From positions 1-64,000 of the forward strand of contig JAIQFC010000010.1 in the NCBI GenBank assembly GCA_020073465.1: a stretch of DNA of 64,000 nucleotides. The letters are read 5' to 3'. The position numbers and the translations under genes were made by a program. The first letter of the stretch is position 1. Each line of letters opens with the position of its first letter. The notes beneath the pieces were generated by a model. The model was not told the origin of the DNA, did no database searches, and saw nothing but the letters and a program-made list of their open reading frames with translations. Source of the DNA: Terriglobia bacterium. GTDB taxonomy: Bacteria; Acidobacteriota; Terriglobia; Terriglobales; Acidobacteriaceae. Positions 1-64,000 of the stretch are shown here, piece by piece.

Positions 1-105
1 GATGCCGAACTCTTGGCACAAGGCAGTGAACGGCTTCTCCTGCCGGCTCGCTGCCACGACAAACCGCACGCGTTGTTCTTGCACATCCATGGTCTTCCAC
101 GGCAT
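1..105 (-). CDS. IS481-family transposase, N-terminal fragment cut by the window edge
   Basis: Reading leftward from an ATG at 103-105, 35 codons run off the window. The N-terminus begins MPWKTMDVQEQRVRFVVAAS and continues with a helix-turn-helix-like stretch ending CQEFGI. This opening is typical of IS481/IS3-like integrases with a DDE catalytic core, but the core lies outside the window, so completeness cannot be judged. The family assignment rests on recognising the N-terminus and on the repeated end motif just upstream (146-182). Confidence 0.7.
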   Translation of the reverse strand, partial: MPWKTMDVQEQRVRFVVAASRQEKPFTALCQEFGI

Positions 106-195
106 GCTGGCTTACACTCCCGCGCTCGCTTCGCTCGCGCCGGAGTGTAAAGGATGTCCCGGGACGTTTTGTAAAGGATGTCATGAGACTGAACA
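1..195. mobile_element. End of an IS481-like insertion sequence
   Basis: Upstream of the transposase start is a hairpin (about 114-146, arms around gcgctcgcttcgctcgcgc), then two direct copies of TGTAAAGGATGTC at 146-158 and 170-182. The second copy runs on into atgagactgaaca. Such repeated motifs are typical of IS481-type ends. The outer boundary, put near 190-195, is an estimate; the other end and any target duplication are outside the window. Confidence 0.5.
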
Positions 196-323
196 GTTCT
201 TTGCAAGGGTGGGAAGCACGCGGGCGGGGGCCACTTCGACAGCGGAGATCCCAACCGGGCCGGAAGAACGTAGCTCAGCTCAACTGTTAGTGATGACCGG
301 GGGTTCGCAGAGTCAAAGAATTT

Positions 324-369
324 GCGGCCGGGACTCATCTGCTCAGAGAGCAAATCTTGTCCCGGCCGC
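324..369 (-). terminator. Stem-loop downstream of the first SGNH-like gene
   Basis: Perfect 11-bp arms, gcggccgggac (324-334) and gtcccggccgc (359-369), enclose a 24-nt loop that itself can form a small hairpin. On the minus strand the stem is followed by AAATTCTTTG, a weak U-rich tail. It lies 22 bases past the stop codon of the gene ending at 391, so termination or 3' stabilisation is the likely role. Confidence 0.5.
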
Positions 370-390
370 GAGGTCGTTAACTATCGGTGG

Positions 391-2316
391 CTAGTGCTTC
401 AAGAACCACGGCGTGGTGGTGTCGTCGGTCTTGAAGAAGTTCAGCAGCATATTGGAATCCTTCTCTCTGCCGAAGGACTGGGAGGGATGAGTGCCATCCG
501 ATTCGAGGTCCTGACAGGTCCAGACCAAGCCGTCGCTGCGGGCCAGCAATCCGTTCGCCCAGTCATAGAGACCCCAATCGACCCAGGGCGCCACTACCGG
601 CCCGTTGGCCGCGTTGTAGTTCATGGACGCGACCCCGTTGAGCTGGTCCTGAATGGTCCACTTCACGGCGAATCCGGTCTGGTAGGCATAGGGCTCAGGA
701 TTGGCGGGGCTGACGGTGCCGTTCGAGTATCCCGCGTAGAACCTGCTGCCATAGTAAGCAAGTTTGATATTGGGGAATTTGGTGTACAGGTTCCGGGCGA
801 TCGATTCCAAATTGGCTTGCGTCTGCTGCATGTTTGACGGGAACGTTCCGGTGGTGGTGTTCCCATCATTGACCCATCCGATGACCACCTGGTTGGCGGT
901 CAAGCCGGATTGAGGCAGGAAGTTCTGCATGATCGGATTCCAGACGGCGTTATTGGGATCCGCAAACATGGTTGCGCTGGCGCGCGGCTGCGCCCCGGGC
1001 ACAAAGGTCACGGCCGGATTCTTGGAGGGAGAGGCGTTGGCATCGGCCATGAACGTCAGGAACACGTCGAACGTATCGGACATGCCGATCGAGAGAATGC
1101 CGATCTTGCCGTTCACCGGATCAACGTTACCGTTCGCATCCAGCGGCTGGATGCCGGCGGCAATCGCCACGCCATCGGAATCGTGAGCCGCAGGGCGAAC
1201 GTTGCTCCCACCGGGATAGAGGCCACCCTGCTTGCCGATATAAGTGCCAGTGCCCAGATCGTTGAGTGGAACGCCGGGAAGCTTGGTTTGGCCTGTAATC
1301 CAGGTGATATTGTTGCAGTTCGAACCCGTCGGACCCAGCACCTGAAGAGACATTGCCAGCGTGGCAGTGTTCGGTATAGCGCTGGAATCCGTTATCTGGA
1401 CCGTGAAGGGGTAAGTGCCGAGGCTGACGCTTGGGTCCAGAGTTCCACTGATGGTTCCCGCAGTCGACAGAGTCAGCCCGGTGGGCAGGGTCGATCCAGT
1501 GGATAGCGAAAAGCTATAGGGTGGCGTCCCGCCGCCAGCGAGCAACGTCGACAGATAGGCGGCTCTGGCCGTGGCGACAGGAAGCGTGGGGAACGATGCG
1601 ATCGCCAGCGCAACCGGGGTCGTGGTTGTGGTCGAGAGGTCGACTCCGTTGCTGGGTAGAACGCTGTAATTCAGCACCAGCACGCTCCTGGAGGTTCCTG
1701 GCGAAATCCCTCGTGCGGTGACCTGCAAAGTAAGCGAAGCGCCCTTGGCCAGAACCGTTGCACCGTTGAACCCGGTCACGGCAAATGGCGGATCAACCAC
1801 GATAGAGTTCAGCGTCATCGAACTTGCGCCGGTGTTGGTGACCGTCACACTCTGGGGCAGGCTGGTCTGACCAGCCGGATTCGAGCCGAAGTCCAGCGAT
1901 GTCGTGCTCAGGCTGGCCTTTGCGGCTGTCGCCTTGCCAGTGCCGGTGAGCGTGATGACCGTCGGGACGCTATCCACGTAAATCGTGAAGGTTCCGTTGT
2001 AGACCTGGGCCGCGGTAGGAGCAAACTTCACATCGTATGTGGTCTTTTGCCCGGCAAGCAATGTCTTTGGCGCCCATCCCGCGAAGAAGAGGAATTGTGA
2101 AGGAGCCAGGGCATAACTGTTCACTGTGACCGCAGTCGTTCCCGTATTGGTGACTGTGAAACTTGTGGAGCCGCTCACCAGCCCGACGGTGACGTTTCCA
2201 AAGTTTTTCGAGGTCGGGGTAATCGTATAAGAGGCCGACGCCAGGGAGGGCCAGAAGATCACTCCGAGACAGGCAACAGCCAAGACAGGAGCCAGACGGG
2301 TCTGAATCGCGTTCAT
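391..2316 (-). CDS. Secreted ASH/Ig-like protein with C-terminal SGNH-hydrolase-like domain
   Basis: A secreted protein of about 641 residues. Domains in order: signal peptide (about 1-30), two ASH/choice-of-anchor-D-like modules (about 31-235), a putative Ig (He_PIG) module with GGGTPPYSFSLS (about 245-330), and a C-terminal domain shared with two neighbours. That domain keeps SGNH-like landmarks: Ser in GMSD (near 414), Asn in WVNDGN (near 484) and DGTHP (Asp/His near 608/611). This suggests an esterase or acetylhydrolase acting outside the cell; the substrate is unknown. The ATG at 2316 is preferred over an adjacent TTG because of the RBS GGAGG 4 nt upstream. Conservation of the triad-like residues in all three paralogs argues for activity. 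Confidence 0.75.
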   Translation of the reverse strand: MNAIQTRLAPVLAVACLGVIFWPSLASASYTITPTSKNFGNVTVGLVSGSTSFTVTNTGTTAVTVNSYALAPSQFLFFAGWAPKTLLAGQKTTYDVKFAPTAAQVYNGTFTIYVDSVPTVITLTGTGKATAAKASLSTTSLDFGSNPAGQTSLPQSVTVTNTGASSMTLNSIVVDPPFAVTGFNGATVLAKGASLTLQVTARGISPGTSRSVLVLNYSVLPSNGVDLSTTTTTPVALAIASFPTLPVATARAAYLSTLLAGGGTPPYSFSLSTGSTLPTGLTLSTAGTISGTLDPSVSLGTYPFTVQITDSSAIPNTATLAMSLQVLGPTGSNCNNITWITGQTKLPGVPLNDLGTGTYIGKQGGLYPGGSNVRPAAHDSDGVAIAAGIQPLDANGNVDPVNGKIGILSIGMSDTFDVFLTFMADANASPSKNPAVTFVPGAQPRASATMFADPNNAVWNPIMQNFLPQSGLTANQVVIGWVNDGNTTTGTFPSNMQQTQANLESIARNLYTKFPNIKLAYYGSRFYAGYSNGTVSPANPEPYAYQTGFAVKWTIQDQLNGVASMNYNAANGPVVAPWVDWGLYDWANGLLARSDGLVWTCQDLESDGTHPSQSFGREKDSNMLLNFFKTDDTTTPWFLKH

Positions 2317-2495
2317 CAATCCTCCAGGGAAATCCAGGGCTGAAGGTCAGGCTGGGAGAAGAGCTTTTTCCCTCATCGAACCTAGGTAGACTATTGAAAA
2401 GTCAGTAACCGGGGGGAGATTGCAGGCAGGAAGACCCCTCTTCCTCGCCGTGTCTGGCATCCATTCTGGCGGGGTCCGAATAGCGTGTCAAGATG

Positions 2496-2503
2496 AAAGA
2501 ATC
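2496..2503. repeat. Target-site duplication, left copy
   Basis: AAAGAATC directly abuts the left end of the IS1595-type element and is repeated exactly at 5051-5058. Eight bases is the usual duplication length for this family. Confidence 0.9.
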
Positions 2504-2527
2504 GGCAATAATATACTTGACTCAGTA
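2504..2527. repeat. Left terminal inverted repeat of the IS1595-type element
   Basis: The 24-bp repeat begins GGCAATAATATACTTGACTC and matches the reverse complement of 5027-5050 without mismatch. The -35 box of the transposase promoter lies inside it. Confidence 0.93.
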
Positions 2528-2545
2528 CACGAATTCTGCTAGATT
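2517..2545 (+). promoter_or_regulatory. Sigma-70-type promoter of the transposase
   Basis: TTGACT (2517-2522), a 17-bp spacer, then TAGATT (2540-2545). The ATG at 2552 lies just 6 bases after the -10 box, where transcription would start, and no ribosome binding site is visible. This implies a leaderless mRNA. Confidence 0.6.
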
Positions 2546-2551
2546 CGGTTC

Positions 2552-3541
2552 ATGGAACGCGAACCGAAAACCCTCCAGCAAGCCATCGTTTACTTCGCCG
2601 ATCCTGACCGCTGCCTGAGTTTCCTTGTGGCGCGTCGGTTCCCTGATGGTGTTATTTGCCCGACCTGCGGCTCCAAAGAAGTGCGATTCCTCGCCACCCG
2701 CCGTCTGTGGGAGTGCAAGAGCAAACACTCCAAGCGGCAGTTCTCGGTCAAGGTTGGAACGATCTTCGAGGATTCGCCGATCCCGCTGGACAAGTGGCTT
2801 ACTGCAACTTGGATGATTGCGAACTGCAAGAACGGTGTGAGCAGCTACGAGATTCACCGCGACGTGGGTGTGACCCAGAAGTCGGCGTGGTTCATGCTGC
2901 ATCGCGTTCGTGTAGCTCTGCGGACTGGCAGCTTTGAGAAGATCGGCGGCGAAGGCAGTGAAGTCGAGCTTGACGAAACCTTCGTCGGCGGAAAACTCAA
3001 GAACATGCACAAACAGAAACAGGCGCGGTATCGTGCAATGAGCAGTACTGGTACCATGGGCGGTCCAGAAGGAAAGACCGTAGTCATGGGAATGCTAGAC
3101 CGCACCGCCCGTCAGATTCGCGCTCAAGTTGTGCCGGATGTTTCGCGAATCACCTTGCAGAACGCCGTGCTCCAGAACGTTGAGCACGGAACCAATGTCT
3201 ATACCGATCAAGCTCCAGCATACGGGCGGCTCAACCAGAAGTACGTGCATGAGATTGTGAACCATGCTGAAACTTACGTCCGTGGCCGCGTTCATACCAA
3301 TGGGCTGGAGAACTTCTGGAGCCTGTTCAAGCGGAACCTTGCCGGGACTTACGTTTGTGTTGAACCGTTCCATTTGGAGCGATACGTCGATGAGCAAGTG
3401 TTCCGGTACAACAATCGCGGCACTCGCAAAAATCCGCTGACTGACGCGGACCGCTTCGATGCTGTGCTGCGGAATCTAGTGGGGAAGCGCATCACCTATA
3501 AGGAACTCACTGGGAAGGAGGGTGAAACGACGCCGTTCTAA
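2552..3541 (+). CDS. IS1595-family (ISXO2-like) transposase
   Basis: DDE transposase of 329 residues, normal length for the family, moving the element 2504-5050. The N-terminus has a zinc ribbon (CPTCGS near 38, then a Cys in LWECKSK). The ISXO2-like DDE domain follows: SEVELDETFVGG supplies the first acid, YTDQAPAY the second, and RVHTNGLENFWSLFKR the third region with the Asn/Glu signature. The reading frame is intact, so the element may still be active. The start follows the promoter so closely that translation is probably leaderless. Confidence 0.93.
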   Translation: MEREPKTLQQAIVYFADPDRCLSFLVARRFPDGVICPTCGSKEVRFLATRRLWECKSKHSKRQFSVKVGTIFEDSPIPLDKWLTATWMIANCKNGVSSYEIHRDVGVTQKSAWFMLHRVRVALRTGSFEKIGGEGSEVELDETFVGGKLKNMHKQKQARYRAMSSTGTMGGPEGKTVVMGMLDRTARQIRAQVVPDVSRITLQNAVLQNVEHGTNVYTDQAPAYGRLNQKYVHEIVNHAETYVRGRVHTNGLENFWSLFKRNLAGTYVCVEPFHLERYVDEQVFRYNNRGTRKNPLTDADRFDAVLRNLVGKRITYKELTGKEGETTPF

Positions 3542-3783
3542 TCCACGTCGCGGTAAGCGTGGCGTCTCGTCGCGCGATCTCTAGGCGCTTTCGTGCGATG
3601 CTTCTCAGCCTCAAGTTCCGCTTTGATTTTCGAGTGCGGAACTTTCAAAAGTCGGTCCAGCAGTCGCGTGAAGTTTCCAAATTCACCAGTCTCATTCTTG
3701 GCGGAAGGCGTCTGGCGAGTTGGCTTTTGCGGCACGACACTAGGAGTGTGCCTTGTCGTGCAACGAAAGTCAATATTGCGCAT
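3538..3783 (-). CDS. Small hypothetical passenger protein, antisense-oriented
   Basis: An 81-residue frame converging on the transposase, overlapping its end by 4 nt. The first 30 residues are Pro/Thr-rich and disordered-looking. An amphipathic helix follows (GNFTRLLDRLLKVPHSKIKA) and then a highly charged tail. The central part resembles small conserved hypothetical proteins with a 'LLxVPHxxIKxxLExEK' pattern, recalled only loosely. No strong RBS is seen. It could be a spurious frame, but its composition is protein-like and no other gene covers the stretch. Function unknown. Confidence 0.45.
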   Translation of the reverse strand: MRNIDFRCTTRHTPSVVPQKPTRQTPSAKNETGEFGNFTRLLDRLLKVPHSKIKAELEAEKHRTKAPRDRATRRHAYRDVD

Positions 3784-3833
3784 ACCGCCATTTTGCGGCT
3801 GAGATGCGTAGCGCTTCGCCGTGTTTGATCGCT

Positions 3834-4593
3834 ATGTTTACTGCTTATTTCGACGATAGCGGAACGGACGGGAATTCGGACATTGCCGTTGCTGCCTGTT
3901 ATGTGTCTGCCAAGCGCGGCTGGGATGATTTCGTAGAGGCTTGGGACCATGCACGACGGGAAGAGGGCTTTGATACCTTCCACATGGCCCACTTCATCGC
4001 AAAGCCGGAGATGGAACATAAGCCGTTCTGTGATTGGGGCACAACCAAGAAAGATCATGTCTACAATCGGCTCGCGAACATCATCAACGAGAATAAACGA
4101 ACAGGCATTGCAGTGGCCGTCCCCAAAGCGATATGGGACGCCACACCGGAGCGCATTCGGCGGCACTACGGCAGGCAGCACTATACCTTCGCCGTGAGGA
4201 TGTGCCTGAACCGCATAGTTAAGTGGCGCGAAAGAAGCATGATCACACTTCCAATTCGGTACATCTTTGATTGGGAAATGCAGAAAACTCAGAAGCGCGA
4301 GGAGATTACTAGAATTTTTGAATTGATCGGGAAGGCACAGAATCAAGCTGTGGCAGGATTGCTCGGCCTCGAACCCCAGGGATGACGTTTTGGCTTGGCA
4401 AATGAGATCGCACATGCGGAAGATATGGCCTATCGGCCATGACGATGAATCGCTTTGCCATCCAGGATTTCGATTGCTGCGACAAGATCAAGAGATGGAC
4501 TTAGGTTTTTTTACACAACAACAAATCGAAAAGTTCATCGTGGATTTTGACGAAATAAACAAAACTGACCCATTCCCGATGGTCTACGATTAA
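3834..4593 (+). pseudogene. DUF3800-domain passenger gene, frameshifted near its 3' end
   Basis: From ATG 3834 the protein starts MFTAYFDDSGTDGNS, with the acidic DDSG motif of DUF3800 proteins, a family of nuclease-like fold and unclear role common in mobile elements. HMAHFIAK and YIFDWE follow. The frame stops at 4385 after GLEPQG. The expected continuation, DDVLAWQMRSHMRK (the family's LQAxDxLAW-like region), is in the +1 frame and runs to a stop at 4593. Dropping one G in ccccaggga (4374-4382) joins the parts as GLEPQDDVLAWQM. Either an inactivating insertion, a sequencing error or, less likely, programmed frameshifting. An upstream in-frame start (3753) is not supported. Confidence 0.75.
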
Positions 4594-4597
4594 GGCG

Positions 4598-4603
4598 TAT
4601 AAT
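4598..4603 (+). promoter_or_regulatory. Candidate -10 box of the small passenger gene
   Basis: A perfect TATAAT ends 10 bases before the ATG at 4614. No good -35 box is visible. As with the transposase, a very short or absent leader is implied. Confidence 0.4.
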
Positions 4604-4613
4604 TCGCGGCGCT

Positions 4614-4916
4614 ATGGCGCACTTCCGTAAGAAACTTAAATGGTGGCTGCGCGACCTTCGTTCATTTGTGACTGGAAAGAGCGGGGCAGCAGAACCCAAG
4701 ACGATTTGGGTCTTGCGCTGTCGTGGATGCAATGGACACCATCAAATGAAAATCACCCAGATAGCATTGCAAGGCATGGAATTTCCTCCAGTAGAGGAAA
4801 TGTTTTCTAATCAACCCATAAAGTGCCCTACGACCGGCGCACAGTTTTACTCAGCTCAGGATGATTGGGTACATCTGACCGAGAGGGAATTCGATCTGCA
4901 TTTTCGACGTAAGTAG
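4614..4916 (+). CDS. Small hypothetical passenger protein with a CxxC motif
   Basis: A 100-residue protein. A basic N-terminus (RKKLKWWLRDLRSF) leads to LRCRGCNGHHQMK and later IKCPTTG, so three cysteines with nearby histidines could form a metal site. The C-terminal half is acidic/aromatic (DDWVHLTEREFDLHF). No family recognised. It lies wholly inside the IS1595-type element, last before the right inverted repeat, so it moves with it. Its TATAAT box suggests it is expressed. Confidence 0.6.
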   Translation: MAHFRKKLKWWLRDLRSFVTGKSGAAEPKTIWVLRCRGCNGHHQMKITQIALQGMEFPPVEEMFSNQPIKCPTTGAQFYSAQDDWVHLTEREFDLHFRRK

Positions 4917-5026
4917 TGCGGTCCTCGAATCGCCAAACGCCATCGCTCCCCTGCCACATTCCTTCCCCTGGCATACCAATTCGTCGAATCCCTGTCACGG
5001 CCTTTTCACTGTGCATTTTCTTTGGC

Positions 5027-5050
5027 TACTGAGTCAAGTATATTATTGCC
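5027..5050. repeat. Right terminal inverted repeat of the IS1595-type element
   Basis: Exact reverse complement of 2504-2527, followed immediately by the second AAAGAATC target duplication. Confidence 0.93.
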
Positions 5051-5058
5051 AAAGAATC
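5051..5058. repeat. Target-site duplication, right copy
   Basis: AAAGAATC, identical to 2496-2503, marking the right insertion boundary. Confidence 0.9.
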
Positions 5059-5100
5059 TGCACAGGGGGCTCCCGCCGAGCCAGCGGAAGCCTATAGATT

Positions 5101-6855
5101 CTAAGGACATGCGGTCGCTGTCTTGCAGAACCAGGATGGGGTATAGGCCGACGTCTTGAAGAAGGTCATGAGCTGGTTCACGACCTTCTGGGCGCCACTG
5201 GTGGAATTCGGGTGGGTCCCATCGGGTTGGAAGTCAACCTCCCCATTGCACGGCGCTCCGGTCTGGCCGTCGCACCAGATGAGCCCGTCACTGCGGGGAT
5301 TGATGCCGTTGGCCCAGAGGTAGGGTCCCCAGGCGGTCCATGCTGCCATACCGGTGGTATAGTCCATGTCGCCCGCCACAGGGTCGACCGTCCCATTCCT
5401 GATCTGGTTGATCTGTGCCTGTACCAGCCACTTGCCCGAAAAGCCGTACTCGTAAGCGTAGGGCTCCGGATTCAGCGGCTTGGGGGCATAACCGGCATAG
5501 ATGCGGGTGGAAAGGAAGATCTGCTTAAGGTTGGGATAGCGGGACCGGGCAGCTCTCACAATCTTCCCCATCTGCAGTTCGTAGTAGCAGGCCTCCGTTT
5601 TGGGCTTCGGCAGTTCGTTGGCACAGATGGTGGAGCTGCTGAGTGCCGAGAAGTTGTTCAACCCTGGGTCGGGATTCGCATTCTTCATCCAGATGATCTG
5701 CACTTGGGCTTCGGTCAGGCAGGGATTGGAAGTGGTCCCACAACCGGAAGGGGCTGAGGGAGCACCGACAGCGGTAGCCAGCACAGTGTCCCGGACACGG
5801 TCGTACTGATTTTCTGCAGGCACTCCCGTAGCTCCGCAGACCGTGCTGGCAGGACCTTGGGCTACCGTCCACGGACAAGCGGTCACAGCACCGTGAGCTC
5901 CATCTTCGATAGCTAGAGTTGTGTTGTTTATCTTCGAATCTGTAGCTGCGGCAGTGACAAACGCGCTGAACTCGATGGTCGCGTTCGACATACCGATGCC
6001 GAGGAAAACGACGGCGCCCTTCGGACTCGGATTGCCATTCTGGTCGAGCGGTTGGATCGCCTTGGCGGCCGCTTTACCAGCCGCATCGTGATCGGGAGGT
6101 GGGGTCTTGCTGTTGTTCTCATAAAGCCCTCCCGGGAATCCCAGGTAGTTTTGACTGGACGTCATGTCCATGAGGGGGATCTCCGCAGCGTTGGAGGCCA
6201 CCGTGACCGGAGAGCTGGCCGGAAAGCCACCTGCGATCGCGCCGACTGTAGTCAATCCCGGGGCTACACCTGTCAGCAGGCCCGTGTTTGCCCCAACAGT
6301 AGCCGTTGACTGATTAGTGGACTGCCAGGTGGAGGAATCGGTTACCGTTTGGGTGGAGCCGTCCTGGTAGTTGGCAACCGCTATAAGCTGCAAGGTTGCC
6401 CCCGGCGCGATCGAGGGATTGATCTGGCCCAGCGACAGGCCGGTCTGCGGCGCGGTGGTGGTGATGTCCAGAACCGTCAGGGCGGTGATGCCATCGAAGG
6501 TTGCTTGAATGTTGGGAGATGGCGACTTGGCACTTACTGCGGTCGCCAGGCCAGGATCCGTCTGTCCGGCGGTCTCAATTGTAGCTCGGCTGGGGTCCGA
6601 GGAAACCCAGGCGGCCTGAGCAGTGACGTCGCTTGTCGATCCGTCGCTGTAACCGGCTTTGGCCTTGAACTGTTGTGTAGTGCCGTTGGCAATAATCGGG
6701 TTCGAGGGACTGATGGAGAGGGAGGTCAGAGTGGGCGGAGGAGTGACCTGAGTCGGACCACCGCCGCTGCTGCCGCCGCAGGCCGACATGATTGCCAACC
6801 CTATGCCCCCGAGTACCCACCGAACTGTCTTCCTCATGCCCAAATATCGCCCCAT
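5101..6855 (-). CDS. Lipoprotein with two Big_2-like Ig domains and SGNH-hydrolase-like domain
   Basis: 584 residues. A lipoprotein signal with lipobox-like IMSAC ends near Cys26, so the protein is probably lipid-anchored. Two bacterial Ig-like group 2 modules follow (about 42-130 and 138-220, each with the YxDGSTxxVT pattern). The C-terminal domain (about 235-584) is homologous to those at 391-2316 and 7061-8053: GIGMSNA (Ser290), WMKNANP (Asn392) and PDGTHPN (Asp545/His548) fit SGNH blocks I, III and V. The conserved segment RIYAGYAPKPLNPEPYAYEY is nearly identical in the third copy. An alternative start at 6837 (MRKTVRW) would suit the signal peptide. Probable extracellular esterase; substrate unknown. 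Confidence 0.75.
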   Translation of the reverse strand: MGRYLGMRKTVRWVLGGIGLAIMSACGGSSGGGPTQVTPPPTLTSLSISPSNPIIANGTTQQFKAKAGYSDGSTSDVTAQAAWVSSDPSRATIETAGQTDPGLATAVSAKSPSPNIQATFDGITALTVLDITTTAPQTGLSLGQINPSIAPGATLQLIAVANYQDGSTQTVTDSSTWQSTNQSTATVGANTGLLTGVAPGLTTVGAIAGGFPASSPVTVASNAAEIPLMDMTSSQNYLGFPGGLYENNSKTPPPDHDAAGKAAAKAIQPLDQNGNPSPKGAVVFLGIGMSNATIEFSAFVTAAATDSKINNTTLAIEDGAHGAVTACPWTVAQGPASTVCGATGVPAENQYDRVRDTVLATAVGAPSAPSGCGTTSNPCLTEAQVQIIWMKNANPDPGLNNFSALSSSTICANELPKPKTEACYYELQMGKIVRAARSRYPNLKQIFLSTRIYAGYAPKPLNPEPYAYEYGFSGKWLVQAQINQIRNGTVDPVAGDMDYTTGMAAWTAWGPYLWANGINPRSDGLIWCDGQTGAPCNGEVDFQPDGTHPNSTSGAQKVVNQLMTFFKTSAYTPSWFCKTATACP

Positions 6856-7060
6856 AGATGTGTTGGCCCTCTGTGTAGACCCCGCCGGGAAAATTTATTG
6901 TAGGCCGTGCCTGCCCTGGATGAGGACACACAAGTTCTTGCTTCACACGTGGCAGCGGAACATCCTGCCCTACGGGAGGCCTTACCGCGCGAACAGGCCA
7001 TCCCCAAGTTCGCTGACTGTGTAACCCGGGAATACCAGGAAAGTTTCGGCCTGGTCCGCG

Positions 7061-8053
7061 CTATTTCTTGAACCAGGTCGCGTACGGCGAGTTCAACAGG
7101 AAGTCTATCAAGAGGTGCGCGACCTTTTCTCTGCCCTTCATATTAGGATGAGTGCCGTCGCGCCCATATTCGGAGGGGCTCCAGGTTAGTCCGTCTGATC
7201 GTGGGACTGTCCCATCCGCCCAGAGATAAGGCCCCCACGCCATCCACGGGGCCACGCCTTTCTTGTAGTCGAGATCCCCGACCTCAGGATCAATCTTGCC
7301 ACTGCGCATCTGGTCAATCTGCGCCTGGATCGCCCACTTTACGGAAAAGCCGTACTCATACGCATAAGGCTCGGGATTCAGGGGCGTCGAGGCATAGCCG
7401 GCATAGATCCGGCTGGAGATGAACATCAACTTCAGATTGGGATAGCGAGACCGCGCGGCCCGGGTCATGTCGCCGATGAAAGCCTCGTAGCGGTAGGCTT
7501 CGGCATCACTCGAGGGCAAGGAAGTTCTAGGACGCGGATCGGCGTTCTTCATCCAGATAACTTCCACCTGATCTTCGGCGAGGCCCGCCGGCTTAAGCAG
7601 TTCATCGCGGATGCGATCGTAGAGGTTCGGGATGTAATCCGGAGCGCCGCAGCCGTGCTGGCGCGGCGTTTCCCTGGCTGGAGTCCAGGCACAGGCGGTC
7701 ATGGCTCCCATCGCCCCGTTGATCACAGCCATGGAACTGTGGTTCACCCGTTTGTCGTCGTCTGCCATGTCCTTGAAAGTGCCAAACTCCATGGCGGCAT
7801 TGCTCATGCCGATTCCGAGGAAGACGAACTTGCCGCGAATGGGCTTCACTTGCTCAGCCAGCGCCAGACCGGCGGCCTTGTGATCAGAGGGAACATCGTT
7901 CGTTCCTCTTTCGTAGAGTCCCCCCTGAAAGCCTTTGTATTTATCCGCACCAAGATCATTTAGAGGTTTGGCGACAAAGGATTGGGCCCACAGTGCGGTT
8001 GAGAGCAACAGGCCGACAGCTTGGATTCCAGAAAGTCGTAGGACCTTGCGCAA
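7061..8053 (-). CDS. Secreted SGNH-hydrolase-like protein, minimal version
   Basis: 330 residues from a TTG at 8051-8053, chosen because AAGGAG lies 6 nt upstream and the product then starts with a good signal peptide (MRKVLRLSGIQAVGLLLSTA). The mature protein is only the domain shared with the two preceding paralogs, without Ig modules. It has GIGMSNA (Ser84), WMKNADP and RDGTHPN (Asp299/His302), matching SGNH catalytic blocks. It is the simplest form for defining domain limits. All three copies end in a similar aromatic tail (TWF/SWF/PWF). Predicted periplasmic or secreted hydrolase. Confidence 0.75.
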   Translation of the reverse strand: MRKVLRLSGIQAVGLLLSTALWAQSFVAKPLNDLGADKYKGFQGGLYERGTNDVPSDHKAAGLALAEQVKPIRGKFVFLGIGMSNAAMEFGTFKDMADDDKRVNHSSMAVINGAMGAMTACAWTPARETPRQHGCGAPDYIPNLYDRIRDELLKPAGLAEDQVEVIWMKNADPRPRTSLPSSDAEAYRYEAFIGDMTRAARSRYPNLKLMFISSRIYAGYASTPLNPEPYAYEYGFSVKWAIQAQIDQMRSGKIDPEVGDLDYKKGVAPWMAWGPYLWADGTVPRSDGLTWSPSEYGRDGTHPNMKGREKVAHLLIDFLLNSPYATWFKK

Positions 8054-8116
8054 TGGGTTCTCCTTGCGATGGGGAGCGTCACCGAATGATGCTGTGGCCT
8101 GACCGGTTCCTGCAAT

Positions 8117-8150
8117 CAAAAAATACTCAGCGGGTGGCACGCTGAGTATT
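8117..8150 (-). terminator. Rho-independent terminator of the GH39-like lipoprotein gene
   Basis: On the minus strand an 11-bp stem (AATACTCAGCG / CGCTGAGTATT, 8122-8132 with 8140-8150), a 7-nt loop, and a following T-rich run form a classic terminator. It lies 32 bases after the stop codon at 8182. Confidence 0.85.
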
Positions 8151-8181
8151 TAGAGATGCGGGGGAGGTGCGAGATGAATCT

Positions 8182-10914
8182 CTACTGGTTCTCCAGAAGA
8201 ATCGGTTTATATCCGATCGGGACGGTTGATCCGCTGATCTTGGTGACACGTCCCGATAGATCGCGGTAGTGGATGTAAGTCGTGCCCTTCGGGATTGTAT
8301 AGCTGGAACCGGTGCAGAAGCCGTTATTGCAGGTCTGCGACGTGTCCCAAACCGTAAGCCCCTGGTAGCCCCCGGGCTTGGTGAAAATACAGGTCCAGAC
8401 CGTGCCCACGGAGGAGCAGGCCTGGGTGATGGTCGCGCCGAGAGTCCAGTTCTGCAGGGCCGAGTAGGCAGCGGCAGACTCGCAGGTGTAACCGTTGCCG
8501 CTGGGATCAGGCGTGGTGCATCCCGTGGTCTGGGTCTGCGTCCACATGGTGCCGGAAGTATCCCAGCTGTACCAGTACACACGGTCGACGTCAGAACTCC
8601 AGTGCAGCAACAGAGACCGCGCCACAAACCCCATTTGCTGGTCAGGATCGGTAATTGGATTGCCCAGACCCCAGCTGTACTCGGTATCGAATAGCGGCTT
8701 GCCATTCTGGTTGTAGGCCGCCAGAGCGCCCGACTTGATGGTGCTAACCAAGGTGGCGATTTTCTCCGGGTTGGAGCCGTTGTAGCCGTGGAACCCGATC
8801 ACGTCCACGACCTGGGCACCACCCGCGCCCAGGAACCCGTTCATGAAGTCGTTAATGGCCGATCCACCGTCGGTGGGCGCCGGAGTGACGATAAGCGCAT
8901 TGGGATCGATTGCCTGCTTGGTGCAGCCCGGGCCAATGCCTTTGATGATGCAGGCCGCGTCTTGCGCCATGCGCACCAACTGAGCCGTGGTCCCGCGGAA
9001 AAACTGTGTGTCGTTCGGTTCGTTCCAGATTTCGTAGTACTTAATGTGGGCCGTACTGCTGTTGACGCTGTGAGTAGCGACAGCGGTCACCCAGTCTCTC
9101 CAGTGCTGGTTAGTGCCGGTCCCGTCCACATTCAGATCTTCGGGCCAGTAGCACTGTCCTGGGCCGCCTCCCCAGGAACTGTCGGAGTAGGCGCACCCGG
9201 GGGACTGCACGCAAGGCGATGAGGTATTTGCGCCGCATTGTGCCCATACCGGAGTTCTTCCCAGGTCGAGAAGGATATCGATCCCGTGAGACTGCGCATC
9301 GGAGAGCCGATCGTCGAGTGCCGTCCAGTCATACACGCCTGGCGCCGTGTTGGTCAGAGGCCAGGGTACATTGTCGGCATCCCACAATCTCTCGCCACCG
9401 ATGGGAACGCTGGGCCACGGAGTGCTGGGATGGTTGACGTGCATGCTATAGAAGCTGGACGAGAGTCCGCCAACGACCGCGGCGTCCACCGTCAGCGTCA
9501 GCGACTGGGTTGCAGTCTTTGCCGGGGAAGTTGAATCCGTAACGCGAACCGTGAAGGTGAATTGACCAGTCGTCGAGGTTATGCCTGAAATCGAGCCCGC
9601 AGAGCTCAGGCTCAAACCAGTTGGGAGTTGTCCGGAAGACAAGCTCCAACTGTAAGGGAGAGTTCCACCGGTGGCCGCCAGGGTGGCGACATACGGAATG
9701 CCACTGGTGGCATGGGGCACGCTGGCCGTTGTGATTGTGAGCGGCGGCACTACGGGCGGCGTGATCGTCACCGAAGCGCTCGCTGATTTCGTACGATCCG
9801 CGACGCTGGTTGCGGTCACCGTGCCGGTTGTAATCGCTTTGACCGCGGGCGCGGAAAACAAACCATTGGCGCTTACGCTGCCGATGGAAGCGGACCAGGT
9901 CACCGCGGTATTGGTGGTGTTTTGTACGGTGGCGGTGAATTGATATGTGCCGGAAGAAGCCACGGTGGCACTGGTGGGCACGATGGAAACAATTACCTGC
10001 GGCGGAGGCTGAACCGTGACAGTAGCGACGGCGTTCTTGGTCGGATCCGCTACGCTGGCCGCCGTCACGTGTACGACCGTGTTTTGCGTTACCGTGGGCG
10101 CCGTAAAAAGTCCGGAGTTCGAGATCGACCCCTGGGACGCAGACCAGGTCACCGCGGTGTTGTTGCTATTGATGACGGTGGCGGTGAATTGCTGTGTTCC
10201 GGCGGATTGTAACGTGGCTGTCGCAGGGGAGATTGAAACAGCCACGGTTCCGGACGGTGCGACGGTTACCAGGGCAGTTGCGTTCTGATGATAGGTGGAT
10301 CGAGTCGCTGTTACAGTCACTTGGGTCGTGACGTTGACGTTCGGGGCGGTGAACAGTCCCGCATTCGAGATCGTGCCTTGAGAGGCGCTCCAGCTTGCGT
10401 CGGAGACGGTTGTGTTGTTGAGCGCCGCCTGAAACTGCTGTGTGCCCTGGGCCGTTACCGCCATCGTCGCCGGAGAGATTGCCAGTTCACCTGGGGTGAC
10501 CAGGAGTGCTGCCATGGCACTGACCGGCGCCTGCCCGCTTGCATCGGTGGCAAGAACGGTGAAGGAGAATGAGCCGGAACTGGTCGGGGTCCCACTAATG
10601 GTGCCGGTAGTTGCCGAGAAGCTGAGGCCTGGCGGCAGACTTCCCGACGAAATCGAGAGTGTGTACGGAGGCGTTCCCCCGCTGACCGTGATGCCGCCGC
10701 TGTAAGGCGCGCCGACCGTGGCGCTGGATAGCTTCGCCGAGACCGCAAGTGCACCCCCAGACTGCGACTTCGGTCCCGAAGAGCTTACCCCCACGCATCC
10801 GACCATGAAGAAGGCCAGGAGCAGAACTACACACACTCCCGGCATGACCGGATTGCATGCGGGACTACCGCGGTCTTGACACGCCCAGGTCGGGGGAAAA
10901 CTCTTGGGTGACAT
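8182..10914 (-). CDS. Multi-Ig lipoprotein with GH39-like glycoside hydrolase domain
   Basis: 910 residues. A hydrophobic signal ends in lipobox FMVGC (Cys40); a start at 10845 (MPGVCVV) is also possible. Modules: He_PIG Ig (about 55-140), three Big_2-like repeats (about 143-385, each with TWSAS...GLFxAP), a second He_PIG (about 393-477), then a (beta/alpha)8-type catalytic domain (about 485-790). YYEIWNEPND (Glu632) and PLFDTEYSWG (Glu745) fit the acid/base and nucleophile glutamates of clan GH-A, most like GH39. A C-terminal beta module ends KPILLENQ. Probably a surface glycosidase; substrate unknown. It is divergent from its close paralog at 11352. Confidence 0.8.
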   Translation of the reverse strand: MSPKSFPPTWACQDRGSPACNPVMPGVCVVLLLAFFMVGCVGVSSSGPKSQSGGALAVSAKLSSATVGAPYSGGITVSGGTPPYTLSISSGSLPPGLSFSATTGTISGTPTSSGSFSFTVLATDASGQAPVSAMAALLVTPGELAISPATMAVTAQGTQQFQAALNNTTVSDASWSASQGTISNAGLFTAPNVNVTTQVTVTATRSTYHQNATALVTVAPSGTVAVSISPATATLQSAGTQQFTATVINSNNTAVTWSASQGSISNSGLFTAPTVTQNTVVHVTAASVADPTKNAVATVTVQPPPQVIVSIVPTSATVASSGTYQFTATVQNTTNTAVTWSASIGSVSANGLFSAPAVKAITTGTVTATSVADRTKSASASVTITPPVVPPLTITTASVPHATSGIPYVATLAATGGTLPYSWSLSSGQLPTGLSLSSAGSISGITSTTGQFTFTVRVTDSTSPAKTATQSLTLTVDAAVVGGLSSSFYSMHVNHPSTPWPSVPIGGERLWDADNVPWPLTNTAPGVYDWTALDDRLSDAQSHGIDILLDLGRTPVWAQCGANTSSPCVQSPGCAYSDSSWGGGPGQCYWPEDLNVDGTGTNQHWRDWVTAVATHSVNSSTAHIKYYEIWNEPNDTQFFRGTTAQLVRMAQDAACIIKGIGPGCTKQAIDPNALIVTPAPTDGGSAINDFMNGFLGAGGAQVVDVIGFHGYNGSNPEKIATLVSTIKSGALAAYNQNGKPLFDTEYSWGLGNPITDPDQQMGFVARSLLLHWSSDVDRVYWYSWDTSGTMWTQTQTTGCTTPDPSGNGYTCESAAAYSALQNWTLGATITQACSSVGTVWTCIFTKPGGYQGLTVWDTSQTCNNGFCTGSSYTIPKGTTYIHYRDLSGRVTKISGSTVPIGYKPILLENQ

Positions 10915-11351
10915 GGCTGCCCTCAGGGTCGAGTTCCGACAGAAACGGCAGCCTTACTGTAGGGGGGGATAACTACAGGGGGTAGGTGCCCAACGTCCAG
11001 CAACAATCATGCCCGGAAGGACACTTCGAAGGGGCTAATCCTAGTGGATATCGAAGGTCCTTCCGTTTCCGCCGCAATCATCGGTCGGTCTCTCAACCAG
11101 GGAGTGCCGGCAGAGAACACGGCAGAAGTATTTACTGAGTAGTGATCGTAGGAGCCGTGCGGCCGTTCCGTTCCCCGGCAGGTCCGGAGGAACCGCACCA
11201 TTGGTGGTCACCTCTCGCCTCTGGTATCGTAGGCCGGTCGCCGTCGTGGTGTACCAACGGACGTTTCCAACTTGCCCCTCTGGTATCTATTCGCGATCGA
11301 CGGAGTTCCCTAGAGTTAGGAGGACATTTTCGGTTCTTTCGAGGCTTTCGC
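10915..11351. other. Divergent intergenic region between two GH39-like paralogs
   Basis: 437 bases without a gene. It contains two direct copies of CTRYAGGGGG-like sequence (ctgtaggggg 10957-10966, ctacaggggg 10973-10982) spaced 16 bp, and an imperfect inverted repeat, cggaaggac(a)cttcga (11014-11029) against tcgaaggtccttccg (11051-11065). Both are plausible operator or leader structures controlling the divergent pair. No clear -35/-10 pair was found. Confidence 0.45.
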
Positions 11352-13337
11352 ATGTTGCTAGGTTTCCCCCGAACCTGGACTCGGCATAAACGTATCGGCT
11401 TCATTTACCGAAGTCGCATACCTGCTTTCTCCCTACTCACTGGATTGCTATTTGTTTTCGCGGGGCGGCCCGCCCATGCCGCGCAGAGTCAGTCGAGCAC
11501 GCCTGATGTGATCGGCAGTGCAGCCATCACCATATCCGTTACTCCTGCTACAGCAAGTCTGGTTTCCCTGGAAACGTATCAGTTTACTGCCATCGTCAAG
11601 AACACCACCGACACCGGTGTTACATGGAAGGCCACGACGGGCACGATCACTACCAGCGGCCTCTATACAGCGCCATGGGTGACGTCGGACAAGACATCAA
11701 CGATTACTGCAACCAGCAAGGCTGATAAGACGAAGTCGGCAACAGCGACGGTAAACCTTTCCCCAATTCCCGCCTTGGTCATCACCACTACCAGCTTACC
11801 CAACACACTCACCGGGGCGCCCTACTCGCAGACATTGGCCGCCACCGGAGGCACTCCTCCCTACAGTTGGAAGATCACAATTGGTGCGCTGCCCAAGGGA
11901 ATCACTCTGAGCTCGAAGGGAAAGCTCTCAGGCTCGACAAATCAGACAGGCGCATTCACCTTCACGGCTCGCGTGGACGACTCGGGGAAATATCCGAAAA
12001 ATGCCCATCGGTCGTACACCATCAACGTGAATCTGAATCGGGGAGGGACCACCGTGCCCTCCAACTTCTTCAATATGCACATGGATTTATCGGCCACTCC
12101 GTGGCCAAGTTCGCCAATTGTGGGCCAGCGGCTCTGGGATTCCGGGGTCGCGTGGGCGCTGATCAGTACGGCGAAGGGTGTGTACGACTGGACGACTCTC
12201 GACCAGAAACTCTCCGATGCCAAGTCTCACTCCGCGGATGTTCTGTACACGCTGAGTGGGACTCCCGGCTGGGCACAGTGCAGTGCGACCACGTCTTCGC
12301 CCTGTGTGCAGACCCCGGGTTGTGCGAACGATACAGCATCATGGGGCGGCGGCCCGGGCCAATGCTACTGGCCGGGCGACCTAAACGCAGACGGCACGGG
12401 AACCAACCAGCACTGGAAAGACTGGGTGACTGCCGTGGCCACGCACAGCGTGAACAGCAACACGGCGCACATCAAGTACTACGAAATCTTCAACGAGCCC
12501 AATGTTAACGAGTTCTGGCGTGGCACCACGGCGCAGGTGGTGCGTATGGCGCAAGACGCAGCGTGCATCATCAAAGGAGTTGGACCGAACTGTACCAACA
12601 CGCCGATCGACAAAAATGCTTTGATTCTCTCTCCTTCGCCTGCACTTGGTGGGGATGCCATCAATTCCTGGTTGTCAGACTTTTTCGCACAAGGCGGCGC
12701 CCAGGTTACCGACGTGATCGCGTTCCACGGCTACAACGGAACCAATGACGGAAAGATCCCGACGCTGGTCAGCAAGATACGGGATGGGGCGCAGATGAAC
12801 AACGGCCTGCTTAGCAAGCCCCTCTTTGATACTGAATTCAGCTGGGGGGCCGACGTGGTTTTCCCGGATACGGATGAGCAAGCCGGGTTCGTCGGGCGAA
12901 CCATGCTGTTGCATTGGAGCGCTGGCGTCAGCCGAGTCTACTGGTACGCCTGGGACACGGCTGGAATGATGTGGTCTCAGAATAGCGTCACCGGATGCAC
13001 GACGCCCGATCCGAGTGGAGTCGGTTTCAGTTGCACAACCGCTCTCGCCCTCACGCAAGTGGAAGGCTGGGTCGTGGGAAAGACACTGAATCAGCCATGC
13101 TCCCTGACCGGTACGGTGTATACCTGCGGGTTCACCAATGCCACAGGGTTCCAGGGACTCGCGGTGTGGGACACGGCACAGAGTTGCAGCAACGGCGTGT
13201 GCACGACTTCAACCTACACGTTCCCGCCCGCCAGTCCGAACTACACCCACTATGTGGACCTGGCTGGCAAGAATCACACGATCTCGGGAACGACCGTTAA
13301 GATCGGCTACAAGCCGATCTTCCTCGAGAATCAGTGA
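11352..13337 (+). CDS. Secreted Ig-like protein with GH39-like glycoside hydrolase domain
   Basis: 661 residues from ATG 11352. The frame is open upstream to 11142, but the signal peptide (hydrophobic stretch FSLLTGLLFVFA, AHA cleavage-like site near 43) starts only here. Modules: one Big_2-like repeat (about 58-140), one He_PIG (about 143-228), and a catalytic domain very similar to the 910-residue neighbour. YYEIFNEPNV (Glu382) and PLFDTEFSWG (Glu495) are the presumed catalytic glutamates. The C-terminal beta module also ends KPIFLENQ. Compared with its paralog it has lost three Ig modules and the lipobox, suggesting a released rather than anchored form. Confidence 0.8.
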   Translation: MLLGFPRTWTRHKRIGFIYRSRIPAFSLLTGLLFVFAGRPAHAAQSQSSTPDVIGSAAITISVTPATASLVSLETYQFTAIVKNTTDTGVTWKATTGTITTSGLYTAPWVTSDKTSTITATSKADKTKSATATVNLSPIPALVITTTSLPNTLTGAPYSQTLAATGGTPPYSWKITIGALPKGITLSSKGKLSGSTNQTGAFTFTARVDDSGKYPKNAHRSYTINVNLNRGGTTVPSNFFNMHMDLSATPWPSSPIVGQRLWDSGVAWALISTAKGVYDWTTLDQKLSDAKSHSADVLYTLSGTPGWAQCSATTSSPCVQTPGCANDTASWGGGPGQCYWPGDLNADGTGTNQHWKDWVTAVATHSVNSNTAHIKYYEIFNEPNVNEFWRGTTAQVVRMAQDAACIIKGVGPNCTNTPIDKNALILSPSPALGGDAINSWLSDFFAQGGAQVTDVIAFHGYNGTNDGKIPTLVSKIRDGAQMNNGLLSKPLFDTEFSWGADVVFPDTDEQAGFVGRTMLLHWSAGVSRVYWYAWDTAGMMWSQNSVTGCTTPDPSGVGFSCTTALALTQVEGWVVGKTLNQPCSLTGTVYTCGFTNATGFQGLAVWDTAQSCSNGVCTTSTYTFPPASPNYTHYVDLAGKNHTISGTTVKIGYKPIFLENQ

Positions 13338-13372
13338 GCGTTCAGTTTGTCGCCGAATCTCGACAGACCCTG

Positions 13373-13403
13373 CACTCAGCGCGGTTCACGCGCTGAGTGT
13401 TTT
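13373..13403 (+). terminator. Rho-independent terminator between convergent genes
   Basis: An 11-bp stem CACTCAGCGCG / CGCGCTGAGTG (13373-13383, 13389-13399) with a 5-nt loop, then TTTTG. It follows the GH39-like gene by 35 bases and faces proC. Its ACTCAGCG core resembles the stem of the terminator after the paralogous gene (8122-8150). Confidence 0.8.
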
Positions 13404-13435
13404 GTATTGGGCTGATGGGGCGTCGTCACTCGGGC

Positions 13436-14263
13436 TCAGCTGGAAAAGGCCAGTTCTTTCGCGCGCTGTGCCGCTTTCACGACTGCCTTGATGAGTGTGA
13501 CCCGCAGTTTGCCTTCTTCCAGTTCGAGGATGCCGTCGATAGTGCACCCGGCTGGTGTTGTGACCGCGTCTTTGAGAAGGGCAGGGTGGTCGCCGGTCTC
13601 CAACACCACGGTCGCCGCGCCCAGCGTGGTCTGTGCCGCGAGCAGAGTGGCTACGTCCCGCGGCAGGCCGACCTTTACCCCCGCCTCCGCCAGCGACTCC
13701 AGAATGATGTAGATGTACGCGGGGCCGCTGCCTGATAGCGCCGTCACTGCGTCCATGTGCTTCTCGTCAACGGCGACCGTCCTGCCTCCCACCTTGAACA
13801 TTGTGCTGGCGGCTTCCAGGTGTTCCGCGGTCGCGAACTTGCCCCGGCACAACGCGGTGATGCCAGCTCCCAGGACGCACGGAGTGTTGGGCATCGCACG
13901 GATGACGGGTACGTCCAGGCCCAGCGCACGCTCGATGTGGCTGGTGGGAACCGATGCGGCCACGGAGATGAACAATTGCCTGGCCGTCGCCACGGGACGG
14001 ATCTCGGTCATCACCTCTTCGACGACTTGCGGCTTGAGGCCGATCAGAACGATGTCGGCGTTGCGCACAGCGGCAACATTATCGGTGCCAACCGAAATCC
14101 CGAGTTTCTGGCTGAGAGCCTGGGCCCGCTCTTCATGGTGAACCGTGGCGCAAGTGGACGCGGGAAGAAGCAGGCCCTTCTCCAGCATGGCCTTCAGCAG
14201 AATCCCTCCCATTTTGCCGGCGCCCAGCACTGCGACTCGCTTACCGGACAAATCAAATCCCAT
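13436..14263 (-). CDS. proC: Pyrroline-5-carboxylate reductase
   Basis: Catalyses the last step of proline synthesis, NAD(P)H-dependent reduction of pyrroline-5-carboxylate, in the cytoplasm. 275 residues, normal length. The N-terminal Rossmann motif is VAVLGAGKMGG; VIRAMPNTPCVLGAG and the C-terminal dimerisation domain motif ALSGSGPAYIYIILE are family signatures. TTPAGCTIDGI near the end is also conserved. The start at 14263 is chosen for the strong AGGAGG upstream; the frame is open to 14335. It follows galE by 26 nt on the same strand, so both may be cotranscribed, though the functions are unrelated. Confidence 0.95.
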   Translation of the reverse strand: MGFDLSGKRVAVLGAGKMGGILLKAMLEKGLLLPASTCATVHHEERAQALSQKLGISVGTDNVAAVRNADIVLIGLKPQVVEEVMTEIRPVATARQLFISVAASVPTSHIERALGLDVPVIRAMPNTPCVLGAGITALCRGKFATAEHLEAASTMFKVGGRTVAVDEKHMDAVTALSGSGPAYIYIILESLAEAGVKVGLPRDVATLLAAQTTLGAATVVLETGDHPALLKDAVTTPAGCTIDGILELEEGKLRVTLIKAVVKAAQRAKELAFSS

Positions 14264-14289
14264 CTCTTGCCTCCTGGTATCCCGAGTTC

Positions 14290-15270
14290 TTACTTGTGGA
14301 GTGCGACGGTGCGGCTGTTTTGCATCCACTTCCACGCGGTTGCGACGATGTCATCGAGCGAACGCGTTGCTTTCCACTTGAGAAGTTGTTGGGCACGGCT
14401 CGGATCCGCGACGAGTGCGGGCGGGTCGCCGGGACGGCGCGGCCCGACTCGCCTCGGAACCGGCCTGCCAGTCGCCTTCTCGACCGCATCCAGAATCTCC
14501 TTGACCGATGTCCCCCGGCCCGTGCCCAGGTTTACGGCGACGGAACTTCCACCTTGCTCAAGATGTTTCAGCGCCAGTACGTGAGCCTCGGCCAGATCGT
14601 TCACGTGGATGTAGTCCCGAACGCAAGTCCCGTCCGGCGTTGGATAGTCGGTGCCGAAAACTTCGAGTTGTGGGCGAACCCCAACGACCGCCTCCAGTGC
14701 GGCAGGAATCAGGTGCGTCTCGGGGTCGTGCAATTCGCCGATCTCGCCCGACTCGTCCGCTCCCGCAGCGTTGAAGTAGCGCAGGCTGGCGAAGCGCAAC
14801 CCGTAGGCCCGGTCGTACGCTTCCAGCGCTCGCTCAAACACGAGTTTCGTCACCCCGTAAGGATTGACAGGGTCCCGAGGGGTATCTTCGGTGATGGGGA
14901 CCTTCACCGGAACTCCGTAGACGGCACAGGTCGAGGAGAAGATGATCTTCTGCACGCCGCAGTCGACGCAGGTGTTCAAAAGCGTCAGACCCGCTTCCAC
15001 GTTGTTGCGAAAGTATTTTCGAGGATTTTCGACCGACTCTCCTACATAGGCGTGGGCTGCGAAGTGCATGACGGCATCGACGTGCCGCAGAGCGGACGTG
15101 AGCGTCTTGCTGTCCGCCATGTCGGCCTGGATGAACTCGAAGCCATTCGCCAGGCGAGCATAGCCGGTCGACAGATTGTCGTAGATGAGCGCTTCGTGGC
15201 CGTTGCGCCTCAGAACCCGGGCCGCGTGGCTTCCAATGTAGCCTGCACCGCCAACTACAAGGACTTTCAA
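14290..15270 (-). CDS. galE: UDP-glucose 4-epimerase
   Basis: Extended short-chain dehydrogenase interconverting UDP-glucose and UDP-galactose, supplying galactose for glycans. 326 residues. It has the NAD motif GGAGYIGSH, the catalytic Ser in SSTCAVYG, the Tyr-Lys pair in NPYGVTK, and GalE-specific FNAAGADESGEIGE and DGTCVRDYIHVNDLA. The start is TTG at 15268-15270, with GGAGG nearby upstream. It probably heads a short unit with proC. A role in exopolysaccharide synthesis fits the carbohydrate-related neighbours but is inference. Confidence 0.93.
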   Translation of the reverse strand: MKVLVVGGAGYIGSHAARVLRRNGHEALIYDNLSTGYARLANGFEFIQADMADSKTLTSALRHVDAVMHFAAHAYVGESVENPRKYFRNNVEAGLTLLNTCVDCGVQKIIFSSTCAVYGVPVKVPITEDTPRDPVNPYGVTKLVFERALEAYDRAYGLRFASLRYFNAAGADESGEIGELHDPETHLIPAALEAVVGVRPQLEVFGTDYPTPDGTCVRDYIHVNDLAEAHVLALKHLEQGGSSVAVNLGTGRGTSVKEILDAVEKATGRPVPRRVGPRRPGDPPALVADPSRAQQLLKWKATRSLDDIVATAWKWMQNSRTVALHK

Positions 15271-15490
15271 AGTGCCTGCCTCCAGGAGACTGTGATGTGA
15301 GATACCGCTGAAGCAGTGGGTCTGTTGTCAGCACCTGCCACCGCTCACGGCGTACGCGCAAAACCTGTTTTGCTGGACAACAGGAGTCTATCAAAACGCC
15401 GATGCGGAGACGGAACCGCCTCTGATATGGCTATTGACGATTTGTTGGCAGAACAACGATGCCGGACAGCCGACGATGGCACAGTGAAAC

Positions 15491-15522
15491 GCGGGTGGCG
15501 CGCCTTGCGGCACTCCACCCGC
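15491..15522 (-). terminator. GCAA-loop hairpin downstream of the NHL-repeat gene
   Basis: On the minus strand gcgggtgg-agtgcc, a GCAA tetraloop and ggcgcg-ccacccgc form a 14-bp stem with one mismatch. The following GTTTC is a weak U-tract. The plus strand has CTTTTCC after the stem. It lies 31 bases past the stop codon at 15553 and probably separates that gene from galE. Confidence 0.55.
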
Positions 15523-15552
15523 TACTTTTCCTAGACCAGGTTCAATCGCCGG

Positions 15553-18342
15553 CTACTGAACCGTGAGCGTAATGGTTGCCGGATGCTGCAGTGGCACGAA
15601 CGAACCCTTCACGGTCAGGGTGTACGTTCCCGGTGCAGTCGAGCTACCCACGGTGATTGTGACCTGTGACGTCCCGTTATTGACGCCGTCGAGTGTGACG
15701 GACGTCGGATTCGGGGTGCAGGTCGTACCTGCCGGGGCACCAGTACACGTGAGACTGATGGTCTGGTTAAACCCGACGATGGGCTTGAGAGTAGTGTTAA
15801 CCAAGCCATTGTTGCCCCGGGCCACGGTTATTGCACTCGGTGAGTTGGCGATGCTGAAGTCCGGTCCCGATCCCGACAGCGCGATCGTTTGCGGACTGTT
15901 CGACGCGTTATCGGTGTAGGTCAGGGTCGCCTTTGCCTGGCCGTAGAAGGTCGGGGTGAAGACGACGCTTGTGGTGCAGAGAGCGTCCACTCCGAGCAAT
16001 ATGGGCAGCGTTCCACAATTGTTGGTCTGTGCGAAGTTGCTGGCATTTGTGCCGGTGATGCTGAGGTTCGTGAGGTTGAGGTCTACGCCACCCGTACTGC
16101 TGAGCTTGACGGGCTTGGACGGGCTGGCTGTATTCAGCGCCACGTTGCCATAGTTCAGGGCCGGGGGTGTGAGCGTAGCGGTTGGGGTCAGGTGAGCCGT
16201 CCGGATGCGGTTGTTCCCCTGATCAGCGATGTACAGATTGCTGCCAGAGTCAACCCAGAGCCCGAAGTTGGCCAACGTGGCCTGACTGGCCAGACCGCCA
16301 TCGCCGGAGAATCCGCCCACCAGAGGCTTTTTGGCGTTTCCGGCGACCGTACCCCAGATGCCGGTTGTGGCGTTGATGCGCTGCACCACGTTGTCGTTGC
16401 CGCCGCCGACGAAGACGTTGCCGGCCGAATCGGTCACGACTTCAAGCGGGTTCCACATGCTGCCGCTCAAGGCCGGGCCGCCGTCTCCACACAGGCAGGC
16501 TTTCCCCGTGCCCATGTAGGTGTTGATGATTTGGCTCGTGGCATCTACTTTGCGGATCTTGTTGTTGTACTGATCCGAGATGAAGAGATTACCCGCGCCA
16601 TCCAGCGCGATGCTCGAAGGATGGTCCAGATTTGCTTTGGTAGCCAGACCTCCGTCGCCCGCCTTCCCTTCGATACCGGTTCCAGCGACCGTGCTGATGA
16701 TCTGAGTTGCGGCATTTACTTTCCGAACCTTGAAGGAGAAGTAGTCGGCGATATAAAGGTTGTTGCTGGCGTCGAGTGCGACCGTCAGCGGCCAGGTAAG
16801 GTTGGCACTGGTCGCTGGCCCACCATCTCCACACGTCGCCGTTATCGGGAAACAGGAATTGCCATTGCCCGCCACTGTGGTGACGTTGTGCGTAGTGGCG
16901 TCGATTCTGCGAACCACCAGATTGCCTGTATCGGCGAAAAAGATGTTCCCCAACGTATCGACCACGACGGACGTCGGGCCGTTCAGCATGGCGCTTGTCG
17001 CCGGGCCACCGTCGCCGCTGTAGCCTACACTGCCGGTTCCAGCCACCGTGGTAATGATCCCGCCGGAGACTTTGCGGATGCGGTTGCTCCCGGTATCAGC
17101 GATATACAGATTGCCAGTCGAGTCCCCAGTAATAGTGTATGGTCCTGCCAGCAGGGCATTGGTTGCTGCAGCGCCGTCGCCGCCGCTACCTCCGCCCGCC
17201 AACGTCTGAATCACCCCGGTGCTCGATACAATGCGTACTCGTTGATTGCCTGCGTCAGCAATCAAGACGTTCCCCGAGCCATCCACTGAGACTCCGACAG
17301 GAAGATCGAGCAGAGCGCCGGTCGCTGGTCCGTTGTCGCCGCCAAAACCCTGAACGCCGAGGCCGGCAAAGAGATTGATCACTCCAGACGTGTTAACCAC
17401 CCGGATCTTGTGATCTGCTGTATCCGCGATGTAGACGTTGCCCGTTGCGTCCACCGCAACTTGCTGCGGCCGATGCAGGTTCGCCAGCGTGGCCGGATGA
17501 CCATCGCCGCAAGTAGTGGTCGAGTCATGACAAAATCCGCCATTGCCCGCAAACGCGGTGATGACCCCCCCTGACACGATTCGGACGCGCTGGTCCAGAG
17601 TGTCAGAAACGTACAGATTACCAGCCGCATCGACTGCGATGCCTTCGGGGAAGTTCAACTGAGCCGAGGTCGCAGCGGCGCCGTCTCCGCAGGTATTGGT
17701 GGGGTTGGCGCACGCGTTGCCATCTCCCACGACTGTCGTAATGATGTTGGTGATCGCATCGACACGGCGGATCTTGTTGTCGGTAGCGTCTGCGATGAAC
17801 AGGTTTCCAGCGCTGTCCAGAGCGATGGCCTCCGGAAGATTCAGGAGCGCGGCCGTAGCCAGCCCGCCGTCTCCGCAAGGGTTAACCCCGTGGGCGCACT
17901 TCGTGCCGTTGCCCGCAACGGTTGTGATCACGCCGGTGGTCTTGTCCACGCGCCGAACGCGAGTCGCTCCGGGATCAGCAAAGAACAGGTTGCCGTTGTT
18001 ATCGAAGGCAATGGCCGCGGGACTTCCCAACTGCGCCGCACTTGCCTGAATACCATCGCCATTGAACCCGCCGTAGCCCTGGCCCGCGAACACGCTCAAC
18101 GTTCCGCTAGTGGACAGCTTGAAAATGTTGGCGGAAAGTGGGGCAGCAATGTAGGTGTTCCCCGCCTGGTCTCTGACCGCGGCAGTGGGTCCGGGAAGGT
18201 TGGCCGTCAGGGGCGTGGTGGGCGTTGGCCCTCCACCGACAACCGTGCTGATGATGTTCTGCGCGAACGCCGGGACCGTCTGAAGGCCCAAGCCAATCAC
18301 GAGAACGGCTGCCACCATGCTAATCGAGCGGGTACGTGTCAC
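15553..18342 (-). CDS. Secreted NHL-repeat beta-propeller with ASH and Ig-like C-terminus
   Basis: 929 residues from GTG 18340-18342, chosen for the GGAGG 5 nt upstream; a longer frame reaches 18396. A signal peptide ends at PAFAQ. About ten NHL-type repeats follow, each with a GNLFIADxxNxxIRxVD core and a TVAGNG...GDGGxAT linker, forming one or two propellers (about 35-700). Then an ASH domain (about 705-800; Cys pair NNCGTL/DALCTT) and a terminal Ig-like domain with CTGAPAGTTCTPNP. No enzymatic motif is visible. Probably an extracellular binding or scaffold protein. Confidence 0.8.
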   Translation of the reverse strand: MTRTRSISMVAAVLVIGLGLQTVPAFAQNIISTVVGGGPTPTTPLTANLPGPTAAVRDQAGNTYIAAPLSANIFKLSTSGTLSVFAGQGYGGFNGDGIQASAAQLGSPAAIAFDNNGNLFFADPGATRVRRVDKTTGVITTVAGNGTKCAHGVNPCGDGGLATAALLNLPEAIALDSAGNLFIADATDNKIRRVDAITNIITTVVGDGNACANPTNTCGDGAAATSAQLNFPEGIAVDAAGNLYVSDTLDQRVRIVSGGVITAFAGNGGFCHDSTTTCGDGHPATLANLHRPQQVAVDATGNVYIADTADHKIRVVNTSGVINLFAGLGVQGFGGDNGPATGALLDLPVGVSVDGSGNVLIADAGNQRVRIVSSTGVIQTLAGGGSGGDGAAATNALLAGPYTITGDSTGNLYIADTGSNRIRKVSGGIITTVAGTGSVGYSGDGGPATSAMLNGPTSVVVDTLGNIFFADTGNLVVRRIDATTHNVTTVAGNGNSCFPITATCGDGGPATSANLTWPLTVALDASNNLYIADYFSFKVRKVNAATQIISTVAGTGIEGKAGDGGLATKANLDHPSSIALDGAGNLFISDQYNNKIRKVDATSQIINTYMGTGKACLCGDGGPALSGSMWNPLEVVTDSAGNVFVGGGNDNVVQRINATTGIWGTVAGNAKKPLVGGFSGDGGLASQATLANFGLWVDSGSNLYIADQGNNRIRTAHLTPTATLTPPALNYGNVALNTASPSKPVKLSSTGGVDLNLTNLSITGTNASNFAQTNNCGTLPILLGVDALCTTSVVFTPTFYGQAKATLTYTDNASNSPQTIALSGSGPDFSIANSPSAITVARGNNGLVNTTLKPIVGFNQTISLTCTGAPAGTTCTPNPTSVTLDGVNNGTSQVTITVGSSTAPGTYTLTVKGSFVPLQHPATITLTVQ

Positions 18343-18759
18343 AATTACCTCCAACAGAATTTGAGTGCGGGAAGACAGCGCCGCCGGGTTGAACACAGAC
18401 TTCTCATACGCGACAGTGAAAGCAAGTCCCTTGGTTGACCAGTTTTTCGAAGAGTTCCAAGACGATAGGGGTATATAGCGACCGCTATGAGGGAGGTACT
18501 CGGGCGATTATGCAGAAAGCGCAAAAGGCCGGTCAAGATGAACGAATTTGCATAGCGCCCAATTTTCCCGGCGCGAGTACGATCTCCGGCAGAGACAATC
18601 GTCTCCGGTCGATAGTGTGAAACCGAGGCACTCCTAGACAGTGAACGCTGGGTGCGCTCTGGGGTTGCGGTACGCCCTGCCACATTCCTGGGAGTCATCT
18701 GGATTTCTTCGCGGAGACCTGGGATTGCCTCAAACCCGTTCCTTTCAGCCATTCAATCC
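18343..18759. other. Intergenic region upstream of the NHL-repeat gene
   Basis: 417 bases between two genes on the minus strand. A small palindrome gagacaatcgtctc lies near 18590-18605 and a run GATAGGGGTATAT near 18463-18477. The only long frame here (18345-18752, minus) reads as low-quality Arg/Ser-rich sequence and is not called. Promoter signals for the downstream gene are presumably here but none is clear. Confidence 0.3.
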
Positions 18760-21315
18760 TCAGGAAGTTACGTGGACCGTAAATATCGCCGGAGTCAAAC
18801 CGCTAACGGTCGCATTGATCGTGACTGTGCCCGGCGTGCCCGGCGTTGTATACGACACCCCGGCCTGCCCCGATGTATTCGTGATCGCGCTGGTGCTGGA
18901 GAACGTACCCCCGGCACCATTGTCCGTGTAGGTTACCGTGACCCCCGAGACCGCGTTGCCGTACTGGTCTGTAACCTTGACCATCAGCTGCTTTGGCAAT
19001 GTGGTGTTGGTTTTTGCAGTCTGATTGTTTCCTGCTCCCACTACCACGAAAGCTGCGCTTCCCGCGACGGCATGCTCCTGAACGCCAGAGCCAGTCACGC
19101 CGCCAGTCGAAGGGGTGAGGGTAGTGAAACCGGCCTTGGTGGGCAGCGTGTACGTTACTGTCGCCTTGCCGGAAGAGTCGGTAGTCACCGGATTGCTGAC
19201 AAAGATTCCATGGTTAGGACTGTCGGTGAAGGTCACCGAGACACCGGGCACCACATTCCCATACTGATCCGCGACTTTGAACACAACCGCTTTCGGCAGG
19301 GTCGTGGCCACAGTTCCCGTTTGAGATCCGCCCGAAACGTAGGCGATGGAAGCAGGGGGGCCGGGCGTTACCGTTTCCACAAAAGTAGTTGTCGCGAAGC
19401 CTGGGCTGCTGACGGTAATGGTCAACATCGAGGAGGTAAACGTGGTGGGCAGCGTATAGCTCGTGCTCGCGGTTCCCGTGCTGTCCGTGACCGGGCTAGG
19501 ATTGCTGAACGTGCCCGCCCCGCTGAATGTAATCGTGACTCCAACCAGAGGAGCGCCCGTGTATGGATCAGCAGCCCGTACCGTCAACGGCGCGGGCAGC
19601 GTGCTCCCGGCTGTTCCCGTCTGATTGCCGCCGGACACATTGGAAAGCGCGGGCATGAGCCCGTACACCAGGAGCTGTGTTTGGGTGCCGACAAATACCT
19701 TGCCATTGGCAACGGTTGGCACGACGAAATGGGCGGCAGTTCCAAGGGTGTCACGAGTGCCTGTCTGGGTGGTGTTATAGATCTCCACCATTCGCACGGC
19801 GTCGAAAGCGGACAGCTGACTTGCGGTGGCCCCAAAGGCGCGAACCAGCCACACAATGCCGTTGGAGTTGCCGTTTGCGGACACAACCGGGCCGCCCACG
19901 GGGATGATCGGCTGAGTCTGCGCAGATGCCACTCCGGATGAAGGGAGAAGACCGTTGCTCAGCACGTACGCAACTGCCGGACCATGGTCCGGAGCAAAGA
20001 ATACCGTGTTGTTCCAATATGCCGGCGTGCCGTCGACTTCATTCACCACGCTCTGCAGTGACTGCGGGATCTGGCTGTTGCTGTTGGACTGGTAGTGGCC
20101 CATGCTGTCGCGGCTTACGACGTAGAGCGTACCGGTCTTGCCCGCGCCAATGGCCTCGTGCGGATTGGGCCACGAGGGATCTGAAATCAGCATGACACCA
20201 CCCGATCCCAGGTCGAGATCGTTTGCGCTCATGTTGGCCTGATCGTAAGGAGTGAAGTAGTCGCTGAGCGTCAGGCTGCTGGCGCCGAGCTTCATGAAGC
20301 TGTCGCCGAAGTCAGAGCCGCCCATATTCGCATTGAACGTCCCGTTCGCAGTGATGAAGAAGACGTTCCCGGCGTCGTCCGCCGCCAAACCCGCTCCACC
20401 CTGCCAGATCGACGCCCCTCTGGTTTGGTTGGGGGAAGTGTTGAAGATTCCCAGCTGGGTCAGAGTTGTTGCATCGTACGCGAAGAGCCAGCCATGCGTG
20501 TTGTCGCAGCCATTGGATCCGAATCCGACATAAACAACTCCGTTACTGAGCAGCAATCCAGGCCGCTGGCATCCCTTCGGCGAGTCGAAGGTTACCGTGC
20601 CATGCAGCGACTGGACCGAGCCTGTGACTTGAACCGGCCCGCCAAACTTCTCCTGTCCGTTGGTTATGTCCAAGGCGTGCAGGCGATGCACGTAACTGGT
20701 ACTGCTCCCGTTGATCTCTTTCGTTTTTGCGTCAACGAAAAGAGTATTCGTTGCCGGATCGATGACTGGTGTTCCCTGAATCCCCATCTCGGTGTAGCCG
20801 TTTACTTTGGCGCACCCCTGTTCGGAGATCGGAACAGAGGTGATATTCGCACCGGGATTGATAAAGCTGACCTGCCACAAAGGGGCCCCGCCGCTCAGGT
20901 TGTCAGCGTCGAAGGCATACACGCTGTCATGTTGCGTGGCGACGAAAACTACGTTGTGCGGGCTTCCCCCAATGGAAACATTCGGCATGTAGAGAGGCTG
21001 CGCTACCACGTATCCATCGACGTTATAGGCGCCCAGCTTGGCGAAAGTTGCCGAGTTCACGTTCGAGGAGTTCAAGAAACTCTCGCTGGAGTTCAGACCG
21101 GTGCGGCCGTTGTCATTACGGCTGGTCAATACGCTGACCTGCCCCTGCAGCAGGGTGGCCGACAGCAAAGAAAGGATGACCATCGACATCACACGCCGAG
21201 GAGCACATCGTAAGACAGGCATCTGCGAAACCAATTCCCTCATGAATCCTGAGGCGGAACCCCGGGCGGAACCTTCCTGTGGGACTCGATTGAACAGATG
21301 ACAACTACTACTCAT
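18760..21315 (-). CDS. Secreted beta-propeller protein with invasin-like (Big_1) Ig repeats
   Basis: 851 residues. Start at 21315 is supported by GGAGG 6 nt upstream. A hydrophobic segment (VMSMVILSLLSATLLQG) is the signal peptide. The N-terminal two thirds (about 60-555) resembles PQQ/BamB-like propellers: NDNGRTGLN, VFVATQHDSVYAFD, and repeated structural motifs. Three Big_1 repeats follow (about 560-851), each with G(V/N)xVxGVxVTFxD...TDSSGxAxxxYTLPT. Big_1 repeats are known from adhesins such as invasin and intimin; here they probably act as a stalk. Ligand unknown. Confidence 0.75.
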   Translation of the reverse strand: MSSSCHLFNRVPQEGSARGSASGFMRELVSQMPVLRCAPRRVMSMVILSLLSATLLQGQVSVLTSRNDNGRTGLNSSESFLNSSNVNSATFAKLGAYNVDGYVVAQPLYMPNVSIGGSPHNVVFVATQHDSVYAFDADNLSGGAPLWQVSFINPGANITSVPISEQGCAKVNGYTEMGIQGTPVIDPATNTLFVDAKTKEINGSSTSYVHRLHALDITNGQEKFGGPVQVTGSVQSLHGTVTFDSPKGCQRPGLLLSNGVVYVGFGSNGCDNTHGWLFAYDATTLTQLGIFNTSPNQTRGASIWQGGAGLAADDAGNVFFITANGTFNANMGGSDFGDSFMKLGASSLTLSDYFTPYDQANMSANDLDLGSGGVMLISDPSWPNPHEAIGAGKTGTLYVVSRDSMGHYQSNSNSQIPQSLQSVVNEVDGTPAYWNNTVFFAPDHGPAVAYVLSNGLLPSSGVASAQTQPIIPVGGPVVSANGNSNGIVWLVRAFGATASQLSAFDAVRMVEIYNTTQTGTRDTLGTAAHFVVPTVANGKVFVGTQTQLLVYGLMPALSNVSGGNQTGTAGSTLPAPLTVRAADPYTGAPLVGVTITFSGAGTFSNPSPVTDSTGTASTSYTLPTTFTSSMLTITVSSPGFATTTFVETVTPGPPASIAYVSGGSQTGTVATTLPKAVVFKVADQYGNVVPGVSVTFTDSPNHGIFVSNPVTTDSSGKATVTYTLPTKAGFTTLTPSTGGVTGSGVQEHAVAGSAAFVVVGAGNNQTAKTNTTLPKQLMVKVTDQYGNAVSGVTVTYTDNGAGGTFSSTSAITNTSGQAGVSYTTPGTPGTVTINATVSGLTPAIFTVHVTS

Positions 21316-21533
21316 GTAAATCCTCCAGCGTGCTTGATCCTACGGAGGGAAGCTACTCTACAACTCCGTGACGGCAGAACCGATTAGGGGAAATTGCGTG
21401 AAGCCTAGGCGATGTGTTGAGTAAGTTTAACTGAGCACTCTCCTGAGCACATGGCACCTTCGTGCCATGATGTTGCAAGTGTTCCTTCACCGCTGCCAAT
21501 TTCTGCACTCATCTCGCATCAGACACCAGAATC

Positions 21534-23951
21534 CTACTGACCAGTACCGCCCAGTCTGACGCTCTGAGGGCTGGTCGAAGCATCGTCGGTGACTTTCACG
21601 TTTGCGCTGCGAGTTCCGGTTGCGTGCGGAGTGAAAGTGACAGTAATCGTGCACGAGCCTCCCGCAGCAACCGAAGAGGGACAATTGTTGGTCTGCGAAA
21701 AATCGGCGCTGTTCAGACCAGCGATGCTGATCCCGGTAATGTTGAGCGCAATTTTCTGCCGGTTCATCAGCGTTGTATTCATCGGGCTGCTGGAAGACCC
21801 AACAGCCACCGTCCCAAAGTTCAGCGAGGTGGGATTGAAGGTGACGGGGTTGATCCCTGTTCCCTTGACTGCGATGGTCTGCGGACTGTTGCTCGCGCTG
21901 TCAGTGATCGTTACCGTTCCCGACTGAGCGCCCGTGACCGTGGGCGAGAATGTGATCGTTATCTTGCACTGGGCGCCAGCCGCGATCGACGTTCCGCAAG
22001 TATTTACCTGGCTGAATGGCGCAGCGGCGGAGATGCTGATATTGGTCAGGGCCACATTCTGATTGTTGGTCAGAGTTACAGCCGGCGCTGTGCTGCTGGT
22101 GTGGATCACTACATTCCCGAAATTGAGACTGGTGGATGACAGCGTGACGGGTGCGATACCCGTCCCGCTCAGGCCGATCGATTGCGGGCTGTTGCCGGCG
22201 TCATCTGTCACCGTGAGCGTTGCCGAGCGAGAACCCAGCGCTCCGGGACTGAACGAGACGCTGATGGTACAGTGTGCACCCGCAGCGAGACTTGATCCAC
22301 AAGTATTGATTTGCGAAAAGTCCGTACTGTTTGTGCCCGTGAAGCCGATGCTGCTGATGTTGAGGGCGACGTTCTGGCTGTTGGTCAACGTTGCTGCTTG
22401 TGAAGCGCTCGTGTTGCCCACCGCGACCGACCCAAAGGCCAGACCGGAGGCCGGCAGGAGGGCAACCGCCCCACACCCGGGAAGCTTAAAGTTCGAAATG
22501 CGCGTCTTCCAGACATGCTGGCTTCCGGTCTGGTTCTGTGTGAAGTACTCGTTCACATACCAGAAGGTGCAACCATCGACCGGGTCCACGGTCATGCTGG
22601 TGTAGTCGCCCCACTGGCTGGCATTTTCCTGATCCGCGCTTCCGGCAAGCAAAGAGAACTCGGTCGGAGGAGTCAGCGTTGCAAGATTCCACCAGGAGGC
22701 GCTTATGCCAGGATGAGTAGAGCCGCTGGATACGCTGTAGCCCACAGCAGCTTCCGCAGCATTGTCCTGAGCGATGCTCGGCATGAAACGGAATAGAGAC
22801 TGGTCTGGGCTTACATTTCCATCCTGGAAGAGCGCCGGAGTGCCCGCGCCGCGGAGTTCGTACCAGCGGATTCCGGTTTGCTTGCTCGTCCCAGCCCCAA
22901 CCAGAATAGCGTGGCTGAACAGGAACGATTCATACGAACCGAAATTCCTGTAGGCCAGACGGGGCATGAACCGGTCGCCGACTGAGTCAATGCGCTTGCC
23001 GGTCACGCTGGTGGACGATTCCGGCACACAAACAGTGTTGGCGGGCGATGTCACGCTATAGCAACCGGGAGTGTATGGAGCAACTGGCTGAGTTGACTTT
23101 GTGAATGTCGAGTTTGCCGGATTCAACCAGTTCACATGAAAATCCCAGATGTTGAACGAACTCGACGTCGTGGTCACACCGTCATTGATCGGATTCTGAA
23201 TACTGACGAAGTACTCGTCCCGGCCTACGGGAGGCGAAATCGTTCCTTCCACATCGGCAGGGATCAAGCTATGACCAAGATACAATCCCGCGCTACCTAC
23301 GGCAGGGTCACGAAAGCACTGTGGGGAATTGGCGGTGCCTCCGGCCAGCATGTTCGTCCGGTCCAGGGCGCAAGCCACCACGCCTATTTCCTGGAAGTTG
23401 TTGTTGCTGTCTTCAAGGTCGATCGACAGGTAGTACGCATCCGCCCACGTGGCCAGCTTGGGCCAGTCGGGGAAGTATACGGTTCCTTGGGGGTTCTTTC
23501 CCAGGATCGAATTCAGGGCAAACGCGTAGGTAAACCAACTAAGCGTATTCGAGGACAGATCGTCAGTATTGGAAATCGCGACGCAGTAGTAGTAAACCCC
23601 CAGCGATGAACTGCGGCCCGCAATGACCCAGCGCGAGGCCAGACGGTCGAACAGCACGATTCCGTCGCCTGTGATGTTGGTGCAGCTGGTAAGTCCGGAA
23701 TTCGTCCAGGGAGTAGTACCCGCCTGGGGCGCCGACCACACCGGTGCGAAAGTGACCTTGTCGTAGGCCTGATAGGCGACGTTCACCCACTCCACAAACT
23801 GCTTGGTGCCTACCGCCCCATTGGGATCGATGTCTAGCCCAGGCTTACTCAGCTGGGAGGCGTCAATTCCCTCAAACGTGGTGACCGTCTGCGCCACGGT
23901 GGGCAACGATGCAACCAGCAAGAACAGCACCAATACTCTGCACCTGGCCAT
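21534..23951 (-). CDS. Secreted protein with three C-terminal ASH repeats
   Basis: 805 residues with a signal peptide (MARCRVLVLFLLVASLPTVAQ). Residues about 22-490 form a large domain of unknown family, with DIDPNGAVGTKQFVEWVN and WGDYTSMTVDPVDGCTFWYV; it looks propeller-like but no repeat is clear. Residues about 495-805 are three ASH repeats, each with SLNFGxVxVG, a Cys pair (NTCG...CxI) and GTRSAxVxVTDDAxxSPQ. ASH modules often end bacterial surface proteins. No ribosome binding site stands out at the ATG. Function unknown. Confidence 0.72.
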   Translation of the reverse strand: MARCRVLVLFLLVASLPTVAQTVTTFEGIDASQLSKPGLDIDPNGAVGTKQFVEWVNVAYQAYDKVTFAPVWSAPQAGTTPWTNSGLTSCTNITGDGIVLFDRLASRWVIAGRSSSLGVYYYCVAISNTDDLSSNTLSWFTYAFALNSILGKNPQGTVYFPDWPKLATWADAYYLSIDLEDSNNNFQEIGVVACALDRTNMLAGGTANSPQCFRDPAVGSAGLYLGHSLIPADVEGTISPPVGRDEYFVSIQNPINDGVTTTSSSFNIWDFHVNWLNPANSTFTKSTQPVAPYTPGCYSVTSPANTVCVPESSTSVTGKRIDSVGDRFMPRLAYRNFGSYESFLFSHAILVGAGTSKQTGIRWYELRGAGTPALFQDGNVSPDQSLFRFMPSIAQDNAAEAAVGYSVSSGSTHPGISASWWNLATLTPPTEFSLLAGSADQENASQWGDYTSMTVDPVDGCTFWYVNEYFTQNQTGSQHVWKTRISNFKLPGCGAVALLPASGLAFGSVAVGNTSASQAATLTNSQNVALNISSIGFTGTNSTDFSQINTCGSSLAAGAHCTISVSFSPGALGSRSATLTVTDDAGNSPQSIGLSGTGIAPVTLSSTSLNFGNVVIHTSSTAPAVTLTNNQNVALTNISISAAAPFSQVNTCGTSIAAGAQCKITITFSPTVTGAQSGTVTITDSASNSPQTIAVKGTGINPVTFNPTSLNFGTVAVGSSSSPMNTTLMNRQKIALNITGISIAGLNSADFSQTNNCPSSVAAGGSCTITVTFTPHATGTRSANVKVTDDASTSPQSVRLGGTGQ

Positions 23952-24194
23952 AGGATGATGTCTTATTGCACCCGTTCGCTACTCAGTTAGGGAAACTGCA
24001 GAGGGAGGATACGGTTAGAAATCTTTTGTCGATTGATACCCCGGCCTGCGTCTCCCGCAGGCCATTTCAATGGTCGCGATCATAGCAGATTCTTGCGCGT
24101 GCAACACACGAAATCGGTAGTGTTCATCCGCTGTTTGTGTGCATATTCCTGCAACTTTTGTGGCCGCAAGAGATTGCACACTCGCGCAAGTTGC

Positions 24195-25499
24195 TCAAGC
24201 GGCGGAGCCGTTGGTGGACTCCAATGTCATAGAAGGCATGGGTGTCTCGGCCGCAACACTGGCCACCTTCGCCCGCAGGATGCGGTCGGGACAGATCATT
24301 TCCAGGACAGGACTGGTCATGAAGGTGGTAAACAACGCCATCAGCACCATCATGGAGAACAGCGCCGGGGAAATGACCTTAATATCCAGACCGATGTTCA
24401 GGATGACCAACTCCATCAGGCCGCGGGTATTCATCAGCGTGCCAAGACCGGCTGCCTCTCTCACCGGCATGCCGGTCAGCCAGGAAGCGATCATCGATCC
24501 GCCTAACTTGCCCACAGTTGCGACCAGGATGATCAAGCCGCAGTACAACCACATTTCCGGGCCCTTCACGAGGCCGATGTTTGTGCGGAGGCCGGTGAAC
24601 GCGAAGAACAGAGGCAGCAACAGCGTGATGGTGATGGTCTCGAACCGGTCCATGATGTAGCGTACAAACTTCTGCTCCTTCGGCATGATCGCGCCCGTCA
24701 GGAAGGCACCGAACAGAAGATGGAGGCCCAGCCACTCGGTCAACAACGCGGAACTCAGGACGAGAAGCAGCATCAGGGCCAGCACGTTCTCGCTCAACGC
24801 GCCACGCCGTTCGTAGATGGTTTCAAACCTCCCCAGCAACCGCCGCATTCCATAAATCATGAGGAGCGCGAATCCGATGAGGCCGCCAATGGTCAACCAG
24901 ATTGGGTTTCCGCTGTGCGCGGAGCGGATCAGCAGCACGATATAGGCGAGAATGCACCAGCCGGTCACGTCATCGACTGCTGCGCACGCAATCGCAACCG
25001 TCCCCAGGCGGCTTCCCAGCAGATCTCTCTCGGTGAGAATGCGCGCCAGAACCGGGAAGGCCGTAATGCTCATTGCGGCGCCCATGAACAAAGCGAAGCT
25101 GGTGAATGCGACACTGTCGTCGGAGAGTTTGGGATAGAGATACAGAGAAAGAAAGGCTGCCAGAACGAACGGAGCGGTAATGCTCACGTGGCTGGTCAAA
25201 ACGGCGGCGTGCCCGTGGTGTTTCAGTTCCTTGGGGTTGATACCGAGTCCCACGAGGAACATGAAGATGACAACGCCGACCTGACTGAGCGCGTTCAGAA
25301 ATCCCAGACTGGCAGGTGGAAACAGGTATGCCGAAAGCCCCGGTGCCAGCCAACCCAACAGGGACGGCCCGAGGAATATGCCGGCAAACATCTCGCCGAC
25401 CACGCGTGGCTGGTGAAAGAGACGGAACAGACTGCCGACAATCCGGCATAGCGCGACAATCACGGCAATCTGCAGAACAAGTGTGAACAGATTCGGCAT
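24195..25499 (-). CDS. CPA2-type Na+(K+)/H+ antiporter
   Basis: 434 residues with about 12 predicted transmembrane helices and no cytoplasmic RCK domain, matching a CPA2/Kef-type exchanger core. The N-terminus has GEMFAGIFLGPSLLG, typical of the family. The inverted-repeat core includes AAVDDVTGWCILAY, whose Asp pair fits the ion-binding DD site, and MNTRGLMELVILNIG. It would exchange protons for Na+ or K+ across the inner membrane. Its start overlaps the stop of the 165-residue gene upstream (TGATG), so the two are translationally coupled. Confidence 0.85.
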   Translation of the reverse strand: MPNLFTLVLQIAVIVALCRIVGSLFRLFHQPRVVGEMFAGIFLGPSLLGWLAPGLSAYLFPPASLGFLNALSQVGVVIFMFLVGLGINPKELKHHGHAAVLTSHVSITAPFVLAAFLSLYLYPKLSDDSVAFTSFALFMGAAMSITAFPVLARILTERDLLGSRLGTVAIACAAVDDVTGWCILAYIVLLIRSAHSGNPIWLTIGGLIGFALLMIYGMRRLLGRFETIYERRGALSENVLALMLLLVLSSALLTEWLGLHLLFGAFLTGAIMPKEQKFVRYIMDRFETITITLLLPLFFAFTGLRTNIGLVKGPEMWLYCGLIILVATVGKLGGSMIASWLTGMPVREAAGLGTLMNTRGLMELVILNIGLDIKVISPALFSMMVLMALFTTFMTSPVLEMICPDRILRAKVASVAAETPMPSMTLESTNGSAA

Positions 25500-25996
25500 C
25501 AGTGTCCCACCTTCGCTGTAGGAGGTTGCCGGAACGCTCGAAACTCGACCGGGCTACAGGCGGGACAGTCATTGAGGGAAATGGTTCCCGTCAGCGACCG
25601 TGGATTTGCTTTAGGGTCAACCGTCGCCAGAAGCGCCAGTTCACGGCCGCGGCCACAATCAGCCTCGTTCGACCAAGTGGCGGAAGGCACCACCGAGGCT
25701 TTCAACGTCGTTCCCTCAAGCACGCCTGAGGCTACGGACTTCGGTCCGCTGAGCAGACTGACTGTGAAGTTTCCGCCGGACTGGGAAATTGCCAGCGCGA
25801 GATCGGAAGTGGCGAGAGACTTTCCGCAGGGAAGAGCAGCCAAACGGGCCGCGTCGGCCTGCAGTTTCCAAGTGCCGTCCACGGAGATCGGAGCGGTCAG
25901 ACCGCGTCCACTCTTCAGAATGCCTACGAGCCCCAGAATCGGCAGACCGACCAGCAGAATGTAGGCGATGATGAACTTCCGGTTGGTACTTGACAT
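25499..25996 (-). CDS. Hypothetical membrane-anchored protein coupled to the antiporter
   Basis: 165 residues: one N-terminal transmembrane helix (FIIAYILLVGLPILGLVGIL), then a periplasmic beta-rich domain with ISVDGTWKLQAD and four cysteines (LPCGKS, ADCGRG, NDCPAC). The paired Cys near the C-terminus may form a disulfide. No family recognised. One-base stop/start overlap with the antiporter suggests a joint role, for instance as an accessory subunit. Confidence 0.7.
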   Translation of the reverse strand: MSSTNRKFIIAYILLVGLPILGLVGILKSGRGLTAPISVDGTWKLQADAARLAALPCGKSLATSDLALAISQSGGNFTVSLLSGPKSVASGVLEGTTLKASVVPSATWSNEADCGRGRELALLATVDPKANPRSLTGTISLNDCPACSPVEFRAFRQPPTAKVGH

Positions 25997-26158
25997 GGCC
26001 CCTCACCGAACCCAGGTGCACTGCCTGACAGCCCAGCTCACGACCCACGAATCCGGGAATTGTAGCGCAAGGAGACCAGAATCGGCCCTGGTCTCACTGC
26101 TGATTTTGTTTCCCGCCGCCGGGGGAAGGCGGGTGTTGCGAGACCCTCTTCAGGCCAA

Positions 26159-27508
26159 CTACATGGTCGGACGGAACGCGTTGGACGTCAGGTCCCCCAG
26201 CAGTTTATGCCAGGGATGTTTTTCGTTCTCTTCGACATCAGCCACCATCTTCTTCATCTTCTCCAGCACCGGCGGTGCGGCATCGTCATAGACGTCGCCT
26301 TGCAGTAACTTCAACACATCGAGGCGATAGCGCTTGTCATTGATGAAGTAGGTGAACAGCACGTTCAGCCGGTAATAGACCGTGATGAACTCGTACCAGT
26401 TCTTGGTTCCCAGCTTCAGGGTGTTCTCGAAGGTTGAGAAACTCGGCCGCGAGAAGTCGTTCGTCTCCAACGCACCCAGGATGTCCTTGTGCGCAAAGCG
26501 TGAGCTGTTCAGCGCGATGCTGACGCCGGTGGAGAAGATGGGATCGACGAAACGTCCGGCATCGCCCACCATCACCCAGCGGTCACCGCACAGTTGCTTC
26601 ATGGCGTAGCTGTAATCGCCTTCGTCCTTGAAGGGGCGAATGCGGTTGGACTTGCGCAGCGTTTCCTCAATCATGGGCCGGGTGCCGACCGATTCCCAGA
26701 AGAACTTTTCGCGATCGGCCCTCGATCTGGCGAAGTTCTTCTTCTGGGTGACGACTCCCAGGCTTGTAACCGTGTCGGTGATCGGAATCTGCCAGATCCA
26801 CGTATTGGAAATAGGCAGGAAGTGAATGTAGATGTAATCCAGGTTCGTATCGCGCTTGGCGAACGCCTTGCGGTCGTACCCATCGAACCAGGAGTGGATG
26901 GCGTACTGGTCGAATACCTGATCCTGAACTTTGAGCTTGAGCTGGTTCCCCAGGAAAGTGTTACGGCCGCTGGCGTCGACCACCATCTTGCAGCTGACGC
27001 TCATCTCTTGCGACCCCATTGTGAAACGCACAATGGGTTCCTTGGGGCCAAAGTCCACGGACGCGACCTTCACGCCGTCGTACACCGCCGCTCCCAGTTT
27101 GTTGGCGTGCTGCAGGAGCATCAGATCAAACTTGCCGCGGTCGACGTGATAGGTATAGGTCTTGTCGACTCCGATTTGTTGGCGCTCTTCGAAGCGGATA
27201 TCGACGTTGCAATCCGGCGCCAGGCCCTCGAGGTCGTGTACGTAAGGCGTCTTCTTGTCGTCGGTGGTCCAGACGGCGCCGAACTTGTGGGGAAACTTCG
27301 CCGCTTCCATCTGGGGTAAGAAGTCGAGATCTCGAAACACGCGGGTCGAAGAAGGAACTAATGACTCTCCAACGTGCGGCCGCGGGAAGAGTTCACGCTC
27401 AAACACCACGCAACTCACGCCGACCTTGGCCAGGTAAGCGCCCATCGACGCTCCGGCCGGCCCTCCGCCAATAATGGCGACGTCAAAATCTGGCTTGGTA
27501 ATAACCAA
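26159..27508 (-). CDS. Flavin-dependent halogenase homolog (second of a tandem pair)
   Basis: 449 residues from TTG 27506-27508, supported by GGAGG 5 nt upstream; an upstream TTG at 27526 is less likely. FAD-binding GGGPAG at 14-19, ERELFPRPHVGES typical of the halogenase/geranylgeranyl-reductase group, DASGRNT, and GDAGRFVDPIFSTGV. Two features favour a halogenase: WIWQIP at 237-242, matching WxWxIP, and a Lys in FPHKFGA (75) where phenolic-type halogenases have the catalytic lysine. It would chlorinate or brominate an aromatic substrate using reduced flavin. It follows its paralog by a few dozen bases. A non-halogenating monooxygenase/reductase cannot be excluded. Confidence 0.75.
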   Translation of the reverse strand: MVITKPDFDVAIIGGGPAGASMGAYLAKVGVSCVVFERELFPRPHVGESLVPSSTRVFRDLDFLPQMEAAKFPHKFGAVWTTDDKKTPYVHDLEGLAPDCNVDIRFEERQQIGVDKTYTYHVDRGKFDLMLLQHANKLGAAVYDGVKVASVDFGPKEPIVRFTMGSQEMSVSCKMVVDASGRNTFLGNQLKLKVQDQVFDQYAIHSWFDGYDRKAFAKRDTNLDYIYIHFLPISNTWIWQIPITDTVTSLGVVTQKKNFARSRADREKFFWESVGTRPMIEETLRKSNRIRPFKDEGDYSYAMKQLCGDRWVMVGDAGRFVDPIFSTGVSIALNSSRFAHKDILGALETNDFSRPSFSTFENTLKLGTKNWYEFITVYYRLNVLFTYFINDKRYRLDVLKLLQGDVYDDAAPPVLEKMKKMVADVEENEKHPWHKLLGDLTSNAFRPTM

Positions 27509-27540
27509 AGCTTCCTCCCTATTCAAGTGACGATGCTGAT

Positions 27541-28920
27541 CTAGATGCTGGCTGCGTGCTTGAAGGCGTCTACGGTCATGTCACCCAGCGACTTATGCCA
27601 CGGGTGCTTCTCGTTCTGCTCGACCTCGGACACCATCTTCTTCATCTTTTCAAGCACCGGCGGCGCGGCGTCGTCGTAAACGTCGCCCTGCAGCAGCTTG
27701 AGGACGTCTAGACGGTAACGCGGGTCGCCCACGAAGTAGGTGAACAGCACGTTCAGCCGGTAGTACACCGAGATAAATTCGTACCAGTTCTTCGTGCCGC
27801 GCCGAATCTTGTTCTCAAACTCGGAGAAACTCTCGCGCGAGAAATCGTTCTTCTCCAGTGCCGCGATCACATTGTTATGGGCAAACCGCGAACTGTTCAG
27901 CGCGATGCTTACGCCGGTCGAGAAGATCGGATCGACGAAGCGTCCAGCATCGCCCACCATCATCCAACGATCTCCGGTCACCTGCTTCATGGCGTAGCTG
28001 TAATCGCCCTCATCCTTGAAAGCGTGCATGCGGTCAGCCTTTTGCAGGGCATCGCGCAGCGCAGGGCGGGTTCCGACTGCATTCCAGAAGAACTCCTCAC
28101 GCTCCTGCTTCGACTTGGCGAAGTTCTTCTTCTGCGTCACTACACCGATGCTGGTGACCGCGTCAGTGATGGGAATCTGCCAGATCCACGTGTTCGAGAT
28201 GGGCAGGAAGTGAATGAAGATGAAGTCGCGATGCTCGTCCTTCTTGGAAAAGACCTTGCGATCGTAGTTGTCGAACCAGGTGTGAATCGCGTACTGGTCG
28301 AATACGGGATCTTTGATCTTGAGCTTGAGTTGATTGCCGAGAAGAGTATTGCGGCCGCTGGCGTCGATGACCATCTTCGCGGTCAGGCCCATCTCTTTCC
28401 CGTTTTGTCCCATCTTGAAGCGGACGACCGGTTCCTTCGGGCCAAAATCGACGTGGCCGACCTTCACTCCTTCGTACACGGCTGCGCCCAGTTTGTTGGC
28501 ATGCTGCAGGAGCATCAGGTCAAACTTGGCGCGATCCACGTGATAGGTGTACTCGCGGTCGACACCGTCCTGCAGGCGTTCGTTGAAGCGGATGTCTACG
28601 TGCGACTCGGGAGCGAGGGTATCTCCATCCTTGAATCCGCCCTTGAAGTCCATGTCGTAGGCGCCGCGATCTTCCGCCGTCCAGGCCGCGCCGAACTTGT
28701 GCGGGAACTTGGCTTCTTCCATCTGATCGATGAAGTCGAGATCGCGGAAAACCCTCATGGCAGAAGGAACGAGAGACTCTCCTACGTGCGGTCGCGGAAA
28801 CAACTCGCGCTCCAGCACGACGCAATTGACTCCGGCTTTCGCCAGATAGGCGCCCATCGAGCCGCCCGCAGGTCCACCACCGATGATTGCGACATCAAAA
28901 TCAGGCTTCGTAAGAACCAA
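27541..28920 (-). CDS. Flavin-dependent halogenase homolog (first of a tandem pair)
   Basis: 459 residues starting at TTG 28918-28920 with AAGGAG upstream. Closely similar to the next gene along the whole length. It has GGGPAG (14-19), Lys75 in FPHKFGA, WIWQIP (245-250) and GDAGRFVDPIFSTGV. It differs mainly by an insertion around residue 95 (GGFKDGDTL). Both paralogs keep all visible key residues, so neither looks degenerate. No PKS/NRPS gene, flavin reductase or transporter is adjacent, so the substrate is not indicated by context. The pair is probably one operon driven from the 28921-29368 gap. Confidence 0.77.
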   Translation of the reverse strand: MVLTKPDFDVAIIGGGPAGGSMGAYLAKAGVNCVVLERELFPRPHVGESLVPSAMRVFRDLDFIDQMEEAKFPHKFGAAWTAEDRGAYDMDFKGGFKDGDTLAPESHVDIRFNERLQDGVDREYTYHVDRAKFDLMLLQHANKLGAAVYEGVKVGHVDFGPKEPVVRFKMGQNGKEMGLTAKMVIDASGRNTLLGNQLKLKIKDPVFDQYAIHTWFDNYDRKVFSKKDEHRDFIFIHFLPISNTWIWQIPITDAVTSIGVVTQKKNFAKSKQEREEFFWNAVGTRPALRDALQKADRMHAFKDEGDYSYAMKQVTGDRWMMVGDAGRFVDPIFSTGVSIALNSSRFAHNNVIAALEKNDFSRESFSEFENKIRRGTKNWYEFISVYYRLNVLFTYFVGDPRYRLDVLKLLQGDVYDDAAPPVLEKMKKMVSEVEQNEKHPWHKSLGDMTVDAFKHAASI

Positions 28921-29368
28921 GATGCTTGCTCCTTAAATCAGTTAGGTATTGGGGTAACACGAAAAATCAGTCGTAAGGGGGATACAGGTACGGACTGCGC
29001 TGTGGTTGCTCCAACTATGATGGCTCAAGGGTGCGCTGTCAAGAGACCTTCTACTCTAAATTTCAAAAATCTCTCTGTGATTACCGCAGTCACACCATCC
29101 TGGTTACTACGTTAATGTGTTTACGCCGTAAACGTAACGGCGTAGACGTATTCTTTTGAGACTTTGCTGGTTGCATGTGGTGCTGATCCTTGCGCGAATC
29201 CAGACTCCTTACTCAAAATGAGTTTCACTCGCGATTGAATCTCAATACACCGAGACGCGGTCCGCGCCGAACCAGACGATTCCGTATCGTGCTAGACTCC
29301 TGCTACTAAGAAGCCGGAAGGCCAGTTCAATCCGGCCAGCTCCCACAGTCCGGATTCACGAGGTAGTG
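28921..29368. promoter_or_regulatory. Intergenic region with a palindromic operator candidate
   Basis: 448 bases upstream of the halogenase pair. An 8-bp perfect inverted repeat, tacgccgt (29122-29129) and acggcgta (29137-29144), with a 7-nt spacer (aaacgta), is set in AT-richer DNA and looks like a dimeric repressor site. A smaller GC hairpin (gccgga/tccggc near 29312-29337) follows. No clear -35/-10 pair could be fixed. Confidence 0.45.
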
Positions 29369-29620
29369 ATGAAACCAGCCATCGAAGTACCTAGTGGTGT
29401 CTCCCACGATCCCCACCACCGGATCGTCTGCTGTTTGCGCTGTGAACAAAAACTTGAGCGTTACCAACTCATGCGTCTGAGCCTGGCTCCGGCCAGCCCC
29501 GGGCATGGCCATGCAATCCTCTCCTGTCCCCGGTGCGGACATGTCGAGTTGGTCTCCGACTCGAGTCCTTTGTTGCAGACCTTGGAATTGGTCTCAGTCG
29601 ATGTGGGAGATGGCGACTAG
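29366..29620 (+). CDS. Small zinc-ribbon-like hypothetical protein
   Basis: 84 residues, starting at GTG 29366 or ATG 29369, with GAGG 5 bases before the ATG. Two cysteine pairs, CCLRC (near 22-26) and CPRCG (near 54-58), would form a treble-clef or zinc-ribbon site. The rest has no recognised motif. It converges with the L-2-hydroxyglutarate oxidase gene, overlapping by 4 nt. The paired knuckles and the RBS favour a real gene. Confidence 0.5.
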   Translation: MMKPAIEVPSGVSHDPHHRIVCCLRCEQKLERYQLMRLSLAPASPGHGHAILSCPRCGHVELVSDSSPLLQTLELVSVDVGDGD

Positions 29621-30834
29621 CTGGCGAGTCCGATATTGTTGCTTGCCATATCAACGATGGTGCGCGCAATCAGCAGTGACGCAGTTGCTGCTGGAGAGGG
29701 AACGTTCAGCACGTGCAGCATTCTCGCTGAGGGAACAATCTGAAAATCATCCACCAATGAGCCGTCCCGCTTGACGGCTTGAGCACGTACGCCCGAGCCA
29801 CCCGGCACCAGGTCCTGTTCTCGAACCTCGGGCAGCAGTTCTTGCAGGGCCCTCGCAAAAGCACGTTTCGACAGTGAGCGTCGAAACTCGTCGCAGCCGC
29901 TGCGCCAGTGCTTCGCGGCCATTCGCCAGAATCCGGGGAACCCGAGGTACGAGACCATGTCGCCGAGGCTGATATCGCTGCGGTGGTATCCTTCGCGCTG
30001 AAAAGCCAGCACCGCGTTGGGCCCGGCATCGACTCTGCCACTCACCCGGCGCGTAAAGTGAACCCCCAGAAAAGGGAATCGCGGGTCGGGCACTGGATAG
30101 ATGAGCGCGCGCACCAGCGCCGCACGATCAGGAACAAGATCGTAGTACTCACCGCGAAAAGGCACGATCATGACGTCGGGCTCGTCTCCCGCCATGCGGC
30201 TGATGCGGTCGCTGAACAGTCCTGCACAGTTAATCAGGAAGTTTGTCGAGAACGTGCCTCGCTTGGTTTCGACGATATCTTGGCTGGCGCTTCGTTTGAT
30301 CCCGGTAACCGCAGCAGACGTTAGAACGGTTCCACCTTGTGCCGCAATCAGGGTCGCGTACTTCTCACAGACCGCCGCGAAGTCGGTAACCGCGGTGGAA
30401 GGTACGATCAGGGCTTTCAGTCCGCGGGCGTAGGGTTCGATTTCGTGGAGCTCTTCGGGGCCGATGACCCGCAGGTCGGCCAGCCCGTTCGCCTCGCCGC
30501 GCTGGCGCAGTTCTTCCAGGCGCGGTAGCTCGGCGTCGTTGATCGCGACAATCACTTTACCGCAAACCTGATGCGGAATGCCGTGCTCTCGGCAGAACTC
30601 GACCATCGCCGCGGCTCCAGCGACGCAGAGGCGAGCCTTGAGCGAACCTGGCTTGTAGTAGACGCCCGAGTGAATGACTCCGCTGTTGTGGCCGCTCTGA
30701 TGGCGGGCCAGGCGCTCTTCTTTTTCAAGCAGCAGAAGACGCAAGCGAGGAAAGCGTCGCGTGATTTCGCACGCCACGGCGAGGCCGACCACGCCTCCGC
30801 CTACAACCACCACGTCATAGTGCGAATCTGTCAT
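29617..30834 (-). CDS. lhgO: L-2-hydroxyglutarate oxidase
   Basis: FAD enzyme of the DAO superfamily that oxidises L-2-hydroxyglutarate to 2-oxoglutarate, repairing a side product of central metabolism. 405 residues, normal length. N-terminal VVVVGGGVVGLAVA is the FAD-binding motif. HNSGVIHSGVYYKPGSLKA is strongly typical of LhgO/YgaF. FLINCAGLFSDRIS and the C-terminal NVPSPAATASLLIA complete the family pattern. In E. coli the enzyme passes electrons to the quinone pool; here no metabolic partner is adjacent. Confidence 0.88.
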   Translation of the reverse strand: MTDSHYDVVVVGGGVVGLAVACEITRRFPRLRLLLLEKEERLARHQSGHNSGVIHSGVYYKPGSLKARLCVAGAAAMVEFCREHGIPHQVCGKVIVAINDAELPRLEELRQRGEANGLADLRVIGPEELHEIEPYARGLKALIVPSTAVTDFAAVCEKYATLIAAQGGTVLTSAAVTGIKRSASQDIVETKRGTFSTNFLINCAGLFSDRISRMAGDEPDVMIVPFRGEYYDLVPDRAALVRALIYPVPDPRFPFLGVHFTRRVSGRVDAGPNAVLAFQREGYHRSDISLGDMVSYLGFPGFWRMAAKHWRSGCDEFRRSLSKRAFARALQELLPEVREQDLVPGGSGVRAQAVKRDGSLVDDFQIVPSARMLHVLNVPSPAATASLLIARTIVDMASNNIGLAS

Positions 30835-30930
30835 TCGAGATGGGCCAGACCGGCGGCATGACGAGATGTGGCGTCAGTGCCCGAATGCGGTTCCAACCTG
30901 GATGATGATACCGGGGAGTGATACCGTTCG

Positions 30931-33900
30931 TCACTGCACAACCAGCAGGTCGACGGTTGTGCCGTGCGTGATGGATCCAGCGGTCCCAGTTAGCTTGACT
31001 GTGTATTTCGTGGTCTGATTTCCCCCGCCCCCGCCCCCGCCCCCGCCTCCGCCTCCTCCGCCGGCGCTGGCACCGCCACAGGAGATCAGGGCCAGTGCCA
31101 TGACCAGGACGGGCCCAGCCGTTAAGATACGGCGGACAGGATTTCGTTGTCTGCGTCTCCCGCTATTGAACACCGCGAGCCCCGGCAGCGTCAGCCACAA
31201 TGCGTAGAGCAATCCGCTCATCTTTCTATCCTCTCCGAGCGCGCGCGCCGCGGCCACAGTCGATATGGACAGGATGACGTCACTGCTTCCTGCAGGAACT
31301 GGGTTTGGAGAAAAGCTGCAGGTTGCCCCGGAAGGAAGGCCGCTCGGGCAGGACAACGTCACTGCGCTGCTGAATGACGATCCGGTTGGATTCGGCAGTA
31401 CGGCCAGTTGGTACGGGCCGCTGGTTTGTCCTGCGTTGATGGTTTGGCTGGGGGTCGCAGAGTTTACCGAAAAATCCTGAATGACGGTCAACGGCAGGGA
31501 AAGTGCATGACTCGGTTGTCCCGATGAGTCAGCAACGGTCACGTTAATTGTGTATGAGTTCGTGGGCTGCGGGGCTGCGCTGCTGGGAATGTTCAGCGTA
31601 AGTGTGAGCGTGGCAGTCGTTCCGGTGCTGATCGCGACCGGGTTCCCGGGTGCGACCAGGCACTGTCCGGCGGGAAGCGCGCTGGCATCGCAGGTGGCAT
31701 TCACTGAGCCGCTGTAGTTCGGGGTTATGCCTACCTTCGCCTCCGTCTGCGATCCGGCAACCAGGCTGCCAGGGAAAGCCTGGGTGATGGCAATCTGAAA
31801 ATCGCTCGCACTGACGGACGGCACGGTCACGGCAATGATGACGCTGTGGTTGGGGGCGCCGGAAGTGTCTTGCGCGCTGAGGGTGATGTCGTAGACGCCG
31901 GATGCTACGTTGCTGGGCACTTTGATGGTCGCGGCCACCGCGACCGCAGACCCGCCATTGAGTCGAATCGGATTCGTAGGAGATAGCGTGCAGGTCGCGC
32001 CCGGGAGTGTGTTGGCATTGCAAGCGGCGTTTATGGATCCGGCATAAAACGTGGAAGGAGTGATCGCAAGGTTCGCCGTGCCTTGCGCGCCTGCATTGAT
32101 AGTGATCGATTGCGTGCCGGAGAGTTGGAAGTCCGCAACGTTAAAAGGGACTGCCAGCGTGTGTGTGGTTGACCCGGACGTTCCCTGCACGGAGAGTTGG
32201 TAGCTTCCCGCTCCGAGATTGCTTGCGTCCACGGTTACGTTTGCCGTGGCCGGGAATGAACTCACCGAAGTTGGGCTTGCGCTGCAAGAGCCGTTCCCCG
32301 AGTTTAGGGAGCACGACAACGTCACGGTGCCGGTGAATCCGTTCATGGCGCTGACACTTACGGGTCCCTTCGTGGTCGTGGTGCCTGCGTTTACCGTGGG
32401 GAAGGCAGTGGGTCCCGTGAGAACGAAATCAGGACCAGCTATGTGTAAGACGACGGTCGCCTGATGTGCCGTTTGATTTGGGTCTGAACCCACGCCCTGT
32501 ACGTTAAAGCTGTAGTCGCCGATCGCTCCTCCCGCGGTCACGGTGAATAACGTGGTGTTGAGGGGGTTCAGGACGGCTGGCAGCGGTGTGCAGGTGCTGG
32601 GTGGATTCGTAGTGCCGGGCGTGCAACTCAGCGTGATGGCGTCGCTGTATCCGTTTTGCGCCGTCACTGTGCCGTTGAAAGTTGCGGTCTTGCCCGAGAG
32701 TATGGTCTGCGGGGTGTTGGAGATCGCAATAGAAAAATCCCGGGTGAACAGCAAGTCGAACTGCCATATGCCGCGACCGTAGGTGGAGGCGCGCAACAGC
32801 TTCTGGCCACCCGAATTGAAGATGGAAAGCGCCGTGACTGCGACATTGGGCAAGAATCCGTCCTCACCGCTGCTCGGAGCCGGTCCGACTTCCGTCCAGC
32901 CCACGGTTGTCGTATTGCTCTGGAACACTCCCACATCTGTACCGGCGTAGACGGTGCTTGCCTCGACGACCACGGAATTCACGGGTGAATCGGGAAGAGC
33001 ATCGGCCCCGGTTCCAGTGAAATCTGCCCACGTCAGGCCGGCGTCTTTCGTCTTCCAAACGTGACCAGTCCCACCGGTGAAGCCCATCACGGTCACATAG
33101 GCGGTTTTGCCGAAGGGATCCGAAGTATCCATCGCGACGCTCGAGATCGGAAACTGGTTGGGATTGATGTTCTGGGTTACCTCGGAAAATGCGGCTGTCC
33201 CGCCCGTGGCATTGGTCGTGACCCAGACATTGCCTCCAGATGGAGACGTGAGAGGTCCATCGAGTGGCCCCAATCCGTCCGTGGTCGCGTAGATGACCTT
33301 GGACCCTCCGCTGTCGGTGGGGCCTCCAGTGGCCAGGGCCCTGACCAGGTTCACCTCGCTTCCGGAGCAAGTGCCGGAGCCGAAGGTATCGAAATTCGGG
33401 CTCAACACGGTAAACCACCCGCCGAGCCGCGGCCCCCGCCAGACGCGGCAAGTCCCTACCAGCAATCCTGTCGAAGATCGTGGGTCCAGGATGTAGGGAA
33501 AATAGAATCCGCCATCGTCACCACCCACACTATTGCTGCCCACGATCACACTGAAGTCGCTTTCGCGACAGTTCACACCGCCGGCGCACTCCTGGATATT
33601 CAAGCCGCCGGGTGCAATGTCAGGATTCGATACATACCAGTTCGAGGGCGCTCCCGGATCGATGGCGTTGTAGCCCCCATCTCCGCCGTTCACATTGACC
33701 CAACTCGTGCTGGTGGTGGCTGACGATGTTGCCGGAGAGCCGTTGTCCTGCGTGCCTCCCAGCAGCGTGTTCGGGTCGGTCGGGTGCTGGGAGAAGCTCA
33801 CGAACTGCGTCATCGAGCCCAGGTTCTGATTCAAGTCCTCAAATTCGTTTGTGCCTGAGCATGAACCGGTACTGAGCCCAGCGAAGCCGTCCAGTGATCT

Positions 33901-35481
33901 ATAAATCCCGCCATCGTTGGCGAAGTACATCAGAGCATTGCCTGAGTCTGTGCCCGAAACTGGAATCATGTAAGCCAGCGCATGCTGATCCGGATGCACG
34001 TGCGCTGGCGCCGCAATGGGATTGCACCCGTAGACATGCGTCAGATTCATGAACGGAGTGTTGTTGCACGCTGGATTGATGGACTTGATTGAGCACTTGT
34101 AGAGATTGACTGCCCCGGCGTACAGGTCAGTATCGATCGCTCCGTTGGGAACCGCAAGCAGTTCGAGGTTGTAGTATCCCTGCTGCACACTGCAACCGTT
34201 GCTGTCGCCGCAGTTTGTGATGCCGGCATCGCTGATTTGCGTCCAGGAGGCGCCACCGTTCAGACTTTCCCAAATTCCCTGATCGACAGATGCGCCTGCC
34301 GAATCGAGCTGGATGAACCAGACGTACATTTCGTTGCGTCCCGGCACCACCGTGATCTCTCCGCGGTAGATCGGGCATGCGCGATTGTTCGATGTGGATT
34401 GAGGTGGGCAGGCGGCTGTGTTCAGCACCCCGCCTCCGGGTTGGTTGGAGAGGCGAGTCCAGTTGGCGCCGTCCGGTGAGGAGTAAAAGCCGTGGTAGCG
34501 GACTGCCGCAACGAAGACACCAGCCGCTGCATTGAAGACCACCGAGGTTGCCGAAGTTGCGTCCGTGAGCTGATTCCCCGGGTCGAGTAACGGGTTATAC
34601 GTCCACGACTGACCAGCATCGAGCGAGGTGTAGAGACCACGTGCAGTGCCCGCCGTAACGGCACCGTCAACCACGCCCTTGGACGTCGTAGCCATAGCCG
34701 CGACCACGGTGTTAGTTGTGCCGAAAGCCATCCGCGTTCCGCCCAGGCCGCTGAACGAAAGCGCGCCGTTATTGGCCGTTGCAATGAGGGTCCACGTATT
34801 TCCAGCGTCGGTGGATCGCAGAATCCCCAGCCCGAAGTAAGAGTCTCCAGAGCTGTTCGCCTCACCTGTGCCGACCAGAATCACACTCTTCGTCGGGTCA
34901 CTGTTTCCGGGTTGAATTGCGATTGAGCCGACTGACAGTGTGGCTTGATCGTCGGTGACCGGGGTCCAGGTCACGTTCAGCGCGGTGCTGTTGGCAGCAT
35001 TCGTAGACTTCCAAACCCCACCCTGGGCGCTGCCGATGTAGACAGTATTGCCACTCGGGTCGGCGGGATCGATCACAACCGCGGTCGCGCGCCCGGTAAC
35101 CTGGTGGTAGTCCTGCACTCCGGAGCCAGACGCGTCGGATGCGAGCGGCACCGGACCTAACGGCGTCCAGAAGCCTCCTGTTGATGATATTTGCCCGGGC
35201 GGCGCAGCAGATTCAGCGGTGGGTGCCGCGCTCCGCAATGCTCGCGACTGCATCTTGGCCTGATAAGCGCGACGACGAAGTTCCGCGGATGGTTTCCCGC
35301 GAATCAGGCGACCGCGAAAGAACCATTCATTCCGCTCCTTCACGTGGTCTCTGTCGGAATCAGCAGGGGGCGTCCCGGGGACTGTCTGCTTGGCCCCCTG
35401 CGCTTGCACGAGTAAGACTACGCAGGAGCAACACAGAATTAGGGAGAAGATGCGGACGACACAACAAAGACGGCGGGTCAT
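30931..35481 (-). CDS. Giant secreted BNR/VPS10-like propeller protein with Ig repeats and poly-Gly tract
   Basis: About 1516 residues from ATG 35481, preferred over the longer frame to 35526 because AGGTGAAG precedes it and a signal peptide follows (VVRIFSLILCCSCVVLL). Residues about 100-930 form a sialidase/sortilin-type propeller with repeated STDAGNTW and SLNGGASW Asp-box-like motifs. At least four Ig-like modules follow (FTGTVTLSCS..., GSCSASP). Near the end come a hydrophobic segment (LYALWLTLPGLAVF), a basic RRRQR, another hydrophobic segment ending in SCGG, 14 consecutive glycines (31021-31062) and a short beta-like tail ending VVQ. Likely surface-exposed. No enzymatic site seen. Confidence 0.75.
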   Translation of the reverse strand: MTRRLCCVVRIFSLILCCSCVVLLVQAQGAKQTVPGTPPADSDRDHVKERNEWFFRGRLIRGKPSAELRRRAYQAKMQSRALRSAAPTAESAAPPGQISSTGGFWTPLGPVPLASDASGSGVQDYHQVTGRATAVVIDPADPSGNTVYIGSAQGGVWKSTNAANSTALNVTWTPVTDDQATLSVGSIAIQPGNSDPTKSVILVGTGEANSSGDSYFGLGILRSTDAGNTWTLIATANNGALSFSGLGGTRMAFGTTNTVVAAMATTSKGVVDGAVTAGTARGLYTSLDAGQSWTYNPLLDPGNQLTDATSATSVVFNAAAGVFVAAVRYHGFYSSPDGANWTRLSNQPGGGVLNTAACPPQSTSNNRACPIYRGEITVVPGRNEMYVWFIQLDSAGASVDQGIWESLNGGASWTQISDAGITNCGDSNGCSVQQGYYNLELLAVPNGAIDTDLYAGAVNLYKCSIKSINPACNNTPFMNLTHVYGCNPIAAPAHVHPDQHALAYMIPVSGTDSGNALMYFANDGGIYRSLDGFAGLSTGSCSGTNEFEDLNQNLGSMTQFVSFSQHPTDPNTLLGGTQDNGSPATSSATTSTSWVNVNGGDGGYNAIDPGAPSNWYVSNPDIAPGGLNIQECAGGVNCRESDFSVIVGSNSVGGDDGGFYFPYILDPRSSTGLLVGTCRVWRGPRLGGWFTVLSPNFDTFGSGTCSGSEVNLVRALATGGPTDSGGSKVIYATTDGLGPLDGPLTSPSGGNVWVTTNATGGTAAFSEVTQNINPNQFPISSVAMDTSDPFGKTAYVTVMGFTGGTGHVWKTKDAGLTWADFTGTGADALPDSPVNSVVVEASTVYAGTDVGVFQSNTTTVGWTEVGPAPSSGEDGFLPNVAVTALSIFNSGGQKLLRASTYGRGIWQFDLLFTRDFSIAISNTPQTILSGKTATFNGTVTAQNGYSDAITLSCTPGTTNPPSTCTPLPAVLNPLNTTLFTVTAGGAIGDYSFNVQGVGSDPNQTAHQATVVLHIAGPDFVLTGPTAFPTVNAGTTTTKGPVSVSAMNGFTGTVTLSCSLNSGNGSCSASPTSVSSFPATANVTVDASNLGAGSYQLSVQGTSGSTTHTLAVPFNVADFQLSGTQSITINAGAQGTANLAITPSTFYAGSINAACNANTLPGATCTLSPTNPIRLNGGSAVAVAATIKVPSNVASGVYDITLSAQDTSGAPNHSVIIAVTVPSVSASDFQIAITQAFPGSLVAGSQTEAKVGITPNYSGSVNATCDASALPAGQCLVAPGNPVAISTGTTATLTLTLNIPSSAAPQPTNSYTINVTVADSSGQPSHALSLPLTVIQDFSVNSATPSQTINAGQTSGPYQLAVLPNPTGSSFSSAVTLSCPSGLPSGATCSFSPNPVPAGSSDVILSISTVAAARALGEDRKMSGLLYALWLTLPGLAVFNSGRRRQRNPVRRILTAGPVLVMALALISCGGASAGGGGGGGGGGGGGGNQTTKYTVKLTGTAGSITHGTTVDLLVVQ

Positions 35482-35664
35482 AACCACTTCACCTGCCAGT
35501 ATCGGAAGCGCCGGAATCACGGTCAACGCAAAAGCGGCATAAAATGCGGCGGAAGCCCACTTTGGGAAAGTCAGGACGCTCGACCTCCCGCAAGGTGGGT
35601 GCCGGCCTTGTACAATCTGCTTTCGCTTGTGCGTTTCGTTGACGAATTCGGGAAGACCTTTGAG

Positions 35665-36456
35665 ATGAAATTCTTTTCGGGATCGCTATTGGTTACAGCA
35701 TTTGTTTTTGCCTCGACCGTTGTGTTGGCCGCCGATAAAGAACCGTCACGAGAGATTACCGTTGCAGCAGCCGCCGACCTGAGTACTGCTCTGCGAGAAG
35801 TGGCAGCTAACTTCGAGAAGCAATCGGGTATAAAAGTGAAGCTTTCGTTCGGCTCTTCAGGCGCGTTGACGCAGCAGATTGAGAACGGGGCGCCGTTCGA
35901 CGTGTTCTTCTCCGCCGACATGGACTATCCCCGACAGCTCATCTCGCACGGCGATGCCGATGCGGAAAGCCTCTATCGGTATGCCATTGGGAAGTTGGTG
36001 CTTTGGACTCCCAGTGACTCGCCTCTGGATGTCGAGCACAAGGGATTGGACGTTCTGAACGACCCCAGCGTCAAGAAGATTTCGATCGCGAATCCGCGGC
36101 ACGCCCCGTACGGCCGTGCCGCGGTTGCGGTGCTGAAGCATGCGGGCCTGTACGAGCGGGTATCGGACCGATTAGTCATGGGGGAGAACGTTTCTCAGGC
36201 GGCGCAGTTTGTCGAGTCCGGCAACGCGCAAGTGGGGTTCGTGGCACTGGCTCACGCGATCGCCCCGGCGATGCAGGGGAAAGGGAAGTACTGGCAGATT
36301 CCAGAAGGAGTGTATCCCGCGCTCGATCAGGGAGTGGTCATACTTTCGCACTCGGGACATAAGAAAGACGCTGCGAGTTTTCTGGAGTACATCCAGGGGA
36401 AGGATGTTGCGAAGATGTTGCAGCGTTATGGTTTCGCTGTGCCCGATCCGAAATAG
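35665..36456 (+). CDS. modA: Molybdate ABC transporter substrate-binding protein
   Basis: Periplasmic binding protein that captures molybdate or tungstate for ModBC. 263 residues from ATG 35665, where a signal peptide starts (FFSGSLLVTAFVFAS). Ligand motifs are AAADLSTALREVA and FGSSGALTQQIENGAP, whose serines and alanines bind the oxyanion, then PFDVFFSAD. NPRHAPYGRAA is typical of ModA. modB starts 6 nt after the stop. No ModE regulator or box was recognised. Confidence 0.93.
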   Translation: MKFFSGSLLVTAFVFASTVVLAADKEPSREITVAAAADLSTALREVAANFEKQSGIKVKLSFGSSGALTQQIENGAPFDVFFSADMDYPRQLISHGDADAESLYRYAIGKLVLWTPSDSPLDVEHKGLDVLNDPSVKKISIANPRHAPYGRAAVAVLKHAGLYERVSDRLVMGENVSQAAQFVESGNAQVGFVALAHAIAPAMQGKGKYWQIPEGVYPALDQGVVILSHSGHKKDAASFLEYIQGKDVAKMLQRYGFAVPDPK

Positions 36457-36462
36457 GGGCAA

Positions 36463-37155
36463 GTGACGACAACAATGGCAATTGACTGGCAGGCATTCTG
36501 GCTCACGCTGCAGTTAGCGGTGATTGTCTCGGCAATCCTGTTTGTGATCGGATTGCCCGTTGCGTACTGGATTGCATTTTCGCGCGCGCGCTGGAAATTC
36601 CTCGTCGAAGCCGTCGTCGCGCTACCCATCGTGCTTCCGCCGACGGTCCTGGGATTCTACGTCCTGGTGGCTCTCGGTCCTCGCAGCCCGTTGGGACGAT
36701 GGTGGCTCACCCTGACGGGCCACACCCTCGCCTTTACCTTCAGCGGCCTGGTGATTGGTTCGATTCTCTACAGTCTGCCGTTTGCCGTGCAGCCGTTCGT
36801 GGCGTCGTTCTCGGGCGTAGACCGCAAGTTGATCGCTGCCTCTGCAACCCTGGGTGCTTCGCATCTGCGAACGTTCCTTCGTGTAATCCTTCCTCTCTCG
36901 ATGCCGGGACTCATCACTGGCGGAGCCCTGAGTTTCGCCCACACCATGGGGGAATTCGGCGTGGTGTTGATGGTGGGTGGAAATATTCCTGGAGTAACTC
37001 GCACGGTCTCCATTGACATCTTCGATCAGGTGCAGGCCTCCAACTACGCCGCCGCAAACCAGACCGCAGTCCTGCTGCTCGTCGTCTGCTTTGGATTACT
37101 GTCGCTGGTCTACGGGCTGAATCGGAAAGCATGGCTGTTTGGGCCAGGCCGATGA
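36463..37155 (+). CDS. modB: Molybdate ABC transporter permease
   Basis: Inner-membrane permease, 230 residues, five to six helices. The cytoplasmic EAA loop, AASATLGASHLRTFLRVILP, contacts the ATPase. SFAHTMGEFGVVLMVGGNIPG is a ModB signature. The start is GTG 36463 or ATG 36475 (MAIDWQAFW). The stop codon overlaps the modC start (ATGA), so the two are coupled. Confidence 0.93.
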   Translation: MTTTMAIDWQAFWLTLQLAVIVSAILFVIGLPVAYWIAFSRARWKFLVEAVVALPIVLPPTVLGFYVLVALGPRSPLGRWWLTLTGHTLAFTFSGLVIGSILYSLPFAVQPFVASFSGVDRKLIAASATLGASHLRTFLRVILPLSMPGLITGGALSFAHTMGEFGVVLMVGGNIPGVTRTVSIDIFDQVQASNYAAANQTAVLLLVVCFGLLSLVYGLNRKAWLFGPGR

Positions 37156-38312
37156 CCGAGCCAGACATCTCGGCGAGTGTGGGGAGCGGGCTAGAGCCCG
37201 GATCACGACCGCTGCAAGCGAAGCTTCGCAAGAGCTTGGGAACGTCCGCGACCGCGTTCAGCCTGGACGTGGAGTTTACCGCCAATCCCGGCTTCTCGAT
37301 TCTGTTCGGTCCCTCTGGCGCGGGGAAGACGACCTTGCTCGATTGCATTGCCGGACTACTCACGCCGGATGCGGAACGGATCGTGGTCGGCGATCGTGTC
37401 TTGTTCGATGCGGCACAGGGCATGAACGAGCCGCCTTCCAGACGAAACATCGGTTATGTCTTCCAGGATCTCGCGCTGTTTCCGCATCTGACGGTCGAGG
37501 AAAACGTGGAGTATGGATTAGCGCACTTGCCACGCCGTGAACGCCAGCAACGTGCGGCCGCTGTCCTCGATTCGTTTCGCATCCGTCAATTGGCAAGGCG
37601 CCGGCCCAAGGGCATCTCTGGCGGAGAACGTCAGCGCGTGGCGTTGGCACGGGCTCTGGTGACCGATCCACAGGTTCTGCTGCTGGACGAACCGCTCGCC
37701 GCTCTCGATGCGGCAACGAAATCACGGATCGTAGACGATCTGCGAGCCTGGAATCAGGGGCATGGCATCCCGATTCTCTACGTCACTCACAGCCGCGAGG
37801 AAGTGTTTGCCCTGGGGGAACGCGTCCTGGTGCTGGACCGAGGGCGCATCGTCGCGGAGGGAACGCCGCACGAAGTTCTGGAGGCTCCGTGGCAGGAAAC
37901 TGTCGCTCAGTTGGCAGGATTCGAAAATGTCTTCGACGCCAGGGTCGAGTCGCGGCATGAGGATCGCGGAACCATGCGCTGCCGATTGACGGACAGCACA
38001 GTGGGAACTCTTGTCGAACTGGAGACTCCCCTCGTGCGCGCAGAGCAAGGCACCTTGTTGCATGTGGGTATTCGGGCCGGCGACATCCTGCTGGCGATCA
38101 CACCGCCATCCGGATTAAGTGCCCGCAACGTGATCCCGGGACGCATCGCCAGCCTTGAACGACGCGATGTGATTATTTCTGCGCGAGTGGAGTGTGGCGT
38201 GGAGATGGAAGTGCACCTCACCCTGGCCGCTCGCGATGCGCTGGGACTCGCCCCTGGCCGGGAAGTGTGGCTGGTCATCAAGACCCACTCGTGTCACCTC
38301 ATGCACCGGTGA
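37152..38312 (+). CDS. modC: Molybdate ABC transporter ATP-binding protein
   Basis: ATPase powering ModAB, 386 residues from ATG 37152, which overlaps the modB stop by 4 nt. Walker A is GPSGAGKTT, the Q-loop is in GYVFQDLALFPHLTV, the ABC signature is ISGGERQRVALARAL, and Walker B is VLLLDEPLAALD. The C-terminal part (about 270-386) is the regulatory mop/TOBE-like region that can bind molybdate, including GIRAGDILLAI and NVIPGRI. The divergent first 35 residues (MTEPDISASVG...) are longer than usual. Confidence 0.93.
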   Translation: MTEPDISASVGSGLEPGSRPLQAKLRKSLGTSATAFSLDVEFTANPGFSILFGPSGAGKTTLLDCIAGLLTPDAERIVVGDRVLFDAAQGMNEPPSRRNIGYVFQDLALFPHLTVEENVEYGLAHLPRRERQQRAAAVLDSFRIRQLARRRPKGISGGERQRVALARALVTDPQVLLLDEPLAALDAATKSRIVDDLRAWNQGHGIPILYVTHSREEVFALGERVLVLDRGRIVAEGTPHEVLEAPWQETVAQLAGFENVFDARVESRHEDRGTMRCRLTDSTVGTLVELETPLVRAEQGTLLHVGIRAGDILLAITPPSGLSARNVIPGRIASLERRDVIISARVECGVEMEVHLTLAARDALGLAPGREVWLVIKTHSCHLMHR

Positions 38313-38320
38313 GAAAGGGG

Positions 38321-39889
38321 TCATGGCCTAACCCTGATCGCCGCATTCTGCACTTCTGCGTGCTCCAGTTCGATCACCGCGATCCACTGACCCTTGCGCG
38401 CGTCTGCAAACACGATGCGCCCGCCGAGGATGTGCGCCAGCGCAGCGGGTGGCAGATCACGATGAAAGCCGAAGAACCGCGTCTTTAGCTTCTCCCATTT
38501 TTCCCAATGATCCAACAGCGGGCGGGGGGGCTCATACTTCGTCGAGAAGGCAAGCGCGACGTCGAAGTTGGAACGAAAGTCGGCTGACGAGAGAACTTCG
38601 TCCAGAGAAAAGTCTTCAATGCGTACCACCCGCATCGGCCGAGTGGTGTAGCCGAGCCAGGGACGCGTCAATTCGTCCGATGCGGGCCATGCGGTCAGGA
38701 CTCGTGACATGGGATAGCGCGCCTCCAGGAAGCGTTCCCCCTCCTGGTGTAGCTCAATGTAGCCGCGATAGGCGAGGTTATCTTCCGGCGAAAAGCCGTA
38801 AGGAGGATTCCAGAACCAGGCAGCGATAAAGGCGAGCGCAACCATGCCAACCGCAATCGGCCAGAAGCGCAAGCGCCGCCACAGCGTGGAGACTGCCACA
38901 ATAATGACCAGCGGAACCACGGAAAGCATGTAGCGCGCCAGGACTGCACCGCCAATCAGCGCCATGGCGATCGCGTACGCCGCCAGGACAACGAGAAAAA
39001 CCATCTGCACGGGGACTGTAATCCGCGGTCGTTCCTGTCCTTCTTCTGTGCGCGGGGGCAAAAGCATCGCCAGCAGCATTCCCAGCGTGGGTACCCACAA
39101 ATGCAGGTACCCGAACGACTGCCAGAGGCGCAGGCCGAGCGCGAGCAGAAATCGCGTGAAGCTCAATGTCGCCGCCACGTTGTATCGGAAGAACTCTGGA
39201 TTGCCAAGAACGTACCCGGTGCGGGAGTAGTGATAGAGGTACCAGCCGATCAATGGAACCAGCGGGGTGAGGAGAGCAAGAATCCGGCGGAGCGCGGTGG
39301 CCTGGGATGGCCTGGTGACTGGAGGCAGCACCCGCTGCACAAACTCCCATCCCGTCAGCGCGGCCGGGGCGAGGATCGCAGTTTCTTTGGCCAAGCATGC
39401 CAGCGAGAACCAGATCGCCACCGAAACAGGCCGATCTTCCAGATACGCTGTTAATCCCCAGAATGTGAGTCCCGCGGCCGCCAAGTCGACGTGTGCCAGG
39501 GAACTCTGCGCGAAAAAGACCGGGTACAGCGCAGTGCACAATGTGGATGCGATCGCCACTTGCGTGTTGGCCACCCGCTCCGCCAACCGGAACACTCCGG
39601 TCAGCGAAAACGCTGCCAGAACCATCATGGCGGATCGCGTGACCAGCGGAGCGTAGCCCGCGCACCTCCACCAGAGTGCCAGCCATGCGAGCACAAGGGG
39701 CGGGTGAGCATTCGACGGCGTGGAGTGGGGAATCAAGCTACCGGTGAGAAGGATGTCGCGCGCGGCCGGAACGTAATATCCTGCCTCGTCCCAGAAGTAA
39801 GGCAACTGCAGCAGGGGCAAGTGCAGCAGAAAAACTGCCACCAATATCACAGCGAACACCAGGGCGGGGTGAAGGCTGCGAGATGGCAT
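38321..39889 (-). CDS. Membrane glycosyltransferase, GT39/ArnT-like
   Basis: 522 residues with about 10 or more transmembrane helices. The first extracytoplasmic loop carries YFWDEAGYYVPAAR, where acidic DE is the catalytic hallmark of the PMT/ArnT superfamily, which uses polyprenyl-phosphate sugars. AHPPLVLAWLALWW follows. The C-terminal 130 residues are soluble and periplasmic. It probably transfers a sugar to lipid or protein; acceptor and donor unknown. It converges on modC with an 8-bp gap and stands alone on its strand. Confidence 0.75.
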   Translation of the reverse strand: MPSRSLHPALVFAVILVAVFLLHLPLLQLPYFWDEAGYYVPAARDILLTGSLIPHSTPSNAHPPLVLAWLALWWRCAGYAPLVTRSAMMVLAAFSLTGVFRLAERVANTQVAIASTLCTALYPVFFAQSSLAHVDLAAAGLTFWGLTAYLEDRPVSVAIWFSLACLAKETAILAPAALTGWEFVQRVLPPVTRPSQATALRRILALLTPLVPLIGWYLYHYSRTGYVLGNPEFFRYNVAATLSFTRFLLALGLRLWQSFGYLHLWVPTLGMLLAMLLPPRTEEGQERPRITVPVQMVFLVVLAAYAIAMALIGGAVLARYMLSVVPLVIIVAVSTLWRRLRFWPIAVGMVALAFIAAWFWNPPYGFSPEDNLAYRGYIELHQEGERFLEARYPMSRVLTAWPASDELTRPWLGYTTRPMRVVRIEDFSLDEVLSSADFRSNFDVALAFSTKYEPPRPLLDHWEKWEKLKTRFFGFHRDLPPAALAHILGGRIVFADARKGQWIAVIELEHAEVQNAAIRVRP

Positions 39890-39908
39890 CGGAGAAGTGT
39901 TCTTGAGA

Positions 39909-40205
39909 CTAGTGCACCGGACCAGCCGGAGTCATGCGCGGATCGAGTTTGATTTCACCGAACGCGCTCTCGTAGCCGGCGACATTTTGCTGCAGCAGCC
40001 CCAGCAGGGCCTTGGCTTGCTGCGGACTCAGGTAGACGCCCTGGAAATTCTTGATCTCGACTTGAGTCTCGCTCTGTTGTTGCAGCGTGCCGAACACCAG
40101 AAAGAAATCCCAGATGTTGACCCGCATCTGAACGCTGTTGGCGTAGTTCTCGCGATACGTGGGATCGTTCACCAGCTTCACGTTGGGTTGATTGGGAAGG
40201 GTCAT
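39909..40205 (-). CDS. DUF3467-family protein
   Basis: 98 residues from ATG 40205; the open frame extends to 40640 but only this part is protein-like. The pattern YRENYANSVQMRVNIWDFFL and later GVYLSPQQAKALLGLLQQN is typical of DUF3467, a small widespread family of unknown function. It is predicted soluble. It is divergent from the GAF gene, with 281 bases between them. Confidence 0.8.
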   Translation of the reverse strand: MTLPNQPNVKLVNDPTYRENYANSVQMRVNIWDFFLVFGTLQQQSETQVEIKNFQGVYLSPQQAKALLGLLQQNVAGYESAFGEIKLDPRMTPAGPVH

Positions 40206-40486
40206 ACGGTGGCAGTGTAATGACTTTGGGGTGGGGAAGGGAAGTTGAGGCCCGGAATCCTCACAGCATCCGCTGAGATGGGGATGACAAAAACTGTCAA
40301 CAGCTTGATGCTTTTCGGCTCCGGGAAGGGAGGGAATTCCGGTCGGAAACACACAGGTTTCCAAGGTTGTCGCTGAAAACAAAAGGCTTACCTTATTCGG
40401 CAGCGTTACTTTGGGCAGTTCCGGTTGGCGGCCAAAGTGCGATACAGTCAGGTGCACCATCGAAATAGGCTTTTTGAGAGATCGAT

Positions 40487-41038
40487 ATGACCCAAAACAC
40501 GAATCACGGCGCAGCCGACGAGATCGTGCTGCCCGAGAATCTGCTCCCCTTGGGATCTGTGCTGGGCCAGGGCGTGACGCCGCTCGATGTGTGTATGGTG
40601 TTGGCCAAGGTTTTCCGTGTGCAATACACGGAAGTGGCATTGCTGCGACTTGAGAATGGTCTTTTGCGGTTCATGTTCCCTGAGCATTTGCGGACGACGG
40701 GAGCGATTCCGATTTCCAGTTCTGCGGTTGCGGCGCACACTGCATTGAGCAAGAAAGCGGAGATCTTCAACAATTTTGCCAAGGTCAAACACGCCGGCAT
40801 CTTCGAAACAATCAAACCCAACGCAGATGAGTCCGATGAACCGGTGAAGCCGAATCCAATTCAGAAGTTAATGTCAGTCCCAATCCTGGATCACGCTTCG
40901 AACGTGATGGGCGTCATCCAGATTTCGCGTAAGGGATTGGATCCACGCTTCGCCCCCGACTTCAGCCGCGAAGACCTGCATGACCTGGAGCTGGCCGCAG
41001 GAGTGCTCGCCTCTTCGCCGGTTCTGCTAGCTAACTAG
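40487..41038 (+). CDS. GAF-domain protein
   Basis: 183 residues consisting almost entirely of one GAF domain (about 35-175), with SVPILDHASNVMGVIQISRK as the conserved central strand. No output domain, so it probably acts as a partner or ligand sensor. An Arg/Phe-rich region before it (NGLLRFMFPEHLRTTG) includes the usual first strand. ATG is preceded by GAGAGATC. No histidine kinase or cyclase is adjacent, so the signal pathway is unknown. Confidence 0.75.
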   Translation: MTQNTNHGAADEIVLPENLLPLGSVLGQGVTPLDVCMVLAKVFRVQYTEVALLRLENGLLRFMFPEHLRTTGAIPISSSAVAAHTALSKKAEIFNNFAKVKHAGIFETIKPNADESDEPVKPNPIQKLMSVPILDHASNVMGVIQISRKGLDPRFAPDFSREDLHDLELAAGVLASSPVLLAN

Positions 41039-41091
41039 GAACGGGACTACGCCCCTGAGCACACTTGATCCCCTGCCGCAGTAGTCTCAGG

Positions 41092-44124
<3,033 letters not shown>

Positions 44125-44333
44125 ACCTGGAATCCTTCGGAGGGCAGTGCAGCCCAAGGCTATCTTTAAAAGCCTAGCATATTCGATGCAGCGGGCGTGG
44201 ATCTCGCATCGTGAAGTTCGCCCGTAACTGTGTTTCCACCAAACGGTGCTGACCCAGACGTAATCTCGACATCCCCATTGGAACTGGTAGGGTAAACGGT
44301 TTGCTGCCCTCATAAGTGCGGAGGTATCGAGAG

Positions 44334-45503
44334 ATGCTGCGTCGCAGTTGCATGTCCGCTCCCGTATTCTCCAGTTTCCAGTTCAAACCTGGCCACGCCG
44401 TCCTCTTGCTGAGTGCCGGGTTTCTGTTGTTCTTGGGTGCTCGTTCCAATGCCTCTGCTTTGACACCGCACGATGCACGGGGAGAAGCTCCGGCAGGCAC
44501 CACGTGCCAGACCAGCGATTCGGGCTTCGACGAAAGCAAGGATATCTACGCAGTCAGGAATTACGAATATCGGATCGCCCAACTATTGAATGACGAGAAT
44601 TTCGAGTTACTGGACTGTATCTCCGAGGCTGCACGATCGGGAAAGGCGCGGCTCCCGGGAGGAGCCTGGAAGATCCACCGCATTTATTTCGGACTTGATG
44701 AGCCTCGGCCGGGCAGGCACGCGAGCGAGGATGACTGGAACGGTCACCTGGCGCGATTGGAGCATTGGGTTGTCGTGAATCCCGATTCGATCACGGCGCG
44801 AGTCGCACTGGCGAAGTCCTATGTCGGCTATGCCTGGGAGGCACGCGGGAGCGGTACTTCCGACACAGTGAGCGATACGGCATGGAAGCTCTTTTCCCAT
44901 CGCCTTCAAAGAGCGAAGAGCATCTTGGAGGATGCTTCCAGCCTCAAGGCGAAGTGTCCCGAGTGGTACGTCGCCATGCAACAGGTGGCCCTTGGAGAGG
45001 GATTGGAGCCGGCGCAGGCGAACCAGCTATTGGAAGAGGCAGTCAAGTTCGAGGCGGGCTACTACTATTACTACCGTATGCAGGCCAATTTTCTACTGCC
45101 CAAGTGGTATGGAAAGGAGGGCGACTCTTCCAGGTTCGCCGAGGAGAGTGCAAACCGGGTCGGAGGAAAGCAGGGCGATGCGCTCTATTTCCTGATTGCC
45201 ACTCAAGTGGCCTGTGCTTGTGGCGAACCTGAGTTTGGGCGTTTTTCCTGGTCACGAATCCAGAGGGGATTCCAGGAGATTGAGAAGGAATATGGCCAGT
45301 CCATGACTAACCTGAACGCGTACGCTCTGATGGCGGTTAGCGAGCGAGATTCGGTCGAGGCGCACCGTGCGTTCCAGCGCATCGGAAGCAATTGGGATCA
45401 GGAGACCTGGCGGCGGGAAGCGTATTTCAACCAGAGCAAAGAATGGGCCGAGCATGCAGCGCCAGTAGTTCCAGCAGCCAGGAAACTCCCACCGGCAAAC
45501 TGA
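44334..45503 (+). CDS. Secreted DUF4034-like protein
   Basis: 389 residues from ATG 44334, with GGAGG 9 bases upstream; a GTG at 44316 is an alternative. A signal segment ([21 protein letters not shown]) ends near 45. The mature part has the DUF4034 pattern: [20 protein letters not shown], then [11 protein letters not shown] and a helical TPR-like tail. Such proteins are usually extracytoplasmic with unknown role. It is divergent from secA, with a 209-nt gap. Confidence 0.65.
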
Positions 45504-45591
45504 CAAGCACGATAATAGTCCGCGGACATGAATCAGCCGCGATCCCGAACACAGCCACCGCACGATTTTTCGTGTATATTCCCCACGACCC

Positions 45592-48366
45592 ATGGCCACC
45601 TTCTACGACCGTTTTGTGCAATGCGCCGAGCGCTGGCCGGACAACGTCGCGCTGGAGCTGCAGCGCCACGATCACCTCGAAAGCTGCACCTACGCCGAAC
45701 TCCGGCGCATGTCGGAATCCGTCGGGCGCTGGATCACCGAGAGCAAATTCGCTCGCGGCTCGCGGCTGGCAATCCTGGCGGACAATCACCCACGTTGGGT
45801 GGCGGCGTATCTGGGGATCATCGCTTCGGGTTGCGTTGCCGTGCCGCTCGACACCGCATTGCACGCTGATCAGGCAGCCAAACTGCTGGAGGATAGCGGA
45901 AGTTCTGCCGTGTTTTGCGACGTGCGGCACGCAGCGGTGGCACGACAGGCGGTGGGCGAAGCGGGCATTGCGCTCGTGCTCATCGATCCGGACCGATTAG
46001 CGAAGGACTCTCCCCGAGAGCACTGGTTGACGGACCTCCCTGCGATTTTCGCTGCGGGATCGGGAAACTTCAAGCCGGCGCCCTCAAATGCGGACGATCT
46101 TGCCTCTCTGATCTATACCTCAGGAACGACTGCCGATCCCAAAGGCGTGATGCTGACCCATGCCAACATCCTAGGCGAAGTCGAGGCGGTATTTAACTGG
46201 GTCGACCTGAGGCCGAGCGACGCGCTGCTGGGTGTTTTGCCGCTGTTTCATGTGCTGGCGCAGATGGCGAATCTGCTGCTGCCACTCATCAAAGGTTCCC
46301 GCACCGTCTACCTGGAGACGCTAAACACGACAGAGTTAATGCGGGCACTCCGCGAGCGAAATATCACGGCCTTCGCTGTTGTTCCCCAGTTCTTTTATCT
46401 GATTCATGAACGGATCTTCAGCGAAGTCGCAAAGCGAGGCGTGCTCACGCAGAGGATCTTCAAGGTCCTGATGACGATCAATCGCGCTCTGCGGCGAATC
46501 GGCATCAATGCGGGGCCAGTCCTCTTCGGCAAAATACACGAGACCCTTGGCAGGAAGATGCGGTATCTCGCGACCGGTGGATCACGCTTCGATCCCGACA
46601 TTGCGCGTGATTTTCAGTCGCTGGGGATCGACGTCCTGCAGGCCTACGGGTTGACGGAAACTGCGGCGGCCGTTTTTGTGAATTCACCCGGCGATGTCGT
46701 GATCGGCTCGGTAGGCAAGGCCATGAAGGGAGTCGAGGCGAAGATCCTTGACCCGCAGCCCCAGGATGAGGGCGGACCGGCAGTGGGCGAAGTCGCCCTG
46801 CGCGGCCCAATGGTCATGAAGGGCTACTGGAATCGTCCGGATGCGACTGCGGCCGTGATGCGCGATGGATGGTTCCTGACGGGTGATCTCGGCTACTTCG
46901 ATTCGCACAGCAACCTGTTTCTCACCGGGCGCAAGAAGGAAGTCATTGTTCTGAGCAACGGCAAGAATATTTATCCCGAGGAGATCGAGGCGCACTACCT
47001 GAAGTCGCCCTACATCAAGGAACTTGCAGTGCTGGGACTGGAAGGCAAGCCCGGCGAGGGAGGCGACCGTCTGCACGCGGTGATTGTCCCCAATTTCGAC
47101 GTGCTGCGGCAACGGAAGATCGTCAACGCCAAAGAAGTGATCCGGTTCGACATCGAGGGCCTGTCGCCGAAGATTGCCTCCGGCAAGCGCATTGGCAGTT
47201 ATGAAATCTGGCAGGAAGACCTGCCACGCACGAGTACGCGCAAGATCAAGCGGTTCGAGGTCGAGAAGCGGGTCAAGGCGAACCAGGGCCGCCGTTTGGC
47301 GGACGATGCCGAGTTGCCTCCGGAGCAGCCTCTCACCGCCGACGAAACCGCCTGGCTGGATCAGCCAGATGTCCAGGGTGCGCTGAAGATTGTGCGGCAG
47401 GCTGCACGCTCAGCGCCGTCGAGCCTTCGGCCCACTCACAACCTCGAACTGGATCTGGGCCTCGATTCGATGCAGAGGGTCGAGTTGCTCAGCCGAATGG
47501 AAGAAGAACTGGGCGGTGATGTCCAGGAATCGCAACTGGCCGAAATCTACACGGTGCGCGAACTGGTGGACGCCGTTCTGCAAAGCGCTGCCAGCGGCGG
47601 CAACGGGGGAACGCGCCCAACGTTTGCCGGATGGAAGGCCATCCTCGGAGAACAACCCACGGATCCCGAGGTACTCGACCTGGGCCGCACCAAACCTTTT
47701 GCCGAGACCTCTGCGTACCTGGTTTCTCGGCTCATCCAAATCGTAGCTTCCGACCTTTTGCATCTCCGGGTACGCGGCCTGAGCAATCTCCCCGAAGCCG
47801 GCCCCTACATTCTTTGCTCCAATCACCAGAGCTACCTTGACCCTGCGGTCATGGCCGGTCTCTTGCCTGAAAAAGCCCTGCGAAATGCCTTTGCCGTAGG
47901 AACCAGTGAGATCTTCGGCGAAGGACTGATGCGGCGGATTGCTCGCTGGCTGCGGGTAGTCGTCGTCGACCCGGATGCGAACCTGGTGCCGGCCATGCGT
48001 GCGGGAGCATACGGACTGCGCTTGGGACGAGTGCTAATTCTCTATCCCGAAGGTGAACGCTCGATTGACGGTACGCCCCGGACGTTCAAGAAAGGCGCCG
48101 CGATTCTTTCGATCCACATGCAAGTGCCGATTGTCCCCGTCGCGATCGAAGGCTTCTACGACGCATGGCCGCGGGGCAAAAGTTTCGTCCAGAAGCTAGC
48201 TCCACTGAAGATAGAGTTCGGCAAACCGATCCTGCCGCCGCCAGAATCCGAAGCATCGGAGGCCGCCTACGAGCGGTTGACGTCGGAACTGAAAGCCCGA
48301 GTCGTCGAGATGTGGACCAGGCTGCGGAGTGAATCCACGCCACCAGCGTTTAAGAGCGAGAACTGA
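45592..48366 (+). CDS. Three-domain acyl-AMP ligase / ACP / acyltransferase
   Basis: 924 residues. An AMP-forming fatty acid ligase domain (about 1-545) contains LIYTSGTTADPKGVMLTHAN (P-loop, 173-192), AYGLTETAA and the adenylate-binding TGDLGYFD. A phosphopantetheine carrier domain follows (about 590-665), with attachment Ser626 in LGLDSMQRVE. A PlsC-type acyltransferase (about 700-900) has NHQSYLD (His745-Asp750) and YPEGERS (818-824). A fatty acid could be activated, loaded on the internal carrier, then transferred to a lysophospholipid or glycerol phosphate at the membrane. E. coli Aas has acyltransferase first and no carrier, so the order here differs. Confidence 0.85.
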   Translation: MATFYDRFVQCAERWPDNVALELQRHDHLESCTYAELRRMSESVGRWITESKFARGSRLAILADNHPRWVAAYLGIIASGCVAVPLDTALHADQAAKLLEDSGSSAVFCDVRHAAVARQAVGEAGIALVLIDPDRLAKDSPREHWLTDLPAIFAAGSGNFKPAPSNADDLASLIYTSGTTADPKGVMLTHANILGEVEAVFNWVDLRPSDALLGVLPLFHVLAQMANLLLPLIKGSRTVYLETLNTTELMRALRERNITAFAVVPQFFYLIHERIFSEVAKRGVLTQRIFKVLMTINRALRRIGINAGPVLFGKIHETLGRKMRYLATGGSRFDPDIARDFQSLGIDVLQAYGLTETAAAVFVNSPGDVVIGSVGKAMKGVEAKILDPQPQDEGGPAVGEVALRGPMVMKGYWNRPDATAAVMRDGWFLTGDLGYFDSHSNLFLTGRKKEVIVLSNGKNIYPEEIEAHYLKSPYIKELAVLGLEGKPGEGGDRLHAVIVPNFDVLRQRKIVNAKEVIRFDIEGLSPKIASGKRIGSYEIWQEDLPRTSTRKIKRFEVEKRVKANQGRRLADDAELPPEQPLTADETAWLDQPDVQGALKIVRQAARSAPSSLRPTHNLELDLGLDSMQRVELLSRMEEELGGDVQESQLAEIYTVRELVDAVLQSAASGGNGGTRPTFAGWKAILGEQPTDPEVLDLGRTKPFAETSAYLVSRLIQIVASDLLHLRVRGLSNLPEAGPYILCSNHQSYLDPAVMAGLLPEKALRNAFAVGTSEIFGEGLMRRIARWLRVVVVDPDANLVPAMRAGAYGLRLGRVLILYPEGERSIDGTPRTFKKGAAILSIHMQVPIVPVAIEGFYDAWPRGKSFVQKLAPLKIEFGKPILPPPESEASEAAYERLTSELKARVVEMWTRLRSESTPPAFKSEN

Positions 48367-48388
48367 GACCAGAGATCGTGGATCAGAG
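48358..48388. repeat. Degenerate 7-bp tandem repeat after the acyl ligase gene
   Basis: GAGAACT, GAGACCA, GAGATCG, TGGATCA, GAG follow one another in a 7-bp register, straddling the stop codon at 48364-48366. Similar arrays occur at 53614, 54373, 54479, 55563, 58572 and 58665. Confidence 0.4.
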
Positions 48389-48772
48389 CCTCTCTTTCAG
48401 TTGTTCGGTCAACTGGGTTGCGGCTCCGTACAGCTCGGTAAGCTGCCCTCTTTGAAATCGGATGTCCGTGCGTCCCAGGTCGCCTTGGATCGAGCGGCAG
48501 AGTTGAAAGGCGGCGCGAATTCGCTCCGCAGCCAGAAGGGAGACTACCCCACCAGTCCCCTGATCCGAGAGCCGGGACGCCACAAATTGCTGGGCCGCCC
48601 AGGCTGTGTTACGGACGCGGTTCACTGCATCGCGGAAATCGCGCAGCACATGCGGATCAACCTCTCCGGAGAGCAGCAAAGGTTGCACCGCCCGCAACTC
48701 CGTCATGGCAGATCCGACTCGATCTGAAACACGCCTCCGGGCTTGTCTTCGCTTCAAGAAACGTCCTCTCAT
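48383..48772 (-). CDS. Hypothetical all-helical protein
   Basis: 129 residues, no signal peptide, predicted helical throughout. An Arg-rich N-terminus (RGRFLKRRQARRRVSDRV) is followed by ELRAVQPLLLSGEVDPHVLR and repeated amphipathic stretches ending in KERL. No family recognised. It converges with the acyl ligase gene, 16 bp between stops, and is a stand-alone gene. Confidence 0.6.
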   Translation of the reverse strand: MRGRFLKRRQARRRVSDRVGSAMTELRAVQPLLLSGEVDPHVLRDFRDAVNRVRNTAWAAQQFVASRLSDQGTGGVVSLLAAERIRAAFQLCRSIQGDLGRTDIRFQRGQLTELYGAATQLTEQLKERL

Positions 48773-48883
48773 GCGTCGAGACTAATCGGTTTCTCTCCGC
48801 GTGGGCAGACCTCCGAAGAGCATTTCCCTTCGTAACGAGAGGATTAGTGGAAAATTAAGTAGGAGACGGGGCCAGTGTGCTGG

Positions 48884-51295
48884 TTACTTCGCGCTGGCCA
48901 CTCTCGCGCCGTGGGAACTTGCTGCATAGCGCGCAATGCCCTTGTATAGCGCTTCGGCAATCTGTTCGCGGTAACCGTCGCTACGAAGCCGCTGCTCGTC
49001 GGTGGGACTGCTGACGAACGAAACCTCCGCTAGGATTCCTGGCATGGCGGTCCCCGTCAGTACGACAAAGCCCGCTTCCTTCACGCCGCGGTCGCGCAAT
49101 CCGGGATTTTGCACTGCCAGCGTCCCGTAGAGCGAGCGCTGCACGCTCGCCGCGAGCCGCCGTGACTGCTCAATCCGTCCATGCAACTGGCCGGGAGAAA
49201 GCGTTGCGGTCACGCCGTTCTTGTTGCCATTTCCGTTGTCGCGCGTCTCGGTGTTTTTCACATCGGGGGCGGAGAAGAAGTTCGTGTAGTACGTCTCCAC
49301 GCCGCGCGCCGACGGCAGGTCGCTGTAGTTCGCGTGCACGGAGACGAACAGGTCCGCCTGCGCCTGGTTGGCGATTCCTGCGCGCTCATCCAGCGGGATA
49401 TAGTTATCATCGTGGCGCGTGTAGATCACATCCGAGCCGAGCCGGGTCTCCAGCAATTTCCCCAAGCGCCGCGCGATCTCCAGCACAAGGTCTTTTTCTA
49501 GCAGGCCGCGGCGTCCCACAGTACCCAAGTCCCATCCGCCGTGCCCCGCGTCGACCACAATGCGCATCTTGGGCACGCGTGCCCGCAGCTGCAGATCTTC
49601 TCTTGTCGGAGGTGGGACCACGATTGCCAGCTTGTTCATCTCCGCTTCCACTTCGTTCGGGAACAGGTTCACCGCGCCTTTGGGATTCGCACCGATCTTC
49701 CTCACCTGCACCACCAGCCGGTACGGATTCGGTTCAAGGCTCACGGAGAAATTCGAATTGCCCTTGGTCTCCAGCACCACGCGAGTCATCCCCGGAACGG
49801 GTTGCGCCACGCGGATGCGGCTTACCAGGGGATCGCCGACATCAATGGTCTTTCCTTGCAGTTCCGCAGCCAGCGCCGTGTCACGCAGGTCGAAGTAGAT
49901 GCGGTCCGGGTTGCTGATGCGATGGGCTTCGTACTGCACCTGGTCCTCAAGGTCGAGAACGATCGTGGTCGAATCCACCGACGACCAGTGCCGAATTCCG
50001 GTTACACGCGGAAACTTCGAGAGCTCCTGCGGTGTGGCCGGAGTACTTGACGGCTCTGCCACCGCGGACAATGAATCGGGGCCGGCATTTACGTCCTGAC
50101 TCGTGTCAGGAGTAGGGCTCGCCTGGGATGTTGCCGACATCGGGGTTTTTGCTTCGGTCGGGGTTCCCATCTTCTTCACTGCCGGCTCGCGGGATTGAAC
50201 GATAGCGCTCCCCAATTGTGCGTTCTTGAGCTTCCACCACAGGCCTGCGGCAAGCACCGCCGCAACCACCACCAGCATCAGTACGATCAGGATTCCAGGG
50301 CGGCGGCTCGTTGTCGGCTCTGCGACTCCGAGACGGGGCTCCACCGCTGTGTCAGTCTCAAGATCCTTTCTCACTTCCACTGCAGGTTGTTCAAACAGTT
50401 CCGCCGCGGGCGCAGAAGGCGCCTGAACCACCGCGGGAGCAGCCTTCGCAACCGCCTCGGAAACAGCGGGAGCCACCGACGCCACAACCTGCGAAACCAG
50501 TTGCTCGACCGGCGGTGGTGCCTTGACCGGCGGAGCAGTAACCGCTGGAACAGCGTCCAACTCCGTTGCGGCTACCTCTGCCGATTGTGCGAACCGGTCT
50601 TCGTCCTCAGGCTTGAGCGCTCCCAGGACGAGCTCGGCCAGCAGGCTCAGATTGTCAACGTCGCTATCATTGAACCCGAGCGGTTCGACCGAGAACGCCT
50701 CCAACACCCCGATTACGCGACGGCGTCCGCACAGCGGCACGGCGACCATGGAACGCGCGCCCAGCTTGCGGCAAGCGCGCAGGTTCACCCGTGGATCCAA
50801 CTCGGTGTCGTCGCAGCGGAAGATCTGCGCCATGCGGAAGCAGGCACCAGAGAATGCGGATTCGCGATCGATGCGCGCACCCACGTCCGGTTTGACCGTG
50901 CCCGCCGAGGCCCGCAGCACAATTTCGTTATGTTCCGCGAGCGCGATCGCCAGCCCATCCGCGCCGGTGATCGCGACCGCCCGCTCAGCCACGAGTTGCA
51001 ACACTTCGTCGAGAACAAACTGCTCGCCCGCTTCAAACTCGGCTGGAGGAGCAACCACGTCGAACCCGCTACGGTGGCTCGCCAACGCGCGCCGCCGTCT
51101 TACTTGTTGGTGGAGTGCAGAGAACGCCAGCAACGCCTGCAGCGCGTCACGGCCGGAAGGCTTCCCATGAACCTCTTCGAGATGGAGGCCGGAAGCTGCG
51201 GAAGGGCGCTCCTGTCCCCCTGGCCACGCAGGCACACCAACCTCGGGGAGCGATGCGGTGACTTCGATGCTCGGTTTCGTGGGAGTAGTGGCCAT
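48884..51295 (-). CDS. GAF-transmembrane-AMIN-amidase fusion
   Basis: 803 residues joining a cytoplasmic sensor to a cell-wall hydrolase. N-terminal linker; GAF domain (about 92-228); Ala/Pro-rich linker; one transmembrane helix (334-354, GILIVLMLVVVAAVLAA); second linker; AMIN domain (about 428-530), which binds peptidoglycan or the envelope; then N-acetylmuramoyl-L-alanine amidase 3 (about 577-790). Zinc ligands are His585 (VVDAGHGG), Glu600 (LLEKDL) and His654 (VSVHANY), with catalytic Glu757 (ILAEVSFVS). The amidase cuts the bond between MurNAc and the stem peptide, and may be controlled by the cytoplasmic domain. Not part of a visible operon. Confidence 0.87.
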   Translation of the reverse strand: MATTPTKPSIEVTASLPEVGVPAWPGGQERPSAASGLHLEEVHGKPSGRDALQALLAFSALHQQVRRRRALASHRSGFDVVAPPAEFEAGEQFVLDEVLQLVAERAVAITGADGLAIALAEHNEIVLRASAGTVKPDVGARIDRESAFSGACFRMAQIFRCDDTELDPRVNLRACRKLGARSMVAVPLCGRRRVIGVLEAFSVEPLGFNDSDVDNLSLLAELVLGALKPEDEDRFAQSAEVAATELDAVPAVTAPPVKAPPPVEQLVSQVVASVAPAVSEAVAKAAPAVVQAPSAPAAELFEQPAVEVRKDLETDTAVEPRLGVAEPTTSRRPGILIVLMLVVVAAVLAAGLWWKLKNAQLGSAIVQSREPAVKKMGTPTEAKTPMSATSQASPTPDTSQDVNAGPDSLSAVAEPSSTPATPQELSKFPRVTGIRHWSSVDSTTIVLDLEDQVQYEAHRISNPDRIYFDLRDTALAAELQGKTIDVGDPLVSRIRVAQPVPGMTRVVLETKGNSNFSVSLEPNPYRLVVQVRKIGANPKGAVNLFPNEVEAEMNKLAIVVPPPTREDLQLRARVPKMRIVVDAGHGGWDLGTVGRRGLLEKDLVLEIARRLGKLLETRLGSDVIYTRHDDNYIPLDERAGIANQAQADLFVSVHANYSDLPSARGVETYYTNFFSAPDVKNTETRDNGNGNKNGVTATLSPGQLHGRIEQSRRLAASVQRSLYGTLAVQNPGLRDRGVKEAGFVVLTGTAMPGILAEVSFVSSPTDEQRLRSDGYREQIAEALYKGIARYAASSHGARVASAK

Positions 51296-51657
51296 TCCAA
51301 GCCCGCGCCCACACTCGACCGCTTACAGTTTGGGATCGGGTCAATTCCTTGTCAATTATCGACTTAGCCTACTCGACCCGAGGAGAGCACACGCCCGGGG
51401 TGAAGCGCGCGACACTGCTCCGGCCTGCCAGGCGAGCCTCGCCCGACCAAGGAGTCCCTTTAAAGTTAACGGTCTTTCGCCGCGGTTGCAATTACCGGGG
51501 GATGACCTCTCGGACATGCCCTTTGGTAAGCAGGCCGATCATCCCGCTTTTTCGCAATCACGAACATCTGCCGCACGGTCCCGCCGTCCTGCCGCGTGAG
51601 GAGTAGAATCCTGCGAATCATTCAGGGCTATCCGGGCGTTTAAAGGAGGCGAAATCT
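51296..51657. other. Intergenic region between divergent genes
   Basis: 362 bases between the amidase gene (minus) and the lycopene-cyclase-domain gene (plus). I see no convincing gene, repeat or hairpin. The end, AAAGGAGGCGAAATCT before the ATG at 51658, is a strong ribosome binding site. Confidence 0.4.
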
Positions 51658-52649
51658 ATGCACGGACCACGCACCCATGGATCTCCCAGCTCCACCGTGG
51701 CGGCCGGAATTGTCGTGGGCATGTTGTTGATGATTGTTGTGCCGGCCGCAATCACGCTGCACAGCGTGCATTCTCCCGGCACATTGGAGCTCTTGGACCC
51801 GAACCCCGCGCCGCATGGCTATACCTGGAGTCTTTCGCTCTTCATCATCCCCATCCTGGTGATTGCGTTCTGGTTCCTCCCCGGCGAGGGCCTGGAGATT
51901 CCGCAGCGTGCTTTCTGGCGTACCATCGGCATCCTGGTTCCCCTCGGCTGCCTGCTCGACTTCCTTTTTGCGCAATGGTTTTTCTGTTTTCCACGGCCAG
52001 GAGCGACGCTTGGAATTCACGCCTGGGCATTGGGCAGGCCAGTTCCCATCGAGGAATACCTCTTTTACCTGACCGGATTCATCGCGGTTCTGCTTCTCTA
52101 TATGTGTGGCTGAGCGAGTATTGGCTCTCCGCCTACAGCGTTCCGGATTATCCGGGCGAAGCACGGCAAATGCGGCGTCTGCTGCACTTTCATCCCACTT
52201 CGCTGGTTCTTGGTGGGGTTCTGATCGGTGCGGCCTGGTTCTACAAGAAACACTTTGCACTTCCCGAAGACCAGGCTGGATTCCCGGGCTACTTCACCTT
52301 CCTGGTGGCCGGCGCTCTGGTTCCGGCGGTCAGCTTTTTTTCGATCGCGCGCCGCTTCATTAACTGGCGGGCCTTCAGCCTGACCATGTTCTTCATGCTG
52401 CTGATCAGTTTGCTTTGGGAAGCCACCCTCGCCCTGCCCTACGGGTGGTGGGGATTCCAGCACCAGCAAATGATCGGGCTGTTCATCGGAGCGTGGTACG
52501 GACTGCCCATCGAGGAAATCTGCGTCTGGATCGCCGTCACTTATGCGACCGTAATCGTATTCGAGGTCGTGAAGCTGTGGCAGGCATCGGGCAGAACGGC
52601 GAAGGAAGCACTACTGGGGCCGAAGCCGGTCCCCGTCGAAGAGCGGTGA
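51658..52649 (+). pseudogene. Lycopene cyclase-domain membrane protein, split by a frameshift
   Basis: Two frames that together resemble fused heterodimeric carotenoid cyclases of CrtYc/CrtYd type. The first, 51658-52113, encodes four hydrophobic helices and ends YLTGFIAVLLLYMCG. The second continues in the -1 frame from about 52104 to 52649, with LSEYWLSAYSVP and more helices. PIEEYLFYL in the first half and LPIEEICVWIAV in the second match the PxEE signature of this family. The break is in tatgtgtggctg (52101-52112), a TG repeat prone to slippage. A GTG (52104-52106) could start a separate second protein, so a natural two-subunit split is an alternative. Confidence 0.65.
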
Positions 52650-52755
52650 CTTGCCCCAATCATCGAACCAATCCAGTTACTGCGGAGACCGCTTGTACAA
52701 GGGATAGGATTTGCAGATACGGGCCCTGTCCGACCAGCGGTTCTCGGCGGAGAGT

Positions 52756-53577
52756 ATGCAGGCTACATTAAGTCCCGCGCGGCAAGCGCGGGCCCACCAC
52801 CGGCATGACCTTGGCACGTTGACCTACGTCGTCCTTGACGACGCCAATGGCGGGATTGTTCGCAATCTCAGTCATTGCGGCATCGGCGTGCAGGCCGTTG
52901 CTCCACTTCGCCCACAGCAGATCGTCCCCTTACGCTTCGAATTGCGCAATGCAAGACTTCGTATCGAGGCTCAAGGAGAGGTCGTCTGGGCCACGGCTTC
53001 CGGGCAATGTGGAATCCGCTTTCTCGACCTTCCTCCGCGGATGGTCCGGCAGATTAATGAATGGATATTCGGAAGCCTGTTGGAATCCATCCCCCAGCGT
53101 TGGGGGCGGACAGACTCGATCTTCGGCGGGGTCGTTCCGAGTTCAGCCTTGGTTGAAGAGGACGATGGGCTGATCATCTCGCGGGCATCACAGAACGTGA
53201 TTCAACTCGAGCCGCGTTCCTCGCCCGTCATGGAACCACCTGATCAAGCGCCGACCGAGCGATCGATCGCAGACCTTTCCCAGGAACCGGATTGGCTCTC
53301 CCGCCCGCTCTCCGCGCGAGCCCTGGCTGCGCTCGTCGATGGGTTCATCATTATTGCAGCACTGCTTCTGTTCTCGCTGGTGTTTCTCTCGGTAGCTCAT
53401 GAGTTCCCCGGTTGGCCACTCAGCCTGGGAGCCGCATTAGGCGCCACTCTGTTTGTTGCAGCCTTTTATTGGGGATTCTGTCGCGCCTTTGCGGGTGTGA
53501 CTCTAGGCGCCCGGTTGGTACGGCGGGCCAGCGGTGACCAGGAAGAACAGGCCGAGGAGGCAGACCGCTTTCGGTAA
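52756..53577 (+). CDS. PilZ-RDD fusion protein
   Basis: 273 residues from ATG 52756 (frame open to 52711). N-terminal PilZ domain (about 10-115) with RAHHR (RxxxR) and NLSHCGIGV (NxSxxG), the c-di-GMP binding motifs, so probably binds the messenger. After a 60-residue linker, an RDD membrane domain (about 190-260) has ARALAALVDGFIIIAALLLF and LGARLVRR. Such a fusion ties a c-di-GMP signal to a membrane protein. A gap of about 100 bases separates it from the split gene upstream. Confidence 0.75.
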   Translation: MQATLSPARQARAHHRHDLGTLTYVVLDDANGGIVRNLSHCGIGVQAVAPLRPQQIVPLRFELRNARLRIEAQGEVVWATASGQCGIRFLDLPPRMVRQINEWIFGSLLESIPQRWGRTDSIFGGVVPSSALVEEDDGLIISRASQNVIQLEPRSSPVMEPPDQAPTERSIADLSQEPDWLSRPLSARALAALVDGFIIIAALLLFSLVFLSVAHEFPGWPLSLGAALGATLFVAAFYWGFCRAFAGVTLGARLVRRASGDQEEQAEEADRFR

Positions 53578-53613
53578 CAAAAATCGGATCCCGCTTTCCA
53601 GATCCGAGCACCT

Positions 53614-53634
53614 GAGAACTGAGAACTGAGAACT
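53614..53634. repeat. Three tandem copies of GAGAACT
   Basis: A perfect 3 x 7-bp tandem array in the short gap between two convergent genes, just past the 3' end of the gene that stops at 53643. Confidence 0.6.
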
Positions 53635-53642
53635 GCCTTCCC

Positions 53643-54320
53643 CTAATTCGCAAAATACTGCTGCGCCAGCCACAACTGCAACGTACGCTGCAGCCGCGGC
53701 GCCAGCTTCACGAAGCGGATGCCGACATTCCCCCGTTTGTCCTGCCACGCTATCTCGGCCTGCGCCTTCAACGTCGATTTCGCGCCCGGCAGTTCAAGGG
53801 AGACGCGCAGGCTCTTGGTGGCTTCGACTGGAAGGTCGGTGTGAACCTGAAGGCCTCCCTGGCTCACGTTGATGAGGTACGCCTCCACCCGGCCGTGGCT
53901 ATTGAAACTCAAATTGACCGGCACTTCGAGGCCTGCCCGATGGTAGCGGAGTCGTCCGTCGAGGATCAGGTTGCGCGCCGCAGAGAGCGTACGCACAGCC
54001 TGCTCCACCGAGATTGGTTTCTCAAACGCAAAAAGCGCGCCCGTTGAATCCAGATTCTGGCGAGACTCAGGTCCGCCCATGATGACGAGCGGCACGGTGC
54101 TCGTCCGCGCCTTGTCCCGCTGCAGTTCGTGCAGGAACTGTGCCGTTCCGTTCAGATCACAATCCACGATCAGAGCGTCGATCTTCGATCGATTCAACCG
54201 GGTCAGAGCGCGTTGCGGTTCGTCTTCCACCGCAACATCCATGTGAAGGCCGCCGAGGATGCACTCCAGAACACTGACTTCCTGCCAGTCGCGCGAAACA
54301 ACCATCGAGGAAAGTGTCAT
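53643..54320 (-). CDS. Degenerate receiver-like domain fused to PilZ
   Basis: 225 residues. The N-terminal ~115 residues fold like a response-regulator receiver (ALIVDCDLNG with Asp, then FEKPIS with Lys), but the acidic pair at the start is missing (VVSRDWQE), so phosphorylation is doubtful. A PilZ domain (about 120-220) follows, with LRYHRAG and NVSQGGLQV (NxSxxG). The RxxxR pattern is not exact, so binding is uncertain. Ends TLQLWLAQQYFAN. Convergent with the PilZ-RDD gene, with only 65 bases between them. Confidence 0.72.
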   Translation of the reverse strand: MTLSSMVVSRDWQEVSVLECILGGLHMDVAVEDEPQRALTRLNRSKIDALIVDCDLNGTAQFLHELQRDKARTSTVPLVIMGGPESRQNLDSTGALFAFEKPISVEQAVRTLSAARNLILDGRLRYHRAGLEVPVNLSFNSHGRVEAYLINVSQGGLQVHTDLPVEATKSLRVSLELPGAKSTLKAQAEIAWQDKRGNVGIRFVKLAPRLQRTLQLWLAQQYFAN

Positions 54321-54370
54321 GTCTTCACTCTAACCACGTCGGTACTCGTGCCGTAGATAACCAACGTAAT

Positions 54371-54508
54371 GCGGGCTTCGGGCTTCGGCCTTCAGCGAAC
54401 TCCCAGCACCGAGAATGTGGAGAGTCTCACGGAGGTTACTAATCAGAAATTCTGGGGCTTCGCATCTATGTGGTTGCTGAAGCCCGAGAGCCGAAGCCCG
54501 AAGCCCGC
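54371..54508. repeat. Inverted 19-bp repeats made of 7-bp units
   Basis: GCGGGCTTCGGGCTTCGGC (54371-54389) is exactly complementary to 54490-54508. Each arm is a short 7-bp array: GGGCTTC x2 then GGCCTTC (54373-54393), and GAAGCCC, GAGAGCC, GAAGCCC, GAAGCCC (54479-54506). The right arm ends one base before the epimerase stop codon. A long hairpin at an mRNA 3' end is possible. Confidence 0.6.
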
Positions 54509-54509
54509 C

Positions 54510-55454
54510 TTAACCGCTCTGGCTGCGATACCATTCCACCGTCTTCTGCAGCCCCTCTTCGAAACCCACTTTCGGTTTGTACCCGAGCAGCCCTTCCGCT
54601 TTGGAGATGTCCGCCAGCGAATGCTTCACGTCCCCTGCGCGCTCCGGACCGTATTTCGGTTCATCGGAATACCCCGTGAGCTTTTGCAGGGCGCGGAGCG
54701 TTTCGTTGAGCGTGACCCTGCGTCCGGTCGCAACATTGCATACTTGGCCCGCCGCCTGGGCTGCCGGCGCCTGGCAGGCCAGCAGGTTGGCCTCGACGGC
54801 GTTATCGATGTAAGTGAAATCGCGGCTCTGCTCTCCGTCTCCGAAAATCGTTGGCTGCTCGCCCCGCAACATCTGGGTGATGAACTTGGCTAGTACTCCC
54901 GAGTACGGAGAAGACGGATCCTGACGAGGCCCAAAAATATTGAAGTACCGCAGCGAGACCGTTTCCAGCCCATAGCAGCGGTAAAACGATGTCATGTAGT
55001 GTTCGCTCGCCAGCTTGGCCACAGCGTAGGGAGAGATTGGACTCGGAGTCATGCCTTCGTGCTTGGGCAGCGTAGGGGTATCGCCGTAAGCCGAGGACGA
55101 TGCCGCATAGACCACACGCTTCACCTTGGCGTCGCGAGCCGCGACCAGCACGTTCACCGTTCCGTCGATATTGGCGCGGTTGCTTCCCAAAGGATCAAGC
55201 ACAGATTTCGGCACGGAAGGAATGGCCGCCTGGTGCAAGACAAAGTCGACTCCGGAGCAGGCACTCTTCATCGCGTTGAGGTCCAGGATGTCAGCTTCGC
55301 GGAACTCGATGCGATCGAGTATATCGGCAATATTCTCGCGCCGGCCCGTCGCGAAGTTATCCACGCCGCGTACCTGTTCCCTACGTGAGAGGAGCGCGCG
55401 AGCCAGTGACGAGCCAATGAAGCCAGCTATGCCAGTAATGAGATAAAGCGCCAT
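54510..55454 (-). CDS. NAD-dependent sugar-nucleotide epimerase/dehydratase
   Basis: 314 residues from ATG 55454, where the Rossmann motif begins at once (MALYLITGIAGFIGSSLARA); the frame is open to 55547. Extended SDR signatures: catalytic Ser in YAASSSAYGD, Tyr-Lys pair in SPYAVAK, and FNIFGPRQDP. This form, with a nearby GDGEQSRDFTYIDNAV, is typical of UDP-glucose/UDP-GlcNAc 4-epimerase relatives (WbpP/GalE-like). It probably makes a sugar for a surface polysaccharide; substrate not determined. It lies among PilZ genes. Confidence 0.82.
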   Translation of the reverse strand: MALYLITGIAGFIGSSLARALLSRREQVRGVDNFATGRRENIADILDRIEFREADILDLNAMKSACSGVDFVLHQAAIPSVPKSVLDPLGSNRANIDGTVNVLVAARDAKVKRVVYAASSSAYGDTPTLPKHEGMTPSPISPYAVAKLASEHYMTSFYRCYGLETVSLRYFNIFGPRQDPSSPYSGVLAKFITQMLRGEQPTIFGDGEQSRDFTYIDNAVEANLLACQAPAAQAAGQVCNVATGRRVTLNETLRALQKLTGYSDEPKYGPERAGDVKHSLADISKAEGLLGYKPKVGFEEGLQKTVEWYRSQSG

Positions 55455-55562
55455 GTCCCATTCATCATAGCGAATGGGCGAGATTCTGTATTTAGGGAGG
55501 AGCGTGGTTTTGAGGGAAAACGGGGATTCGAGATCAAGCCTGTGCACGTGCCGTCAGAACCT

Positions 55563-55611
55563 GAGAACTCAATCACCCAAACCCGAAACCAAGGGGCGAG
55601 AACTAAGAACT
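55563..55611. repeat. Dispersed GAGAACT units
   Basis: GAGAACT at 55563-55569, GAGAACT at 55598-55604 and AAGAACT at 55605-55611, just beyond the 3' end of the PilZ gene stopping at 55614. The unit is the same as in the 53614-53634 array. Confidence 0.45.
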
Positions 55612-55613
55612 CC

Positions 55614-56270
55614 CTATCGGTCCGACAACTTGCCCCCGGCCTGGCTGCTTTGCAGAATCCGCAGGAACTCATCCCGCAATAGCATGTGCCGGTCTTCGAA
55701 GAAATGTACCAGTGCCTGCACGGCAGCGGCCGGATCGGAAGTCAGGGGGACAGAATCATGCGCACCCATCGGAGATTCAGAAGCGGCCACGCCGGGCCCC
55801 ATGATGACCGATGGTCGTGCAACGGTCTGCAGCAAACTCCGCAACCGTGCCCGGTCATCTTGCGACATTTCTGTGAACGCGATGCCCATGCCCAGATAAG
55901 GGTAGTTCACGCGTACGGTGCCCTTCGCACTCACCTGAAACCCACTGGCCGCGAGCTTCAGCATAAGATTGGTGCCCTTGGGATAGGTCGCCGCCGCTTC
56001 CACGTAGCACCCGTGCATGCTGATGTCGGTAAAAGTGGCCCAGGTCCGTACGTCAGAACCGTCTTCTTTCATCTCAATGCTGCCTTCACACTTGTAACGG
56101 GGGCTGCGACGTTTCTCCGGACCACTGTGATGTGCACCCCCATCCGAGCCCGCATGCACCGGGTCGGCCGGCATGCTTCCTTGTGCTGTCGAGGTTGCCC
56201 CCGAGGTTAAGTTGCCAGCTTGTTTCAATGCCTGCAGGTACGCCACCCCGTTGTTGGTTTCATCTGGCAT
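55614..56270 (-). CDS. PilZ-domain protein
   Basis: 218 residues from ATG 56270 (GTG 56300 is an alternative). A disordered 50-residue N-terminus precedes a PilZ domain (about 50-150): EKRRSPRYKCEG gives RxxxR and FTDISMHGCYVEA gives DxSxxG, so c-di-GMP binding is likely. A C-terminal extension ends with a helix (LVHFFEDRHMLLRDEFLRIL). No output domain is recognised. On the same strand as the epimerase, 159 nt downstream. Confidence 0.78.
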   Translation of the reverse strand: MPDETNNGVAYLQALKQAGNLTSGATSTAQGSMPADPVHAGSDGGAHHSGPEKRRSPRYKCEGSIEMKEDGSDVRTWATFTDISMHGCYVEAAATYPKGTNLMLKLAASGFQVSAKGTVRVNYPYLGMGIAFTEMSQDDRARLRSLLQTVARPSVIMGPGVAASESPMGAHDSVPLTSDPAAAVQALVHFFEDRHMLLRDEFLRILQSSQAGGKLSDR

Positions 56271-56416
56271 AGTTGCCAACCCCGATTTCGGATCAAACAC
56301 TAGCTAGACCCGCCCCGGCGGCTGCGCAGCAACTACGCCGAGACGTCCTGCTGTGTCTATCGGAGATTTCCGCTTGTAGATTTAGCGAGGGATCGTTGCC
56401 GCAGGATGAGAATCCC

Positions 56417-57043
56417 CTAATCGAGAGGGGCGGGCCATTCTGTTTCCGGACGTGCCTGGTGCGCCGCTTGCCGGATGTGTTTCCACAGTTCCTCACGCCC
56501 ACTGCCGGTCTTGGCGGAGAAGGGAAGAATACGAGCAGACGGATTACCTTCGGCGAGCGCCCTCATGGCCTGATTCAGCTGGTTATTGGAGAGGCGATCG
56601 CTCTTGGTCGCAACCACGAGAAACTCCCGCCCCGAAGCGCTCAGGAGCTGCAACAGCTGCCGATCGCTCTGCTGGGGAGGGACGTTGACGTCTACTAGAG
56701 CCAGGCACAGCGCCAGCGTGGTCCGCTCGTGGAGGTAGGGCTCAATGAACTTCGGCCATTCCTGGGAGATCTCGCGTGAAATCTTGGCATAGCCGTATCC
56801 CGGAAGGTCGGTGAAGATGAGTTCCGGCCGCGGCTTTCCCGGCCACCGGATCTCGAAGAAGTTGATACTGCGGGTCCGCCCTGGAGTCGAACTGGTACGG
56901 GCCAGCTTGGTTCCAACCAGGGAATTGATCACGCTCGACTTGCCCACGTTCGACCGGCCCAGAAAGGCGATTTCCGGCAGTCCCGTGGCAGGAAACTGCG
57001 CGGCATCCGTTGCTGCCGCCAGGAATCGTGTCAGAACCCTCAT
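56417..57043 (-). CDS. engB: Ribosome biogenesis GTPase EngB (YsxC/YihA)
   Basis: 208 residues from ATG 57043. GTPase needed for 50S ribosomal subunit assembly. All motifs are present: G1 GRSNVGKSS, G2 TPGRT, G3 DLPGYG, G4 TKSD and a SAK-type G5 (FSAKTG). Length and N-terminus (PEIAFLGRSNVGKS) are normal. It is divergent from the sigma-factor gene, about 97 bases apart. Confidence 0.95.
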   Translation of the reverse strand: MRVLTRFLAAATDAAQFPATGLPEIAFLGRSNVGKSSVINSLVGTKLARTSSTPGRTRSINFFEIRWPGKPRPELIFTDLPGYGYAKISREISQEWPKFIEPYLHERTTLALCLALVDVNVPPQQSDRQLLQLLSASGREFLVVATKSDRLSNNQLNQAMRALAEGNPSARILPFSAKTGSGREELWKHIRQAAHQARPETEWPAPLD

Positions 57044-57139
57044 ACTCAAGTGTGCAATGGCAGGCACAGACCTTGCAAGCGGATCTCCCCAGCGGATGTA
57101 AGCTTTTCCCTTCTGGCTAGACTACCTTCATTGAACGCC

Positions 57140-57715
57140 ATGGATGGATCCAACCGAAACTCCGGAATGATACCCACAGGTTCCGAAGCGGTTCGCCGTG
57201 AAACGTTCCTTAGGTTGATCTCGGAGTACAGGGCTCCCCCGCAGCGTCTCGCCGCTGCATACGTGCGCGACACGCGCGATCGCGAGGACTTGGTTCAGGA
57301 AATCGCCGTGGCGCTTTGGCAGGCAATTCCAAGATTTCGCGGAGAGTCGAGCGAACGTACCTGGCTGTATCGAATCGCCCACAATACCGCGATTACGGCA
57401 GTCACCAGGCTGCGCCGGCGAGGACGCTCCGAGGCTGTGGTCGACAATCTACCGGAGCCCAAAACCCAGGGTTCAACGCATGTCCATGAGGATGATGGGC
57501 TCATCCGTGCCCAGCGCCGCGAGTGGTTAATCGAGGCAATCCGGCAACTCCCCGCCGCAGATAGGCAAATTGTGACCCTTCACCTGGAAGAGCTCAGCCA
57601 TCGTGAAATTCAGGAGATTGCCGGAATGTCGGAAGGGGCCATTGCAACTCGCCTGTCGCGGATCCGTGACCGCCTGGCCGCCCAGATAAACGACCCGGAG
57701 GTGAAACCGTTATGA
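57140..57715 (+). CDS. ECF-type RNA polymerase sigma factor
   Basis: 191 residues from ATG 57140. Region 2 includes AYVRDTRDREDLVQEIAVALWQAIPRFRGESSERTWLYRIAHNTA, recognising the -10 element. Region 4 (about 135-180) has LPAADRQIVTLHLEELSHREIQEIAGMSEGAIATRLSRIRDRL, a helix-turn-helix for the -35 element. No C-terminal extra domain. Its last bases overlap the start of the next gene (ATGA), probably its membrane partner. Confidence 0.9.
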   Translation: MDGSNRNSGMIPTGSEAVRRETFLRLISEYRAPPQRLAAAYVRDTRDREDLVQEIAVALWQAIPRFRGESSERTWLYRIAHNTAITAVTRLRRRGRSEAVVDNLPEPKTQGSTHVHEDDGLIRAQRREWLIEAIRQLPAADRQIVTLHLEELSHREIQEIAGMSEGAIATRLSRIRDRLAAQINDPEVKPL

Positions 57716-58311
57716 GCCCAGACGAACTCCGCGATCTTTGGCACACCGAATCACCTTTACTGTCCGCAAAGGAGGGAGAAGAAGTGTTGACTCTTGTCAT
57801 TGAAAGAACCCGCAACTTCGACCGCCAGATTGCCGTTCGAAATGCAATCGAGTGTTGCGCTGCTGTCTTTGTGACGTTGCTGTTTTCCTGGTTCGCCTGG
57901 CGGGCTCCGGGGTTGCTGGAGGGCACTGGCATGGCCATCGTTGCTGCCAGCGGTGTGTGGATCGCGTTCTACATTCTCCGTTTCGGTTCAGGTCCAAAGC
58001 CGCTGGATCCAGGAGTAAGTTTGAACGCGTACCGGCAGCTTCTGAGAGACGGATACGATCAGCAAATCCGCTTGCTGCGCAATGTGAAGTACTGGTATCT
58101 GTTGCCTCCGTACATCGGCTTGGTGATTGCAAACCTGGGGTTCTGGTTGCGGCTGAAGGCGAGCGGTACGCCTGCCTGGGGCGCCATCGCCGCTATCGGA
58201 GTCGTCACCGGAATTTTCGCACTGGTGTGGATCGCCAATGAATTCTTTGGCGTGCGTCATCTTGAGCGCTTGAAGCGGGACCTGGCTACGACCGAAGCGA
58301 AGGAATCGTGA
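57712..58311 (+). CDS. Membrane protein coupled to the sigma factor, possible anti-sigma factor
   Basis: 199 residues, starting in the ATGA overlap with the sigma gene. An N-terminal cytoplasmic stretch (MSPDELRDLWHTES) resembles the short head of sigma-linked membrane proteins. Four helices follow: near 48-64, 72-90, 129-146 and 155-175. No zinc-binding HxxxCxxC of the classical anti-sigma domain is visible. The position is the main reason to propose a regulatory role. Confidence 0.65.
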   Translation: MSPDELRDLWHTESPLLSAKEGEEVLTLVIERTRNFDRQIAVRNAIECCAAVFVTLLFSWFAWRAPGLLEGTGMAIVAASGVWIAFYILRFGSGPKPLDPGVSLNAYRQLLRDGYDQQIRLLRNVKYWYLLPPYIGLVIANLGFWLRLKASGTPAWGAIAAIGVVTGIFALVWIANEFFGVRHLERLKRDLATTEAKES

Positions 58312-58352
58312 CCGAATGTGTCTGCCAACTGTGGCAAGGGGGCTGGGACTGC

Positions 58353-58571
58353 TTAATCCAGCCCCAGCGGCCGCTTGTTCTCGATGTCTTTCTCCCGCAC
58401 CGGTCGAAACTTGTGCCAGAAGTAAAGGATCGCCGCCACCACGATCCCAATGCCGACGCTGATGGCGAAGAACAGCCGGTACGCCGGCAGCCAGAGCAGC
58501 GTCACGCCCACAATAGCAGCCGCCGCGAGCAAAGCCATGGTGCCGCGGATGGGAATCTTGACCATGGTCAT
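58353..58571 (-). CDS. Small two-helix membrane protein
   Basis: 72 residues from ATG 58571 (ATG 58565 is equally plausible). Two hydrophobic helices (MALLAAAAIVGVTLLW and FFAISVGIGIVVAAILYFW) connected by LPAYRL, ending KFRPVREKDIENKRPLGLD. Same strand as lon, beyond the lon terminator hairpin. The ORF start abuts a 7-bp repeat array. Family and role unknown. Confidence 0.6.
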   Translation of the reverse strand: MTMVKIPIRGTMALLAAAAIVGVTLLWLPAYRLFFAISVGIGIVVAAILYFWHKFRPVREKDIENKRPLGLD

Positions 58572-58620
58572 AGTTTCCAGTTTCCGGTGGCCAGTTTCAA
58601 GTGGGAAGAGGCAAGAGGCG
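58572..58620. repeat. Degenerate 7-bp repeat array upstream of the small membrane gene
   Basis: Consecutive 7-bp units AGTTTCC, AGTTTCC, GGTGGCC, AGTTTCA, AGTGGGA, AGAGGCA, AGAGGCG. On the minus strand the first unit also supplies the GGAAAC that serves as ribosome binding site for the gene starting at 58571. Confidence 0.5.
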
Positions 58621-58636
58621 GAGTGGCACAAAGCAA

Positions 58637-58658
58637 AAGGCCCGCCTAAGCGGGCCTT
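58637..58658 (-). terminator. Terminator downstream of lon
   Basis: A 9-bp stem AAGGCCCGC / GCGGGCCTT with a 4-nt loop, followed on the minus strand by TTTGCTTTG. It lies about 40 nt after the lon stop codon; on the plus strand it lacks a T-run. Confidence 0.7.
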
Positions 58659-58664
58659 CAGAAA

Positions 58665-58699
58665 ACTGGCAACTGGGTACTGGCAACTGGTTACTGCCC
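58665..58699. repeat. 7-bp repeat array abutting the lon stop codon
   Basis: Five consecutive 7-bp units: ACTGGCA, ACTGGGT, ACTGGCA, ACTGGTT, ACTGCCC. The array ends at the lon stop codon. Confidence 0.55.
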
Positions 58700-61107
58700 T
58701 ACTGATGCGTCGCCGGTCCCTCCACCGCATTCGAGGTCATCGGAGCGATGGGCTGCGCAACCGTCTCCTCCACAGAGGGCAGTGGCCCCTCCAACGCAAT
58801 TTGCAGAACCTGATCCATGGTGTCAACGAAGTGCAGCTTCATCGCGGTGCGCAGGTTTTCCGGAACCTCGGCCAGATCTTTCTCATTGTCCTTGGGCAGG
58901 ATCACTTCGAAAAGACCAGCCCGATGGGCAGCGAGCAGCTTCTCTTTCAGTCCCCCGATGGGTAGCACCTTGCCGCGTAGTGTGATTTCTCCGGTCATGG
59001 CGAGATCGCGCCGCACCGGAATCTTGCTCAGAGCGCTGGAAATGGCGGTAGCGATCGTGATTCCGGCCGAAGGTCCATCCTTCGGGATGGCGCCCTCTGG
59101 CACGTGCACGTGCAGATCGAGGTTGCGATAGAAGTCGCGGTTCAGTCCGAGCCGGTGGGCACGCGAGCGTACGTAAGACATCGCCGCCTGTGCCGATTCC
59201 TGCATCACATCCCCAAGCTTTCCGGTCAGAGTCAGCTTGCCTTTGCCATCGACCACGGTTGCCTCGGTGCTGAGGATCGAGCCGCCGACCTCGGTCCAAG
59301 CTAGGCCTGTGACCAAGCCCACTTCGCTCTTCTCGTGGGCCAGCGTGTCGCGGAACTTGATCACGCCCAGGAACTCATTGGCGTTTTCTCCCGTAACCGC
59401 AGCCGTGTAGCTCTCGCCTTCCTTTACCACCTTGCGCGCGACTTTGCGGCAAACATTGCCAATTTCGCGCTCCAGGTTCCGCACGCCGGCTTCGCGGGTG
59501 TAGGAGCGGATCAGCGCCATGATCGCTTCGTCGGTGAACTTAATATTCTTCTCTGACAGACCCGCCTGCTCCATCTGCTTCTTGACCAGGAACTGTTTAG
59601 CGATCTCGACTTTTTCCTGCTCGGTGTACCCATGCAGGCGAAGCACTTCCATGCGGTCCTGCAGGGCCGGCGGAATCGTGTGCATCACATTGGCTGTGGC
59701 GATGAAGAAGACCTGCGAGAGGTCATACTCGACGTCAAGGTAGTGGTCGACGAACATGAAGTTCTGCTCGGGATCAAGCACTTCGAGCAACGCCGCGGAA
59801 GGATCGCCGCGGAAGTCCATCGACATCTTGTCCACCTCATCCAGCATGAAGACCGGGTTCTTGGTCCCCGCCTTCTTCATCATCTGGATGATCTGCCCTG
59901 GCAGCGCCCCGATGTAAGTGCGCCGGTGGCCCCGAATCTCCGCTTCATCGCGCACGCCGCCCAGCGACATGCGGACAAACTTGCGCCCCGTCGCTTTGGC
60001 GATCGACATTCCCAGCGAAGTCTTGCCCACTCCCGGGGGGCCAACGAAACACAGGATCGAACCCTTGGGATTCTTCACCAACTGACGCACGGCGAGAAAC
60101 TCCAGGATGCGTTCCTTGATCTTCTCCAGCCCGTAATGATCTTCGTTTAGAACTTTTTCGGCGCGAGCGATGTTGCGGATTTCCTTCGACCGCTTCTTCC
60201 ACGGCACTGCGAGCAACCAGTCGAGATAATTGCGGGATACCGTGGACTCGGCCGACATCGGCGGCATGGCTTCCAGCTTCTTCAATTCCTGGACAGCCTT
60301 GTCCTTGACTTCCTTGGGCATTCCCGCGGATTCGATCTTCTTTTTCAGTTCGTCGAATTCGCTCTTCTCGCCGCGGCCCAGTTCCTTCTGGATGGCCTTA
60401 ATCTTTTCGTTGAGGTAATACTCTTTTTGCGCCTTTTCCATCTGCCGCTTCACCCGCGACTGGATGGTGCGGTCGACGTTCAGCTTTTCGATTTCGATGT
60501 CCAGAACGTCGGCGATGCGCGTCAGCCGCTCGGCGGGATCGAAAATCTCCAACAGTTCCTGTTTTTCCTCGATCGAGAGCTGCAGGTTGGCGGAGATTAC
60601 GTCGGTCAGCTTGGCCGGATCTTCCATGCGCACGGCCGATATCATGGTCTCGTAATTCAGCGCCTGGCACAGCTTGACGTACTGCTCGAACAGGGAAGTG
60701 ACCCGCTGCATGCTGGCTTCAATCTGCTGGTTCATCTCCGTGGAGTACCGCGCCACCCGAACCACCGCCTGCATGTAGCCTTCGTTGTCCGCGACCTGCA
60801 GAATCTTGCCCCGCTCAATGCCTTCAACCAGGACTTTAATGTTGCCGTCGGGAAGCTTCAGGCTCTGCACGATGTTGACAATGGTCCCGACCTGATAGAT
60901 TTCGTTGGCCTTGGGCTCGTCGATAGAGGCATCGTGCTGGGTCGCCAGGAAAATCTTCTTGTCCGCTGCCAGCGCCTCTTCCAGCGCGCGCACGCTCGAC
61001 TCCCGGCCCACCACGAACGGCGTCATCATGAACGGAAAGATGACCACGTCCCGAATGGGCATCATCGGCAGCTTCTTGCTCTCGAACTTTTCCTTGGATG
61101 TGGTCAC
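58699..61107 (-). CDS. lon: ATP-dependent protease Lon
   Basis: 802 residues from GTG 61105-61107. AAA+ serine protease for damaged and regulatory proteins in the cytoplasm. N-terminal LON substrate domain (about 12-205, [15 protein letters not shown]); AAA domain with Walker [10 protein letters not shown] and Walker [13 protein letters not shown]-terminal protease domain with PKDGPSAG, whose Ser is catalytic, and the Lys in [10 protein letters not shown]. Normal length. It follows clpX by 103 nt with an interposed perfect hairpin. Confidence 0.97.
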
Positions 61108-61172
61108 TGGGTCTCCCTGGGCCTTCCTTCCATGCGTACCTGCTGCTGGCGGTATCTTGCCGACACCCGGCT

Positions 61173-61195
61173 GAGACGCGGCAAAGCCGCGTCTC
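61173..61195. repeat. Perfect palindrome between clpX and lon
   Basis: GAGACGCGGC (61173-61182), AAA, GCCGCGTCTC (61186-61195): a 10-bp perfect stem with a 3-nt loop. No U-tract on the minus strand, so not an intrinsic terminator for clpX. May be a REP-like repeat or an mRNA-processing hairpin. Confidence 0.55.
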
Positions 61196-61210
61196 TATCT
61201 TACCCCTAGC

Positions 61211-62488
61211 TCAGCTTGCCTGCTTCTCGATCATGGCGAACGACGCGCTCCGCTTCTCGACCATCTCGCGAGTCACTTCGAATTCCTTCAATTTCTTCTG
61301 GCTGGGCAGGTTGAACATCAGGTCGAGCATCAACTCTTCCAGAATCATGCGCAGACCGCGCGCACCCACCTTCCGAGCCATGGCCTGGCGTGCGATGGCT
61401 CGCAGCGCCTCGTCATTGAACTTAAGCCGTACATTCTCGAACTCGAACAACCGCTGGTACTGCTTGATAATGGCGTTCTTCGGCCGGGTCAGAATTTCAA
61501 TCAGCGCGAACTCGTCCAGATCCTCCAACATGCCCACCACGGGCAGTCGGCCAACAAACTCGGGAATCAATCCGAACTTGATCAGATCCTCCGGCTGGAT
61601 CTCGGCCAGGAGTTCGTAGTTGCGCTTGCGCGAAGCGCCGCCGTCTTCTTTTTCCGTATCCTCACCGCTGCGGAAGCCTAGCGATTTCTTGCCGATCCGC
61701 CGCGCGATGATCTTCTCCAACCCAACAAATGCCCCACCGCAAATGAACAGGATGTTGGTGGTGTCGACCGGCGTGAACTCCTGGTGCGGATGCTTGCGGC
61801 CACCCTGCGGTGGGACGTTCGCGATCGTCCCCTCCAGAATCTTCAACAGCGCCTGCTGCACGCCCTCGCCGGAAACATCACGGGTAATCGACGGATTCTC
61901 GTCTTTTCGTCCGATCTTATCGACTTCATCGATGTAGATGATGCCGGTCTGCGTGCGGCTCACGTCCCCGTCCGCAGCCTGCAGCAACTTGAGAATGATA
62001 TTCTCGACATCCTCGCCGACGTACCCGGCCTCGGTCAGCGTGGTGGCATCGACGATGGCAAACGGAACGTCCAGCATCCGCGCCAGAGTCTGCGCCAGCA
62101 GCGTCTTCCCGGTCCCCGTCGGACCGATGAGCATGATGTTGGACTTGCTGAGTTCCACCCCGTCGCTTTTCTGACGGTTCATGAAGATGCGCTTGTAGTG
62201 GTTGTAAACCGCGACGGCGAGCTTCTTCTTGGTCTGCTCCTGCCCGATGACATACTCGTCGAGGAACGTTTTAACTTCCTGAGGCTTTGGTAGTTGGTTG
62301 GGAGTGGCGGCCTGCGGTGTGGCCGTGCGGTCGTCTTCGAGGATCGAGTTGCACACCGCCACGCACTCATCGCAGATATAAGCGCGCGGATAGTCGCTGG
62401 GCGACGAGATCAGTTTGGCGACCGCATCCTGCGACTTGTGGCAGAACGAACAGCGCAAAATCTCGTCAGTTCCAGTCCGGTTCTTCAC
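61211..62488 (-). CDS. clpX: ATP-dependent Clp protease ATP-binding subunit ClpX
   Basis: 425 residues from GTG 62486-62488, with AGGAG upstream. Unfoldase feeding ClpP. N-terminal zinc-binding domain with CSFCHK and [11 protein letters not shown]+ domain with Walker A GPTGTGKT and Walker [11 protein letters not shown], sensor and pore motifs, and the IGF-like loop for ClpP docking. Immediately downstream of clpP (gap 69 nt). Confidence 0.97.
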
Positions 62489-62557
62489 TAAGCTCTACTC
62501 CTCCGTCGGGACGCTGTCTGCAACGTCTCGGTTTCAGTACTCACGCGCGAAGGGCGA

Positions 62558-63175
62558 TCATACCGCTTTTACCGTCTTGTAGATGATATCGTCTATGATT
62601 CCGTATTCCTTAGCCTGCTGGGCGTTCATGATGAAGTCGCGCTCCACGTCTTTCTCCACCTTGTCCAGTTTCTGGCCGCTATGTTTCGAGAGTAACTGGT
62701 TAGTAATCTCCCGCATACGTAGAATCTCACGTGCATGGATGTCGATATCAGTCGCTTGGCCCGACAACCCTCCCATAGAGGGCTGATGTATTAGAATTCG
62801 CGAATTCGGTAGTGCCAATCTCTTTTTAGGTTCGCCTGATGCCAAAAGTAACGCCGCCATCGAGGCGGCCTGGCCCACGCATAGTGTCATCACGTCATTC
62901 TTCACATATTGCATGGTGTCGTAAATCGCCATGCCCGCAGTGATCGACCCCCCCGGAGAGTTGATGTAGAGCTGGATGTCTTTCTCCGGATCTTCCTGAG
63001 CCAGAAAGAGCATCTGCGCAATCACCAGGTTGGCGATGTTGTCGTCGATCGGCGTACCTATGAAGATGATGTTATCGCGCAGCAAGCGGGAGTAAATGTC
63101 GTAGGCGCGCTCGCCCCGCCCGGTCTGCTCGATGACCATCGGTACCAGCATCATTTGTGGATCATTTGGTTTCAC
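62558..63175 (-). CDS. clpP: ATP-dependent Clp protease proteolytic subunit
   Basis: 205 residues from GTG 63173-63175 (AGGTGAAC upstream); the frame is open to TTG 63205, and later ATGs are possible. Serine protease forming the double heptamer with ClpX. Catalytic Ser lies in [10 protein letters not shown], His in [10 protein letters not shown] and Asp in [12 protein letters not shown]. The conserved [19 protein letters not shown] at the N-terminus confirms the family. Confidence 0.95.
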
Positions 63176-63243
63176 GTTCACCTGCCACACTCCACCCTGA
63201 AACAACGTTCTGTCGTGATAGGGAGGATCGAAAGTGGTCCGCT

Positions 63244-64000
63244 TTACGCGGACTGATGATACAGAAAATCGAGGGTCTTCTCGCTGCGGATTCTGTTCCG
63301 TATTCTATCGAGGCCCCCATCCTGCGTCAAACGAGCACGGACCGCTTCGGAAGTCTGTTTTGTCTGCTTGGCCAGCGCTTCAATCTCGCGATTCAACTCC
63401 TCGTCACTGACCTCGATTTCTTCCAACTCCGCGACGCGATCCAGTAACAACGACGACTTCACGTCCTGCAAAGCCTGTTCCCGCTGACCGGCACGCAGCC
63501 GGGGCAGGTCCATTTTCTTCAGGTCCTCCATCTTCATCCCCTGGGAAGCCAGAGCGCGCAAGCCTCGTTCCAGGCGCAGATCGATTTGCCTTTCCACCAG
63601 CGATTCCGGCACTTCGAATTCGTTGCGCTTCACCAGTTCGGCAACCAGTTTGTCCTTGGCAGAATGCTCAGCAGTGTGCCGCTTTTCCGCCAACATGTTC
63701 TCGCGAATCTGCTTGCGCACCTGGTCGACGCTGGTAAACTCCCCCAGTTCTTTGGCAAAGTCATCGTTCAACTCGGGCAAACTCTTCTGTTTGATGGCGT
63801 GAACCTTCACCGAGTACACAAACGTCTTGCCCGCCAGCCGCTTGTCCGAAGTGTCTTCCGCATACGCAACTTCAAACGTTCGCTCTTCGCCGGAGGATGC
63901 TCCACGAAGGTTCTCGGTAAACTGCGGCACCGTGTTCTTGCCGCCAATCTCGATCAGAACTTCGTCCATGTGTACCGGATTGGCGTCGGGAGCATCACCG
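63244..64000 (-). CDS. tig: Trigger factor, C-terminal part (runs off the window)
   Basis: Ribosome-associated chaperone. Some 251 codons are present and the frame is still open at the window end, so the ribosome-binding N-terminus lies outside. What is visible: the end of the PPIase/FKBP region ([20 protein letters not shown]), followed by the long helical C-terminal domain ([20 protein letters not shown]). The internal Met at 63969 is not a start. It is first in the tig-clpP-clpX-lon order. Confidence 0.92.

Follow-up and report, generated by a model that had tools for sequence, protein, structure and literature searches.

An IS1595-family element of Acidobacteriaceae with a near-constant small gene, VPHS, and a variable cargo slot holding a probably inactive DUF3800 gene

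Results

Structure of the element and its insertion site

The window analyzed here is a 64,000-nucleotide stretch of an Acidobacteriaceae contig, and the element under study occupies positions 2504-5050 of it (2,547 bp). Its 24-bp inverted ends, IRL (2504..2527, plus strand) and IRR (5027..5050, minus strand), are complementary at 24 of 24 bases, and the element is bracketed by two exact copies of the 8-bp sequence AAAGAATC, one on the left at 2496..2503 and one on the right at 5051..5058. A target duplication of 8 bp is the norm for the IS1595 family. Downstream of the left end lies the transposase gene (2552..3541, plus strand), which encodes 329 aa with a zinc ribbon and a DDE_Tnp_IS1595 domain, and whose product matched PF12762 (1.9e-40) and PF12760 (3.2e-10) in Pfam, both above the cut-off. 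A promoter-like pair (TTGACT-17 bp-TAGATT; 2517..2545, plus strand) is located in and beside IRL, points to the transposase, and ends 6 bp upstream of its ATG. The original prediction had described an IS1595-family element with perfect ends, an exact duplication, a whole transposase and passenger genes, and all of these were confirmed, the passengers being the VPHS gene and the DUF3800 pieces that lie between the ends. The transposition backbone of this copy looks whole.

The first passenger is a small gene on the minus strand (3538..3783; listed with 81 aa, although its start codon is uncertain) whose stop codon overlaps that of the transposase; the name VPHS was coined for it in the present analysis. 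It is followed on the plus strand by a DUF3800-like gene in two pieces, a first part of 183 aa (3834..4385) that ends early through a frame change near 4370-4390, and a C-terminal part of 67 aa in another frame (4390..4593). The first part scored 20.0 bits against a Pfam gathering score of 21. A copy with an unshifted gene had been proposed as something to look for, and one was found in the sister element L144, where DUF3800 forms a single open frame of 299 aa in the same divergent arrangement as in the window (DUF3800 52% over 145 aa; VPHS 58%). The C-terminal part of the window gene matched the corresponding part of this unbroken gene at 35% over 54 aa (E 8e-4). L144 has a transposase ORF of just 151 aa, and its ends showed no flanking target duplication. 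Since the L144 gene is unbroken, the window gene is either broken or affected by an assembly error at this point. The cargo of the window copy is probably inactive, with its DUF3800 gene broken in frame.

A CxxC ORF of 100 aa (4614..4916, plus strand) was considered as a conserved gene and rejected; it is an orphan that found only itself in 396 genomes and among the collected loci, and its coding status is unsupported. The claim of three non-transposition genes therefore stands in part: the antisense ORF is real and conserved, whereas the DUF3800 gene is split between two frames and the CxxC ORF has no relative in the genomes searched. A hairpin across the right end was also considered as a feature of the group and was rejected, because it was best in the window (10 of 12 bases) and weaker in the next sisters (9 and 8).

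The genome that carries the window (5.9 Mb in 67 contigs) contained one full copy of the element, the remaining matches being partial, and four further IS1595 transposases. One of these four, on contig C27, belongs to a second element (L105), which has DUF3800-like cargo and VPHS and is flanked by an exact duplication. An empty site without the duplication had also been proposed as a check. When the two flanks were joined without the element, a match across the joint was found in 4 of 44 congeners (own genome excluded). In G530 the joint was aligned over 240 bases at 65% identity with one copy of the target, and this congener likely carries the empty site of the window element. The matches in G524, G531 and G542 span only 25-33 bases; instead of the corresponding site, they may represent a short motif that occurs in several copies. 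The site in G530 would indicate a past insertion, not present activity, for an element that is single-copy in its genome.

The element interrupts a motif of about 22 bp, GTCAAGATGAAAGAATCTGCA (2485-2503 joined to 5059-5063), which on the minus strand contains TTGACA when the next base is counted. A second copy with 3 mismatches is located at 18531-18552, upstream of the gene at 15553-18396 (minus strand), and the motif was found in four congeners too; possibly it represents a shared promoter or operator. The ORFs at 391-2319, 5101-6855 and 7061-8140, all on the minus strand, appear by eye to share a related domain (G..GGLY followed by DGTHP), and the element is inserted between two of these three apparent paralogues.

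Sister elements

A transposase scan of a collection of species genomes gave 94 encoding stretches, and the best 80 of the 94 were used; by a count of their titles, 70 of the 80 carry Acidobacteriota names and 10 carry other names. Both ends were identified at 52 of these loci, which together with the window make 53 elements, and the 28 loci that failed are outside the element counts. The paired-end elements are 1.7-4.4 kb long. An exact 8-bp duplication is present in 42 of the 53 and absent from 11, and the duplications lean toward a weak palindrome, CTTATAAG. All 53 contain a -35-like hexamer (at least 4 of 6 bases) within the left end, and in 45 of them a -10-like hexamer (at least 4 of 6) follows after 16-18 bp, compared with 7.0 expected from shuffles. 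A right-end promoter for minus-strand cargo was considered and rejected: -10-like hexamers at the right end exceeded chance for cargo of either strand (17 of 40 versus 4.2 expected, and 4 of 13 versus 1.3 expected), and the excess is thus not clearly related to the orientation of the cargo.

Conservation of VPHS

An alignment of 26 VPHS proteins revealed a core of the form F..F......L.VPHSEIKAKLDAEK followed by a basic tail. Pfam and NCBIfam hold no name for the family; the window member had no match in them, and the scattered matches of other members all had E values of at least 0.0019. The VPHS profile (E<=1e-3) found the gene in 41 of the 53 elements, namely in every one of the 26 used for training and in 15 of the remaining 27, and gave one match in 334 kb of flanking DNA. 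That sole match (L083, 1965-2198) is an additional VPHS gene located some 1 kb away from the element. Near the same place in 9 of the 12 profile-negative elements, a divergent form, EGPEA..F....LFRAPK, was recognized by eye. Comparison of the two profiles gave E 1e-4 with a probability of only 58%, and the two forms would belong to one family, partly on the strength of rows that have both features (L067, L166). In L074, L079 and L087, which come from other phyla, neither VPHS at E<=1e-3 nor the divergent form was found; L079 gave a plus-strand VPHS match at 0.0013.

Among 150 genomes of the window's family, in many of which scoring covered a portion of the initial candidates, at least 99 VPHS matches were found in at least 54 genomes. 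At least 67 of these 99 matches are no more than 2.5 kb from one of the 150 IS1595 transposases listed, and at least 60 of the 67 are convergent with and downstream of it; in the sister elements, too, VPHS is usually tail-to-tail with the transposase. For the other 32 matches, 31 stretches were examined: a whole or fragmentary transposase was found in 11 of them and not in the remaining 20, some of which are truncated at a contig end.

The pN/pS ratio was below 1 in all 75 usable pairs of VPHS genes (45-98% identity, at least 45 codons; the pairs are mutually non-independent), with 1316, 1123 and 2085 differences at the first, second and third codon positions, respectively. VPHS is under purifying selection in all 75 pairs, and what had been put forward as a possible antisense gene is a member of a conserved family. 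Across the sequences compared, no gene of the element group apart from the transposase is as conserved as VPHS. Structure prediction gave two helices (residues 34-46 and 50-75) with a mean pLDDT of 76 and a pTM of 0.36. The VPHS proteins of L062 and L050 had no match at E<=0.1 in a comparison with plasmids.

These results bear on the simplest alternative, in which an ordinary insertion sequence has trapped neutral DNA and the small ORFs have arisen by chance. The broken DUF3800 gene of the window and its orphan CxxC ORF would be expected of such an element, but the conservation of VPHS and the selection on it, the recurrence of DUF3800-like cargo described below, and the unbroken gene of the L144 sister all argue against this explanation, which was already disfavoured and is very improbable.

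Exchange of the cargo slot

Five close pairs of elements (80-91% DNA identity) could be aligned from position 1 through the transposase to or into VPHS, where the alignment stopped. These are L062/L063 (89%, element positions 1-1128), L070/L071 (86%, 1-1196), L033/L034 (91%, 1-1268), L044/L054 (80%, 1-1236 and about the last 65 bp) and L050/L053 (82%, 1-1045, and again over part of VPHS past an inserted stretch). On ORF coordinates, the joints fall within VPHS or at its start. After the joint the cargo is unrelated in L062/L063 and L050/L053, and in the three other pairs it is of the same broad kind with no alignment at the DNA level.

Among the 53 elements, DUF3800-like cargo was found in 18, including the window, which had already been in the starting set of the DUF3800 model through a BLAST link; the classes c1, c3 and c4 accounted for 8, 6 and 5 elements. 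DUF3800-like cargo thus recurs with this transposase group, contrary to the refuting case that had been set, in which cargo and transposase would never occur together. Of 84 scanned cargo ORFs, 12 matched PF12686 at E<=0.01. No homology between cargo classes was found in four profile comparisons (DUF3800 with c1, c3 and c4, and c1 with c3). On a quick transposase tree of 38 elements (37 of the 53 plus L105) with four classes, cargo class changed 13 times, compared with a possible minimum of 3 and with 15-19 in 200 shuffles, which argues for some inheritance and much exchange.

Judged by gene order, the backbone of the group is the left end, the transposase, a usually convergent VPHS gene and the right end. 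The cargo slot is normally located between VPHS and the right end; closely related elements differ in what it holds, and the cargo occurs in both orientations. In L022, L030, L048 and L053, VPHS is beside the cargo and does not adjoin the transposase. One element from a congener, L154, is 1,487 bp long and contains DUF3800 and VPHS between ends that are 22/24 alike, with a 7/8 duplication; no transposase was found between its ends.

A same-strand ORF of at least 130 aa ends just before or within VPHS at 72 of 117 matches, and at 6 more it is fused to VPHS (some loci being counted twice). Such co-directional, overlapping and sometimes fused arrangements raise the alternative that VPHS is a promiscuous partner of the cargo (antitoxin, chaperone or adaptor), the two genes forming a toxin-antitoxin or defence operon that would stabilize the element. 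The persistence of DUF3800 and VPHS in L154 without a transposase is consistent with this, as are the antitoxin-type cargo domains SocA_Panacea in L087 (an element that itself has no VPHS) and MqsA/HTH-like in L064. However, DUF3800 is on the plus strand, opposite in direction to VPHS, in the window, L037 and L041 (minus in the other 15), the c3 segment is inverted in L033/L034 relative to other c3 elements, and VPHS is present in L024 and L029 with no cargo ORF longer than 105 aa. The partner explanation would also require one small family to pair with many unrelated proteins, and we regard it as rather unlikely.

Candidate defence-type cargo

Cargo seen in single elements comprised GmrSD (L071, and L070 with a HEPN protein), PDC-S33 (L032), PDC-M63 (L022), a SocA/Panacea protein (L087) and a trypsin-like protein below the Pfam cut-off (L074). 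An MqsA/HTH-like domain was among the cargo of L064, and the group scan gave RelA/SpoT- and SIR2-like matches that are known at group level and not by element. PADLOC models (E<=0.01) matched 7 of 20 cargo proteins and 2 of 20 flanking proteins; the numbers are small, and the cargo proteins were picked by hand from non-DUF3800 ORFs and include one region read on both strands. One of the two flanking matches is a helicase-like protein that matched 56 models and the other is marginal; among the seven cargo matches, two are marginal as well (0.0011 and 0.00063). Full or near-full candidate matches were obtained for L071 (HEC-06, 2.7e-160, the GmrSD protein), L032 (PDC-S33, 2.5e-97) and L070 (NsnA, 2.9e-56, and PD-T4-2_A, 2.5e-50). 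The first gene of L022 matched PDC-M63A over most of its length (2.2e-23), and L074 matched PDC-S45 in part (2.8e-12).

If the cargo were in general an anti-phage defence gene, the group would be a carrier of single defence genes. The candidate matches in L071, L032, L070 and L022, the partial one in L074, and the excess of cargo over flanking matches point in this direction, but that excess is small and comes from a chosen set. Furthermore, representatives of c1 (L040, L045), c3 (L051) and c4 (L080) had no PADLOC match, the window DUF3800 part matched 0 families, and the window cargo is broken. A general defence role is possible, with the balance of these points somewhat against it, and the matches in sister cargo are a lead that is suggestive only, also with regard to the earlier idea that the cargo may benefit element or host.

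The DUF3800 gene

The structure of a DUF3800-like relative in L048 was predicted with a pLDDT of 76 and a pTM of 0.75, and the five best PDB fold matches of the model were RNases HII, HIII and H2. These matches were weak (E 4e-3 to 2.4e-2, none <=0.001; TM by query length 0.30-0.34), with probabilities of 0.94-1.00. They agree with the RNase H fold with catalytic rearrangement that is reported for DUF3800, along with an association with putative ncRNAs, in PMC10910872. Unbroken DUF3800 genes are present in L048 and L065, among other sisters, and D(D/E)SG is a conserved motif. The decayed DUF3800 gene of the window is probably RNase H-like, on the basis of the match made with L048 rather than with the window's own broken protein, and it may on that account have encoded a nuclease. 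When PDB sequences were searched with the DUF3800 profile, the best E was 0.53, and the window DUF3800 part had no match at E<=1e-5 in plasmids. Of 49 Pfam-DUF3800 matches in the 150 genomes of the family, just 13 had a listed transposase or VPHS within 2.5 kb; the domain is therefore not bound to the element.

Rfam includes DUF3800-associated RNA families, according to PMC11701678. Here, in contrast, DUF3800 (PF12686) is the cargo of an insertion sequence, and no structured RNA was found in Rfam at 2300-5300, these families included; the one match, to a miRNA model, had an E of 0.94 and 19.8 bits against a cut-off of 56.

Discussion

Transporter insertion sequences (tIS) of the IS1595 family are already in print, in PMC3129680, PMC8496243 and PMC5704250, which cite Siguier et al. 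2009. The window element is like the named tIS (tISCpe8, MTnSag1/tISSag10) in having an IS1595 DDE transposase, inverted ends and a passenger gene inside. The named tIS carry other cargo, which for tISCpe8 is lincomycin resistance according to a reference title. Unlike them, the window group has a passenger slot that changes among close relatives, while VPHS is nearly constant.

The explanation that we favor, and consider fairly probable, is that the window element is an IS1595 tIS with a backbone of transposase and VPHS, the latter probably an accessory protein, and a swappable slot that now holds a decayed, probably RNase H-like DUF3800 gene. According to this model, the transposase would act on the 24-bp ends and duplicate 8 bp of target, and the left end would provide its promoter. 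VPHS, a basic protein with two predicted helices that is retained alongside the transposase in elements with many types of cargo, would most likely serve the element by regulating or assisting transposition. It would probably be co-expressed with the cargo gene, since the latter often overlaps VPHS or is fused to it. In the window copy the slot holds a DUF3800 gene that is now frame-broken, and the backbone looks whole.

A broader proposal is more tentative and, in our estimate, on the unlikely side: a widespread IS1595 subgroup with a transposase and VPHS core, in which VPHS would control transposition or license the cargo upstream of it, and which, starting from a 2-kb insertion sequence, would act as a modular carrier that shuffles single nuclease or defence genes among soil bacteria.

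L154 is like a mobile insertion cassette (MIC) in that it has passenger genes between ends and no transposase was found there, whereas the window element has its own transposase. The abbreviation MIC is used in PMC3129680.

No paper combining DUF3800 and IS1595 was found in the literature search. Nor was a description found of a constant small gene in the literature on IS1595, IS passengers or defence, in a search of titles and abstract openings with ISfinder and subscription papers outside its scope, so that a prior description is possible. The tIS is a known kind of element, and what would be added here is the division into a near-constant small gene and an exchanged slot. This division makes the role of the constant protein in transposition directly testable, and likewise the possible transfer of individual defence-type genes by small IS elements. 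The group also offers natural contexts with unbroken copies in which a function could be assigned to DUF3800.

Two further loci were observed. In L112 (426-4127) there are two consecutive DUF3800-like genes with an inner right end at 3272, an arrangement that looks as if cargo had been gained stepwise. In L183 (3510-5989), a Roseomonas marmotae plasmid, an IS1595 transposase is followed by a hypothetical gene and a PIN-domain gene, and this is perhaps another tIS with toxin-like cargo.
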